Source: Gammaproteobacteria bacterium
GTDB lineage: Bacteria; Pseudomonadota; Gammaproteobacteria; Pseudomonadales; Azotimanducaceae
DNA: 50,858 bases
NCBI GenBank assembly: GCA_028824555.1
Contig: JAPPDJ010000166.1
Location: 1-50,858, forward strand
Direction: 5' to 3'
Both the position numbers and the translations under genes were made by a program. Under the pieces are notes generated by a model. The model did no database searches. It was not told the DNA's origin and worked only from the letters and a program-made list of their open reading frames with translations. Shown piece by piece: positions 1 to 50,858 of the stretch (positions within the stretch are counted from its first letter, which is position 1; every line of letters begins with the position of its first letter).

Positions 1-26
1 TCGACGAACCCCTCGATGCATTCAAG

Positions 27-205
27 ACGGGCGACCACAAGGGTCGCCCCTACGGCCCCACGGAAACGCAAGGCTGCGGGAACGACCGCAAGGGCAGCCC
101 CGACGGCCCCTCGGAAGTGCAACGCTGTGGGGACGGCCGCAAGGGTCGGCCCTACGGCCCCGCGGTAATGCAACGTCGTAGGGGCGACCCCTGTGGTCCC
201 CCGTC
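27..205. repeat. 51-bp tandem repeat, hairpin family 3
   Basis: About three head-to-tail units with a period of 51 bases: the string ACGGCCCC starts at 52, 103 and 154. Each unit carries an arm of the type CGACC-GCAAGG-GTCG. The first unit folds as GGGCGACC (29-36), loop ACAAG, GGTCGCCC (42-49). A related copy lies at 30541-30580. No coding sense is visible in the first 233 bases; the array ends about 30 bases before the yejB start. Confidence 0.8.
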
Positions 206-233
206 TCGGCTAACGCGCAGGCAAGGACAGTAG

Positions 234-1307
234 ATGGGGCGCTACCTCCTCCGCCGCCTGTTCCTCATCGTCCCGACCCTGTTCGGGATCATGGTGATCA
301 ACTTCGTCATCGTGCAGTTCGCACCGGGCGGGCCGGTGGAGCAGGCCATCATCGCGGCCTCTGGCCTGGGCGGCATGTCCTCGACCGCCAGCGTCTCCTC
401 CGCGAGCATGGGGCCGAACACGCAGACGGGCTATTCCGGCAGCGAGGGGCTGGATCCGGAGTTCGTGGCAAGGCTGGAGGCGGAGTTCGGCTTCGACAAG
501 CCGGCGCACGAGCGCTTCCTCAGCATGATGTGGAACTACATGCGACTCGACTTCGGCGACAGCTACTTTCAAGACCGGCCGGTGATGCAGCTCGTGGCAG
601 AGCGATTGCCGGTGTCGCTGTCGCTGGGGCTGTGGTCGCTGCTGCTGATCTACACCATCTCCATCCCTCTCGGCGTCGCGAAAGCGGTGCGGGACGGCAC
701 GCGGTTCGATGTCTGGTCCAGCGCCGTCGTGTTCACCGCCTACGCCGTGCCTGGCTTCCTGTTCGCCGTGCTGCTGATCGTCTTCTTCGCCGGCGGCTCC
801 TATCTCGACTGGTTCCCCATGCGCGGCCTCGTTTCCGAAGGCTGGGAGAACTTCCCGTGGTACGCGAAGATCACCGACTGGCTTTGGCACCTCGCTCTGC
901 CGCTGATGGCGCTCACCATCGGCGGCTTCGCTACCCTGACCATGCTCACCAAGAACAGCTTCCTCGAAGAGGTGAACAAGCAGTTCGTGCTCACCGCCCG
1001 CGCCAAGGGGCTCACGGAGCGCCGCGTGCTGTTCGGGCACGTATTCCGCAACGCCATGTTGATCGTCATCGCCGGCTTTCCGGCGGCATTTGTAGGGCTG
1101 CTTTTCACGGCTGCGCTCCTGATCGAGGTGATCTTCTCGCTCGACGGCATTGGCCTCTTGGGCTACGAGGCGGTGGTAAAGCGCGACTATCCGATCTTCT
1201 TCGGCACGCTCTTCTGCTTCACGCTGATTGGCCTCACGATGCAACTCATTGGCGATGTGGTGTACACGTTTGTGGACCCGCGCATCGACTTCGAGAAGCG
1301 CGAGTGA
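234..1307 (+). CDS. yejB: ABC transporter permease, YejB-like
   Basis: Inner-membrane permease of a peptide/opine-type (DppB/YejB) ABC importer, 357 residues. It has an N-terminal membrane anchor ([19 protein letters not shown]), a periplasmic stretch at about residues 35-110, then five or so hydrophobic segments. An EAA-type coupling loop ([20 protein letters not shown]) lies before the last helices. The ATG at 234 is preceded by AAGGAC. It is followed 14 bases later by a YejE-like permease, so the two form a heterodimeric channel. The closest named family is YejB of the microcin C/peptide importer YejABEF, and the length matches. No solute-binding protein or ATPase is visible beside it; YejA could lie upstream of the window. 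Confidence 0.9.
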
Positions 1308-1321
1308 GGGGGAATAAGAAA

Positions 1322-2395
1322 ATGGCACTCACACCCCTCAATCGCCGTCGGCTGGAGCTCTTTCGTGCCAACCGTCGGGGCTATTGGTCGCTGCGCATCT
1401 TCCTCGTGCTGTTCGCCGCCTCGCTGGGGGCGGAGTTCATCGCCAACGACAAGCCCATCCTGTTCTCGCAAGGGGGCGAACTGCACTTCCCCATCCTGTT
1501 CACCTATACGGAGACGGAGCTCGGCGGCGTGCTGGAGACGGAGGCGGAATACCGCGACCCGTTCGTGATGGCTTTGATCGAACGGGACGGCTGGGCCGTC
1601 TGGCCGCCCTTGCGGTTCTCGCACGACACCATCGACTATTCCTACGACATCACGCCGTCGCCGCCGGACGCGACGCACATCCTCGGCACCGACAGCGGCG
1701 CCACGGACGTGTTCGCAAAGCTCCTGTATTCGTTCCGACTTTCCGTGCTGTTTGGCTTGGGCCTCACCGCCATCAGTTCCGCCATCGGCGTTACCGTGGG
1801 TGCCCTTCAGGGCTACTTCGGCGGCCTCGTGGACTTGCTTGGCCAACGACTCGTGGAGATTCAGACGGGCCTGCCGATCCTGTTCGTGCTCATCATCCTC
1901 GCGAGCATCGTCGAACCGAACGTCTATTGGCTCCTCATCATCCTGTCGCTGTTCAGCTGGATGGCCCTCGTGGGGGTGGTGCGCGCCGAGTTCCTGCGTG
2001 CACGCAATTTCGAGTTCGTTCGCGCAGCCAAGGCCCTCGGCGTCTCCGACATGACGATCCTTCGCCGCCATGTGCTGCCGAACGCGATGGTGGCCACGCT
2101 CACATACCTGCCCTTCATCCTCAACGGTTCCATCACTTCGCTGACGGCGCTCGACTTTCTCGGCTTCGGCCTGCCGCTCGACTCGCCGTCGTTCGGCCGT
2201 CTCCTGTCGTCGGCAAAGGCCAACCTGTACGCCCCTTGGCTAGGCATCTCCGTCTTCATCACCCTGGCCCTGCTGCTGACCCTGCTAATCTTCGTCGGCG
2301 AGGGCGTCCGCGACGCCTTGGACCCGCGCCGGGCCATGACCCAACGCGGCGACGACGAGTCGAGCGGCGACCTCGTCAACCTGCAAACGGCTTGA
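1322..2395 (+). CDS. yejE: ABC transporter permease, YejE-like
   Basis: Second permease of the YejBE pair, 357 residues. The N-terminus (NRRRLELFRANRRGYWSLRI) and the first hydrophobic helix are followed by a long periplasmic segment with the YejE-typical stretch ending HILGTDSGATDVFAKLLYSF. Then come the BPD_transp_1 membrane domain and a coupling loop (FVRAAKALGVSDMTILRRHV). The ATG at 1322 follows a GGGGGAATAAG leader. The YejF-type double ATPase that normally follows is absent; the next gene starts only three bases after this stop and encodes an unrelated nucleotidyltransferase-like protein. The ATPase must be elsewhere or supplied by a shared importer. Confidence 0.9.
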   Translation: MALTPLNRRRLELFRANRRGYWSLRIFLVLFAASLGAEFIANDKPILFSQGGELHFPILFTYTETELGGVLETEAEYRDPFVMALIERDGWAVWPPLRFSHDTIDYSYDITPSPPDATHILGTDSGATDVFAKLLYSFRLSVLFGLGLTAISSAIGVTVGALQGYFGGLVDLLGQRLVEIQTGLPILFVLIILASIVEPNVYWLLIILSLFSWMALVGVVRAEFLRARNFEFVRAAKALGVSDMTILRRHVLPNAMVATLTYLPFILNGSITSLTALDFLGFGLPLDSPSFGRLLSSAKANLYAPWLGISVFITLALLLTLLIFVGEGVRDALDPRRAMTQRGDDESSGDLVNLQTA

Positions 2396-2398
2396 CCG

Positions 2399-2875
2399 AT
2401 GGACGGAGCGACGACATTTCTAGAACGTGTTTGCGCCGCGCTGCAGGCTGCGGACGTGGACTATGCGGTAGCCGGAGGCGACGCCGTGGCCTTGCACGGT
2501 GCGGTTCGGGGCTCGATCGACGTCGATGTGGTCCTGCGCTGGACCAAACGGACGTTGGAGCGTGCCGAGGACGCGCTGGGTGGGATGGGACTGGTCTCGC
2601 GCCTGCCCGTCACGGCGGCCAGCGTCTTCGACAACCGTGACGAGTACATTCACCGTCGCAATATGATCGCGTGGAACTTCCACAATCCCCGCAATCGGAT
2701 TGAGCACGTGGACATCCTCATCACGCACGACCTCGCGGCAGTCGATGCCGTCGAAATCGAAGCCGAGAGCGGACCAGTGCGAGTCCTTGCCATCGACGAC
2801 CTAATCGCCATGAAGCGCGAATCCGATCGCGTGCAGGACGTCGCAGACGTGCAGGCTCTCGAGCGTCTGCGATGA
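2399..2875 (+). CDS. nucleotidyltransferase-like protein (MNT/AbiEii type)
   Basis: A 158-residue protein with a minimal nucleotidyltransferase fold signature: GGDAVALHGAVRGSIDVDVV at about residues 26-45 (GG...H....R.S.DVDVV), the pattern that carries the first two metal-binding acids in MNT and AbiEii-like proteins. A later acidic strand, HVDILI, could give the third carboxylate. Near the C-terminus, DDLIAMKRESDR resembles the conserved end of the DUF6036/AbiEii-like group. It starts three bases after yejE and its stop overlaps the next start (ATGA). This group is often found in toxin-antitoxin or phage-defence pairs. That role is inferred from family and gene coupling only. Confidence 0.65.
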   Translation: MDGATTFLERVCAALQAADVDYAVAGGDAVALHGAVRGSIDVDVVLRWTKRTLERAEDALGGMGLVSRLPVTAASVFDNRDEYIHRRNMIAWNFHNPRNRIEHVDILITHDLAAVDAVEIEAESGPVRVLAIDDLIAMKRESDRVQDVADVQALERLR

Positions 2876-3066
2876 CCCAACCTGACGAACACCCTGCGCC
2901 GCGCCCGGTTCAGTACTTCACAGATGAGTACCTGGAGCGTTGCCGGGAACTTTCGCCAACCGACATCCTTCGCTTTCTGGACGAGTTCCGCCGCCTGTAC
3001 GGCGCGCGCCGGGTTCCTCGAACACCTCACGCGTCGCAAGACGAGGAACGCCTGCGTGGCCGATGA
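2872..3066 (+). CDS. small protein coupled to the nucleotidyltransferase
   Basis: A 64-residue protein whose ATG overlaps the preceding stop (ATGA), so it is translationally coupled. The first 45 residues are ordered and look helical (VQYFTDEYLERC, then SPTDILRFLDEFRRLYGA). The last 20 are Arg/Pro-rich and look degenerate, so the gene may be a truncated relative of a longer antitoxin-like protein. Its last bases overlap the GTG start of the next gene. It is either the small partner of the nucleotidyltransferase or a remnant. I do not recognise a named family. Confidence 0.5.
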   Translation: MTQPDEHPAPRPVQYFTDEYLERCRELSPTDILRFLDEFRRLYGARRVPRTPHASQDEERLRGR

Positions 3067-3496
3067 CGTGCACCTGACGATCGTCTTGGCCGAGCCGCCG
3101 GAGGGGTTTGCCTTCTGTCTGCAACGCGGCAAGGGCGCCAAGGCCGAACGCCTCGACTACATCGACGCGGCCGGCGACGACATTTCGTTCGACCTGACCG
3201 TGACCGTGCGCCAAGGCAAGGTCAAGGGCATGCCGGACTTCGCCGGACCGTTCGTGCAGGGACGTCCCGGCGAACGGTTCTTCTATCTCTGCGTCGGTCA
3301 GTGTTCGGAGCTGGTGGAGCCGCAATGGTCCGGACGCGTCAAGGTGCCGCTGTCGTCGATCACCTGGAGGCACATCGAGGAGGCCAAGGCCGATGGCCGG
3401 CGCCTCCGCGCACGCTATGCCGCCAGCGAACCGGGCGGTGGGCCTGCCCTTGCGAGCGTCCAACTCCTCGAGGACGGCTGGACGACAACCGGCTAG
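3056..3496 (+). CDS. DUF5990 family protein
   Basis: A 146-residue cytosolic protein. The segments PEGFAFCLQRGKGAKAE and GPFVQGRPGERFFYL, and the end of the core (KVPLSSITWRHIE), match the DUF5990 pattern of a small beta-rich protein of unknown function. I chose the GTG at 3056: it sits seven bases after GAGGAA (3043-3048), and the family homology begins directly after it. An in-frame ATG at 2924 would add 44 residues that overlap the preceding gene and look like noise. It is co-directional with the nucleotidyltransferase cassette and probably in the same transcript. Confidence 0.75.
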   Translation: MADDVHLTIVLAEPPEGFAFCLQRGKGAKAERLDYIDAAGDDISFDLTVTVRQGKVKGMPDFAGPFVQGRPGERFFYLCVGQCSELVEPQWSGRVKVPLSSITWRHIEEAKADGRRLRARYAASEPGGGPALASVQLLEDGWTTTG

Positions 3497-3583
3497 TCCA
3501 ACCCGCTTTTTTCGTTCGAGTTAGGTTTCTGATCGAGTCCGTCGCCCCTACACTTCGCGCTCCGCGAATCCCATAGGAAGCCC

Positions 3584-5305
3584 ATGCCGTCCGCCGAGCA
3601 CGAAGTCCGTTACGAAGCCGATGAGCGACCGCCCCTGCCGCTGACTGTCGGGCTGGGGATCCAGTATGCAATGGTCGCGCTCGGCGGCGTGGTGCTGACG
3701 CCGGCCATCCTGATCAGCGTCGCCGGACAGAGCGAGGCATACCTCAATTGGGCCGTGTTTGCGGCGCTGGTTGTGAGCGGCCTGGTAACGGTCGTGCAGT
3801 CGGTTCGGCTGGGTCGAATTGGGGCTGGCTACATCCTCATCATGGGCAGTACGACCGCCTTCCTGCCGATGAGCGTGACGGCACTCGCCGAAGGAGGGCC
3901 GGGGCTGCTGGCGACGTTGATCGTCATGTCCTCACTAGTGCAGTTCGTACTTGGCGCGAAGATGGCATTGCTGCGGCGCGTGTTCACGCCCACCGTTGCA
4001 GGTACCGTGCTGATGCTGATTCCCGTCAGCCTTGCCCCCATCGTCTTCAAGAAGATGGAGGATGTTCCCGCCGATGCGTCCGAGTTGGCAGCGCCGGTCA
4101 CAGCGCTCGTGACCCTGGCAGCCATCGTCCTCGTCGCGCTCCGCTTGTCCGGAGCGTGGCGCGTGTGGGCACCCGCAATCGGTCTCGTCGTCGGGGGCAT
4201 CACTGGGCTCGCTTTCGGGATCTACGACATCGAGCGGGTGGCGGCCGCGCCATGGTTTGGATTGCCGCAGTTCAGTGCCTATCCCGGCCTCGACCTGACC
4301 TTCGGCAGCGCCTTCTGGGCATTGCTGCCGGGCTTCCTGATCGTCACGCTGGTTGGGGCGATGGACACGCTGGGCGATGCCATCGCCATTCAGCGTGCCT
4401 CGTGGCGGCAGGCGCGCGCCATCGACTTTCGCTCCATTCAAGGTGCCATCAACGCCGACGGGCTCGGCAATCTACTGTCCGGCATCGGCGGCACGGTGCC
4501 GAACACCACCTATGGCAGCGGTGTCGCCATCGCCGAGTTGACGGGCATAACGGCTCGCTCTGTCGGCGTGTGCGCCGGCATCCTGTTCGTCGCCCTCGCT
4601 TTGATGCCGAAGCTGGTGGCCCTGATCGTGGCGATGCCGGGGCCGGTGGCTGGCGCCTATCTCGCGGTGATCGTCGCGCTATTGTTCGTGTTCGGCGTGA
4701 AGATCCTGACAGCCGACGGGCTCGACTACCGCAAGAGCCTGATCGTGGGGTTCGCCTTCTGGGTGGGCCTCGCGTTCCAGTTCGACTTGGTGTATCCGCA
4801 GTTCATGACCGGTGCCTGGGGGGAACTGCTGGGGCATGGGATGACTGCGGGCGGCATCACCGTGATCCTCCTTTCCGGTTTTCTCGACCTGACCGCGGCG
4901 CGGCCAAGGCGCCTGCGCACGGCCCTTTCCGCGTCCTCCCTTGCCGAAATCGACGGCTTCCTGTGCCGCTTCGCGAGCAAGGCACGGTGCGACGAAACCA
5001 TGACCTCCCGTTTGCGTGCCGTTGCCGAGGAGACCGTGCACACCCTCCTCGCCAACGGCGCCTCCGGCACCGATCGCGGGCTTTTGCTTGTGGCTAGGCG
5101 AGACGGCAAGGCAGCTGACCTCGAATTCATCGCCAGCGGCACCGACGTTAACCTCGAGGACCAACTGGCAATGCTGAGCGAAGGCGTGACGGAGCTCCCC
5201 AACGAGTCGGAAACTCCCCTGCGTCTGCTGCGCCACTACGCAACGTCGGTACGCCACCAGCAGTACCACGACACCGAGATCGTCACGGTGCGGGTTGATT
5301 CATAG
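3584..5305 (+). CDS. NCS2 xanthine/uracil permease with C-terminal extension
   Basis: Nucleobase:cation symporter-2 family permease, 573 residues, inner membrane. About 12-14 hydrophobic segments lie between residues 20 and 440. Family motifs include the glycine-rich NADGLGNLLSGIGGTVPNTTY stretch (around residues 288-308), which corresponds to the substrate-site region of UraA/UapA, and MDTLGDAIAIQ before it. After about residue 445 there is a soluble domain of roughly 125 residues (from SLAEIDGFLCRFASK), longer than in classical UraA. It resembles the ATPase-like tails of some NCS2 proteins, but I cannot confirm the fold. AGGAAG precedes the ATG. Substrate (xanthine, uric acid or uracil) is not determinable here. 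Confidence 0.85.
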   Translation: MPSAEHEVRYEADERPPLPLTVGLGIQYAMVALGGVVLTPAILISVAGQSEAYLNWAVFAALVVSGLVTVVQSVRLGRIGAGYILIMGSTTAFLPMSVTALAEGGPGLLATLIVMSSLVQFVLGAKMALLRRVFTPTVAGTVLMLIPVSLAPIVFKKMEDVPADASELAAPVTALVTLAAIVLVALRLSGAWRVWAPAIGLVVGGITGLAFGIYDIERVAAAPWFGLPQFSAYPGLDLTFGSAFWALLPGFLIVTLVGAMDTLGDAIAIQRASWRQARAIDFRSIQGAINADGLGNLLSGIGGTVPNTTYGSGVAIAELTGITARSVGVCAGILFVALALMPKLVALIVAMPGPVAGAYLAVIVALLFVFGVKILTADGLDYRKSLIVGFAFWVGLAFQFDLVYPQFMTGAWGELLGHGMTAGGITVILLSGFLDLTAARPRRLRTALSASSLAEIDGFLCRFASKARCDETMTSRLRAVAEETVHTLLANGASGTDRGLLLVARRDGKAADLEFIASGTDVNLEDQLAMLSEGVTELPNESETPLRLLRHYATSVRHQQYHDTEIVTVRVDS

Positions 5306-5360
5306 GGGCGCTCGAGTGTCGAGGGAGGGGATGCCGGCGTTGGCGCGGGAGGCTGCCGGC

Positions 5361-8282
5361 GTGAAGTTCTGCCGTTGCATTCTCGGCGCCTGCTTGCTGC
5401 TCGCGAGCGCCGGCAGCTTGGCGCAACAGTCGGGCAGCATCGAGGGTACGATCGAACGCGACGGTGTGGGCGTGGCGAACATCGCGGTGGTGGCGGCGGG
5501 CGCATCGATGCCATCGCCGAGGCGGGCCAGGACGGATGCGACAGGGCGTTTCACACTTCCGGATCTCGTGCCCGGACGCTACCGGGTCGCCCTTGCCGTA
5601 CCAGGTCAGAAGCGCCGTGTCTTGGATGCGGACGTGTTGCTGGGCCAAGTAACCTCTCTAGCGGTCGTGGTGGGCACGCCGGTGGGCGGCGAAATCGAGG
5701 AACTCGTGGTCGTCGCCCAGCGCGTCATCGTGCGCGAAGGCGCGCTGGTTGCGGATGCCATCGATGGCGACTCCGTGGCGGCCCTACCGGTGGCTCGCGA
5801 CTACCGCGACCTTGTCAAGCTCGCGCCCGGCGTGCAGTACACGGAGGAGCTGGTGCGCGGGCCCTCCGCGGGCGGCAACGGGCAGGACAACGTCTATCGA
5901 TTCGACGGTGTGGATGTCTCGCTGCCGATGTTCGGCACTCTGTCGGCGGAACCCTCGACCCACGACATCGACCAGGTGACATTCGTGCGCGGCGGCGTCG
6001 ATGCCATTGGCTTCAACCGCAGCGGCGGATTCACTATGGACTCCATGGCCAGGACCGGCACCGACGAATTCAAGGCGCGGGCCGAGTTCGCCGCCGTGCC
6101 GCACGGACTGGCGGCCGAGCGCAGGCCGCTTGGGGAGTCGCCACCGGCCGAAGGGCCTGATCAGACGTGGCTCAGCGCATCTGCCGGCGGCCCGCTGGTA
6201 CCGTCTCAGTTGTTCGCCTACGGCTCGTTCTACCGACCCTGGGCCAAGCGCACCAACAAGGCGACCGCGTACGGACGGGCCAAGGACCACTCGAGCCGGC
6301 GAGAGGAGTACTACGGGAAACTGACCTATGCACCGTGGGACAGCGTCCTGCTCAATGCTGCCTGGCGCACGTCCGGGCGCGACGAGCGAGGCGTGTCCAT
6401 CGGCCCCCACGATGCCGACTCGGTTTCCCTGGGCGGCCGCACCGAACAGGACATCGGCAGCGTCGACGGCTCGTGGGTGCCGGTGGTGGGACCGCGGTGG
6501 TCGTTCCGCTACAGCGAATACACCTTGCGCGGTTTCGAACTGCCGGACGTGCTGCTCACCGTTCGGCCTTCGCTGCAGGGCTCGCTGGACATCGAGCGCC
6601 TCGACCAGATGGGGCAGCTCCGGGTGCCGGCGCGGATCGAGGGCGCCGACGACTACAACGCTGCCGTCAGTTGGCTAATCGACCACTACGGCTACCTGGA
6701 CGCGGCTGGCCACCGGGTGGGTGGCGGTGCGGTTGGCGCCCATCCTGAGATCGGCGAACAGACGTTTTCTCGCCGCGGCTTGGACATCGCCATCGATCAC
6801 GAACTCGACTGGGGCGCGGCGAGCCACGCGCTGCATGTCGGGATGCGTCGCGCCGAGTCCCGCGAGCGCCTGCTTCGCACGTCCAACGGCTGGGGAACCA
6901 TCACGGTGCCGGGAGGCGTGGACCTCGCCTCTGACGGAACGCCGATCTTCTATGTAGCGACCGTGCAGCAGATGAGCCTGCGACAGTTGAACGGCAGTGT
7001 CGTTGACCCGATCGTGTCGTCCGCGGAAACCGCTTCGCTTGAAGTGAATGACGCGATCCGCCACGGCAACCTCGGCTTCAACCTGGGTTTCCTGTTCAGT
7101 GAGGATGCGCTGTACGGCCAGGGGCTGCGCGCCGCGCCCGGGGCCTATTCGGGGTTCGTCGTCGCGCCCGGGCGGAGGTATCGCATGTACACGATCGACT
7201 GGCGCGACATGATTCAGCCCCGCCTCGCAGCGAGGTGGAATTACCGTGGCGACGACGAGGTGTTCGTCGGCTTCGCGCGCTACCACCCGGCAGCCAGTTC
7301 GCTCGCTCGCGCCGCGTCCTGGGATCGCAACAGCCGCGCGACGCTGCGGGTGCTGTTCGACGAGAACGGCGACATCGTCGCCCACGACCCGCTGCCCGGT
7401 TCGTCGGGCAAGGTGTTCCAGGCCAGCCTCGCGCCGCGGCGAATCGACGAATGGACGGTTGGCGCCACGCACACGCTGTCGTCGGGCATGGCGGTGCGCG
7501 TACACCTGCGGCGACGCGATGGCGCACACTTCTGGGAGGACACTTGGAACGGGTCGCGCGGCTACGACAACGCGCCGCCGCACATCGCCGCCAAGGGCCT
7601 CTATGTTCCCGACCTCGACCGGATTCGTGCCGAGATCGGCGGATCCAGCTACGTCATCGCGGAACTCGATGACGCCTACACCGAGTATTGGGAAGCCGCC
7701 GTCGAGGTCGAGTGGCGCGGCGAACGGGGCGCATTCCATGCGACCTACGTTCGCAGCCGCTACACGGGTAACTTCGACCAAGACAACACCAGCGCGGTCA
7801 ACGACGCCAACCGCTTCATCGGCTCGTCGAACCTCGCCGACGGCTACGGTCGCCAGCTCTGGGACCTAAAGGACGGCGTGCTGCGCGGCGACCGTCCCCA
7901 TCTGGTGAAGGTATTCGGCCATCTCAACCTGCCTTGGCAAGCGACGGCAGGCGTCTTCGGCCTCTACCAGTCTGGCCAGCCGTGGGAGGCATGGGATGCC
8001 TTGGCCTATGGCCTGCCCTCGTACCACTCGTCAACCATCCGCCACGCCGAGCCCGCCGGCAGTCGCCGCAGCCCAGCCCACTGGCAAGTGGACCTGTCGT
8101 ACCGCCAGCGCATCGACGTTCGGGGCGGCCTCGTGGCGACCCTGCGCGCAGACCTCTTCAACGTCTTCGACCGGCAGACCGGCTACAACATGAACCCATA
8201 CGTCCGCGACCCCACCTTCGGACTGCCTCGCAACCGCTTCAACCCTCGCCGGCTGCTCGTTTCCGTCGCGGTTGAGATATGA
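5361..8282 (+). CDS. TonB-dependent receptor with carboxypeptidase-like N-terminal domain
   Basis: Outer-membrane active transporter of about 973 residues. I chose GTG 5361 because GGGAGG lies eight bases upstream (5347-5352) and translation begins with a clean signal peptide (MKFCRCILGACLLLASAG, cut after LAQ). Next comes a carboxypeptidase-regulatory-like beta-sandwich (about residues 25-110: SIEGTIERDGVGVANIAVV, then LPDLVPGRYRVALAVPG). The plug domain starts at EELVVVAQ, has DNVYRFDGVDVSLP, and is followed by a beta-barrel to the end (TLRADLFNVFDRQTGYN, closing strand LLVSVAVEI). It lies 55 bases after the NCS2 permease on the same strand. A shared substrate is possible but unproven. A TTG at 5295 and an ATG at 5331 are alternative starts. 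Confidence 0.88.
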   Translation: MKFCRCILGACLLLASAGSLAQQSGSIEGTIERDGVGVANIAVVAAGASMPSPRRARTDATGRFTLPDLVPGRYRVALAVPGQKRRVLDADVLLGQVTSLAVVVGTPVGGEIEELVVVAQRVIVREGALVADAIDGDSVAALPVARDYRDLVKLAPGVQYTEELVRGPSAGGNGQDNVYRFDGVDVSLPMFGTLSAEPSTHDIDQVTFVRGGVDAIGFNRSGGFTMDSMARTGTDEFKARAEFAAVPHGLAAERRPLGESPPAEGPDQTWLSASAGGPLVPSQLFAYGSFYRPWAKRTNKATAYGRAKDHSSRREEYYGKLTYAPWDSVLLNAAWRTSGRDERGVSIGPHDADSVSLGGRTEQDIGSVDGSWVPVVGPRWSFRYSEYTLRGFELPDVLLTVRPSLQGSLDIERLDQMGQLRVPARIEGADDYNAAVSWLIDHYGYLDAAGHRVGGGAVGAHPEIGEQTFSRRGLDIAIDHELDWGAASHALHVGMRRAESRERLLRTSNGWGTITVPGGVDLASDGTPIFYVATVQQMSLRQLNGSVVDPIVSSAETASLEVNDAIRHGNLGFNLGFLFSEDALYGQGLRAAPGAYSGFVVAPGRRYRMYTIDWRDMIQPRLAARWNYRGDDEVFVGFARYHPAASSLARAASWDRNSRATLRVLFDENGDIVAHDPLPGSSGKVFQASLAPRRIDEWTVGATHTLSSGMAVRVHLRRRDGAHFWEDTWNGSRGYDNAPPHIAAKGLYVPDLDRIRAEIGGSSYVIAELDDAYTEYWEAAVEVEWRGERGAFHATYVRSRYTGNFDQDNTSAVNDANRFIGSSNLADGYGRQLWDLKDGVLRGDRPHLVKVFGHLNLPWQATAGVFGLYQSGQPWEAWDALAYGLPSYHSSTIRHAEPAGSRRSPAHWQVDLSYRQRIDVRGGLVATLRADLFNVFDRQTGYNMNPYVRDPTFGLPRNRFNPRRLLVSVAVEI

Positions 8283-8397
8283 CGCGGTGCAGCCGGATCA
8301 CCGGGGGCGTCGCCGTCGAAGTGGCAGAGCACCGCCCCCCTGGCCATGCCCCTGAGATCGTCCGAGTCGTCTCCGCGGGTGAAGATGCTGTAGGAGA

Positions 8398-8535
8398 GGC
8401 TTCGTTCGGGGATTGCGGCGTGACGGGCGGTGGGTCGGCGGCCCCCCCTCCGAGAAAAGCGAGGACGCTTTTCTCGACTCCCCCTCGAGGGGGGAGTGAC
8501 AGGAAAGTGCACGCTACCACCGTTGCTGGGGCCTC
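8398..8535 (+). repeat. hairpin repeat family 1, copy A
   Basis: Intergenic repeat between two convergent genes, with two adjacent hairpins. The first is CGAGAAAAGCG (8451-8461), loop AGGA, CGCTTTTCTCG (8466-8476). The second is ACTCCCCC, loop TCGA, GGGGGGAGT (to 8497), followed by GACAGG. An inverted copy at 31886-32024 matches it over more than 100 bases. It may act as a two-way terminator for the receptor and the threonine ammonia-lyase. Nothing else is visible in 8283-8397. Confidence 0.85.
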
Positions 8536-9741
8536 TTAGCTCTCCGCGGCGTCATAGCCGGCACCACGCAGGGAGTCCAGCACGGCTTCCACCTGCTCTT
8601 CGCCCCGCATCTGCAGCACGAACTCGATGGCCGTCGTGCGTACCGTGGAGGCGGCGAAGGCGCGTTGGTGCGCGATGTCGACGATGTTGCTGTCGAGGTC
8701 GCCCAGGATTCGGGTTAGGTCCGCCATCGCGCCGGGTATGTCGGGCGCTTCCACCTTGATACGGACGAGACGGTGAGTTCGGACGAGGCCGCGTTGCAGG
8801 ATGGACGACAGGATCATCATGTCGATGTTGCCGCCGGTCAGCACCAGCGCCGTGACTCCGCCGGCACCTATCTCCGGGTAGGCCCTCACCGCCGCCAATG
8901 GGCAGGCGCCGGCACCTTCGGTGACGGTCTTCTCCACTTCCAGCAAGGCAAACACGGCATCCTCGATCTGGGGCTCCGTGACCGTCACCACGCGGTCCAC
9001 GTGCTCGCGGATGATGGGTAACGTGATGCCTCCCGGCTTTTCGACGGCGATGCCTTCTGCCACCGTCCCTGGTCGGGTCGCGCGGGACTCATTGCCTTGC
9101 AGTGCGTCATGTACGGCGGCGAAGCGTTCGGTCTGAACGCCGACGATGCGGATGTCCGGGCGGATGCTGCGCACGGCCACCGCGATGCCGGCGATGAGGC
9201 CGCCGCCGCCGACGGGGACGACGATGGTGTGAAGGTTCGGTGCCTGCTCGAGGAGTTCAAGGCCCAGTGTGCCTTGCCCAGCGATCACGGCTTCGTCGTC
9301 AAATGGATGGACTAGCGTCGCGCCTCGCGTTGCCGCGAGTTCCTGCGTGACCGCAAGCGTCGCCGCGAAGGTATCGCCGCGCAGCAGCACCTCGGCACCG
9401 AAGACGCTGGTCTGGCGCACCTTGGCGTTCGGCGTGTTCTTGGGCATGACGATGGTGACCGGCACATCGAGCCGGCCGCCGTGATAGGCCAGCGCCTGCG
9501 CGTGGTTGCCGGCCGACATGGCGACGACACCCCGTTTTCGCTCAGCTTCGGACAGGAGGCAAAGCCGGTTGAGCGCACCGCGTTCCTTGAACGATGCCGT
9601 GAACTGCAGGTTCTCGAACTTCAGCACGAGCTCGCGCTTCGTCAACGCCGAGAGCGTGCGCGACGGCGCCAAGGGAGTAACCGCCACATGCTCAGCGATG
9701 CGCTCCCGGGCGCTCTGAATGGCGGCGAGATCGACGGTCAC
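8536..9741 (-). CDS. ilvA: threonine ammonia-lyase with ACT domain
   Basis: PLP enzyme that converts threonine to 2-oxobutanoate and ammonia, feeding isoleucine synthesis or threonine breakdown; cytosolic, 401 residues. The PLP-lysine motif SFKERGA places Lys52, and the glycine-rich phosphate loop is VPVGGGGLIAG near residue 180. The C-terminal 75 residues form one ACT-like domain (VRIKVEAPDIPGAMADLTRI). The length of about 400 with a short ACT domain fits the TdcB-like/short IlvA type rather than the 500-residue biosynthetic E. coli IlvA. The start is GTG. A TATACT on the minus strand (9786-9781) is a possible -10 element. The gene converges on the receptor gene, with repeat copy A between them. 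Confidence 0.92.
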   Translation of the reverse strand: MTVDLAAIQSARERIAEHVAVTPLAPSRTLSALTKRELVLKFENLQFTASFKERGALNRLCLLSEAERKRGVVAMSAGNHAQALAYHGGRLDVPVTIVMPKNTPNAKVRQTSVFGAEVLLRGDTFAATLAVTQELAATRGATLVHPFDDEAVIAGQGTLGLELLEQAPNLHTIVVPVGGGGLIAGIAVAVRSIRPDIRIVGVQTERFAAVHDALQGNESRATRPGTVAEGIAVEKPGGITLPIIREHVDRVVTVTEPQIEDAVFALLEVEKTVTEGAGACPLAAVRAYPEIGAGGVTALVLTGGNIDMMILSSILQRGLVRTHRLVRIKVEAPDIPGAMADLTRILGDLDSNIVDIAHQRAFAASTVRTTAIEFVLQMRGEEQVEAVLDSLRGAGYDAAES

Positions 9742-9807
9742 GGCAGCGGACGACGAAGCGGGCTATCTTTCATCCTTGGCAGTATAGGGCTCGCCCACAT
9801 CAAGCAC

Positions 9808-10260
9808 TTGCTCATCATCTATCACACCCAGACCGGCAACACCCGAGCCATGGCCGGCGCTGTCCACGACGGTGCCACCGACTCGCTGATCGAGGAGGTC
9901 GAGACGCGCTTTCTCATGGCCAGGGACGCGGGGCCGGACGACTTGCTGTGGGCGAACGGCCTGCTCCTCGGCACGCCCGAGAACTTCGGCTACATGTCAG
10001 GGGCCATGAAGGACTTCCTGGACCGCACGTTCTATGCCGTGGAAGGCAGAATCGCCCCCTTGCCCTGCGGCATCTTCGTCAGCGCCGGCAACGACGGTTC
10101 CGGCGCGCTGCGGGCCCTGCGCCGCATCATCGGCGGTTACCCCTTCAACGAAGTGCAGGAACCGGTCATCGCCCAAGGTGCGGTGCTGCCGGAACACCTC
10201 CAAGCCTGCCGGGACCTAGGCATGGCCTTGGCCGCAGGGCTCGAGGCGGGAATTTACTGA
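9808..10260 (+). CDS. flavodoxin-like NAD(P)H-dependent reductase
   Basis: Short-chain flavodoxin-fold protein of about 150 residues, cytosolic. The FMN phosphate loop is YHTQTGNTRAMA at the N-terminus. A middle strand LLLGTPENFGYMSGAMKDFLDRTF and then FVSAGNDGSGALRALRRI form the rest of the FMN site. The start is unclear: there is no in-frame ATG. I used TTG 9808, but homologous sequence seems to begin one or two codons earlier at an ATC codon (IKHLLIIYH), and no ribosome-binding site is obvious. It is divergent from ilvA with little room for two promoters. An electron-transfer or quinone-reductase role is family-level inference. Confidence 0.75.
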   Translation: MLIIYHTQTGNTRAMAGAVHDGATDSLIEEVETRFLMARDAGPDDLLWANGLLLGTPENFGYMSGAMKDFLDRTFYAVEGRIAPLPCGIFVSAGNDGSGALRALRRIIGGYPFNEVQEPVIAQGAVLPEHLQACRDLGMALAAGLEAGIY

Positions 10261-10294
10261 GGCAACTTCTGCGACACGCGGCATCTCAAGGCGG

Positions 10295-10597
10295 TCACCG
10301 CGGGGGCTCCACCTCCGTCGCCTCGTAAAACGCCACGCCGCCGCCCTTGCCGGGCCGTTCGCGCATGGCCTTTTGGAACTCTGCCATGTGCGGGCTGGCG
10401 AAATGGGCGGCGAGCGCCGCCATGTCGCGCCATTTTTCGGTGATGCGGATCACGTTCGGATCGTTCAGTTCCACCGAGAAGGTGTAGTCGTCGCAGCCAT
10501 CCTCGGCGCGACTCGCCGTCTCCATCGCCGCAATCGCTGCCTTGAGGTGTGCGATGTTGTCCGCGGTGGTCTCGATCCTTCCGTTGACGATGATCAT
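10295..10597 (-). CDS. ABM-domain putative quinol monooxygenase
   Basis: A 100-residue protein of the antibiotic biosynthesis monooxygenase (ABM, YgiN-like) family, a dimeric alpha-beta fold. It starts MIIVNGRIETTADNIAHLKA and has the pair CDDYTFSVELNDPNVIRITEKW and the C-terminal HFASPHMAEFQKAM that define the family. AGGAGA directly precedes the ATG. It converges with the flavodoxin-like gene (stop 10260), 34 bases away. It follows the AAA-ATPase gene on the minus strand by 45 bases. The substrate is unknown. Confidence 0.85.
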   Translation of the reverse strand: MIIVNGRIETTADNIAHLKAAIAAMETASRAEDGCDDYTFSVELNDPNVIRITEKWRDMAALAAHFASPHMAEFQKAMRERPGKGGGVAFYEATEVEPPR

Positions 10598-10642
10598 TCT
10601 CCTGCCCTCCCGTGCCTTGAGCCAAAGGGGCGCACTCTACCG

Positions 10643-11809
10643 CTAACGTGGCGGCCAGCGCCAAGGGGGCAGTTCCAGCGGGGCAAAGTTGCCTAAGGTC
10701 GTCTCGCCCATGTCCTTGTCAAGTTCGATGTGGTTGCACTCGCCAGACTCCGTGAGCGCCTCCACAAGCGCCGTCGCGTGCGATGTCACCCACACTTGCG
10801 TCTCGGTTGCCGAGTGGCGCATCAGACGTGCCAAGGCCGGCAACAGCTCTGGGTGGATGCTGGTCTCGGGCTCGTTCAGCACCATCAGCGACGGCGGGCG
10901 CGGCGTCAGCAAGGCAGCGATCCACAGCAGGTAGCGCAGCGTGCCGTCCGACAGCTCCGCCTGGGACAGCGGCCGCAGCAGCCCATGCTGGCGAAACAGG
11001 AGCTGGAAGGTGTCGGCTTGCTCCTCCACCTCCACCACGGCACCGGGAAAGGCGTCCTCGACAGCCGCCGCCAAGGCATCGGCATCGCCGATTTCCATGA
11101 TCGTTCGCCAGGCCGCGGCGAGATCGTGGCCGTCGTTGCTCATCACGGGCGTGCGCACGCCGATGCGCGCATGTCGCGCCGGAGCGTCCGCATCGGTGCG
11201 GAAATGGTCGTAGAAGCGCCACGAGCGAACCTGCTCGCGCAGCAGCACCGCCTCCGGTGCGCGCTCAGGGTCGGCAATGCGCGACACCATGCTGTCGAAG
11301 GTGGGCAGATGCTGCTCCACTACCTGCCATGTGCCGTTTTCGTCGCGGCTGCGCACGAGTCCGCCCTTGCGATCCACCAAGGCGCGGCGCTCGTGCCAGG
11401 CGTCGCCGTGCCAGATGACCTCGCGCTTGATCTCCGGGTCCTTGCCGAACATCGTTCGCGGCACCGGCACCGGCAGGCCGTACTCGATCGAGTAGCTGAA
11501 GTCGTCGCCGCCGAAGCCGAGCCGCAGGTTCACCGGGTCCTTTCGCGGGCCGCCTTGCACCGGGTGTTCGCCCCGCTTTACGGACTTCGCGAACTGCTCG
11601 GGGCCAGCCCAAAGCACCGAACTCAGACCACCCTCGCGGCCGATGGCCTGTACGCCGCCGCCGAACGCGGTCTCGGACAACAGGCGCAGCGCCCGGTAGA
11701 GGTTGGACTTGCCGCTGCCGTTGGCGCCCGTGACGAGATTCATGCGCTCCAGCGGAAGCACTACGTCACGCAGGGAACGGTAGTTGGCGATGGCGAGGGT
11801 GTGCAGCAT
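10643..11809 (-). CDS. AAA family ATPase (RecF/OLD-like, AAA_21)
   Basis: A 388-residue ATPase related to RecF/SMC-type heads. The N-terminal strand ANYRSLRDVVLPL is followed by Walker A GANGSGKSN (residues 28-36). A signature-like region, LSQAELSDGTLRYL, and Walker B PSLMVLNEPETSIHPE come near residues 280-315, then a switch histidine in VTSHATAL. Note Asn in place of the first Walker B Asp, which is common in this AAA_21 group. It lacks the TOPRIM domain of OLD nucleases and the length is complete. Single-gene members of this group are often of unknown function. No partner nuclease is next to it. Confidence 0.8.
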   Translation of the reverse strand: MLHTLAIANYRSLRDVVLPLERMNLVTGANGSGKSNLYRALRLLSETAFGGGVQAIGREGGLSSVLWAGPEQFAKSVKRGEHPVQGGPRKDPVNLRLGFGGDDFSYSIEYGLPVPVPRTMFGKDPEIKREVIWHGDAWHERRALVDRKGGLVRSRDENGTWQVVEQHLPTFDSMVSRIADPERAPEAVLLREQVRSWRFYDHFRTDADAPARHARIGVRTPVMSNDGHDLAAAWRTIMEIGDADALAAAVEDAFPGAVVEVEEQADTFQLLFRQHGLLRPLSQAELSDGTLRYLLWIAALLTPRPPSLMVLNEPETSIHPELLPALARLMRHSATETQVWVTSHATALVEALTESGECNHIELDKDMGETTLGNFAPLELPPWRWPPR

Positions 11810-11866
11810 GGCCGCATGTTGGCGGTTGCCGGGGCTTGCGGCAACGGTTTCGCGTGGGAGCCCTCG

Positions 11867-12844
11867 CTACGTTCCTGCGCCGATCAGCTTTCTCGCATAG
11901 TTGAGGGCGTGGCCCAGCGAGTCGGTGAATGCCTTGCCCTGCCAAGCGATGTCGAAGGCGGTACCGTGATCCACGGAGGTGCGGACGATGGGCAGGCCGA
12001 TGGTGACGTTGACGCCGCTCTCGAAGCCGATGAGCTTCATGGGGGCGTGCCCCTGGTCGTGGTACATGCAGACGATCGCGTCATGGGTGTCGTTGCGGAT
12101 GGCTTGGTAGAAAACCGTGTCGGCAGGGTGAGGGCCCGTGACTTCGAGACCGGAGGATCGGGCACGGGCGATGGCGGGGGCGATGACGTCGCGGTCTTCC
12201 GTGCCCATGAGGCCGTTTTCGCCGGCGTGGGGATTGAGGCCGCACACGGCGATGCGTGGGCGGGGCAGGAATCGCGCGAGCGCTTCGTGCGTCAGGCCGA
12301 TTACGGTGTCGATCCGGGCGGGGGTCACGCGGGTGATGGCCTCTGCCAAGGAGACGTGCGTGCTCACGTGCGTAACGGCGACATCCTCGGTCGCGAGCAT
12401 CATCGCGTAGTCGTCCGTGCCACAGAGCGATGCGATGGTCTCGGTGTGGCCGATGAAGCCCGGATGGGTTTGCCCGGTCGCCTCCTTGTTCATGGGCAGC
12501 GTGACGACGGCGGCGACTTCGCCTGCCAAGGCATCTTGGGTGGCACGCTCGACGTAGCGCAGGGCCGCTGCACCCGCCTTCGCATTCAGTTCGCCTGGCG
12601 TCAGATCTGCGGCCGAGAGCGCGCCGACGTCGACTACATTGAGGCAGCCGGGCCGAGCCTCGCCGGGTGAGGCCACCACATGCAAGGGGATGTGCAGCCT
12701 GAGCAGCTCGGCCCCCCGCGCAAGGATCGCCGCATCGCCATAGGCAACGGCACCCTCGCCGAGCAGGCCATCGGCAAAGCGGCGCAGGAGAATCTCCGGC
12801 CCGACACCACTGGCATCGCCCATCGTGACGGCAATGGGCTTCAC
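11867..12844 (-). CDS. pdxA: 4-hydroxythreonine-4-phosphate dehydrogenase
   Basis: PdxA, the NAD-dependent, divalent-metal enzyme of pyridoxal 5'-phosphate synthesis (DXP-dependent route), 325 residues, cytosolic. The N-terminal motif is MKPIAVTMGDASGVGPE. TLPMNKEA, THPGFIGHTE and MYHDQGHAPMK carry the substrate and metal ligands (including the histidine of YHDQGH). The GTG at 12844 is the best start because homology starts exactly there; the upstream in-frame ATG at 12922 would add 26 residues translated from repeat sequence. Repeat family 2 copy 1 lies directly upstream of the start codon. The usual partners ksgA or surA are not adjacent. Confidence 0.93.
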   Translation of the reverse strand: MKPIAVTMGDASGVGPEILLRRFADGLLGEGAVAYGDAAILARGAELLRLHIPLHVVASPGEARPGCLNVVDVGALSAADLTPGELNAKAGAAALRYVERATQDALAGEVAAVVTLPMNKEATGQTHPGFIGHTETIASLCGTDDYAMMLATEDVAVTHVSTHVSLAEAITRVTPARIDTVIGLTHEALARFLPRPRIAVCGLNPHAGENGLMGTEDRDVIAPAIARARSSGLEVTGPHPADTVFYQAIRNDTHDAIVCMYHDQGHAPMKLIGFESGVNVTIGLPIVRTSVDHGTAFDIAWQGKAFTDSLGHALNYARKLIGAGT

Positions 12845-12848
12845 GCTA

Positions 12849-12898
12849 GCGCGCCCCCTAGCGGGCGCGTTGGCAGTTCGCTGCCGCGAACTGCTGGC
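12849..12898. repeat. hairpin repeat family 2, copy 1
   Basis: Two consecutive hairpins: CGCGCCC (12850-12856) pairing with GGGCGCG (12863-12869), then CAGTTCGC (12874-12881), loop, GCGAACTG (12886-12893). The same double-hairpin core recurs at 30650, 42406 and 45139. Here it is in the leader of pdxA, ending four bases upstream of its GTG. Confidence 0.85.
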
Positions 12899-12927
12899 CT
12901 TCGTGCTCGCGTTCGCTCGCAACTACG

Positions 12928-12982
12928 GCTAGCAGCCGGTCGCACTTCGCCGCTACGCGACGAAGTCCGACAGGCTGCTAGC
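12928..12982. repeat. 55-base imperfect hairpin between glnII and pdxA
   Basis: Outer arms GCTAGCAGCC (12928-12937) and GGCTGCTAGC (12973-12982) are perfectly complementary. The interior also pairs with a few mismatches (GTCGCACTTCG with CGAAGTCCGAC), giving a stem of about 25 pairs. There is no T-tract. It could be a read-through attenuator or RNA-stability element between the two minus-strand genes, or another dispersed element. Confidence 0.6.
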
Positions 12983-13033
12983 TCGGCCCTGACTAGTGTC
13001 GTGTCACGCGTCCTTTGGCGCATCAGAGCGCGC

Positions 13034-13066
13034 GGCTGGCAGCTTGCACCATGCCGGCTGCCAGCC
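13034..13066 (-). terminator. hairpin downstream of glutamine synthetase
   Basis: GGCTGGCAGC (13034-13043) pairs perfectly with GCTGCCAGCC (13057-13066) around a 13-base loop, beginning 18 bases after the glutamine synthetase stop. There is no U-tract on either strand, so a Rho-independent terminator is only possible, not shown. It may simply protect the 3' end. Confidence 0.4.
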
Positions 13067-13083
13067 CGTTCCCGCAAGCGGAG

Positions 13084-14097
13084 TTACGCCAGCGCTTCCT
13101 TGGTCGTCTTGACGATGGCGGCCGCGACCTTGTAGGGGTCGGCATTGGAGGCCGGTCGTCGGTCTTCCAGCCGCCCCTTCCAGCCATCGTCGATGGTGGC
13201 GATGGGGATGCGGATGGATGCGCCGCGGTCCGAGACGCCGTAGTTGAACTTGTCGATCGACTGGGTCTCGTGCGCGCCGGTGAGGCGCTTGCTGTTGTCG
13301 GCGCCATAGACCACGATGTGGCGATCGATGTGGTCGCCGAAGTGCTCGCAGATCTTCGTGAACGTGCCCTCCTCGCCGGAGTCGCGCATGGGGCCGTTGG
13401 AGAAGTTGGCGTGCATCCCGGAACCGTTCCAGTCCGTGTCGCCGAGCGGCTTCGGATGCCAGTTGATGGCATAGCCGTGCTCCTCGGCGACGCGCTCCAG
13501 AATGTAGCGGGCGATCCACGTCTCATCGCCAGCACGGGCTGCGCCCTTGGCGAACACCTGGAACTCCCATTGGCCAGCGGCCACTTCGCCGTTGATGCCC
13601 TCGACATTGATGCCGGCCTCAAGGCAGGCGTCGAGATGCTCCTCGATGATGTTGCGGCCAAAGGCGTTGGCGCCGCCCACCGAGCAGTAGTACGGCCCCT
13701 GCGGGGGCGGATAGCCGCCAGCGGGGAAACCGGGCGGCAGGTTGGTCTGGGTGTCCCACAGGAAGTACTCCTGCTCGAAGCCGAACCAGAAATCGTCGTC
13801 GTCGTCCTCGATGGTGGCGCGGCCGTTCGACTCGTGCGGCGTGCCGTCGGCGTTCAGCACCTCGGTCATCACGAGGTATGCGTTCTTGCGGCAGGGGTCA
13901 GGAAAGATCGCCACCGGCTTCAGCAGGCAGTCCGACGAGCTGCCGTCCGCCTGCTGCGTCGAACTGCCGTCGAACGACCACACCGGGCAGTCCTCCAGCG
14001 TGCCGCCGAAGTCCGTCTCCACCCGCGTCTTGCCGCGCAGACTCTGCGTTGGCCTGTTGCCGTCGAGCCAAATGTACTCCAACTTGCTCTTGCTCAT
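13084..14097 (-). CDS. glnII: glutamine synthetase type II (eukaryotic-type, GSII)
   Basis: ATP-dependent ligation of ammonia to glutamate; 337 residues, the GSII length (type I enzymes are about 470). The beta-grasp N-terminus has WSFDGSSTQQADG. Catalytic-domain motifs are FGFEQEYFLWD (metal-binding Glu), GPYYCSVGGANAFGR, GEVAAGQWEFQV, DWNGSGMHANFS (ATP/His region), NSKRLTGAHET and DRGASIRIP (glutamate-binding Arg), ending EDRRPASNADPYKV. All expected catalytic segments are intact. AAGGAG and AAGGG lie upstream of the ATG. The upstream gap is 377 bases. GSII occurs in rhizobia, actinomycetes and scattered other bacteria, so transfer in the past is likely. Confidence 0.95.
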   Translation of the reverse strand: MSKSKLEYIWLDGNRPTQSLRGKTRVETDFGGTLEDCPVWSFDGSSTQQADGSSSDCLLKPVAIFPDPCRKNAYLVMTEVLNADGTPHESNGRATIEDDDDDFWFGFEQEYFLWDTQTNLPPGFPAGGYPPPQGPYYCSVGGANAFGRNIIEEHLDACLEAGINVEGINGEVAAGQWEFQVFAKGAARAGDETWIARYILERVAEEHGYAINWHPKPLGDTDWNGSGMHANFSNGPMRDSGEEGTFTKICEHFGDHIDRHIVVYGADNSKRLTGAHETQSIDKFNYGVSDRGASIRIPIATIDDGWKGRLEDRRPASNADPYKVAAAIVKTTKEALA

Positions 14098-14474
14098 GTA
14101 AGTGCCCTTGCTCCTTTCCGTTCATCGAACACATGGTTTGGTTTGGTTGCCCCAACGCGGGACCGGACGCCCCGCGTCTCAAGCCGCGCATCCATGCAAC
14201 ATGCGCGCCATTTGACTGCCGACTGCGTGCACGCCGGCGCACCCCGTCCTGGCGCCCACGCGCCGTGCCGGCGCGTGGGCGCGCGGAACGATGCACCGTT
14301 CGGGCGCAGGCGTCAATTGGCTCGGAGTATCCGCCCCAGCCGAGCCGCGAGGCAAGATAGGATGCCATCCCTCCGAGGCGCCGTGCGCACCGATCGTTCT
14401 TCGCACCACACCGGTTCGCTCCCGCGGTCCATTGCACCGATACGGTGCAGGGAAACCGCTGCCGCACGTGTCGA
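14098..14474. other. 377-base intergenic region with a perfect hairpin
   Basis: No gene is supported here. It contains a 13-bp perfect inverted repeat, GCGCCCACGCGCC (14252-14264) and GGCGCGTGGGCGC (14270-14282), with loop GTGCC and no T-tract. It lies between the ThDP enzyme stop and glnII on the minus strand, so it may hold the glnII promoter and leader. I saw no clear sigma-70 or sigma-54 site. Confidence 0.6.
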
Positions 14475-16133
14475 TCAGGGCCGCAGCAAATCCGTGTACT
14501 GCGAAAACCGCGTGTCCTGCCGCGTCGCCACCTCGATCACGCACACCTCGCCCTCGTCGTTGGCGCGGCGGGCGGCCTTTAGCGCTGGAGCGAGTTCGTC
14601 CACCTTGTTGACGTGAATGGCCTTGGCGCCAAGCGCCTTGGCAACGCCGGCGTAGTCCCCAGACTGATTGCCAGCACCGTAGCGCTGCATGGCGGTCGGC
14701 ATGGACTTGTCGTAGCCGCCCATGGTGCGGTTGTTGATCACCACCGTGGTGATGGGGATCTCCCCGCGCACGGCGGTCTCGATCTCAAGCCCGGTGTGGC
14801 CAAAGGCAAGGTCACCCATGAAGTTCATGCAGAACTTCGAGGGGTCCGCCACCTTCGCGCCCATCGCCAGCGGGATGCCGTAGCCCAGGTGCGTCGTCTT
14901 GCCCCAGCCGATGTAGCCCAAGGGCGCCGCCGCCTTGTAGAACGGCATGATCTGGTCGCGCGGGTTGCCGGCGTCGTGCGTGACGACGGTGTCGGCATGG
15001 TCCACCGCCTGGTTGATCTCGTTGATGACCCGATAGGGGTTGATGGGCGTCTCGTCGGAGTTCAAGAGCGGTGCCCAGTCGGCCAGCCACTCCTGGCGGG
15101 TGGTGCGGATGTCCGTGAGCGTCTCCTGCGCCGTGGCGCGGCCGCCCTCGCCCACCGTGGCCTTGAGTTCCTCGATCATCATCTCGAGGGTGAGCTTGGC
15201 ATCGCCGACGAGGCCAATGTCGATGGCGTAGTCCTTGTTGATGTCCTCAGGCGACACCGTGGACTGAATCATGAATTTGCCGTCCGGAATGGCGATGCCG
15301 AAAGTGGTGCGGGTAAGCGCCGAGCCGATGGCGAGCACCACGTCGGAGGCACCGAGCCACTTCCACACCCCTTTGGGAGCCGTGCGGTTGGCGCTGCCGA
15401 GCGCCAGCGGATGGTCGTCCGGGAACGCGCTCTTGCCCTGCATCGTGGTGATGACGGGAATCTGCGCCAACTCAGCGAAGGTCTTGAGCTCTTCGGTGGC
15501 GCCCGAATAGAGCACGCCCTGCCCCGCCCAGATCACGGGATTGCTCGCTCCAAGCAGCGCCTTCAGCGCGTCCTTGACGTCGCTTGCGTTGGGTGCGTAG
15601 CGCATCGTCTTGGATGGCCGGTACGCCTCCGCAGCACCCTCCGGCGCATCCCGCCCGAGCACGTCACCGTGCATTTCCACCAGCACGGGGCCCGGCCGGC
15701 CTTGCTTCGCCGTGTGAAACGCACGCCGAATCTGCGTGGTGATGCGGTCCGGTCGGTCGATGGAGATGGCAAGCTTGGTCACCGTCTCGTAGCTGCGGGC
15801 GGCGTGGAAGTTCGGCTGCACGTCATAGCCACCGAGGCCATGGCCGCCGGGCAGGTACACCATCGGCACCGCCTCGCCCCAAGCCTGGGCAATGCCGCCG
15901 AACGAGTTCTCGACGCCAGGCCCCGACTGCGATGCAAATACGCCCACCGTCTCGCCCCGCCGCTGCCGACTGAAGCCATCGGCGGCATTGATGCCGCCCC
16001 GCTCCTGTCGGAACACCAAGGGCCGAATGTCCACCTTGGCGCAGGCCTCGATGAGCGGATTGGCCGGAAAGCATGGCATCCACTCCACCCCTTCGGCCTT
16101 CAGGCAGCGCGCAACCAAGTCGTAACCGTTCAT
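14475..16133 (-). CDS. thiamine diphosphate-dependent enzyme (acetolactate synthase-like)
   Basis: A 552-residue member of the acetolactate synthase/oxalyl-CoA decarboxylase superfamily. The N-terminal Pyr domain has the cofactor-activating glutamate in FRQERGGINAADG (Glu44) and FASQSGPGVENS. A central TPP_M domain (PVIWAGQGVLYSGATEEL) is followed by a C-terminal PP domain with MGDLAFGHTGLEIETA and VVINN. The metal motif is GDL...NN rather than the usual GDG...NN, with normal spacing. It lacks an adjacent regulatory ilvN-like subunit, so it is probably not the biosynthetic acetolactate synthase. Likely a carboligase or decarboxylase of unknown substrate. Confidence 0.8.
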   Translation of the reverse strand: MNGYDLVARCLKAEGVEWMPCFPANPLIEACAKVDIRPLVFRQERGGINAADGFSRQRRGETVGVFASQSGPGVENSFGGIAQAWGEAVPMVYLPGGHGLGGYDVQPNFHAARSYETVTKLAISIDRPDRITTQIRRAFHTAKQGRPGPVLVEMHGDVLGRDAPEGAAEAYRPSKTMRYAPNASDVKDALKALLGASNPVIWAGQGVLYSGATEELKTFAELAQIPVITTMQGKSAFPDDHPLALGSANRTAPKGVWKWLGASDVVLAIGSALTRTTFGIAIPDGKFMIQSTVSPEDINKDYAIDIGLVGDAKLTLEMMIEELKATVGEGGRATAQETLTDIRTTRQEWLADWAPLLNSDETPINPYRVINEINQAVDHADTVVTHDAGNPRDQIMPFYKAAAPLGYIGWGKTTHLGYGIPLAMGAKVADPSKFCMNFMGDLAFGHTGLEIETAVRGEIPITTVVINNRTMGGYDKSMPTAMQRYGAGNQSGDYAGVAKALGAKAIHVNKVDELAPALKAARRANDEGEVCVIEVATRQDTRFSQYTDLLRP

Positions 16134-16436
16134 GTGTCCCCTGATCCCGGTGATCGCCTAAGCGAAAGCCGCGAAGCCTATCAGGTCGGCAGAGTGCAGG
16201 CACAACGACGGTTCCGATGGTCGACGCAAAGCAGCGACGCCGTCTTCCTCCAAAGTGGAAGCGCCCGCTTCGGACCTGGCGTTGCGAGCGGTCACGAGAG
16301 GGGCCCTCCTCGTATCGCGTCACGGCATTTCTTGGTCCGCCCCTCCGCCGTCACGTCCGCTGCGCCACAGCTTTGACACTGCCGCGCCTCGCCCCCATCA
16401 TTCCGCGCCCTTTGCCGAACGGGACCCCTTGGCTCG
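16134..16436. other. 303-base divergent intergenic region
   Basis: It lies between the divergently transcribed ThDP enzyme and TPR lipoprotein genes. No gene or repeat is supported. It holds one good sigma-70-like promoter for the plus strand, listed separately. Confidence 0.5.
16373..16401 (+). promoter_or_regulatory. sigma-70-type promoter for the TPR/FG-GAP cluster
   Basis: TTGACA (16373-16378), 17-base spacer, CATCAT (16396-16401), about 35 bases before the ATG at 16437. The -35 is perfect and the -10 is 4 of 6. The same CTTTGACACT context occurs at the yceD promoter (48771). Confidence 0.5.
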
Positions 16437-17870
16437 ATGTGCTGGCGCTTGCTTCGCGTGGCAGGATTCGGTGGGTTGGCTGGCCTGAGGCTTGCGTTGT
16501 TCGGCGCCCTAGTGGCGCTGTCCGCTTGCACGGATCGTGCGAGTGTTGGACCACCGATGGTGGCGGGTGTCGATGCAGACGATGCCGAACTCGCGGCCTT
16601 CCTGCGGGAGCGCGTGGATGATGCCGTGGCGAACCCATCGTCTGGGCCCAGCCGCGGTCGGCTGGCGATGGCCTACGACGCAAATGGATTCGACGAGGCC
16701 GCCGTTGCAGGTTATTCGCATGCGGCGGCACTGCAGCCCGACGAGTTTCTCTGGCCGTATCTGCGTGCGCTGCTGCTGGCTCACCAAGGCGACTACGAGC
16801 GTGCCTTGGCGGACCTGGGCCGTGCTCTGGCACTCGATGGCGACTACGCGCCGGCATGGCTGTGGCGCGGCAACTGGCTAATGGACCTGGGCCGCGTAGG
16901 CGAGGCTGCCGATGCCTTCCGGCGAGCACTCGAGCTTGCACCGGACGAGTCCACACGGGTCGCCGCCGACGCCGGACTGGCACGCGCCCTGTTGGCGCAA
17001 GGCGACGCCGAGGACGCGCACAGGCTGCTTTCGAGGCTTGCGGAAAGTGCGCCTCATCCGGTTGTTCTCCGGCTGCTCGCGAGCGCTGGCCGCGCCCTTG
17101 GCAGGGAATCCGACCTGCCGCCGAGTGTCGAGATCGAGGCTGTGGCACTCGAGTGGGCGGACCCACTACGGGCGCGCCTCGATGACTTCGTGCGCGGCTT
17201 CGATGCGCGCCTGCGTCAGGCCGAAGGCGTACTCAGCCGAGGCGATGCCGAGGCGGCTCTCGACATTCTTGAGCCACTGCGCAAGCAGCGTCCCGGCGAT
17301 CGCACGCTGCTCAACAACCTCGCCATCGCCTATGCCGCTACCGGCAAGCCGGCGACTGCGATGGAGACGCTGCAGGAAGGGCTCCGGCTGCACGACGACT
17401 ACTATCTCTTCCACTTCAACGCGGCAGTGGCATACGAGGAGCGCGGCGACACGCGAACGGCGCTCATGCACCTCGATCGAGCGCTGTCGCTGCAGCCCGC
17501 CTTCTCGCCGGCGCACGAAAGGAAGGTGCTCGTGCTGATCGGGCAGCAGCGACACGACGACGCCCTTGCGGCAGTGGCAACCGCGCTGGCCGAAGGCGTA
17601 CAGACCGCCTCGATGATGTATCGCGCCGGGGTCGTTGAAGGCAGTCGGGGACGTTGGGGGAATGCGATTCGCCACTTTCACCAGGCTGTGAGCCTCGCAC
17701 CCCGGCTCGCTCGCGCCCACCTCGCGCTCGCGCGCAGTCTCGCCGAGGCTGGCCGCCACGACGAGGCACGCGGCGCGCTCGACGACGCAGAACGCCTCGG
17801 TGCAGCCTCGGCGGACATCGCCAGTGCGCGGCGGCGCATCGAGGCTCTCTCCACAAGCGAGTCGTCGTGA
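16437..17870 (+). CDS. TPR-repeat lipoprotein
   Basis: A 477-residue predicted lipoprotein. A signal peptide with the lipobox LSAC puts the lipidated cysteine at residue 31. Tandem tetratricopeptide repeats run from about residue 70 to 460 (for example YLRALLLAHQGDYERALADL, LLNNLAIAYAATGKPATAM, HFNAAVAYEERGDTRTALMH). It starts the symmetric cluster. Its stop overlaps the start of the FG-GAP gene by one base (TGATG), so the two are coupled and probably make interacting envelope proteins. TPR proteins act as scaffolds. A role in assembling the downstream FG-GAP protein or receptor is inferred. Confidence 0.85.
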   Translation: MCWRLLRVAGFGGLAGLRLALFGALVALSACTDRASVGPPMVAGVDADDAELAAFLRERVDDAVANPSSGPSRGRLAMAYDANGFDEAAVAGYSHAAALQPDEFLWPYLRALLLAHQGDYERALADLGRALALDGDYAPAWLWRGNWLMDLGRVGEAADAFRRALELAPDESTRVAADAGLARALLAQGDAEDAHRLLSRLAESAPHPVVLRLLASAGRALGRESDLPPSVEIEAVALEWADPLRARLDDFVRGFDARLRQAEGVLSRGDAEAALDILEPLRKQRPGDRTLLNNLAIAYAATGKPATAMETLQEGLRLHDDYYLFHFNAAVAYEERGDTRTALMHLDRALSLQPAFSPAHERKVLVLIGQQRHDDALAAVATALAEGVQTASMMYRAGVVEGSRGRWGNAIRHFHQAVSLAPRLARAHLALARSLAEAGRHDEARGALDDAERLGAASADIASARRRIEALSTSESS

Positions 17871-19603
17871 TGCGCTGCCAGAGCCGGGGAGGAGGGCTCG
17901 CTGCCGGCTGCCCCACATTGATGCTCGTCGCGCTTCTGCTGTTGCCGCCGCTGGCGGCTTGCGCACCGGACGACAATGCCGACGCCGAACCGGCGGCACC
18001 CTGGTTCGTTGACGAAGCAACCGAGCGCGGGCTCGACTTCACGCACCGCTCCGGCTACGTCCCCGGCGCCCTGCCGCTGTTGCCGGAAATCGTCGGCGGC
18101 GGCGCGGCGTTGATGGACGTGGATGGGGACGGCGATCTCGATGCGTATCTTGTGCAGGCTGGTTGGCGGCTCGATGGCAGCGATGCCGATGCGCCCGGCG
18201 ACACGCTGTTCGTGAACCGCGGCGATGGCCACTTCGAGCCCCGGCCGCAAGCGGAGCGCGGCTATGGCATGGGCGTTGCCGCTGGCGACTACGACGGCGA
18301 CGGCGACGTCGACCTTTACGTCACCAATGTCGGCGCCAATGCCCTCCTCAGCAACGACGGCAGCGGGCATTTCGACGATGTCGCTGGTGCGGCCGGCGTC
18401 GACGACCCGGGTTGGGGCACCGCGGCCGCGTTCCTGGACCTCGATGCCGACGGCGACCTCGATCTCTTCCTCGTCAACTACATCGACTGGTCCCTCGCCA
18501 TCGAGAAGGACTGCCATTCGCGCGGGAAGCCCACCTACTGCGCCCCCACCACCTACGCGGCGCCGGCCATGGATCGCCTGTTTCGCAACGACGGGGACGG
18601 CACCTTCACCGACGTCAGCGTCTCGGCCGGGCTTGCCCAGGGTCGCGGCAATGGCCTCGGCCTCGGTGCCGCCGATTTCAACGACGACGGCCTTGTCGAT
18701 CTCTTCGTCGCCAACGACAAGACCGTGAACCGGCTCTGGCTCAATTTGGGGGGCCTCCGCTTTGAGGAGGCGGCGGCGATGTGGGGCTGTGCAGTGGACG
18801 ACCACGGCGGCGCCAAGGCCGGCATGGGCGTTGCGGTGGCCGACATGGACGACGACGGCGACGCCGACGTGCTGGTGGTGAATCTCGAAGGCGAAACCGA
18901 CTCCTATCACCGCAACGATGGCGGCTATTTCACCGACAGGGCGGCACAAGCCGGGCTAACCGTACACGGGCGCCGCCACACCCGCTTCGGCGCCATCGCC
19001 CAGGACTTCGACAACGACGGCTGGTTCGACATCTACCAAGCCAACGGCAAGGTCGATGGCGACCCAAACGCCGCGACAGACCCGTTCGCCGAGCCGAATC
19101 TGCTCTACCGCGGCCGAGCGAGAGACGCAGGCATTCGATTCTCCCCGGCGCAGCCCCGCGCCGGCACCACCGCGCCGCTTGTACACACCAGCCGTGCCGC
19201 TGCCATGGGCGACGTCGACAACGATGGCCGCCTCGACGTCCTCGTCGTCAACCGCGACGGTCCCGCGTACCTGCTGATGAACCGCACCGAAGCCGGCAAC
19301 TGGGCGCGCTTTCGCCTCTTGGACCAGCAGGGCGCAGACGTTCCCGGCGCCGTGCTGCTGGCAACGGTAGGCAGCCGCCGCGTCCGGCGCGATGCCACGC
19401 CCTCCTCGAGCTATCTGGCATCGCACGATCCCCGCGTCCATGTCGGGCTTGGCGAGTTCGCATTCGCGCGAAATGTTGCGGTGCGCTGGCCTGGAGGCAG
19501 GGTAGAGCGCTTCGGCGACTTTCCGGCCGGCGCAAGCGCCATTCTCGCGCGTGGCCGAGGTGCCGCCGACAACGCAACCGAGGGCGTCGAAAACTCCCCT
19601 TGA
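17870..19603 (+). CDS. CRTAC1-type FG-GAP/ASPIC-UnbV lipoprotein
   Basis: A 577-residue secreted lipoprotein with lipobox LAAC (Cys31). It has a seven-bladed propeller made of FG-GAP/VCBS repeats, each with a calcium-loop motif such as DVDGDGDLD, DYDGDGDVD, DLDADGDLD, DFNDDGLVD, DMDDDGDAD, DFDNDGWFD and DVDNDGRLD. The C-terminal 85 residues form an ASPIC/UnbV domain (SSSYLASHDPRVHVGLGE, then VRWPGGRVERF). The family is CRTAC1-like, with extracellular calcium-binding adhesion-type folds; the bacterial role is unknown. I chose ATG 17870, which overlaps the previous stop. It is followed 128 bases later by the giant TonB receptor. Confidence 0.9.
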   Translation: MRCQSRGGGLAAGCPTLMLVALLLLPPLAACAPDDNADAEPAAPWFVDEATERGLDFTHRSGYVPGALPLLPEIVGGGAALMDVDGDGDLDAYLVQAGWRLDGSDADAPGDTLFVNRGDGHFEPRPQAERGYGMGVAAGDYDGDGDVDLYVTNVGANALLSNDGSGHFDDVAGAAGVDDPGWGTAAAFLDLDADGDLDLFLVNYIDWSLAIEKDCHSRGKPTYCAPTTYAAPAMDRLFRNDGDGTFTDVSVSAGLAQGRGNGLGLGAADFNDDGLVDLFVANDKTVNRLWLNLGGLRFEEAAAMWGCAVDDHGGAKAGMGVAVADMDDDGDADVLVVNLEGETDSYHRNDGGYFTDRAAQAGLTVHGRRHTRFGAIAQDFDNDGWFDIYQANGKVDGDPNAATDPFAEPNLLYRGRARDAGIRFSPAQPRAGTTAPLVHTSRAAAMGDVDNDGRLDVLVVNRDGPAYLLMNRTEAGNWARFRLLDQQGADVPGAVLLATVGSRRVRRDATPSSSYLASHDPRVHVGLGEFAFARNVAVRWPGGRVERFGDFPAGASAILARGRGAADNATEGVENSP

Positions 19604-19731
19604 CCGCAGCCAACGATGGGCATAGTTTCCGTCCCATCGTGTGCGATGTGTTGCAAACGATCGCACCTTGCACACGAGCAGCTAGGTTCACCGGGTCCGC
19701 GCCACACCTGACGCTGGGCCGAGGAGGGAAG

Positions 19732-22700
19732 ATGGTTCTGCACCCACGCAAGCAACTGATTCGCATCCTGTGCGCGTCGCTCACCCTGACGTTCGGCGTC
19801 GGCGCCATAGCGCAGGACGAGGACGCAGAGGCCGAAGACGAGGAAGTCACGGAGGCCGACGGCGAAATCGAGGAGATGCTCGTGACCGGGTCCTACATCC
19901 GGCGCGACAACTTCGATCTGCCATCGCCGAAGTCGATCCTCGACAACATCGACATCGAGATGTCCGGCAACGCCGAGATCGGCGACGTCATCTTCGACCA
20001 GTCGTTCCAGCTCGGCGTCAACGCCAATGCCGCACCGTTCGAGGGCATTTGCTGCTCCGAGTCCGGGCAGGACGGCATCAGCAACGACGAGTGGGGCGGA
20101 CAGGCGGACAACCAGCAGGGCAACCAAGGCACGGAAGTCTGGGCTAACCTCCGCGGCCTCGGCACCCGTGCCACCATGACCATGATGGACGGCCACCGCC
20201 TGCCGGCGGACACGACCCCTCGCGGCGAGCGCGCTGGCGTCGACGTGAGCGGCATGTACCCGTCCATCGCCATCGGTCGGGTGGAGACCATCCTCGACGG
20301 TGCCTCCGCGCTCTACGGCGCGGAAGCGGTGAGCGGCGTTATCAACATGGTGCCGCGCAAGGACTTCGAAGGACTCACGTTCAGCGTGGACTGGCAGTCA
20401 CCGCTTGAAGACGGCGCCCCGAACCAGGCCTTCAGCATGCTCGGCGGCGTACAGGGCGACCGCGGCCGCGCCATCTTCGCGATGGAACTGCGCGAGACGG
20501 ACCGCATGCGCTTCACCGACCGGCCGGACTACATCATCGACACTAAGAACCCCTGGGCGCGGCACACCACGGTAGGCAACGACTACTACCACTACGGTCA
20601 GTGGTCACGCTTTTGGAAGGATGCCTACGACGCCGGCGGCAACCCGGCGAGCCGAATCCATGTGCCGGTGCGGTCGCCGCTCGGCGAACTGATGACACCC
20701 GAGGAGCGCACCGCCCTCGACGATGCCGGCTACGGTTACGCAAGCCAACGCGCCAGCCGGCAATGGGCCGACAATATCGGCACCATTGCAGTGGGCTGGG
20801 CGCAAGACCCTGGCTGCGCGCACGGTTTCGCCGCCGGGCACGACGAGGAAGGCCCGCCGCCCATGAGCCAGTTCGGGCCCTTCTTCGACTGGGGCAACGG
20901 CGCTGAGGCCCACGACGTGCGCCGCGATCAGTGGCAGGAGCAGTTCGGCGCCCACTGGGGCACGGACTTCCGCAACGTGCCCGGTGAGACGTTCCAGTAC
21001 AACGACGTCGCCAAGCACGGCAACTTCATGAACGGCTACATGGACCCGAACGACCCGGCCTACCACTGCCGCATGGTGGATTCCGACTATCAGGACATCC
21101 AGGCGCAAAGCTCGCGACAGAAGGGCATGGCGTACTTCGAGTACGAGTTCACCGACAACATCACGGTGCGCGGCGAGTTCGTCTCCGGTGCCGTGGACTA
21201 CAACACGCGTCTCTACGCACCGGGTTTCAACGACTTCTACTCCGGCAACGGCGGCAGGGTCGATGACCGGTATCCCATTGCAATCGGATCGAACCCCGGC
21301 AACCCGTTCCGCGCCTTCGCGGACGGTTCGACCATCACGGACTACATCCCCAGCCTCATGTGGGACCCGAACGACAACAACACCTTCCTGCCGCCTGGCA
21401 CAAATGTCTTCTGGCCGGGCGTCACTCCCGACGTGTGGCCGGCAGGCGTAGCTCCATGCCGAGACCTGCCCGGTTTCTCCGACTGCAACCCCGGCAGCAA
21501 CCCGGCCGTGTGGGGCGGCGGCTCCAGCACGTGGACGGCGCGGCCGACCCGCCAGCTTGACTTCATCGACGTCAACCGCAACGGCCGCTACGACTACCTG
21601 ATGGAACCCGGCGAGCTTCTGGTGTTCGCGCAGGACATGAACGGCGACGGCATCCCCGACCGCGACTGGGACGGTGACGGCATTGCCGACGACCACGCGC
21701 AGCGCCTGCCGGAGGCCAGGGTTGTGCTCATGGGAATGGGCGATGCGGACGGCGACGGCATCCCGGACCGGTTCGACCCGGACGGCGGCGGCATCGTGCT
21801 CTACGAGGATGTGCGCTTCGAGGAACGGCGCCTGTTCGCCTTCCCCAAGCATCCGCGCAACAACAATCTCGACTGGGCCGTGGACGACGGCATCCTGCAC
21901 TTCCTGCGCCGCACCCAGCGCAATGACATCCGCATCCGTCTCGGCAGCGAAATCCGCATCCCGGACACGGACTGGATCGTCGATGCGGACTGGATTTGGT
22001 CCAAGGGCAACCGCGAGCAGAACCAGTTTCAGGAAGTGACCCCGGCGATGATCCAGGCGCTACGCTGCAACGCCGGGCCCAACAACAACTCCTGCTGGAA
22101 TCCCTTCAGCACGACCTATCTGATGATGGACGAGAACGGCTTCATCACCGGCAACCCAAACAACAAATTCCCCGCCGAAAACGACCCCGGCTTCACGCCG
22201 CCTGACCACGACTATGTCAACACCGAGGAAGAGCACCGGCTCGCCGGCAACGTGATGTCCTACAACATCCAGGACCTCGGCATGACCATCGTCGATGTGG
22301 TGGCGGCCAACTCGAGCCTGTTTGACCTGTGGTACAACGACGAGCCGGTGGGCTTCGCCATCGGCACGCACTGGCGGCTCGAAGAGGAGGAGTATCGACC
22401 CCACGCCCTCGCGCAATCGGCCATCGGCGGTAACCGCTTTGCCCTGCGCAAGAGCGAACAGTCGAGTCAAGCGATCTTTGCCGAGCTGGCGCTGCCGCTG
22501 ATGTCGAGCGACGTCTTGGGCACGTTGGAGGCACAGGTGGCGCTGCGCTACACCGAAATCGAGACGACGGGCATCTACGGCCAGCCGGGGTCCACCACGT
22601 TCGACACCACCATTCCGAAGCTGGCGGTGCGCTACGAGCCGATGGACATGCTCGCCCTGCGGGGCAGCATCACCCAAGGCTTCGTGACGCCGGGGCTGTA

Positions 22701-24159
22701 TGCACTGTTCGGTGCCGCGGAGGTGTCCAACGTCGGTACCCTGGGCGACTACATCTGCGACTACCTGCCGGAGATGCAGGACTGCATCGACGCCGGTGCC
22801 AGCAAGGGCGGCGGCACCCCGGACGTGCGCACGGCGAGCGCGGCAAGCCCGAACCTCGACGCAGAGACCTCAGACCTCTACAACGTCGGGCTCTCGCTCA
22901 AGTTCTTCGACGGCGACCTCGTGTTCGATGTCGATTACACCAACGTCGAGTTCCGGGGCCAGCTTGAGGAACTGGGGGCCGGGCAGCGGGTCGGACTCAA
23001 CTCCAATGGCTTCACCGAGTATCTTCTGGCGGCCTGCCCGGGCACGCTGGTGGACTGGGACAACGAGCGCAAGCACGGCGATCCAGAGCTCGCAGCCCTC
23101 ACCCAGGAGGAGTTCCGCACGTCGAGCTACACCAACGCCGCGGACCTCGAGTGCCGCCGCAACGCCGCGCTGAGCTGGATCGACTCCGGCGCCAACGCCG
23201 GCGCTGGCGAAATCGCGTTCGCCGGCAGCGCCTTGGAGCGGGGCCGGGAGCTCACGGCGGCCGACGGCAGCACCTACATGAGCCCGATAATTCTCGACTA
23301 CGTCGAGAACTCGTGGACCGCACAGGGCAAGCGCGAGGCGGAAACGGTCATCTACGGCATGCGCTACGGCTTCGAGCTGCCGCGCAGCCGCTTCACCGAC
23401 TGGATGGGCGAGGACACGGGACTGTTCATGTTCACGTTCAGCGCCACGCAGTTCCTGACCCAGGCGCTGACGAAGTACAAGAGCTTCGGCTGCGACCCCG
23501 TCAACCGCAACGTTGGCGGGTTCTGCCCGAGCGACCACGTGCTCGCCGACATTCGCGTCGATGGCGTTGGCAACCGCAACTCGCAGTACTTCTCGCCGCC
23601 GAACATGAACCTGTATTCGGACCTGCCGCCGACGCCGGAGTGGCGCGCAAACGCCAACCTGCGCTGGTTCAACGGGCCGCACACATTGCAGGTTGCGGTC
23701 CGCTGGCACGATCGGGTGGAAAACCTGAACGTGGCCTGGGATGCGATGAAGCAGCGCGAAGCCGTTGACCCGCGCACGGTAATCGCTTCGTGGACATGGG
23801 ACACGGGCAGCGGCCGCGCCTCCTATCCCCACCACGTGCCGTACCGCGGCTTCGACGAGGTGACGGTCGGTTCGGGCGACGATGCGGTGACCAAGCGCAT
23901 CCCGCGCGAGCAACAGTCGCAGCGCTGCGCGTTCCAGCCGTGGCCGGTGTGCAAGATCGACTCGCGCCACTACTGGGACGTGTCGTACAGCTATCGCCGA
24001 CCGCAGACGCTGGGCTTCAGCTCCATGCTGCTCAACGTCGCGGTGCGCAACGTGTTCGACACCTATCCCGACCCCATCACCCAGTTCTCGGCACACGAGC
24101 CGTATCTGGACAACATCATGGGGCGGATGATGCTGGTGCGACTGGCGTTCTCCATGTAG
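19732..24159 (+). CDS. giant TonB-dependent receptor with calcium-loop repeats
   Basis: Outer-membrane receptor of 1475 residues, far longer than the usual 700-1000. The ATG at 19732 follows GAGGAGGG. The signal peptide ends at about residue 27 (VGAIAQ), then an acidic linker (EDAEAEDEEVTEADGEIEE). The plug begins at MLVTGSYIRR and contains TMMDGHRLPAD and ILDGASALYGAEAVSGVINM. The barrel runs to the final strand (MMLVRLAFSM). Between residues 610 and 690 sit loops of thrombospondin-3/EF-hand type: DMNGDGIPDRDWDGDGIADD at about 636 and DADGDGIPDRFDPDGGG at about 671, probably in an extracellular loop. Several cysteine pairs occur, which is unusual for this class. A strong terminator follows. 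Confidence 0.9.
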   Translation: MVLHPRKQLIRILCASLTLTFGVGAIAQDEDAEAEDEEVTEADGEIEEMLVTGSYIRRDNFDLPSPKSILDNIDIEMSGNAEIGDVIFDQSFQLGVNANAAPFEGICCSESGQDGISNDEWGGQADNQQGNQGTEVWANLRGLGTRATMTMMDGHRLPADTTPRGERAGVDVSGMYPSIAIGRVETILDGASALYGAEAVSGVINMVPRKDFEGLTFSVDWQSPLEDGAPNQAFSMLGGVQGDRGRAIFAMELRETDRMRFTDRPDYIIDTKNPWARHTTVGNDYYHYGQWSRFWKDAYDAGGNPASRIHVPVRSPLGELMTPEERTALDDAGYGYASQRASRQWADNIGTIAVGWAQDPGCAHGFAAGHDEEGPPPMSQFGPFFDWGNGAEAHDVRRDQWQEQFGAHWGTDFRNVPGETFQYNDVAKHGNFMNGYMDPNDPAYHCRMVDSDYQDIQAQSSRQKGMAYFEYEFTDNITVRGEFVSGAVDYNTRLYAPGFNDFYSGNGGRVDDRYPIAIGSNPGNPFRAFADGSTITDYIPSLMWDPNDNNTFLPPGTNVFWPGVTPDVWPAGVAPCRDLPGFSDCNPGSNPAVWGGGSSTWTARPTRQLDFIDVNRNGRYDYLMEPGELLVFAQDMNGDGIPDRDWDGDGIADDHAQRLPEARVVLMGMGDADGDGIPDRFDPDGGGIVLYEDVRFEERRLFAFPKHPRNNNLDWAVDDGILHFLRRTQRNDIRIRLGSEIRIPDTDWIVDADWIWSKGNREQNQFQEVTPAMIQALRCNAGPNNNSCWNPFSTTYLMMDENGFITGNPNNKFPAENDPGFTPPDHDYVNTEEEHRLAGNVMSYNIQDLGMTIVDVVAANSSLFDLWYNDEPVGFAIGTHWRLEEEEYRPHALAQSAIGGNRFALRKSEQSSQAIFAELALPLMSSDVLGTLEAQVALRYTEIETTGIYGQPGSTTFDTTIPKLAVRYEPMDMLALRGSITQGFVTPGLYALFGAAEVSNVGTLGDYICDYLPEMQDCIDAGASKGGGTPDVRTASAASPNLDAETSDLYNVGLSLKFFDGDLVFDVDYTNVEFRGQLEELGAGQRVGLNSNGFTEYLLAACPGTLVDWDNERKHGDPELAALTQEEFRTSSYTNAADLECRRNAALSWIDSGANAGAGEIAFAGSALERGRELTAADGSTYMSPIILDYVENSWTAQGKREAETVIYGMRYGFELPRSRFTDWMGEDTGLFMFTFSATQFLTQALTKYKSFGCDPVNRNVGGFCPSDHVLADIRVDGVGNRNSQYFSPPNMNLYSDLPPTPEWRANANLRWFNGPHTLQVAVRWHDRVENLNVAWDAMKQREAVDPRTVIASWTWDTGSGRASYPHHVPYRGFDEVTVGSGDDAVTKRIPREQQSQRCAFQPWPVCKIDSRHYWDVSYSYRRPQTLGFSSMLLNVAVRNVFDTYPDPITQFSAHEPYLDNIMGRMMLVRLAFSM

Positions 24160-24206
24160 CTCAATCGTCCCGCGCACCCTCCATTGGGTAGCAGGACGTC
24201 ATCCGC

Positions 24207-24243
24207 AAAGCCCCCGCGCAGCTTGCGCGGGGGCTTTCTTTTT
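24207..24243 (+). terminator. Rho-independent terminator after the giant receptor
   Basis: A perfect 14-bp stem, AAAGCCCCCGCGCA (24207-24220) and TGCGCGGGGGCTTT (24224-24237), has a three-base loop GCT and runs into TTTCTTTTT (to 24243). It is 47 bases after the receptor stop. It overlaps the only plausible start region of the next gene. Confidence 0.95.
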
Positions 24244-25863
24244 GTGCTCGCATCGCTTGGCGGCGTGCTCGCCGGCACCGCCGCGGGCGGGGTGGCGAGC
24301 GCCGTGCAGTTCGCCGAAGTCGCGGCGGAAGCCGGGCTCGATTTTCAGCACGTCAACGGCATGGCCGGCGAACGCTGGATCCTGGAGACGGTGGGTGCCG
24401 GGGTGGGCGTCCTCGATTTCGATGGCGACGGGCTGCTGGACATCTGGCTGGTGCAGGGCGGCACCGTGCCCGAGGATGCATCCGCGAGTGCCACCGCCCC
24501 CCGCGCGCCTAGGGACAGGCTGTTCCGCAACGTCACCTCGGGTGGGCAACTGCGGTTCCAAGACATCACTGACACTTCCGGCGTGCTTGCGGGGCGCTAC
24601 GGCATGGGCATCGCCACGGCCGACGTCGATGGCGACGGCGACGCAGATGTCTTCCTCGCCAACTACGGCCCCAACCAGCTATTCGAGAACTTGGGTGGCG
24701 GGCGCTTCCGAGAAGTGCGGGCCGACGTGCTGAGCGGTGCGGAATGGTCCGTGAGTGCGAGCTTCGCAGACATCGACGGCGACGGAAGCCTGGACCTCTA
24801 CGTCGCCAACTACTTGGACTTCACCCTACGGGCGCACAAGGACTGCCCAGACCTGTCGGGGCGTCCGAGCTACTGCGCGCCCACCGCCTATCCCGCCGTG
24901 TCGGACCGCCTGTATCGCAACCTTGGCGAAGGTCGCTTCAAAGACATCACGGGCGACGCCGGCATCGCCGGCCTCCGCGCGCCTGCCTTGGGCGTTGCAG
25001 CGCACGACTTCGATGGCGATGGCGATGCCGATTTCTATGTCGCCAACGACGGCGCCGCCAACCATCTTTGGCTCAATCAGGGCGATGGCACCTTTCGCGA
25101 CGGCGCCGAGCTCGCCTTCGCCGCCTTCAACGCCAACGGAGCGCCCGAAGCGGGCATGGGCGTAGACGCGGAGGACTACGACGGCGACTGCGACCCGGAC
25201 CTCTTCGTCACACACCTCGCCACCGAAACCAATACGCTCTACGTCAATCACGGCGGCTGGTTCAGCGACAGCACAGCCGGCGCGGGCCTCGCCGCTTCGA
25301 GCGGTCCCTACACCGGCTTCGGCACCGGCTGGATCGACGCCGACAACGACGGCGACCTGGACCTCTTCAGCGCCAACGGCGCAGTGTTCCCCGTGGAACG
25401 CCAACGCCTCGCCGGCGACCCCTACCCTCTGCGCCAGCGCAACCAGCTCTGGATCAACGACGGCGCCGGCGTCTATCGGGAGTTCACGAGCGCCGGTGCG
25501 CTCGATACCGAAGAGGTGAGCCGTGGCGCAGCCTTCGCGGACCTCGACAACGACGGCGACACCGACATCGTCGTCAGCAACAACTCCGGCCCGCCCCGGC
25601 TCTACCGCAACGACGCTGCCGCCGCGCCTTGGATCGGTCTCGAACTGCCGCAAGGGACAACCGCGACCTTGGAGGGCGAAACATGCCCCCTGCGTCGCGC
25701 CAGCACCGACGGCAGCTACGCATCGGCGAACGATCCCCGGCTCGTGTTCCGTCTGACCCAAGGCGAGCGCCGCCGCGTCCACCTGCGCTGGCCAGACGGC
25801 CGCAAAACCACAACCGCGCCGTTGCGCCCAAACCGCTACCACCGTCCCAATGCCAAGGACTAG
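24223..25863 (+). CDS. second CRTAC1-type FG-GAP/ASPIC-UnbV protein
   Basis: About 546 residues, a paralogue of the FG-GAP lipoprotein on the other side of the receptor, sharing the same blade order and phrases such as YCAPTxY and calcium loops (DFDGDGLLD, DVDGDGDAD, DIDGDGSLD, DFDGDGDAD, DADNDGDLD, DLDNDGDTD). A shortened ASPIC/UnbV-like end follows (SYASANDPRLVFRL, LRWPDGRKT). No ATG start exists. TTG 24223 gives a fair signal peptide (MRGGFLFVLASLGG, cleavage after VASA); GTG 24244 and TTG 24184 are alternatives. There is no lipobox, unlike its paralogue. The start lies inside the terminator hairpin, so expression may need read-through. Confidence 0.8.
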   Translation: MRGGFLFVLASLGGVLAGTAAGGVASAVQFAEVAAEAGLDFQHVNGMAGERWILETVGAGVGVLDFDGDGLLDIWLVQGGTVPEDASASATAPRAPRDRLFRNVTSGGQLRFQDITDTSGVLAGRYGMGIATADVDGDGDADVFLANYGPNQLFENLGGGRFREVRADVLSGAEWSVSASFADIDGDGSLDLYVANYLDFTLRAHKDCPDLSGRPSYCAPTAYPAVSDRLYRNLGEGRFKDITGDAGIAGLRAPALGVAAHDFDGDGDADFYVANDGAANHLWLNQGDGTFRDGAELAFAAFNANGAPEAGMGVDAEDYDGDCDPDLFVTHLATETNTLYVNHGGWFSDSTAGAGLAASSGPYTGFGTGWIDADNDGDLDLFSANGAVFPVERQRLAGDPYPLRQRNQLWINDGAGVYREFTSAGALDTEEVSRGAAFADLDNDGDTDIVVSNNSGPPRLYRNDAAAAPWIGLELPQGTTATLEGETCPLRRASTDGSYASANDPRLVFRLTQGERRRVHLRWPDGRKTTTAPLRPNRYHRPNAKD

Positions 25864-27580
25864 AGACCTCGCCGTCGCTCTTCTCGCGTTTCGGCGGGCC
25901 TGGGACGGGCCTCTGGCGAAGGTGGCATCCGGCAGAAGGTGGCTCTCGGCGAAAGTACCGAAGCGCAGGGCGGGGGTCGTTAGAAGGGCATGTGCCAGCC
26001 ATCTCCTCCTCGCGACCGTCTTGGCGGTGGGAGCCGACAGCCACGCGCTCAAGACGGCAGACCCACTGGGCGCGGGAACCGAACAGGTGGAGCCCAGCCT
26101 AAGGCAACGGCTTGACGCCGCGACCACGCCGACCGAACGCGCCATGATCTGGGGCAGCGAGGGAATGCTCCTCCACGCCCAGCGTCGCCTGAGCGAAGCC
26201 CAGGACGCCTACCAGCAAGCAATCGAAGAAGAGGAGTCCGCACGGTGGCGCTACCTGCACGGCGTGGTTCTCGCCGAGTCCGGCGCGCTGGCGGCAAGCG
26301 TCACGGACTTCCGCCGTGCCGTGGCACTTGCGCCCGACGAAATGCCGGCCTGGTACCGGCTCGGCACGGCACTGCTTCAGGCCGGAGATGCGCCTGCCGC
26401 CAAAGCGGCGCTGGAACAGGCGAGACGCCTCGCGCCGGAGTCCGCCTTGGTGCTTGCCGCCCTTGCGGACGTGAGCATCCTGCAGAGCGAGCCTGAAGAG
26501 GCACTAGCGCTGCTCCGCGCCGCCTTCCGGCTGGAGCCCGAAGCCGGTCAGCTCGCCTACAAGATCGCCTCGGTGCAACGAAGGCTCGGCAAAGTCGCGG
26601 AGGCGCAGGCTTGGCTCGAACGCGACCCCGGCAACCGGCTCGCCCCCACCATCGACGATCCGATCCTCCTGGAAGTGGCGAGCCTAAGCCGCACGCCGCG
26701 CTTCTATCGCATGGCTGCCGACTGGGCATTGGCTCGGGGCGATGTCGAGGCCGCCATCGAGGCACTGCAGAGCGCCGTGTCCTTGGCGCCAAGGGACGTT
26801 GCTCTGCACGAACACCTCGCTGCCACACTCGCCGAGCATGCGCCGGGCAAGGCTGTGGCGGACGTGGAACGCCTGCTGAAGCTAGCGCCAGAGTCCGCCA
26901 CCGGTTGGCGTCTGTTGGCGTGGATACTGCGTCTCGCCCCAAACGCGAACGCACGTGCCGCCGAGGCGGCGGCGCGATCCCTGGCACTCGCCGATGTGCC
27001 CGGCACTCGCGCCTTGGCGGGAGCCCTTGCCATGCGCGATGGACGCTTCGCCGCAGCCCAAAGCCACTATCGCCATCTCGCCGATGTCCAACCTACGGAG
27101 CCCCGTCACCACTACTGGCTTGGGATGTCCCGCCTTGCCACCGGTGACTGCCAAGGCGTCGCAGCACTCGAGCAGGCGCTGCAACTGCAAGGGGACTGGG
27201 GCGAAGCGCACTTGGCGCTGGCCCGGGCAGAGGCCGGCTGTGACCAAGCCAGGAACCGAGATACCCTCTCCCGTGCCACTGCCCGTGCCGCCGCCCTCCT
27301 CCGTGCCCGCGACGACCCCGACACGCGCTTGACTCTCGCTTTCGTTCTCCTCGCCGCCGGTGACGTCGCGGCGGCGACGGACCTCGCCCGGCGGCAATCA
27401 CCCCACCCCGACGCGAAGATGCTGCTCGAAGCCATCGACCAGGACACCGTGCCCGAGACGCCCTTCGCACCGGGATCTTCCTGGTGGATGCCGCCCGAGG
27501 TCCGCCTCGCTCCTGGAGGCGAGGACATCCTGCCCGCGGTGGCGCCGCAGAAGCGTACGCCGCCCGGAGGCGCACCGTAG
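25850..27580 (+). CDS. TPR-repeat exported protein
   Basis: A 576-residue TPR protein overlapping the end of the FG-GAP gene by 14 bases. The first 50 residues are basic. A hydrophobic segment near residues 50-62 ([16 protein letters not shown]) looks like a signal peptide, so the true start may be the in-frame GTG at 25922. TPR units run from about residue 95 to 480 (for example [60 protein letters not shown]). The Pro-rich tail is unstructured. It is the counterpart of the TPR lipoprotein that opens the cluster, but it lacks a lipobox. Confidence 0.82.
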
Positions 27581-27616
27581 CGCGGTGCAGCCAGCGCGGC
27601 GGGTCGATGGGCGAGA

Positions 27617-27645
27617 TGTCCAACCACGGGCGGATTCCCTATAGA
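27617..27645 (+). promoter_or_regulatory. possible promoter of the hisI operon
   Basis: A good -10 element TATAGA (27640-27645) lies 37 bases before the hisI ATG. The hexamer 17 bases upstream (27617-27622) is a poor -35 match. It is offered as the most likely promoter in the 101-base gap. Confidence 0.35.
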
Positions 27646-27681
27646 ATGCGCCGCCTTTCCAAAGCCCCACATGGCAGGATC

Positions 27682-28065
27682 ATGGACGGACCGGACTTTG
27701 AGAAGTCGGCGCTCATTCCGACGATCGCGCAGGATGCCACCAGCGGCAAGGTGCTGATGCTGGCGTACATGAACGCAGAATCCTATGCCGAGACGCTGCG
27801 CACGCGACGCGTGTGCTACTACAGCCGGTCTCGCGACAAGCTGTGGCGCAAGGGCGAGGAAAGCGGCAATGTGCAGCATTTGAAGCACCTCTACTACGAC
27901 TGCGACGGCGACACGCTGCTCGTAAGGGTGGAGCAGGTGGGTGGCGCGGCCTGTCATGAAGGCTACGAGAGCTGCTTTTTCCGTGAGGTGGACCCGGACA
28001 CGGCAGCGGCACACATCATCGCCGAGCCGGTGTTCGATCCCGCCGAGGTGTACGGCCGCTCCTGA
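27682..28065 (+). CDS. hisI: phosphoribosyl-AMP cyclohydrolase
   Basis: Third step of histidine synthesis: opens the adenine ring of PR-AMP. 127 residues, the length of a stand-alone HisI without the HisE pyrophosphatase domain. Motifs are [29 protein letters not shown], the magnesium-binding aspartates in YDCDGDTLL (Asp73, 75, 77) and the zinc cysteines (Cys74, Cys91, Cys98). The ATG at 27682 is preceded by AGGA at short spacing; a nearby ATG at 27671 is out of frame. HisE is not nearby. It leads directly to hisG, 71 bases downstream. Confidence 0.95.
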
Positions 28066-28136
28066 TCGCGCCCGGCGCCGACACATAGTCGAGCCGCCCC
28101 GCACATTTCTAAACCCAACCAACGGGTTACATCGCC

Positions 28137-29012
28137 ATGAGCAATCTTCTGAAACTCGGCATTCCGGCAGGAAACCTGCAGGAATCCACTGCGGACCTGT
28201 TTCGCCGCGCCGGCTACGTCATCACGTTTTCCTCCCGCTCGTACTTTCCCGAGATCGACGATCCCGAGATCGACTGCATGCTGGTGCGGGCGCAGGAAAT
28301 GGCGCGCTACGTGGAACAGGGCGTGCTGGACGCGGGCATCACCGGCCACGACTGGGTGGTGGAAACCGGCGCAGACGTCGAGGAACTCGCGGACTTCGTG
28401 TTCGCCAAGGTGACGCGTCGCCCCACCCGCTGGGTGCTGTGCGTGCCGAACGACTCGGAGGTGCAGTCGGTGACCGACCTTCAGGGCAAGCGCATCGCCA
28501 CCGAGGTCATCAACCTGACCAATCGGTATCTCGCCCGCCACGGCGTCACTGCCGACGTGGAGTTTTCCTGGGGCGCCACCGAGGTCAAGCCACCGCGCCT
28601 CGCCGACGCCATCGTCGAGGTAACCGAGACCGGCAACTCCCTGCGCGCCAACAACCTGCGCATCGTCGATGAAGTGCTCTCGAGCACGCCTCGCCTGATC
28701 GCCAATCGCGACGCGCTCGCCCGGCCCTGGGTTCGCACCAAGCTCGACAACATCGCCCTGATGCTGCGCTCGTGCCTGGCCGCCGAAGGTCGGGTGGGAC
28801 TGATGATGAACGTGCGCGCCGCGGACCTGGATCAGGTCACGTCCATCCTCCCGGCGATGCGCAACCCCACCATCTCGCACCTCACCGACACCGACTGGCT
28901 CGCCCTCAATACGATCATCGACGAGACCACGGTGCGCACCATCGTTCCGGCGCTGAAACAGGCGGGCGCAACGGGCATCATCGAGTACCCGATCAACAAG
29001 GTGATCGAATGA
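28137..29012 (+). CDS. hisG: ATP phosphoribosyltransferase, long form
   Basis: First and committed step of histidine synthesis (ATP plus PRPP to PR-ATP). 291 residues, the long form with a C-terminal regulatory ACT-like HisG_C domain (from about residue 215: RVGLMMNVRAADLDQVTSIL, ending ATGIIEYPINKVI). The N-terminus is LKLGIPAGNLQESTADLFRR. The substrate region DAGITGHDWVVETGADVEEL and the PRPP loop (VEVTETGNSLRANNLRIVD) are intact. The C-terminal domain implies feedback inhibition by histidine and no need for HisZ. Its stop overlaps the next start (ATGA), so the downstream aldehyde dehydrogenase-like gene is translationally coupled. Confidence 0.95.
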   Translation: MSNLLKLGIPAGNLQESTADLFRRAGYVITFSSRSYFPEIDDPEIDCMLVRAQEMARYVEQGVLDAGITGHDWVVETGADVEELADFVFAKVTRRPTRWVLCVPNDSEVQSVTDLQGKRIATEVINLTNRYLARHGVTADVEFSWGATEVKPPRLADAIVEVTETGNSLRANNLRIVDEVLSSTPRLIANRDALARPWVRTKLDNIALMLRSCLAAEGRVGLMMNVRAADLDQVTSILPAMRNPTISHLTDTDWLALNTIIDETTVRTIVPALKQAGATGIIEYPINKVIE

Positions 29013-30481
29013 TCGAGCGCCTCAAGGCCGGCGCAACCGTGCTGTCGCCAGACGGCACGGCGTTCGCGGTCGATGAGGAACTGGCCGCCGCATTCGAGCC
29101 GGGCGACCGGCTGGTGGCGACGCGGCAAGCCGGCCTCCTCCGCATTCCCGCCGCAGAAGCGCGCCGGGCCGATGCGGCGGTGACGGCCGCGAGCGACGCA
29201 TTCGGCGCCATGAACGCAGTGAACGACGACGCCATCGTCGGTTTCTACGCCGAGGCTTCGGCACAGCTTGAAGACGATGCGGTTTGGAACAGCATTGCCG
29301 AAATCAACGCCGAGGATGTTCTGCGCGCGCAAGCCCGAGGTCGCTCCACGACGCGGCTTGTGGTGTCGAATGCCATGCGCGGCAAGATGATCGAGGGCCT
29401 AAAGGGCTGGGCCGAGATGCCTTCGACGCGCGGTTCGGTGTTGGAGACGATTGCCCACGACGGCTTTCGCGTTGAGCTTGTGGGCGCGGCGTTGGGGCCC
29501 GTGGCGTTCGTGTTCGAAGGGCGGCCAAACGTGCTCGCGGACGCCTGCGGGGTGCTGCGGGGGGGCAACACGGTTGTCTTTCGCATCGGCTCGGATGCCT
29601 TGCAAACGGCCCAGGCGATCATGCGGCAGGTTGTCCGACCCGCGCTCGCCGAAGCCGGATTGCCGGCCGGCGCCGTGTCCCTGGTGGACAGCGCCGCGCA
29701 TGCCGCCGGCTGGGCGCTCTTCCTCGATCCGCGATTGGCCTTGGCCGTCGCCCGCGGCTCTGGGGCAGCGGTGGAACTGCTCGGTGCCTTGGCGCGATCT
29801 GCGGGAACGCCGGTGAGCCTGCACGGCACGGGTGGGGCCTGGATGGTGGTGTCCGAATCCGCTTCCACCCGGAGCTTGCGCGAGGCCGTGATGCGCTCGC
29901 TAGACCGCAAGGTCTGCAACACGCTCAACACCTGTTGTGTGCTGGGTGCGAATCCACAGGAGCATGTCGCCACCGTGCTCGACGCATTGGCCGCCGCGGG
30001 GGAGGCGCGCGGGCAATCCTTCCGCCTGCATGTGGCAGATGGCGGGCGGCATCTGGTGCCCGAGCCCATGTTCACGACCCCGGTGCGGGTGATGCGCGCC
30101 GAAGGGGAAGTCACGGAAATGCAGGCGGACATGTTGGCGGCAGACGCGCTCGGTCACGAGTGGGAGTGGGAGGAGACGCCGGAAGTCACGCTCACGACAG
30201 CCGCCACCCTCGACGAGGCCATTGCCGCATTCAACGCCCAAAGCCCTCGCCTCGTGGGCACCCTGGTGTCCGACGATGCCGATGAGCACGAGCGCTTCTG
30301 GCGCACGCTGGACGCCCCCTTCGTCGGCGACGGGCACACGCGTTGGGTGGATGGCCAATACGCGCTCGGCAAGCCGGAACTCGGCCTTTCCAACTGGCAG
30401 GGCGGCCGACTCTTTGCACGTGGGGGCGTGCTGACCGGCGACAGCGTCTTCACCGTCCGCACGCGCTACATCACGACCTAG
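29009..30481 (+). CDS. ProA-like aldehyde dehydrogenase family protein in the his locus
   Basis: A 490-residue protein of the aldehyde dehydrogenase superfamily, nearest the gamma-glutamyl phosphate reductase (ProA) branch. Visible motifs are LGPVAFVFEGRPNVLADACG (like ProA EARPN), LRGGNTVVFRIGSDA, the catalytic-cysteine segment RKVCNTLNTC (Cys303) and the C-terminal LGKPELGLSNWQGGRLFARG. It is about 70 residues longer than ProA, mostly at the N-terminus, and lacks HisD features. The ATG overlaps the hisG stop, so it is made together with HisG. I infer a histidine-related role, perhaps replacing part of HisD, or a separate proline function. Its function is not established by sequence. Confidence 0.75.
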   Translation: MIERLKAGATVLSPDGTAFAVDEELAAAFEPGDRLVATRQAGLLRIPAAEARRADAAVTAASDAFGAMNAVNDDAIVGFYAEASAQLEDDAVWNSIAEINAEDVLRAQARGRSTTRLVVSNAMRGKMIEGLKGWAEMPSTRGSVLETIAHDGFRVELVGAALGPVAFVFEGRPNVLADACGVLRGGNTVVFRIGSDALQTAQAIMRQVVRPALAEAGLPAGAVSLVDSAAHAAGWALFLDPRLALAVARGSGAAVELLGALARSAGTPVSLHGTGGAWMVVSESASTRSLREAVMRSLDRKVCNTLNTCCVLGANPQEHVATVLDALAAAGEARGQSFRLHVADGGRHLVPEPMFTTPVRVMRAEGEVTEMQADMLAADALGHEWEWEETPEVTLTTAATLDEAIAAFNAQSPRLVGTLVSDDADEHERFWRTLDAPFVGDGHTRWVDGQYALGKPELGLSNWQGGRLFARGGVLTGDSVFTVRTRYITT

Positions 30482-30540
30482 GTAAGCGCCGTAGAACGCA
30501 GCTCGCAGGGGATGGGCCTGTCCCGTCCGTACCGAGCTTT

Positions 30541-30660
30541 CGTCGATGCATTCAACACGGGCGGGGACAAGCCCCGCCCCTACGCGTCCCTTGCCGAGTC
30601 CATCAATGCGTGCAGACGGGCCTCGTTGGGGAGGGGCTTGTCCCGTCCCGGCGCGCCCTG
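30541..30660. repeat. hairpin repeat family 3, second locus
   Basis: CGATGCATTCAA-ACGGGCG matches bases 13-33 of the window. The hairpin here is GGGCGGGG (30559-30566), loop ACAAG, CCCCGCCC (30572-30579), then TACG. Compared with the copy at 29-49 both arms have changed in a compensating way. A degenerate second unit follows around 30613-30657. Confidence 0.8.
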
Positions 30661-30702
30661 ACGGGCTAATTGGCAGTTCGCTTGCGCGAACTGTTGTGCT
30701 CC
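30650..30702. repeat. hairpin repeat family 2, copy 2
   Basis: Core GGCAGTTCGC (30672-30681) and GCGCGAACTG (30684-30693), preceded by a weak GCGCCCTGACGGGC hairpin. Same order as the copies at 12849, 42406 and 45139. It abuts the family 3 copy. Confidence 0.8.
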
Positions 30703-30812
30703 GATGAACTCCTCGACGCCTCCCTCGCCGGAAAACCATTTGCACTCGCCGAGCGACTGATGAGGCAGACATTCCGTCCCGCCAACGCAACCTGGCCAAG
30801 GAGGCCATTGCC

Positions 30813-31787
30813 ATGCAACGCAAGCCACCTCTGACCCCCGCATTGCTTGCGGCCTTTGTCATCACGGCATCACCCATTGCTTCCGCCAGCATCGAGCGCA
30901 CATTCGCGGTTTCGCCGGGCGGAAGCCTGATCGTTGATGCCGAGGCATCGGACGTGCGTGTCAGCGGCGGTGCCGACCAAGCGCGCATCGCCGTGGTCCG
31001 AGGAAACGACGACGACGCCGACATCCGTGACGACTTCGATGTCGCCTTCCATCAATCGGGCGACCGAGTTCAGTTGACCATCCGCGTGCGCGACCGCAGC
31101 TTCTGGCGCCGCATCTGGCACGAACGGCGGCACCTTCGGGTGGATGTTGACCTGCCGCGCGAGTTCGATGTCGACGTGACAACCTCTGGCGGCGATCTCA
31201 GAGTCGTGCGCCTGTCGGGCGACATCGACGTCCACACCTCCGGCGGCGACATCCGCTTCCGAGACGTGGACGGCCCCATCCGTGGCCGGACTTCTGGCGG
31301 CGACATTCGCCTCGACGGCACCAGTGGCACGGCAGACATCGAAACATCCGGTGGCGACATCGAACTCGGCAGCATCGGCGGCGAAGTCACGGCGCGCACT
31401 TCCGGCGGCGACATCTCTGTCAGGCGCGCGAACGCAGCCGTTCAGGTGAAGACCTCGGGCGGCAACATCGTGATCCGCGAGGCAGCCGAGGGAGTGCAGG
31501 CAACGACCTCCGGCGGCAGCGTCCGGGCGCACCTCAGCACACTGAGCCGCGACAGCAGCCTCACCACGAGCGGCGGCTCCATCACTTTGCGCGTGCCCGA
31601 AGATGCCGCCTTCTCCGTCGATGCGAGGACGGGCGGCGGCAACGTCGCCATCGACGAAGCCTTCGCGCTAACCAGCCGAGGCACGAGTTCCAAGAACCGG
31701 GTCACCGGCACAGTCAACGGCGGCGGCCCCGACGTGCGCCTGCGCACCAGCGGCGGCACCATCCGCATCGAACCTCACGAGGGCTAG
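30813..31787 (+). CDS. DUF4097 beta-helix-like exported protein
   Basis: A 324-residue protein with a cleavable signal peptide (LLAAFVITASPIASA). After a 95-residue N-terminal region it has eight regularly spaced TSGG motifs (residues 124, 142, 160, 178, 197, 214, 232, 252) with a period of about 18. This is the right-handed beta-helix/solenoid pattern of DUF4097/DUF4098 proteins (HTSGGDIRF, ETSGGDIEL, KTSGGNIVI). It is predicted to be periplasmic or surface-exposed. AAGGAGG (30798-30804) gives a strong ribosome-binding site. It is a single gene, flanked on both sides by hairpin repeats. Function unknown; envelope-stress-related sensing or adhesion has been proposed for relatives. Confidence 0.8.
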   Translation: MQRKPPLTPALLAAFVITASPIASASIERTFAVSPGGSLIVDAEASDVRVSGGADQARIAVVRGNDDDADIRDDFDVAFHQSGDRVQLTIRVRDRSFWRRIWHERRHLRVDVDLPREFDVDVTTSGGDLRVVRLSGDIDVHTSGGDIRFRDVDGPIRGRTSGGDIRLDGTSGTADIETSGGDIELGSIGGEVTARTSGGDISVRRANAAVQVKTSGGNIVIREAAEGVQATTSGGSVRAHLSTLSRDSSLTTSGGSITLRVPEDAAFSVDARTGGGNVAIDEAFALTSRGTSSKNRVTGTVNGGGPDVRLRTSGGTIRIEPHEG

Positions 31788-31815
31788 GGCGGACTGGCGC
31801 CTCTGCACCCCCGAC

Positions 31816-31880
31816 ACCCCCCTCCGAGAAACGGCGAGGAACGCCGTTTCTCGATTCCCCCGCGAGGGGGGAGTGACAGG
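31816..31880 (+). repeat. hairpin repeat family 1, copy C
   Basis: Hairpin CGAGAAACGGCG (31825-31836), loop AGGAA, CGCCGTTTCTCG (31842-31853), then a GC hairpin and GAGTGACAGG. The stem differs from copy A at two or more pairs but stays fully complementary. Confidence 0.85.
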
Positions 31881-31885
31881 AAGGC

Positions 31886-32024
31886 CCTCGCACCCCAACA
31901 ACGGTCGTCGCGTGCGCGTTCCTGTCACTCCCCCCTCGCGGGGGAGTCGAGAAAAGCGTCCTCGCTTTTCTCGGAGGGGGGGCCGCCGACCCAAACGCGC
32001 GTACGCCACAATCTCCGAACGAAG
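31886..32024 (-). repeat. hairpin repeat family 1, copy B (inverted)
   Basis: Reverse complement of copy A, more than 85 percent alike by eye over about 105 bases, including both hairpins and the flank GGTCGGCGGCCCCCCC. It points towards copy C and is separated from it only by a short G/C-rich stretch, forming an inverted pair. Confidence 0.85.
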
Positions 32025-32027
32025 CCG

Positions 32028-32066
32028 CTCCTGTCACGCCCCCTTAAGGGGAGAATTGAGGAAACC
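32028..32066 (-). repeat. hairpin repeat family 1, partial copy D
   Basis: CTGTCACGCCCCCTTAAGGG followed by GAGAATTGAGG: the GC hairpin and the GACAG end of family 1, without the AT-containing stem. It is diverged and truncated. Confidence 0.6.
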
Positions 32067-32147
32067 GGCAGGTTCTCGGGGTTGGGGGTATGCCGACCGG
32101 CTCTTGGAGGGACGGGGCCCGCAGCCGCCGGTACGCCGGTAAGCGCG

Positions 32148-33152
32148 TCAGTCCACGCCAGCGACCACGGGTTCAGTCTCCAGGAGAACGTTGTATTTGC
32201 GTTGCACGTCGTCGCGAATGCGTTCGGCAACGTCAAGGACTTCACTGCCTGTGGCGCCCCCTCGGTTCACCAGAACGAGGGGTTGGCGTGGCCAGATGCC
32301 GACGGCACCGACCTCCCGGCCCCGCCAGCCGGCGCAATCGATCAGGCGTGCGGCGGAGACTTTCATGCGGCCCTCGTGGGGCCATGCTTGCATGGGCAGC
32401 TTGCCACGCAGCGCATCGACCTCGGCTTCGCTGAGGACCGGATTGCGGAAGAAGCTGCCGACGTTGCCGATGCGGCTTGGGTCGGGGAGCTTGCCTGCCC
32501 GTATTCGGGTTACCGCGTCCGCCACGGCCGAGGGCGTTGCCTGGCCTTTCAACTCGCCAAGCTCGCGGACGACATCGGGGTAGCCCGCCTCCACCGGCTG
32601 GCTGCCAAGGCGCAGCGAAATACCAGCCACCACAAATCGGCCCAGGTCCGTGGACTTGAAGCGGCTGTCGCGATAGGCAAAGGCACAGTCGGACGCTGCC
32701 AGATTGCGAAAGCAGCCGGCCTCGCGGTCGTAGGCATCGACGGACTCCAGCACTTCGCTGAGCTCGCGCCCGTAGGCGCCGATGTTTTGGTATGGCGCCG
32801 CCCCCACGGAGCCCGGAATCTCGACGAGGTTCTCGAGCCCGCAAATCCCCTCGGCAAGCGTGCGTCGCACCAAGTCGGTCCAAGTCTCCCCCGCCGCCGC
32901 TCGCACGCGCCACACGCCGCCCCCGAGCGGCTCGAACGAAATGCCCCGCAGCGCGAGCAGGATGGTGATGCCCGGAAGGCGCCGCCTGAGGACGATGTTC
33001 GAGCCGCCGCCGATGAGGGTGACTGGCTGTCCGTTCGCGTCTGCAGCGTCGAGGCGGCGCGCCAAGGCGTCGCGACTGTCCACCTTGACGAGTTCCTCGG
33101 CCTTGCAGGGCACGCCGAGGGTGTTGGGTACTCGCGCTCGCTTCAAGTGCAT
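32148..33152 (-). CDS. murB: UDP-N-acetylenolpyruvoylglucosamine reductase
   Basis: FAD/NADPH enzyme that makes UDP-MurNAc for peptidoglycan; 334 residues, cytosolic. The N-terminus is NTLGVPCKAEELVKVDS. The FAD site is LIGGGSNIVLRRRLPG. GSVGAAPYQNIGAYGREL is the type I (E. coli-like) FAD/tyrosine segment. The proton-donor serine is in GNVGSFFRNP, and the C-terminal glutamate is in NVLLETEP. I chose the ATG at 33152; in-frame sequence upstream is repeat translation. It is 29 bases downstream of alkB on the same strand, so both may share a transcript. Confidence 0.95.
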   Translation of the reverse strand: MHLKRARVPNTLGVPCKAEELVKVDSRDALARRLDAADANGQPVTLIGGGSNIVLRRRLPGITILLALRGISFEPLGGGVWRVRAAAGETWTDLVRRTLAEGICGLENLVEIPGSVGAAPYQNIGAYGRELSEVLESVDAYDREAGCFRNLAASDCAFAYRDSRFKSTDLGRFVVAGISLRLGSQPVEAGYPDVVRELGELKGQATPSAVADAVTRIRAGKLPDPSRIGNVGSFFRNPVLSEAEVDALRGKLPMQAWPHEGRMKVSAARLIDCAGWRGREVGAVGIWPRQPLVLVNRGGATGSEVLDVAERIRDDVQRKYNVLLETEPVVAGVD

Positions 33153-33181
33153 GGGTGCGCCCTGTCCCGCTCCAAGGCAGC

Positions 33182-33230
33182 CTACGGCTTCTTCGACTCT
33201 CCCCCACGGGGGGAGTGACAGGAGGAGGGG
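33182..33230 (+). repeat. hairpin repeat family 1, partial copy E inside alkB
   Basis: Contains CTCTCCCCCACGGGGGGAG (33197-33215) and GTGACAGG, the second hairpin and end of family 1, partial. On the minus strand it is translated as the last 15 or so residues of AlkB and supplies its TAG stop (33184-33182). Confidence 0.65.
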
Positions 33231-33874
33231 CACTTGACGTTGGCGGTGTTGCGGAACGAGAAGCTGATCCGTTCGCCCTTCTCCCGCAGCCGACGCGGCA
33301 CGCAATGGCGGTAGTCACGCTGGCTGCGCCCCCACATGAGGAAGAGCGAACCGCTCGGCAGCGTCACATCGTGATTGGGGCTTCCCTTTTGCCGCGCCGA
33401 CATGCGGAACGTGCGTGGCGCGCCGATCGACACCGTGGCCACCACCGGCGCCGGGCCCATGTCCCGCTCGTCATCCGAATGCCAGCCCAGATGGTCGTGC
33501 CCGGCGCGATAGAGGTTGACCAGCACGAAGTTGGTGCGCCATTGCGTTGCGGCTGACACCTGTTCCGCCAGGGCACGCACCGCGTCGGGCCACGGTTGTG
33601 CTTGCCGCTCGACGCCGCTGTAGCGATATGCCGCGCCCCGCTCGCCGAAGCAGACGGACAGTCGTGGCGCGGCCACCTGGCGCCCGAACATGACAAACCG
33701 CTCCTGCTGCCAATCGAAGTCGGCGAGGGCCGTTCTGAGCAAGCCCGCACTTGCGTCCCAGGCGACGAAGTCCGGCACCAGCAGCGTGTCCGGCACGGGG
33801 AAATCCGCGCCGGCGCGCACCAGCGTGTCGGGTGGTGCGTAACGGGCCTCCGTCTCCATGGTCGCAACATCCAT
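33182..33874 (-). CDS. alkB: 2-oxoglutarate-dependent dioxygenase AlkB
   Basis: DNA/RNA alkylation repair by oxidative demethylation; 230 residues, nearest the ALKBH2/3-like AlkB group. Fe(II) ligands are His132 and Asp134 (LGWHSDDE) and His190 (DYRHCVPRR). The 2-oxoglutarate arginines are in ERISFSFR (Arg202 and Arg208). Nucleotide-recognition region VLVNLYRAGHDHLGWH. The last about 20 residues after FSFRN (NVKCPSSCHSPRGGESKKP) are not part of the fold and are encoded by repeat copy E. The start at 33874 is supported by the family length. It is divergent from the SDR gene and co-directional with murB. Confidence 0.93.
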   Translation of the reverse strand: MDVATMETEARYAPPDTLVRAGADFPVPDTLLVPDFVAWDASAGLLRTALADFDWQQERFVMFGRQVAAPRLSVCFGERGAAYRYSGVERQAQPWPDAVRALAEQVSAATQWRTNFVLVNLYRAGHDHLGWHSDDERDMGPAPVVATVSIGAPRTFRMSARQKGSPNHDVTLPSGSLFLMWGRSQRDYRHCVPRRLREKGERISFSFRNTANVKCPSSCHSPRGGESKKP

Positions 33875-33964
33875 CCGCTTATCATAGGCCGCAGCGCGTC
33901 CTTAGCGGATGCGTCGGCCGTTCGCGTAGCCGAACCGCTTATCCACACTCACATGGAGCGTTGC

Positions 33965-34735
33965 ATGGAACTCAACGATCGCGTGGCCGTCATCACCGGC
34001 GGCGCTTCGGGCCTCGGTCGGGCCACCGCCGACACCATCGTCGCCGCCGGCGGCAAGGTCGCGCTTGTCGACCTGAACGAGTCGCTGGTGCAGCAGGCCG
34101 CGAGCGAACTCGGCGACAATGCGGCGGCATTCGTCGCCAACGTCACCGATGCCGACTCCGTGCAAGCCGCCATCGACGGCGTCATGGAACGCTTCGGCGC
34201 CATCCACATCAACGTCAACTGTGCTGGCATCGGCGCTGCGGCCCGCACCGTGGGACGCGACGGCCCGCTGGACCTCAAAGCCTTCAGCTTCGTCATCCAA
34301 GTCAACCTCATCGGTACCTTCAACAGCCTGCGCCTGTGCGCGTTTCACATGGGGCGCAACGAGCCGCTGAATGAAGACGGCGAACGCGGCGTCATCATCA
34401 ACACCGCCTCCGTCGCCGCCTACGACGGTCAGATCGGCCAAGCCGCATACAGCGCCAGCAAGGGCGGCGTCGTCGGCATGACGCTGCCCATCGCCCGCGA
34501 CCTCGCCCGCTCCGGCATCCGTGTCTGCACGATCGCGCCTGGCCTGTTCGAGACGCCGATGATGATGGGCATGCCAGACCGGGTGCGCGGCCCCCTGATT
34601 GACATGGTGCAGTTCCCTGACCGCTTGGGCGAGCCGGTCGAATACGCCTTGCTCGCTCGGCAGATCGTCGAGAACCCCTACCTCAACGGCGAGACGATCC
34701 GCTTGGACGGCGGCATCCGGATGCAGCCGCGATAG
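33965..34735 (+). CDS. SDR-family 3-hydroxyacyl-CoA dehydrogenase (HSD17B10-like)
   Basis: NAD(P)-dependent short-chain dehydrogenase, 256 residues. The cofactor motif is TGGASGLGRA at residues 11-20, then VDLN (NAD preference by the Asp). It has NCAGI, a catalytic serine in NTASVAAYDG, and YSASKGG with the Tyr-Lys pair. The C-terminus ETIRLDGGIRM is that of the type 2 3-hydroxyacyl-CoA dehydrogenase group, which oxidises short acyl or 2-methyl-3-hydroxybutyryl-CoA esters. I chose ATG 33965 because GGAG (33955-33958) sits six bases upstream; ATG 33953 is four codons earlier. It is alone between alkB and kdsB. Substrate is inferred from overall resemblance only. Confidence 0.88.
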   Translation: MELNDRVAVITGGASGLGRATADTIVAAGGKVALVDLNESLVQQAASELGDNAAAFVANVTDADSVQAAIDGVMERFGAIHINVNCAGIGAAARTVGRDGPLDLKAFSFVIQVNLIGTFNSLRLCAFHMGRNEPLNEDGERGVIINTASVAAYDGQIGQAAYSASKGGVVGMTLPIARDLARSGIRVCTIAPGLFETPMMMGMPDRVRGPLIDMVQFPDRLGEPVEYALLARQIVENPYLNGETIRLDGGIRMQPR

Positions 34736-34801
34736 GATACGTTCCATCTCGGTGGGGATAGGCCGCGCCGTCCAACCCAAAGAGCGCGCTTGCGTCCGCC
34801 G

Positions 34802-35554
<753 letters not shown>

Positions 35555-35615
35555 GCTATTCTGCATCAAGTCACGCATCGCCTGCGCGGCTTGCGGAGCG
35601 CTCCTCTTCTTCCAT

Positions 35616-38600
35616 TCATGCGGTTAGCTCAACCTTGGCGGCTGCCGGCTCCGCCACGTCGATGCCAGCCCGGCGCAGCACTTTGGCGAGCCTGTCGTCC
35701 ACCGGCTCGGCGAATTGCATGGCGATTTCGAGGTACCAGACGTCCTTCAGCAGCGAGCCCCCAGCCCCATTCAGTTGCCGGAGCTTGCCGGCATCCTTCT
35801 CCGTCACCACCACCACCATCTCCGACTCTGTCGCGAGGTCTCGAGCCTTGAAGCGATGATGATCCGGGAATGTCCGCATGGTGGGCGCAAGTCCGAGTCC
35901 GCGCAGCGTCTCGTGGAAGCGATCCGGATTGCCGATGCCTGCCACCGCGAGCACGGGCTTGAGCTCCCTCGCTACCCACTGCTCCGGCGCCACGCGTTCG
36001 CCGCTGCCGAGGTTCACGAAGGCCGTGGGTACGGCCACCATCACCGATTCATCCGCCACCAGCCCGGAAGCGACGCCGTTCGCCACCACCCAATCGCATT
36101 CCGTCAGCCGCGATGGCGGCTCGCGCAAGGGCCCCGCCGGCAGGCACAGGCCGTTGCCGACGCCACGAGCCCCGTCCACAACGGCGATCTCGACTGTGCG
36201 CGCCAGCGCATAGTGCTGCAAGCCATCGTCGGCAATCACCACGTCCACCGCTTGCCGCTGCAACAACGCCTGCACGGCCCGCACTCGGTCGGGATCCACA
36301 ACTACGGGGCACTCGGCGCGCCGAGCGATCAGGCCCGCCTCGTCGCCGCACTGTGACGCCGGCGTGTCGGCATCGACGAGCAAGGGATAGGAAGCCTTGC
36401 CGCCATACCCCCGGGAAACCACACCCACGGACATGCCCCGCTCTTTGAGCCAGCGGGCGAGCCAAATCACGAGCGGCGTCTTGCCGGTGCCACCGGCGGC
36501 AATGTTGCCCACAACCACAACCGGCGCCGGCGCCCGCCAGCCTGGCTTGCGCCCGGAGAGGAACCGCTGCCGACGCCGCATGGCGTGGCGTCGGAAGGCC
36601 GCCCCGAAGGGGGCCAGCAAACGAACCCAGCGCTGGTCGCCATACCAGGCTTCCACCAGGCCCCCGAGCCGTCCCGCCGGCTGGGGAGGCGCGGAATCGC
36701 CCTGCGCCACCGATTTGGGCCGGACAGCTTCCCCCTCGCCGCCGAACTGCGACCGATACAGCCCCGCGTATGCGCCGCTCGCCTGCAGCAAGTCCTCGTG
36801 GCGCCCGGATTCGACGATGCGCCCATCCACCACCACCATGATCACGTCGGCGCGTTCGATGGTGGACAGGCGATGGGCGATGACCAGGGTCGTGCGCCCT
36901 TCCATCACCTCGTCGAGGGCGGCTTGAATCTCCCGTTCCACGTGCGCATCGAGCGAAGAGGTGGCCTCGTCCAGAATCAAGAGCGGCGCGTCCTTGAGCA
37001 AGGCGCGGGCGATGGCCACCCGCTGGCGCTCGCCGCCGGAAAGCCGCGCCCCATCGTCGCCCACCGGCGTGTCCCAACCTTGCGGCAGCGCATCCACGAA
37101 TTCCTCCGCATGGGCGCGCCGAACCACGGCACGGATTTGCGCGTCCGAAGCCGCCGCTAGGCGACCGTATGCAATGTTGTTGCGCAGCGTGTCGTTGAAG
37201 AGCGTCACGTTCTGGCTCACCAGACCAATCTGTTCGCGCAGGCACGCTAGGCGATAGTCGGCGAGCGCCACGCCGTCGAGCAGGATGCGGCCGGCTGTGG
37301 GTTCGTGGAAACGGGCGATCAGGCTCGCAAGAGTGCTCTTGCCGCCACCGGAAGGGCCCACCAGAGCCACGGTCTGCCCTGGCGCCACGTCGAAGCTGAT
37401 GTCGGTGAGGGCATTGCCGAGATCTTCCCGATAGGCAAACGAAACTCCTTCGAAGCGCAAGGCCCCTTCCACGCGCCGGACTTCCAGGGTGCCGTCGTCC
37501 GTCTCCTGCGGCTGGTCGAGTTGGGCGAAGATGTCCTCGGCCGCCGCCAACCCCCGCTGCAAGCGCGAGTTGACGTCCGACAGCCGCTTGATGGGATTGG
37601 CGAGCATCCCCGCGAGGCCGAGATACGTCACGAGTTCACCTGTGGTCATCTGTCCGGCCACTTCCGGCTGGAACAGGAGCGCCACCAGCCCCGCCAGCGC
37701 CAGCGCCGCGATCACCTGAATGAGCTGTGTGCTGGCCGCCTTGGTGGCAGTCATCTTCAGGTTCTGGCGACGGTTGGTTTCGCTCGCGGCGACAAAGCGT
37801 CGCCGTTCGTACTCCTCGCCGCCGAAGACGCGCATCTCGCGGTAGCCCGACACGGCCTCCGAGGTCACCTGCGTGACATCGCCCATGGACTCCTGAATGC
37901 GCTCGCTGATGCGCCGGAAGCGGCGCGAGGCGAAGCGGACGATGAGCGCCACAACCGGCGAGATGAGCAGGAAAATGAGGGTGAGGCGCCAGTTGAGGAA
38001 GACCATCCCGGCCAGGAAGACGACCACCTTGAGGCCGTCCTGCACGAGAATCTTGAGGGCGTCGGTGGTGGTGTCGCGCAGCTGCGCCGAGTTGTAGGTG
38101 AGGCGGGAGACGACGTGGCCTCGCTCGGTGCCGTCGAACCACTTGCTCGGCATCACGAGCAGCCGCTCGAACAGGCGGCAGCGGATGACGTGGATCGCGC
38201 GGAAGGAGATGCGCGAGAGCAGGTACTCCCCGGCCACCGAGCCGATGGCGCGCACGACGGCGAGGAAAAGCATGAGGCCCGGCAGCAGCCAGAGGAGGTC
38301 CCCAGCACTCCTGCCCCAGCGTTCGGCCAGCCCCATGAGTGCTCCGGCAAGTCCCCCTACCTCGGCCCCGGCCGGCTGGAACGCGTCCACGACGAGGCCA
38401 AAGACGGCGGCGAAGCCGCCTTCCCCGGCCGCCGCAAGCAGAAAGCCGAGCACGGCAAGGGCGAAGTAGCGCTTCTGATCTGCAACGTGGCCGAGAAGCC
38501 GACGGTATATGCGCCAGTCGCTGCCGGCAGCCGGCAGGGCCGCGGGTACGGTCCCGGCTTCCGGAGCGGCCTCGCTTCGCCCTTCGCTCACGGCGCGAGG

Positions 38601-38624
38601 GAACTCATGCCGCGGCGACGGCAT
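35616..38624 (-). CDS. msbA-lpxK: MsbA-LpxK fusion: lipid A flippase joined to tetraacyldisaccharide 4'-kinase
   Basis: One uninterrupted 1002-residue frame. Residues about 35-628 are an MsbA-type ABC exporter: six-helix membrane domain, Walker A GPSGGGKS (423-430), signature LSGGERQRVAIARALL (from 528), Walker B LLILDEATSSLD (from 548). A linker of roughly 28 residues (EGEAVRPKSVAQGDSAPPQP) contains no stop. Residues from about 655 are LpxK, starting with a canonical amphipathic region, WRAPAPVVVVGNIAAGGTGK (P-loop, 706-716), GVVSRGYGGKASYPLL, DDGLQHYALAR (799) and MAGIG-like VAGIGNP. LpxK phosphorylates the 4' position of the lipid A precursor; MsbA flips the finished lipid A. The ATG at 38624 overlaps galU by 20 bases. 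GTG codons at the linker could allow internal initiation of LpxK. Confidence 0.9.
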   Translation of the reverse strand: MPSPRHEFPRAVSEGRSEAAPEAGTVPAALPAAGSDWRIYRRLLGHVADQKRYFALAVLGFLLAAAGEGGFAAVFGLVVDAFQPAGAEVGGLAGALMGLAERWGRSAGDLLWLLPGLMLFLAVVRAIGSVAGEYLLSRISFRAIHVIRCRLFERLLVMPSKWFDGTERGHVVSRLTYNSAQLRDTTTDALKILVQDGLKVVVFLAGMVFLNWRLTLIFLLISPVVALIVRFASRRFRRISERIQESMGDVTQVTSEAVSGYREMRVFGGEEYERRRFVAASETNRRQNLKMTATKAASTQLIQVIAALALAGLVALLFQPEVAGQMTTGELVTYLGLAGMLANPIKRLSDVNSRLQRGLAAAEDIFAQLDQPQETDDGTLEVRRVEGALRFEGVSFAYREDLGNALTDISFDVAPGQTVALVGPSGGGKSTLASLIARFHEPTAGRILLDGVALADYRLACLREQIGLVSQNVTLFNDTLRNNIAYGRLAAASDAQIRAVVRRAHAEEFVDALPQGWDTPVGDDGARLSGGERQRVAIARALLKDAPLLILDEATSSLDAHVEREIQAALDEVMEGRTTLVIAHRLSTIERADVIMVVVDGRIVESGRHEDLLQASGAYAGLYRSQFGGEGEAVRPKSVAQGDSAPPQPAGRLGGLVEAWYGDQRWVRLLAPFGAAFRRHAMRRRQRFLSGRKPGWRAPAPVVVVGNIAAGGTGKTPLVIWLARWLKERGMSVGVVSRGYGGKASYPLLVDADTPASQCGDEAGLIARRAECPVVVDPDRVRAVQALLQRQAVDVVIADDGLQHYALARTVEIAVVDGARGVGNGLCLPAGPLREPPSRLTECDWVVANGVASGLVADESVMVAVPTAFVNLGSGERVAPEQWVARELKPVLAVAGIGNPDRFHETLRGLGLAPTMRTFPDHHRFKARDLATESEMVVVVTEKDAGKLRQLNGAGGSLLKDVWYLEIAMQFAEPVDDRLAKVLRRAGIDVAEPAAAKVELTA

Positions 38625-39444
38625 CGCGTCGGCGCAGGGCATAGCAGTGGTTGGTGGCTGCGACGAAGCCATCGAGGGTGCCGCAGTCGAAGCGGCGGCC
38701 CTTGAACTTGAGCGCCACCACCCGCCCATCTTGCGCTTGCTCACGCAGCGCGTCGGTGATTTGGATCTCGCCGCCGGCACCCGGTGACGTGGCTTCGATC
38801 AGGCCGAAGATGTCGGGGGTGAAGATGTAGCGACCGACGATGCCCAAGGTGCTCGGTGCGTCGTCCGGCGCCGGCTTCTCCACCATATCGGTGACCCGAA
38901 GGGTGTCTTTGTCGATCTCTGTGCCAGCCACGATGCCGTAGCGCGACGTGGCCTCGCGCGGCACGTCTTCGACGGCCACTACGCTGCATCCGTGCCGCTC
39001 GAACACCGGCGTCATCTGCTCCAAAACTCCGTCCGGTTCGTGCAGACACAGATCGTCCGGTAGCACGGCCGCAAATGGCGCCTCGCCGATCAGCGGCTGT
39101 CCGCACAGAATCGCGTGCCCAAGCCCGAGCATCTGCCGCTGTCGCAACCAGGAGAAACGGCAGCTGTCGAGCAGCGCTCGGATGCCCTCCAAGCGTCCTT
39201 CAGCCGCCGAACCCAGGACCCGGCGTTCCACGTCCGGCACATCGTCAAAGTGATCCTCCATCGCGCCCTTGCCGCGCGCCGTGACGAACGCCATGTGCCG
39301 GATGCCAGCCGCCGCCGCCTCCTCCACGCCATACTGGATGAGGGGCTTGTCGAGAATGGGCAGCATCTCCTTCGGCACCGCCCGCGTCGCCGGCAAGAAC
39401 CGCGTGCCGTAGCCGGCCACCGGAAACAGGCATTTGGCAATCAT
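38605..39444 (-). CDS. galU: UTP-glucose-1-phosphate uridylyltransferase
   Basis: Makes UDP-glucose from UTP and glucose-1-phosphate for exopolysaccharide, LPS or trehalose; 279 residues, cytosolic. The nucleotide site is CLFPVAGYGTRFLPATRAVPKEMLPILDKP. YGVEEAAAAGI, GLGHAILC, PDDLCLH, VEDVPREATSRYGI and the end GRRFDCGTLDGFVAATNH are family-typical. I chose the ATG at 39444 where homology starts; nine more residues would be read from the in-frame start at 39471. TATAAT on the minus strand lies about 40 bases upstream. Its 3' end overlaps msbA-lpxK by 20 bases, suggesting one operon with it and kdsB. Confidence 0.95.
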   Translation of the reverse strand: MIAKCLFPVAGYGTRFLPATRAVPKEMLPILDKPLIQYGVEEAAAAGIRHMAFVTARGKGAMEDHFDDVPDVERRVLGSAAEGRLEGIRALLDSCRFSWLRQRQMLGLGHAILCGQPLIGEAPFAAVLPDDLCLHEPDGVLEQMTPVFERHGCSVVAVEDVPREATSRYGIVAGTEIDKDTLRVTDMVEKPAPDDAPSTLGIVGRYIFTPDIFGLIEATSPGAGGEIQITDALREQAQDGRVVALKFKGRRFDCGTLDGFVAATNHCYALRRRDAVAAA

Positions 39445-39485
39445 GGCGGCAGTGGCCACGCCGGCGCCCACGGGGCGTCGAGGCG

Positions 39486-39491
39486 ATTATA
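39486..39491 (-). promoter_or_regulatory. -10 element for galU / msbA-lpxK operon
   Basis: Perfect TATAAT on the minus strand (plus-strand ATTATA 39486-39491), 41 bases before the galU ATG. No good -35 is seen 16-18 bases upstream, so it would need an extended or activated promoter. Confidence 0.45.
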
Positions 39492-39562
39492 GGCGGCAGT
39501 GCACGCGGCATAACGTCCTCTCACGCTTCGCGAACTGACCGCAGAGCGCAAGCAACCGGCCC

Positions 39563-41851
39563 TCAATCCCTCTGCAGGAGCACCACCGACTCTACGTGGG
39601 GACGCAGTTCCTCCCACTCGAACCGCACGGGTTTCATCTTGCGCTGGCTCGTCAGGAGCTCAGCCTGGTCGTCGGCATGGCGGGACTCGGGGTCGTCGCT
39701 GATACCGGGGTTCTGCAGCGAGTGGGAGCGGATTCCTCCGGGGGAGTAGAAATCGAGGCGCATGATCCGGGAGCCGACAAACGCGACCCATTTCTCGAAA
39801 CTGCGTGGCCTGTACGAGACGGCGAACAAGGTGGTCGGGCAAAAATACACCGGCCCCATGTCGCAGTCCCGCCATTGGTCCTTGACATGGAGTGCCCCGC
39901 CCGGGGCGATGCGTCCGCCGGACATGGGCCAGTCGCGCCCTTCCCGGCCGCCGACGCGGAACTCGTCGCCATACCGGCGGTCGAGGCCGTGGGGCATCGT
40001 GGCCATCCGCGCCGCGGCGTCCTCGAGACCGGCAACCATGGCGCGCATGACGCCGCCGTCGGGCGGCATTCCCCGCTCGATCACGTCGCGCAGCATGTAG
40101 CGGTCGAAGCCGGCGAGCGAGGTGCGCAGGCTTTCGCGCCAGTACAGATACTTCAGCGCCGCCGTGGACTCGGCGTCGAGGTGGCCGTCGAAGCTCAAGA
40201 GATCGTCCGCAAAGTGCCGCACGTCGGGGGAAAGACCCGCGTCCTTGAGGCCCGCGCGGAGTGGGGTGATGAATCGCTCCCAGCCCAAGCTCAGCGTGTC
40301 GAAGGCGAGTGCAAAGGCATCGGCTTCGGTCATTTGCTCCGTCTCTGACAACACGTCAATGGCGCGCTGGCCGCGGCTGTTCGGCCCCGTGGTATAGCCC
40401 GCGGTAAGCAGGTAAGTCGGCTTTCCGTGCGTCTGCGGCGGCGGCCTCGTGTCCATGAAGGCGGGGGCAACGTTGTTGTTCTGCAGGTAGCCGGTCGCCG
40501 GGGACCGGATGACGAGGAGATCCTCGACCTCGTGGATGCCCTGCCAAGCAGTGGCGCTGCTGTTGCCGTCCACCGGCCGCAGCCAGTCGATGTCGGGGTC
40601 CGGGCGAACAGGGGTCATGCCGGCGCGAACGTAGAGGATGTCGCCGTTGCGGTCGGCCGCGAGCAAGTTCTGCGGGAACATCCAGCCGGTGCGCTGGGCG
40701 TCGAAAAACTCGTTGACGCTGGTTGCCATGTTCATGGCCCGAGCGACGTTGGCGAGCCCTTCAAGGTTGGCGTAGTACGGCGTGCTGACGACCCAAGCTC
40801 GGTCACCGTCGCGCGCCACGACCGGCGACGGCACCTCGTTGTGGTCCGTGTACTCAGCCGTCACGGTCAACGGCTCGCGGTCCTTTACGGCAATGGTGAT
40901 GGTCCTTTGGACGAAAGCCCTCTCAACGCCGTCAAAAAGATACTTGCCCGGATCGCCCTCAACCGTCGCAATCTCGTAGCAGTCGGCGACGTCCGGCGAC
41001 CCGGTCGTCAGGCCCCAACCTACATGGCGGTTCCTGCCAAGGAACAGCGCCGGACCCAGCGCATATCCGGTGGCGTGGAACTCGCCCGCGTGCATGACGT
41101 ACTCGTAGGTGAAGCGCCCGTCCATGCCACCGTGCGGGTCGGTCAGGAGGATCGCGCCGCCGGTCGTCGTACGGCTCGGCATCACCGCCCACTGGTTGGA
41201 TTGCGTGCCGGGCATCGAGGCGGTGAGCTCGGCCGCCGTTCGCACCTGCACGCCGCCCCGCCGGCAATCGTTGACTCCGATGCCGGCGCTGTAGTCACTC
41301 CAGAGCAGCCCCAGTGGCGCCGCGATCAGGTCCGCAATCCCGATGTCCGCAGGTGCCCATTGGGGTACGCGATTGGGGTGGTCCGCGAGGTAGGCGTTGA
41401 TCCCGTCGACGAAGCCGGCGTAGTTTCGGCGCACCTGCGGGTGGAGCCCATCGACCGCCGCCTCGGCGTGGGAACGGAGATTCCAGAGCCTCGCCTGGTA
41501 ATCCACTTCCACCGTCTGCTCGACGGAGAGCGGCCCCATGATGTGCCACGGCAGCGCGCCTGGCTCGATGTGCTGCGCGACGGTGCCGCGCGCGGCATGG
41601 ATCGACAGCAGGAACCGCTCGAGTTGGTCGCTCGCGAGGGCATAGGCAAGGCCGAAGTAACCGTTCTCTTCGACTTCGGCATAGACGTGCGGGACCCCCC
41701 ATCCATCCCGATAGATGGCCACCTCGCCGGCCCCCGGATACGGATCCGCCGGCTCAAGAGTCTCGTCCGCGGTCGCAACGACGCCCGCGATGCAGCCCAA
41801 GGCTGCCAATAGGCCCCAGTTGAGGCTGGTCGGGAGCATGGCGAGACCCAA
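39563..41851 (-). CDS. penicillin acylase family hydrolase (Ntn type)
   Basis: A 762-residue exported protein: signal peptide (LLAALGCIAGVVA), then an alpha-subunit region from AGEVAIYRDGWGVPHVYAE. The maturation and catalytic site is GTQSNQWAV with the N-terminal nucleophile Ser218 (the SNxW motif). Autocleavage before Ser218 is expected, leaving a spacer and a large beta chain of about 540 residues. YLQNNNVAP and later PHGLDRRYGDEF match the penicillin/AHL acylase group. The substrate could be a beta-lactam, an acyl-homoserine lactone or an acyl-peptide. It is a single gene upstream of galU on the same strand. Its 5' region abuts a long non-coding stretch. Confidence 0.88.
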   Translation of the reverse strand: MGLAMLPTSLNWGLLAALGCIAGVVATADETLEPADPYPGAGEVAIYRDGWGVPHVYAEVEENGYFGLAYALASDQLERFLLSIHAARGTVAQHIEPGALPWHIMGPLSVEQTVEVDYQARLWNLRSHAEAAVDGLHPQVRRNYAGFVDGINAYLADHPNRVPQWAPADIGIADLIAAPLGLLWSDYSAGIGVNDCRRGGVQVRTAAELTASMPGTQSNQWAVMPSRTTTGGAILLTDPHGGMDGRFTYEYVMHAGEFHATGYALGPALFLGRNRHVGWGLTTGSPDVADCYEIATVEGDPGKYLFDGVERAFVQRTITIAVKDREPLTVTAEYTDHNEVPSPVVARDGDRAWVVSTPYYANLEGLANVARAMNMATSVNEFFDAQRTGWMFPQNLLAADRNGDILYVRAGMTPVRPDPDIDWLRPVDGNSSATAWQGIHEVEDLLVIRSPATGYLQNNNVAPAFMDTRPPPQTHGKPTYLLTAGYTTGPNSRGQRAIDVLSETEQMTEADAFALAFDTLSLGWERFITPLRAGLKDAGLSPDVRHFADDLLSFDGHLDAESTAALKYLYWRESLRTSLAGFDRYMLRDVIERGMPPDGGVMRAMVAGLEDAAARMATMPHGLDRRYGDEFRVGGREGRDWPMSGGRIAPGGALHVKDQWRDCDMGPVYFCPTTLFAVSYRPRSFEKWVAFVGSRIMRLDFYSPGGIRSHSLQNPGISDDPESRHADDQAELLTSQRKMKPVRFEWEELRPHVESVVLLQRD

Positions 41852-41963
41852 CTGCGTCGTTTCGTCCCGGTGACCCTACCAGAACCCCGGCAAGGGAAGC
41901 GCCGCCGCGACCTCGGCGCGGCCCACGCGATCGCAGGACGCGCACTCGGCGCGGGCGGGGTCG

Positions 41964-42296
41964 CTATGGCACCTGCCCCTCGCCGGTGCTCTCGCGCCCT
42001 TCTCGCAGCATCGCCCGCAAATGACCGCACACCAGGCCACCGATTCGGGCCTGCGCGGCAGGGCCTGGGGCTCGGCGAATGGCACGCGAAAGACGCCATG
42101 CGGCTTCGCGGTGCTCGGCCTCGGGAGAGCGCGGGCTGCGGCGGGGCATTGCGCGCTTCCCCTGCCGCGATGTGCGCGCGTGCGCCGCTGCAGCGGCCAT
42201 GGGCGGGAACAGGGGCAATTCACGCGCGTTGCGCGCCGTGGCAATGCCAATCGCCCTGTCGTTGTCGTGATTCCTCGCGCGGTCTGCCTGTCTCAT
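41964..42296 (-). CDS. possible small Arg-rich hypothetical protein
   Basis: A 110-residue frame on the minus strand starting at ATG 42296. It is rich in Arg and Ala, with a well-ordered C-terminus (EAAWRLSRAIRRAPG, then GGLVCGHLRAMLREG) that looks helical and possibly real, while the middle looks random. In-frame TTG codons upstream (to 42332) could extend it. No family is recognised and no ribosome-binding site is convincing. It may be a spurious frame in GC-rich DNA. If real, it would be a stand-alone gene between clpB and the acylase. Confidence 0.25.
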   Translation of the reverse strand: MRQADRARNHDNDRAIGIATARNARELPLFPPMAAAAAHARTSRQGKRAMPRRSPRSPEAEHREAAWRLSRAIRRAPGPAAQARIGGLVCGHLRAMLREGRESTGEGQVP

Positions 42297-42405
42297 CCCT
42301 CTGGTCCCGTTGCTCAAGGCCCTCCCGCTCAATGCATGCAGCCTACCAAATGCTGTACGTTTTTACAATCATGGGTTTTAAGTCATGACCGTGCGCCCAC
42401 GCGCC

Positions 42406-42454
42406 CGCGCGCCCTGGCGGGCGCGTTGGCAGTTCGCTGCGCGAACTGCTGGCT
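42406..42454. repeat. hairpin repeat family 2, copy 3
   Basis: CGCGCCC/GGGCGCG hairpin followed by CAGTTCGC (42430-42437) and GCGAACTG (42441-42448), the cleanest copy of the family. It lies 40 bases past the clpB stop, at the 3' end of that gene. Confidence 0.85.
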
Positions 42455-42495
42455 TCGATTGGGCAAGCATGTGCCGAGAGCACCGGGCACTCACT

Positions 42496-45069
42496 TCAAC
42501 TCGCTGCGTGGAACTGCATGGTGCCGTCACGCCAGGTCACCGCGATGGTTTGGCCCGGGCCGAAGCGGCCCTCCAACAAGGCGGTGGAGAGCGGGTTCTC
42601 TAAGCTGCGTTGGATGGCGCGCTTCATGGGCCTCGCGCCGTAGATGGGGTCGTAGCCTTGCTCGACCAGCGCGTCGGTGGCTTGCTGATCCATCAAAAGC
42701 CCGAGGTCCTGGTCGGCCAGGCGCTCGCGCAGGCGGGCGAGCTGGATGTCCGCAATCGCCGCCATGTCTTCCCGCTTGAGCGCGTGGAACACCACTACGT
42801 CGTCGATGCGGTTGATGAATTCCGGCCGAAAGCGCTCGCCCACCACCGCCAGCACGGCGTCCTTGATGGCGTCGTCATGCCCTTCGGCGGCAAGCGTCTG
42901 GATGGCATCGGAGCCGAGGTTCGAGGTCATCACCAGCACGGCGTTGCGGAAGTCCACCGTGCGGCCATGGCCGTCGGTGAGGCGACCATCCTCAAGCACT
43001 TGCAGCAGGAGGTTGAATACGTCCGCGTGCGCCTTCTCGATTTCGTCAAGCAGAATCAACGCATAGGGGCGACGGCGCACTTTCTCGGTGAGTTGGCCGC
43101 CCTCCTCGTAGCCGACGTAGCCAGGCGGTGCGCCGATCAGCCGGGCGACGGCATGGCGTTCCATGTATTCGGACATGTCGATGCGGATCATCGCGTCCTC
43201 GCTGTCGAAGAGAGCCGCCGCGAGCGCCCGGCAAAGCTCGGTCTTGCCGACGCCGGTAGGGCCCAGAAACAGGAAGCTGCCGTTCGGCCGGTTTGGATCG
43301 GCAAGCCCCGCACGCGCCCGCCGCACCGCCTCCGCCACCACCTGCACGGCATCGTCCTGGCCAACGACCCGCTTGTGCAGTTCGTCCTCGAGCGCCAGCA
43401 GCCGGTCGCGCTCGCCTTCGAGCATCTTCGCCACCGGCACGCCGGTCCAATGCGAGACCACCTCGGCGATTTCCTCGTCGGTGACGGAGCTGCGCAGCAG
43501 GTGGCGTCCCTTCTCGGCAACCTCGCCGGCTTCCTCGAGCGACTTCTCGAGCGCCGGGATGCGACCGTACTGCAGCTCCGACATCTTGGCGAAGTCGCTG
43601 GCCCTTCGCGCCGCCTCAAACTCCAGTCTCGCCGCGTCAAGCGACTCCTTCACCTGCTGTGCGCCGTTGACGCTCGCCTTCTCCGCCGTCCACACCTCTT
43701 CGAGGTCCGCATATTCGCGTTCGAGTTCCCCGATGGTGCCTTCAAGCGCCTCCCGGCGAGCCTTGGTGGCATCGTCGGTCTCGTCCTTGAGTGCGGTGAG
43801 TTCAATCTTGTGCTGAATCAGGCGTCGCTCCAGCCGGTCCATGCTCTCGGGCTTCGAGTCCATCTCCATGCGAATGCGACTCGCCGCTTCGTCCACGAGG
43901 TCGATGGCCTTGTCCGGCAACTGCCGATCGGTGATGTAGCGATGCGAGAGTCTTGCCGCAGCGACGATTGCCGGATCGGTGATGTCCACCGCATGGTGCA
44001 GTTCATAGCGCTCCTTGAGGCCACGCAGGATGGCCACCGTGTCCTCCACGTCCGGCTCGTCCACCTGCACTTTCTGAAAGCGGCGCTCCAGGGCCGCGTC
44101 CTTCTCGATGTGCAGGCGGTACTCGTCCAGCGTAGTGGCGCCGACACAGTGCAGTTCACCCCGAGCGAGGGCGGGCTTGAGCATGTTGCCGGCGTCCATC
44201 GAACCCTCGGCCTTGCCAGCGCCCACCACTGTGTGCAGTTCGTCGATGAAGAGGATCACGCTGCCTTCCTGCTTGCCGAGCTCGTTCAGCACGGCCTTCA
44301 GGCGTTCCTCGAACTCGCCCCGGAACTTGGCGCCAGCAATCAGCGCACCCATGTCGAGGGCGAGGATGCGCTTGCTCTTCAACCCTTCCGGCACCTCGCC
44401 GTTCAGGATGCGCTGGGCCAGGCCCTCGACGATGGCCGTCTTGCCGACGCCAGGCTCGCCGATGAGCACGGGGTTGTTCTTGGTGCGCCTTTGCAGCACC
44501 TGGATGGTGCGGCGGATTTCGTCGTCCCGACCGATCACCGGGTCGAGCCTGCCGGCTTCGGCGCGCTCGGTGAGGTCCACGGTATAGCGCTCGAGGGCTT
44601 CGCGATTCTCCTCGGCATTGGCGTCGGCGACCGTCTCGCCACCTCGTGCCTGCCCCAATGCCCGCTCAAAGGCAGCGGCATCGAAGCCGGCTTCGTCGAG
44701 CAGGCGAGCGGCCTTGCCTCCCGCCTGCGCCAGCGCCAGCACCGCAACCTCAGACGAGACGAAGTCGTCCTTGCGCCGCACCGCCTCGCGCTCGGCCAGG
44801 TTCAGCGCCCGCCCCAAGTCCGGCGTCAGGTTGACCTCGCCCGTAGGGCGCCCGATGCGTGGCAACTGGCCCACCTCCTCATCCACCCGCGCCCGCAACT
44901 CACCGGTTCGCACGCCCGCCGCCGCCAACAGCGGATTGACCCCTCCGTCCTCAAGCAGCGCCGACAACAGGTGCAGCGGATCCACCGCAGGGTGGTCGTG
45001 CGTGACGGCCAGGGACTGCGCCTCTGCCAAGGCCTTCTGCATCCGGGCGGTGAGCTTGTCGATCTGCAT
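42496..45069 (-). CDS. clpB: ATP-dependent disaggregase ClpB
   Basis: Hsp100 chaperone that dissolves protein aggregates with DnaK; hexameric, cytosolic, 857 residues (full length for ClpB). N-terminal domain (about 1-145, [20 protein letters not shown]). First AAA+ domain with Walker A GEPGVGKT (204-211) and [16 protein letters not shown]. Coiled-coil middle domain about 400-525 ([19 protein letters not shown]). Second AAA+ domain with Walker A GPTGVGKT (about 605) and pore loop GYVGYEEGG. The ATG at 45069 has AGGGAG seven bases upstream; the longer frame upstream is repeat translation. No sigma-32 promoter is evident in the 175-base leader. Confidence 0.97.
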
Positions 45070-45138
45070 GTTCAAACTCCCTAAAAGCGACTCATGCACT
45101 CTGCCTACATGCGGCCCCAAGCCCCGCAATTCAACGCC

Positions 45139-45216
45139 GCGGCGGGCGCGCCCTGCGGGCGCGATGGCAGTTCGCTCGCGCGAACTGCATCTCTGGCGCG
45201 CCCTGAGTGGCGCGCC
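45139..45216. repeat. hairpin repeat family 2, copy 4 with extra hairpin
   Basis: GGGCGCGCCCTGCGGGCGCG followed by CAGTTCGC (45168-45175) and GCGAACTG (45180-45187), then a further perfect hairpin GGCGCGCC (45195-45202), loop CTGAGT, GGCGCGCC (45209-45216). It sits between comEC stop and clpB start. Confidence 0.85.
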
Positions 45217-45244
45217 GAACGTTGACGGGTGGCGGGACGGGGCC

Positions 45245-47656
45245 TCATGGACCACATGACCCCGTAGCCGCCACACGCCAATAGGGACCGCCCCTGCAGC
45301 GCGTCCGCCGCACGACGCTCGGCTCTGCGCTGGACCATTGCACGGCGCCAGAGTGCGCGGTGTTGACGATGGTTGCACCGGCCTCGCGCAGGCGCTCCAT
45401 CACGTCGGCATGTGGATGGCCGAAGCGGTTGTCGAACCCCGCGCTCACCACCGCGACACGTGGACTGGCGGCGGCGAGGAAGGTCTCGGAGGTGCTGGTG
45501 GTGCTGCCGTGATGGGCCACCAGCAGGAAGTCGAGCGGCGGCACTTGCAGCACCCGTTCGACACGGCGCTCGATGTCCCCCGGCAGCAGCGCGTGCGCGC
45601 CGCGAGTCTCGATGAGGAGGACACAGGACACATCGTTGGACTTCATTGCGCCGTGCCCGTGCGCATGTGCTGTCCGTCCATCGGCGAGCCCCAATGCTGG
45701 TGGATGCAGCACCGAGAACGTCACCTCGTCCCATTGCCACTTGAGCCCAGCGCGGCACGGCGCCGCAGCGACGTGCGGCACCGGTTCGCCGGCAAGCACC
45801 GTCCCCACCGGCACCGCTCTGAGCACGCTCACCACGCCGCCGGCGTGATCGGTGTCGCCGTGGCTCGCAACCAGGATGTCGAGTTCCGCCACCCCCATGT
45901 GATTGAGCGCCGGAACCACCACCGAGGCGCCGGCGTCGCGCCCGGTCAGATAGCTCGGTCCGGCGTCATACAAAAGGGCTCGCGTGTGCGTCTGCACCAG
46001 CACCGCCGTGCCTTGTCCCACATCGAACGCAGTGATCCTCGCCTCGCCAAACGGCACCGGCGCCACGCCGGGAACGAACAGCACCAAGGCGAGCCCGGCG
46101 GCTGCCCCCGCCGCCGTCGTACGCGACACCGGCAGGAGCCACAGCGCGGCAAGACAACCCGCCAGCACCATGTGCCAGCCCTCAACGGGCGTCGCCTTCG
46201 GCGCGACCCGATCCACGCTCGCGAGCAGTCGTTCCATGGCATGGATGCCGAAATCGGCACCGACTAGGAGCCAGCCATTCGGATCGGCCCAAGGCAGGAA
46301 TGCGCCCGCCAGGGCAAGCGGCGTCACCGCGAAGGTCACGAGCGGCACCACGACGAAGTTCACCACCGGACTATACGGATGAATGTGACCGATCAACACC
46401 GCAGTCACCGGCGCCAGCGCCACCGCCACCACCGCCTGCACCCGCACCAGGGAGCCGACCCAGGACTCGCCAAGCCCGCCACGCCGCCAACCGGGGTCGC
46501 CAAACTCGGCGACGAGCTGACGCGGCGCGAAGAACGCCAGCAACGCACCCACCGCCCCAAACGAGAGCCAAAACCCCGCGTCCAGCGGTGCCATCGGATC
46601 CAGCGCCAGCACCGCCGCCATCGCCAGTGCATACACGCGCATGGGTCGTGCCGCGCGCCCCGCCAGCATTCCCGACAACGCCGCCGCCGTCATGACGAAG
46701 GCGCGCACCAGCGACAGTCCCGCCCCACCCAACACCACGTAGCCACCGGACAGCGCGAGCGCCCCCAATGCCCCCAGCACAACCGCCGGCCCGCCCAGCA
46801 GGAAGGCAATCGCCCGACCCAAGAGGAACCCCAACCCCGCGACGAGCCCCACGTGCAGCCCTGAAATGACGAGCAGGTGCATCGTCCCAGTGCGGCGATA
46901 GCGATCCTTCGCTCCCGGGCCAAGCGCGGCGCCATCGCCGACGGTCAGTGCCCGGATGACGTCGGTGTGCGCGAGCCCCAAGCCCTCGATGCGTTCGCGG
47001 ATGCCGTCCCGCAGCCGATCAACGCGTCCCCATCCCGTCGCCTCGACTTCGAGCAGTTCTCCTTCGAGCACGTAGCCGGTCGCGACGATGCCGGCGCGCC
47101 GATGCCACTGTTCGGCATCGAAGACGCCACTGTTGACGCTGCCGTGCGGTGCGCGGAGGCGAACGACCAAACGCCAGCGCTGACCCGGCGCCACGCGCTC
47201 CACGCCCTGCCAGACGAGCCGCACCCTGACGCCTCGGCAGCGTTCGGCAAGGGGGGGCCGGGTGCGTAGCGCCGCCGCCGCTGGTGCGTCCTCGATTACG
47301 AATGCAAAGCGCCAGAGCGAGTCTTGCTCGAACGGCAGGTCAATGACGCGTCCGGTGATCTCGCCGGTGCCGACGCAAGCTGTGCCCGCGACGGGACTGG
47401 TGGCATCGATGTGCAGGCCGCCGTGCCCTAGGCCTGTCAGCAACGCGACGAGCACGGGTACTTTCCCGCACACGGGACGCCGCGCCGAAGCGTCAGCGCG
47501 CGCGCCAACCCATGCCGCCGGCGCCAAGACGCCGGCAGCGCCGAACAGCGCCCACCAAAACGGGTGCACGGTCGGCAGCCAATGCACGACAATGACGCCC
47601 GCGCAAAAGGCAAGCGCGACTTCGCGGACATCCGGCACCAACACAGGAACGAACAA
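45245..47656 (-). CDS. comEC: DNA internalisation channel ComEC/Rec2
   Basis: An 803-residue inner-membrane protein that moves transforming DNA into the cytoplasm. The N-terminal segment (DUF4131 domain, about 1-200) is followed by the competence domain with ten or so helices (from [40 protein letters not shown]). The C-terminal metallo-beta-lactamase-like domain has [27 protein letters not shown] and LLVAHHGS, intact metal motifs. The start is probably TTG 47656 or a GTG a few codons later; no ribosome-binding site is clear. It is divergent from the DUF2062 gene with 23 bases between the starts. ComEC presence suggests natural transformation capacity if pilus genes exist elsewhere. Confidence 0.92.
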
Positions 47657-47679
47657 ACCACCCGCTATGGCCTCCGTTT

Positions 47680-48210
47680 ATGCCACCTGACTGGCTCTTG
47701 CGATACCTCCCAACTCGCCATTCGATCCGTAGGCAAAGGCTGCTCGGACCTGTGCGACATCGGCTAGCGGACCCAGAGCTGTGGCACCTGCACCGCCGCA
47801 GCGTCGGCGGAGCGTTCTTCATTGGCCTGTTCTCCGCCTTCGTGCCAGTGCCGGGACAGACGCTGATCGCTGCGGTGCTGGCGATCACGTTCCGCTGCAA
47901 CTTGCCGATGGCCGTGGGGCTCGTCTGGGTCACCAATCCGCTCACTGCCGGGCCGATGTTCTTCTTCGCCTACAAGCTCGGCGCCTGGCTGCTCGACATG
48001 CCGGCCTCGGCTGGCGACACCGACCTTTCCTGGCAGTGGCTGGTGTCGACTCTTCGTACCAACTGGCAGCCGTTCCTACTCGGCTGCCTGGTCTGCGCCT
48101 GGGTGAGCGGACTCACCGGAATGGTGGTCTCCCGGCTGCTGTGGCGCATGCATGTGGTTCGCCGCTGGAAGGAGCGCAGGCAAAGGCGGCGTCAGAGAAG
48201 CTCGAAGTAA
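47680..48210 (+). CDS. DUF2062 membrane protein
   Basis: A 176-residue inner-membrane protein with the DUF2062 pattern: a basic N-terminus (MPPDWLLRYLPTRHSIRR), a short cytosolic segment LADPELWHLHRRSVGGA, hydrophobic FFIGLFSAFVPVPGQTLIAA, the family-defining WVTNPLTAGPMFFFAYKLG, and a C-terminal helix pair followed by a basic tail. Function unknown. It is next to comEC as in Pseudomonas, where exbB/exbD and lpxK follow; those ExbBD genes are missing here. It converges with the GyrI-like gene and overlaps it by 19 bases. Confidence 0.88.
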   Translation: MPPDWLLRYLPTRHSIRRQRLLGPVRHRLADPELWHLHRRSVGGAFFIGLFSAFVPVPGQTLIAAVLAITFRCNLPMAVGLVWVTNPLTAGPMFFFAYKLGAWLLDMPASAGDTDLSWQWLVSTLRTNWQPFLLGCLVCAWVSGLTGMVVSRLLWRMHVVRRWKERRQRRRQRSSK

Positions 48211-48641
48211 ACATCCGTGACGAGGCGGCTCGGCTCGTCGTGCCAGTCGCCGTAAACCTCCCAGCACAGCGGACCCGTCGCCAACGACCGCTGGCTGCAC
48301 CATTTCCGCAGCGCTGCGTTGGCACGAGGCAACCCGGAATACTCCCCGTGGTGTCGGGTGTGGGCGGCCCGCAAGGCCGGTAGTTCGACGCAGCGCACCA
48401 AGTCCGCGTCCTCGAACGGCACCGACACGGGCACGCCCACCTGCAACATCAGGCCATCCGAATGCGGCCGGTACAGCGCGTGGTTGTGGCCTCCGTGCTG
48501 CCGGCCGCTCTCCCGCAGCCATCCATACACGACATCGAACAGCCCCGTGATGCGCTGCGGAATCTCTTCCATCCGCACCACGGCACTGGCGGTCGCCAAG
48601 GTAGTCGCCGGGGTATCCACGATGTCGAATTCGTACGGCAT
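48192..48641 (-). CDS. GyrI-like small-molecule-binding domain protein
   Basis: A 149-residue stand-alone GyrI-like (effector-binding, SOUL/AraC-C-terminal fold) protein: IVDTPATTLATASAVVRMEEIP, GLFDVVYGWLRESG, VELPALRAAHTRHHGEYSGL, and the closing CWEVYGDWHDEPSRL plus DVYFELL. It has no DNA-binding domain. Such proteins bind small molecules or hydrophobic ligands, and some act as GyrI-type inhibitors or ester hydrolases; the specific role here is unknown. It converges on the DUF2062 gene, their ends overlapping by 19 bases. Confidence 0.83.
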   Translation of the reverse strand: MPYEFDIVDTPATTLATASAVVRMEEIPQRITGLFDVVYGWLRESGRQHGGHNHALYRPHSDGLMLQVGVPVSVPFEDADLVRCVELPALRAAHTRHHGEYSGLPRANAALRKWCSQRSLATGPLCWEVYGDWHDEPSRLVTDVYFELL

Positions 48642-48680
48642 GTCCTCTCTCCGGTGTTTGCGACGAGCTAGGCTTCTGGA

Positions 48681-48701
48681 GGGAAGGCATCCTGCCTTCC
48701 C
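48681..48701. other. 9-bp hairpin upstream of yceD and the GyrI-like gene
   Basis: GGGAAGGCA (48681-48689), loop TCC, TGCCTTCCC (48693-48701), no T-tract, followed by the short repeat AGCGCGTCAGCGCG. It lies in the 169-base divergent gap; it could be an operator, a read-through barrier or another dispersed element. Confidence 0.4.
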
Positions 48702-48772
48702 CAGCGCGTCAGCGCGCTATGGAGAACGGCCCGTCGAGGCTTCCACCTGAGCTCGTCCTGAGTCCCCGCGCT

Positions 48773-48801
48773 TTGACACTAACCCATGCCCTCCCTATAG
48801 T
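48773..48801 (+). promoter_or_regulatory. strong sigma-70 promoter of yceD-rpmF-plsX
   Basis: TTGACA (48773-48778), 17-base spacer, TATAGT (48796-48801). The ATG at 48811 is only nine bases past the -10, so transcription would start at or about two to four bases before the start codon. This predicts a leaderless or near-leaderless mRNA, and no ribosome-binding site is present. Confidence 0.8.
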
Positions 48802-48810
48802 CCGCGCGCC

Positions 48811-49341
48811 ATGCGTGATGGACCTTGGCTGGACATCCTTTCCCTCGCTCGGCGCGAGGGGAGGTGGTCGGGCCGGGTGCCGCTCTCGGCGTTGCCTCGG
48901 TTGCGCGCGTTGGTTGCCAGCGAAGGCGGTGCTAGCGAGGTGCAGGTCGAGCTAGGCTTTCGCATCGACGCCAGTGGCCGGCTGCAGGTGGCCGGGGAGG
49001 CCGTTGCCTCGGCGATGGTGGCATGTTCGCGCTGCATGGAGGATGTGCCGGTGCGTGTGCAAGCCTCGGTGGATGCGCGAGTCGTTCGAAGCGAGGCGGA
49101 GGCGAGTGAACTGATCGCCGAGTGCGATGTCATCGTGGCACCATCGCGCGACATGGAAGTCGCCCACCTAATCGAGGACGACCTCTTGCTCGGCCTGCCG
49201 GAGACCGGATGCGGCGACAGCGACTCGTGCCCAAACTTGCCGCCGACGGAGTATCCGGTTGCGGATGACGACGCATCGCCAGGCCGCGCCAACCCCTTCG
49301 ACGCCTTAGCGGCGTTGAAGACTGGCACGGACGTGGAATAG
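48811..49341 (+). CDS. yceD: YceD/DUF177 protein (23S rRNA accumulation)
   Basis: A 176-residue member of the DUF177/YceD family, needed for normal 23S rRNA levels in E. coli and plants. Features: [17 protein letters not shown], the cysteine pair [13 protein letters not shown] with its [10 protein letters not shown] strand, and the acidic C-terminal part around [12 protein letters not shown] (with CPNLPP). It is followed by rpmF after 79 bases, the classical yceD-rpmF-plsX order. A strong promoter lies nine bases upstream. Confidence 0.9.
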
Positions 49342-49420
49342 GTTCGGCGCGCCCTCGGCGGCCGACGATAGAACTCGCGGCTGGCCTCGAATCGGCCAGC
49401 GCAGCACAAGGAGAAACGAC

Positions 49421-49597
49421 ATGGCGGTGCAGCAGAATCGGGTAACGCGGTCGAAGCGCGACAAGCGTCGATCGCACCATGCCTTGGCGAAGCCCACTCT
49501 TTCCATCGATCCCGAGACCGGCGAAACCCATCGTCGCCACCACATCACCGCCGACGGCTTCTATCGTGGTCGCCGCGTCGTGGAAACCGGCGAGTAA
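49421..49597 (+). CDS. rpmF: 50S ribosomal protein L32
   Basis: A 58-residue ribosomal protein, Lys/Arg-rich, with the L32 pattern ([20 protein letters not shown], then [16 protein letters not shown]). It lacks the zinc cysteines, as in proteobacterial L32. AAGGAG lies nine bases upstream of the ATG. It sits between yceD and plsX, the conserved order. The C-terminal GRRVVETGE ends just before plsX. Confidence 0.97.
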
Positions 49598-49665
49598 GGA
49601 CAGTCGCAAACTCGCGCGCCCATCCGGAGAATCCGCCGACTCGAGTTCCTAGCCGACGAGCGACC

Positions 49666-50685
49666 TTGCGCATCGCCATCGACACTCTCGGTGCCGATGC
49701 CGGTGCTGGCGTGCTGATCGATGGTGCCCTCGATGCGGTGGCTGCTCGGCCAGACATCGCCCTCAACCTGATAGGTGAGCCAGAGTCGATTCACCAGGCC
49801 CTCGGCGGTCGTTCCGACAACTACAGCCGCCACACCGTCACCCCCTCTCCCCGCCGCCTCGACCTCACCGACTCGCTGCGCCTTACGCTGCGCGGCGCGC
49901 TCGCTTCCTCCATGCGCACCGCCGTCGAGAGCGTCGCCGACCGCAGTTGCGACGCACTCGTAAGCGCCGGCAGCACCGGCGCGCTGATGGCTCTCTCCCG
50001 ACACCTTGTCGGCAGGGCCCAGGGTGTGGACCGACCGGCCATCGTCAAGCGCCTGCCCACAGCTTCAGGCCGGCCGGTGTGGCTACTCGACCTCGGTGCC
50101 AACCTCAAGGCCGGACCGGAGCAACTGCATCAGTTCGCCCACATGGGGGCTGCCTTGGCCGAGTCCGTTGCCAATGTGGCGACGCCGCGTGTCGCGATGC
50201 TGAACATCGGTTCCGAGTTCCACAAAGGGCCAGCGAACATCCGCGCGGCGGCACGGTTGCTTGCCAAAGACGACGCCATTCGCGACGTCGGCTACGTCGA
50301 GGCACACGATCTGTTCACAGGCGCCGCCGACGTGATCGTCGCCGAGGGCTTCGCCGGCAACGTCGCGCTCAAGGCTTCCGAAGGCGCCGCGCAGATGGCG
50401 GCGCATGTGCTGCGGGAGGAACTGCGCCGCCGGAGACCCCGAGTGAGCGCCGCAACCCACGACCCCGACGAGCAGGTCCGCGCCGGTCTCAGCCGTGTCT
50501 TCAACGCATACAATCCGCAGCTTTACAACGGCGCGAGTCTGATGGGCCTTTCTCGCGTCATCGTCAAGAGCCACGGCGGCACCGACCGCGAGGGCTTTGC
50601 GCAAGCCGTGCGGACGGCGATCGAGGAGGTTGAGATGAACGTACCCGAACGAATCGCCCACTGCCTCGCCGGCCGGCTCGCCTGA
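49666..50685 (+). CDS. plsX: phosphate acyltransferase PlsX
   Basis: Converts acyl-ACP to acyl-phosphate, the first step of PlsX/PlsY phospholipid synthesis; 339 residues, peripheral on the inner membrane. N-terminus RIAIDTLGADAGAGVLIDGA (usual family form is GGD). Motifs include VSAGSTGALMALS, LLDLGANLKA, NIGSEFHKGP, DVIVAEGFAGNVALKASEGA and the C-terminus YNGASLMGLSRVIVKSHGG. The start is TTG 49666, 68 bases after rpmF. FabH or FabD would normally follow but neither starts in the next 173 bases. Confidence 0.95.
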   Translation: MRIAIDTLGADAGAGVLIDGALDAVAARPDIALNLIGEPESIHQALGGRSDNYSRHTVTPSPRRLDLTDSLRLTLRGALASSMRTAVESVADRSCDALVSAGSTGALMALSRHLVGRAQGVDRPAIVKRLPTASGRPVWLLDLGANLKAGPEQLHQFAHMGAALAESVANVATPRVAMLNIGSEFHKGPANIRAAARLLAKDDAIRDVGYVEAHDLFTGAADVIVAEGFAGNVALKASEGAAQMAAHVLREELRRRRPRVSAATHDPDEQVRAGLSRVFNAYNPQLYNGASLMGLSRVIVKSHGGTDREGFAQAVRTAIEEVEMNVPERIAHCLAGRLA

Positions 50686-50858
50686 ATGCGCGAGCCGCAG
50701 GCACTAGCCCGGATTATTCATGAATGCGCGTAGCGAGGGCGACGAGACGCCGCTGTGGCTGGACGCGCACGCGTGCCAGGAGGCACGGCGTTCCGGAACC
50801 CGAAGGCATAGCTGCGCACTATGTCGAGGGGGCCGGAGCGAATGCGTCCGCAGGACGC
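50686..50858. other. non-coding sequence after plsX to the window end
   Basis: No gene is supported. It includes a ten-base palindrome ATTCATGAAT (50717-50726) within CCCGGATTATTCATGAATGC, and a stretch that could be the edge of a repeat or mobile element running past the window. Confidence 0.35.

Follow-up and report, generated by a model that had tools for sequence, protein, structure and literature searches.

A single open reading frame joins MsbA and LpxK in the gammaproteobacterial family Azotimanducaceae and in SAR86

MsbA and LpxK are both essential and well studied as antibiotic targets and, to our knowledge, have always been treated as separate proteins. The locus described here, on contig JAPPDJ010000166.1 of an Azotimanducaceae genome, raises the question of whether the two are made there as one protein, and what such a joined state would mean. 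The window is the whole stretch of DNA that was analysed, 50,858 nucleotides; the nearest named genome, SB0665_bin_27, is presumably of sponge origin. The fused gene and its parts lie as follows.

35616..38624 (-), msbA-lpxK fused gene, 1002 aa: a single open frame, with the MsbA and LpxK families above their cut-offs in one protein
36744..38519 (-), MsbA part, aa 36-627, with the six transmembrane helices and the ATPase domain (TIGR02203 at aa 39-627; match to 9bd6)
37332..37358 (-), Walker A of the MsbA part, GPSGGGKST, aa 423-431 (from the sequence)
36669..36743 (-), linker, aa 628-652 (pLDDT <50; raised dN/dS)
36558..36665 (-), N-terminal helix region of the LpxK part, aa 654-689 (predicted helices; aligned to about residues 6-40 of E. 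coli LpxK)
35670..36656 (-), LpxK kinase part, aa 657-985 (PF02606, TIGR00682, match to A. aeolicus LpxK)
36480..36509 (-), P-loop of the LpxK part, GNIAAGGTGK, aa 706-715 (from the sequence)

The frame runs from an ATG at 38624 to a stop at 35616-35618 without an internal stop, and in none of 2000 base shuffles of this stretch was the open frame retained. The NCBIfam MsbA equivalog TIGR02203 matched aa 39-627 with 696-698 bits, exceeding its cut-off of 602; the enterobacterial MsbA equivalog NF008381 stayed below its cut-off (561 vs 867). Pfam placed ABC_membrane at aa 57-344 and ABC_tran at 406-556, and an LSGGE signature and a Walker B motif are also present in the MsbA part. In the second half, PF02606 (LpxK) matched aa 667-983 with 337 bits (cut-off 27), TIGR00682 (LpxK) gave 246 bits (cut-off 92), and the A. 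aeolicus LpxK structures 4ehw/4ehx were matched with an E of 6e-23. Thus the open frame and the two family assignments bear out the original prediction of one 1002-residue MsbA-LpxK frame, and Walker A, LSGGE, Walker B and the LpxK P-loop are all present as it described them. In a fold search the best solved structure was 9bd6 (P. aeruginosa MsbA), with 48% identity over the model; the top 50 rows of that search were all MsbA structures and were uninformative on the LpxK half.

To ask if both halves have kept their key residues, the fused protein was compared with E. coli K-12 MsbA (b0914) and LpxK (b0915), whose numbering is used here. The LpxK catalytic and lipid-contact residues were named for the A. 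aeolicus enzyme (PMC6286764, in the part cited) and were transferred by alignment. Equivalents of LpxK K61, D108, E109, D147, D148, H152, R84, R127 and H264, which cover the P-loop lysine, the Walker B aspartates, the D-H pair and the lipid-contact arginines and histidine, are all found in the window. Across 112 fused LpxK sequences, a set that includes the window and counts some genomes twice, the equivalents of the catalytic and lipid-binding residues were kept in 111-112, and that of K61, the P-loop lysine, in all 112. All 33 full-length fused relatives keep the equivalents of MsbA K382, S378, S482, E506, H537 and R78; the window likewise keeps those of K382, S482, E506 and H537, which represent the Walker A, signature, Walker B, catalytic glutamate and H-loop positions. 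We take R78, R148 and K299 of E. coli MsbA to be lipid A phosphate contacts; the window keeps R78 and K299 and has Q at the R148 position, where the 33 relatives have R (14), Q (14) or other residues (five). Compared with its nearest relative, L073, the window protein is 93% identical in the MsbA part and 87% in the LpxK part, and dN/dS was 0.08 for MsbA and 0.18 for LpxK, against 0.62 in the linker of 26 residues. By these comparisons both halves are complete and under purifying selection, and both are probably active; with the catalytic residues kept, the claim that the gene is intact and not a product of decay held up.

A single-chain AF2 model, made from 15 sequences, had a mean pLDDT of 73.6 and a pTM of 0.46, at which the placement of the MsbA and LpxK halves relative to each other is not fixed. 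In the model aa 628-652 are unordered (pLDDT <50), and the LpxK part opens with helices at 654-661 and 665-689, in a block with a pLDDT of mostly 77-88; these predicted helices may correspond to the N-terminal amphipathic helix that LpxK needs for activity. The linker is about 25-30 residues long in the window protein and is held within a narrow range, 23-28 aa, across 35 SAR86 fusions.

The same architecture was then sought in other genomes. An LpxK match was found in 183 of the 206 genomes of the window's family. Among the 150 family matches listed, 122 had LpxK frames of at least 900 aa; 48 of the 122 were inspected and all 48 were fused, as were G018, G022 and G036, which lie outside the 150. 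Seven single-contig genomes of the family carry the fusion. The 28 shorter frames among the 150 divided into 15 with separate genes, seven that are still fused at the junction (G030, G112, G123, G172 and G195, which lie at contig edges, the frameshifted G079, and G092, whose MsbA is interrupted by a stop) and six uninformative ones at contig starts. Nine of the 15 belong to genus g8, of which six were inspected and all were separate, and five belong to g51, with four clear separate pairs and a fifth, G103, in which only part of the msbA frame was seen; the last is G062, with MsbA apparently deleted. With 15 of the 150 listed frames separate, the fusion is dispensable, a point against the bifunctional reading given below. 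In G062 the LpxK frame (L062 2788-3898, + strand) begins with an MsbA-like N-terminal stretch, the remaining MsbA being missing, and a search of that genome gave no MsbA above its cut-off; the gap is either an internal deletion of the fused gene or an assembly fault. The LpxK frame of L062 lies downstream of galU- and exbB/exbD-like frames, named by eye.

Some relatives have no LpxK. Seven of these, from four genera (G025, G028, G067, G099, G117, G119 and G121, i.e., members of g11 and g14 plus G099 and G117), were searched for LpxC, which was missing in all seven, and for MsbA, which was above its cut-off in none of the seven; whole branches of the window's family seem to have lost the lipid A pathway. 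In G091, G101 and G204 LpxC was present and no LpxK was found.

SAR86 is a major surface-ocean group, and all seven named SAR86 loci were fused. The order of G734 was equated with SAR86 on the basis that G1037 coincides with the named locus L078 by contig position. LpxK was found in 122 of the 151 genomes of this order; 116 of the 121 matches listed had frames of at least 900 aa, and all 37 loci inspected were fused. The five short frames were two fused pieces, one bare LpxK at a contig edge, and two frames starting at contig starts. No separate msbA/lpxK pair was seen among the 121, three of which lie at contig edges and are uninformative. In G1032, a SAR86 genome outside the 121, LpxK is broken into three stop-containing pieces (G1032:C1:459263-460107). 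A third lineage, f119, has the fusion in three of its four genomes. Thus the single case seen earlier is now a trait of the window's family and of SAR86, with a further independent origin in f119. The conditions named as refuting the original prediction, a stop or frameshift at the linker or separate genes in close relatives, did not refute it: same-genus genomes are fused, and the seven single-contig genomes carry the fusion.

Genomes outside the family and SAR86 were judged only where they were among the matches listed: the order and class surveys took in the best ~150 of 383 and the best ~150 of 356 matching genomes, and SAR86 was not among the best ~150 of the class survey. In a phylum survey with the whole protein as query, the window alone among the matches listed spanned the full query without a stop; since this survey displays the known fusion G652 as its MsbA half only, its result is compatible with other fusions in the phylum. 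The long LpxK frames of G296 (968 aa), G893 (950) and G736 (687) were rejected as fusions because they overlap msbA in another frame, and G1356 and G1430, suspected from their frame lengths, proved on inspection not to be fused.

How often the two genes were joined was addressed with an LpxK tree and a joint MsbA+LpxK tree, both quick searches with SH-aLRT support only. The joint tree used 74 of 79 rows, leaving out the long-branched L200 and L029 and any row in which no MsbA lay next to LpxK. In it the separate genes of g8 are nested within fused family members (support 100 and 99), and the f119 fusions lie among separate genes labelled Chromatiales and Piscirickettsiaceae (99 and 96); at least five state changes are required. 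A single origin for all fusions, f119 included, was rejected (AU p 9.5e-6), and the family and SAR86 as one clade was not (p 0.47). On these trees the fusion arose at least twice, and the g8 genes were probably re-split secondarily. The g51 loci (L057, L059, L060 and L061) have separate, overlapping msbA and lpxK. In the tree of LpxK alone the g51 sequences are placed with Halomonadaceae (88), in the joint tree elsewhere; the fused gene may have been replaced in g51 through transfer. In G240 and G359, of the window's order, msbA and lpxK lie in one frame with a single stop codon between them, so that little separates the fused and the separate states.

The fused gene is flanked as follows.

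38605..39471 (-), galU, directly upstream, with a 20-base overlap with the fusion start (TIGR01099 338 bits, cut-off 327; stop at 38605)
34802..35578 (-), kdsB (Kdo supply), directly downstream (TIGR00466 251 bits, cut-off 155)

Upstream of galU a 762-aa frame at 39563-41851 (-) is penicillin acylase-like by eye, and gave no NCBIfam match at 1e-30. The fused gene is the sole LpxK match in the window genome, in which no second copy was found, and of 47 MsbA-like matches there it is the one above the MsbA cut-off, the next best having 456 bits. The genome also has one LpxC, WaaA and two matches to LpxL-type acyltransferases, and the lipid A pathway is therefore expected in it. Given a sole LpxK and a sole above-cut-off MsbA, any lipid A made there must depend on the fused copy for both activities.

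We consider it quite probable, from the sequence evidence, that the gene specifies one bifunctional kinase-flippase made as one chain. The MsbA half would dimerise and flip core-lipid A at the inner membrane, and each MsbA C-terminus would bear a complete LpxK on a flexible linker of 25-30 residues at the cytoplasmic face, i.e., there would be two tethered kinases per flippase dimer. The fusion would have originated when a stop codon was lost between adjacent, co-transcribed genes, and would have been retained for a 1:1 ratio and for bringing the final indispensable step of synthesis to the exporter. We infer the uncut protein, the two-kinases-per-dimer geometry and the benefit; that the benefit is one of fixed ratio and location has about an even chance of being right. 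The E. coli msbA and lpxK genes are co-transcribed (PMC4412817 and PMC10328246, in the parts cited). The cited part of PMC4412817 also puts E. coli LpxK at an estimated level of about two copies per MsbA; a 1:1 ratio is thus not the usual situation.

The possibility has to be weighed that being joined makes no difference in itself, a stop having been lost between overlapping genes with both enzymes still working. The four-base overlap of msbA and lpxK in E. coli, the one-stop spacing in G240 and G359, the poorly conserved linker and the return of g8 to separate genes would all fit such a neutral event, but the fusion has been kept across the SAR86 order and most genera of the window's family, and arose independently at least twice; neutrality is a plausible explanation, though short of an even chance. 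Nor need fusion of the genes mean fusion of the proteins, if LpxK is also or mainly made separately, by internal initiation or by linker cleavage. GTG codons in the linker had been put forward as possible LpxK starts, and the linker, disordered in the model, could perhaps be cut. To look for such starts, the stretch 35-75 codons before the P-loop was scanned, fused genes with a non-fitting P-loop pattern being left out. An in-frame ATG was present in 22 of 56 family, seven of 37 SAR86 and two of three f119 fused genes, but in none of the 96 was such an ATG accompanied by a Shine-Dalgarno-like site, and 17 of the 37 SAR86 genes had no ATG, GTG or TTG in the stretch at all. When any start codon (GTG, TTG) was allowed, seven of the 96 had one with a weak Shine-Dalgarno-like match. 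The scan is crude: 68 of 93 separate lpxK genes had an ATG in the stretch, and the ATG test, with the Shine-Dalgarno-like site, scored only 16 of the 93. The GTG codons of the window are indeed there, 67 and 49 codons before the P-loop, but lack a Shine-Dalgarno-like site. The scan favours a single chain, and a separately made LpxK appears unlikely.

It was also proposed that LpxK and MsbA act consecutively and that the fusion might channel lipid A. In direct channelling the kinase would hand lipid IVA to its own flippase. The physical linkage would suit such a transfer, as would the binding of lipid by LpxK at the membrane face and the ability of E. coli to export lipid IVA under some conditions (PMC6286764, in the part cited). 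The premise of consecutive action fails, however: LpxK yields lipid IVA, on which WaaA, LpxL and LpxM then act before MsbA flips core-lipid A (PMC12444477, in the part cited). All 14 genomes searched, among them six of the family and six of SAR86, have matches to WaaA and to LpxL-type acyltransferases, two of the SAR86 LpxL matches containing stops, and kdsB, for Kdo, is the next gene. Since these intermediate steps lie between LpxK and MsbA and their genes are present, direct channelling is very doubtful. A bolder form of the single-chain reading would place the fused protein at the centre of a complex for the terminal steps of lipid A assembly, with LpxK holding WaaA/LpxL at the flippase, or with kinase occupancy gating the ATPase of the flippase; either way, synthesis and export would stay in step. 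This is improbable; if true, small-genome ocean lineages would control lipid A flux via architecture and not via LpxC proteolysis. As for an assembly artefact or a decayed gene, the window genome is a draft of 182 contigs, but the architecture recurs in many independent genomes, including seven that are single-contig, and both halves are under purifying selection, so this is scarcely credible.

Set against known systems, the first 630 residues of the fusion resemble MsbA (E. coli b0914, P. aeruginosa 9bd6) in sequence, motifs and fold; unlike E. coli MsbA, the protein continues at its C-terminus into a kinase and, in the window, has Q at the R148 position. With LpxK (E. coli b0915, A. aeolicus 4ehw/4ehx) it shares the whole kinase, the N-terminal helix region and the catalytic residues, but the fused LpxK has no ribosome-site-like start of its own and is tethered to MsbA. 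The E. coli ycaI-msbA-lpxK-ycaQ operon is similar in gene order, in co-expression and in having kdsB downstream in the neighbourhood (PMC10328246, in the part cited). In contrast to the fusion, the E. coli pair, with its four-base overlap, specifies two proteins. An LpxC-FabZ fusion exists in Bacteroidota, and it too joins an essential lipid A enzyme to the enzyme of a neighbouring gene, but it involves other enzymes, early soluble steps and no transporter. The MsbA-LpxK fusion combines two known families in a new architecture; the original prediction knew of no described case, and a search of open-licence papers likewise found none.

A natural fusion that is conserved in SAR86 and has at least two origins would mean that LpxK is functional when attached to the exporter. 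It provides a ready-made construct for asking if export is physically coupled to the final required step in making lipid A, and the fused and re-split states are two genomic markers for lineage tracing. Two LpxC matches above the cut-off were seen in each of G012, G013, G062, G071 and G082, the window genome having one.
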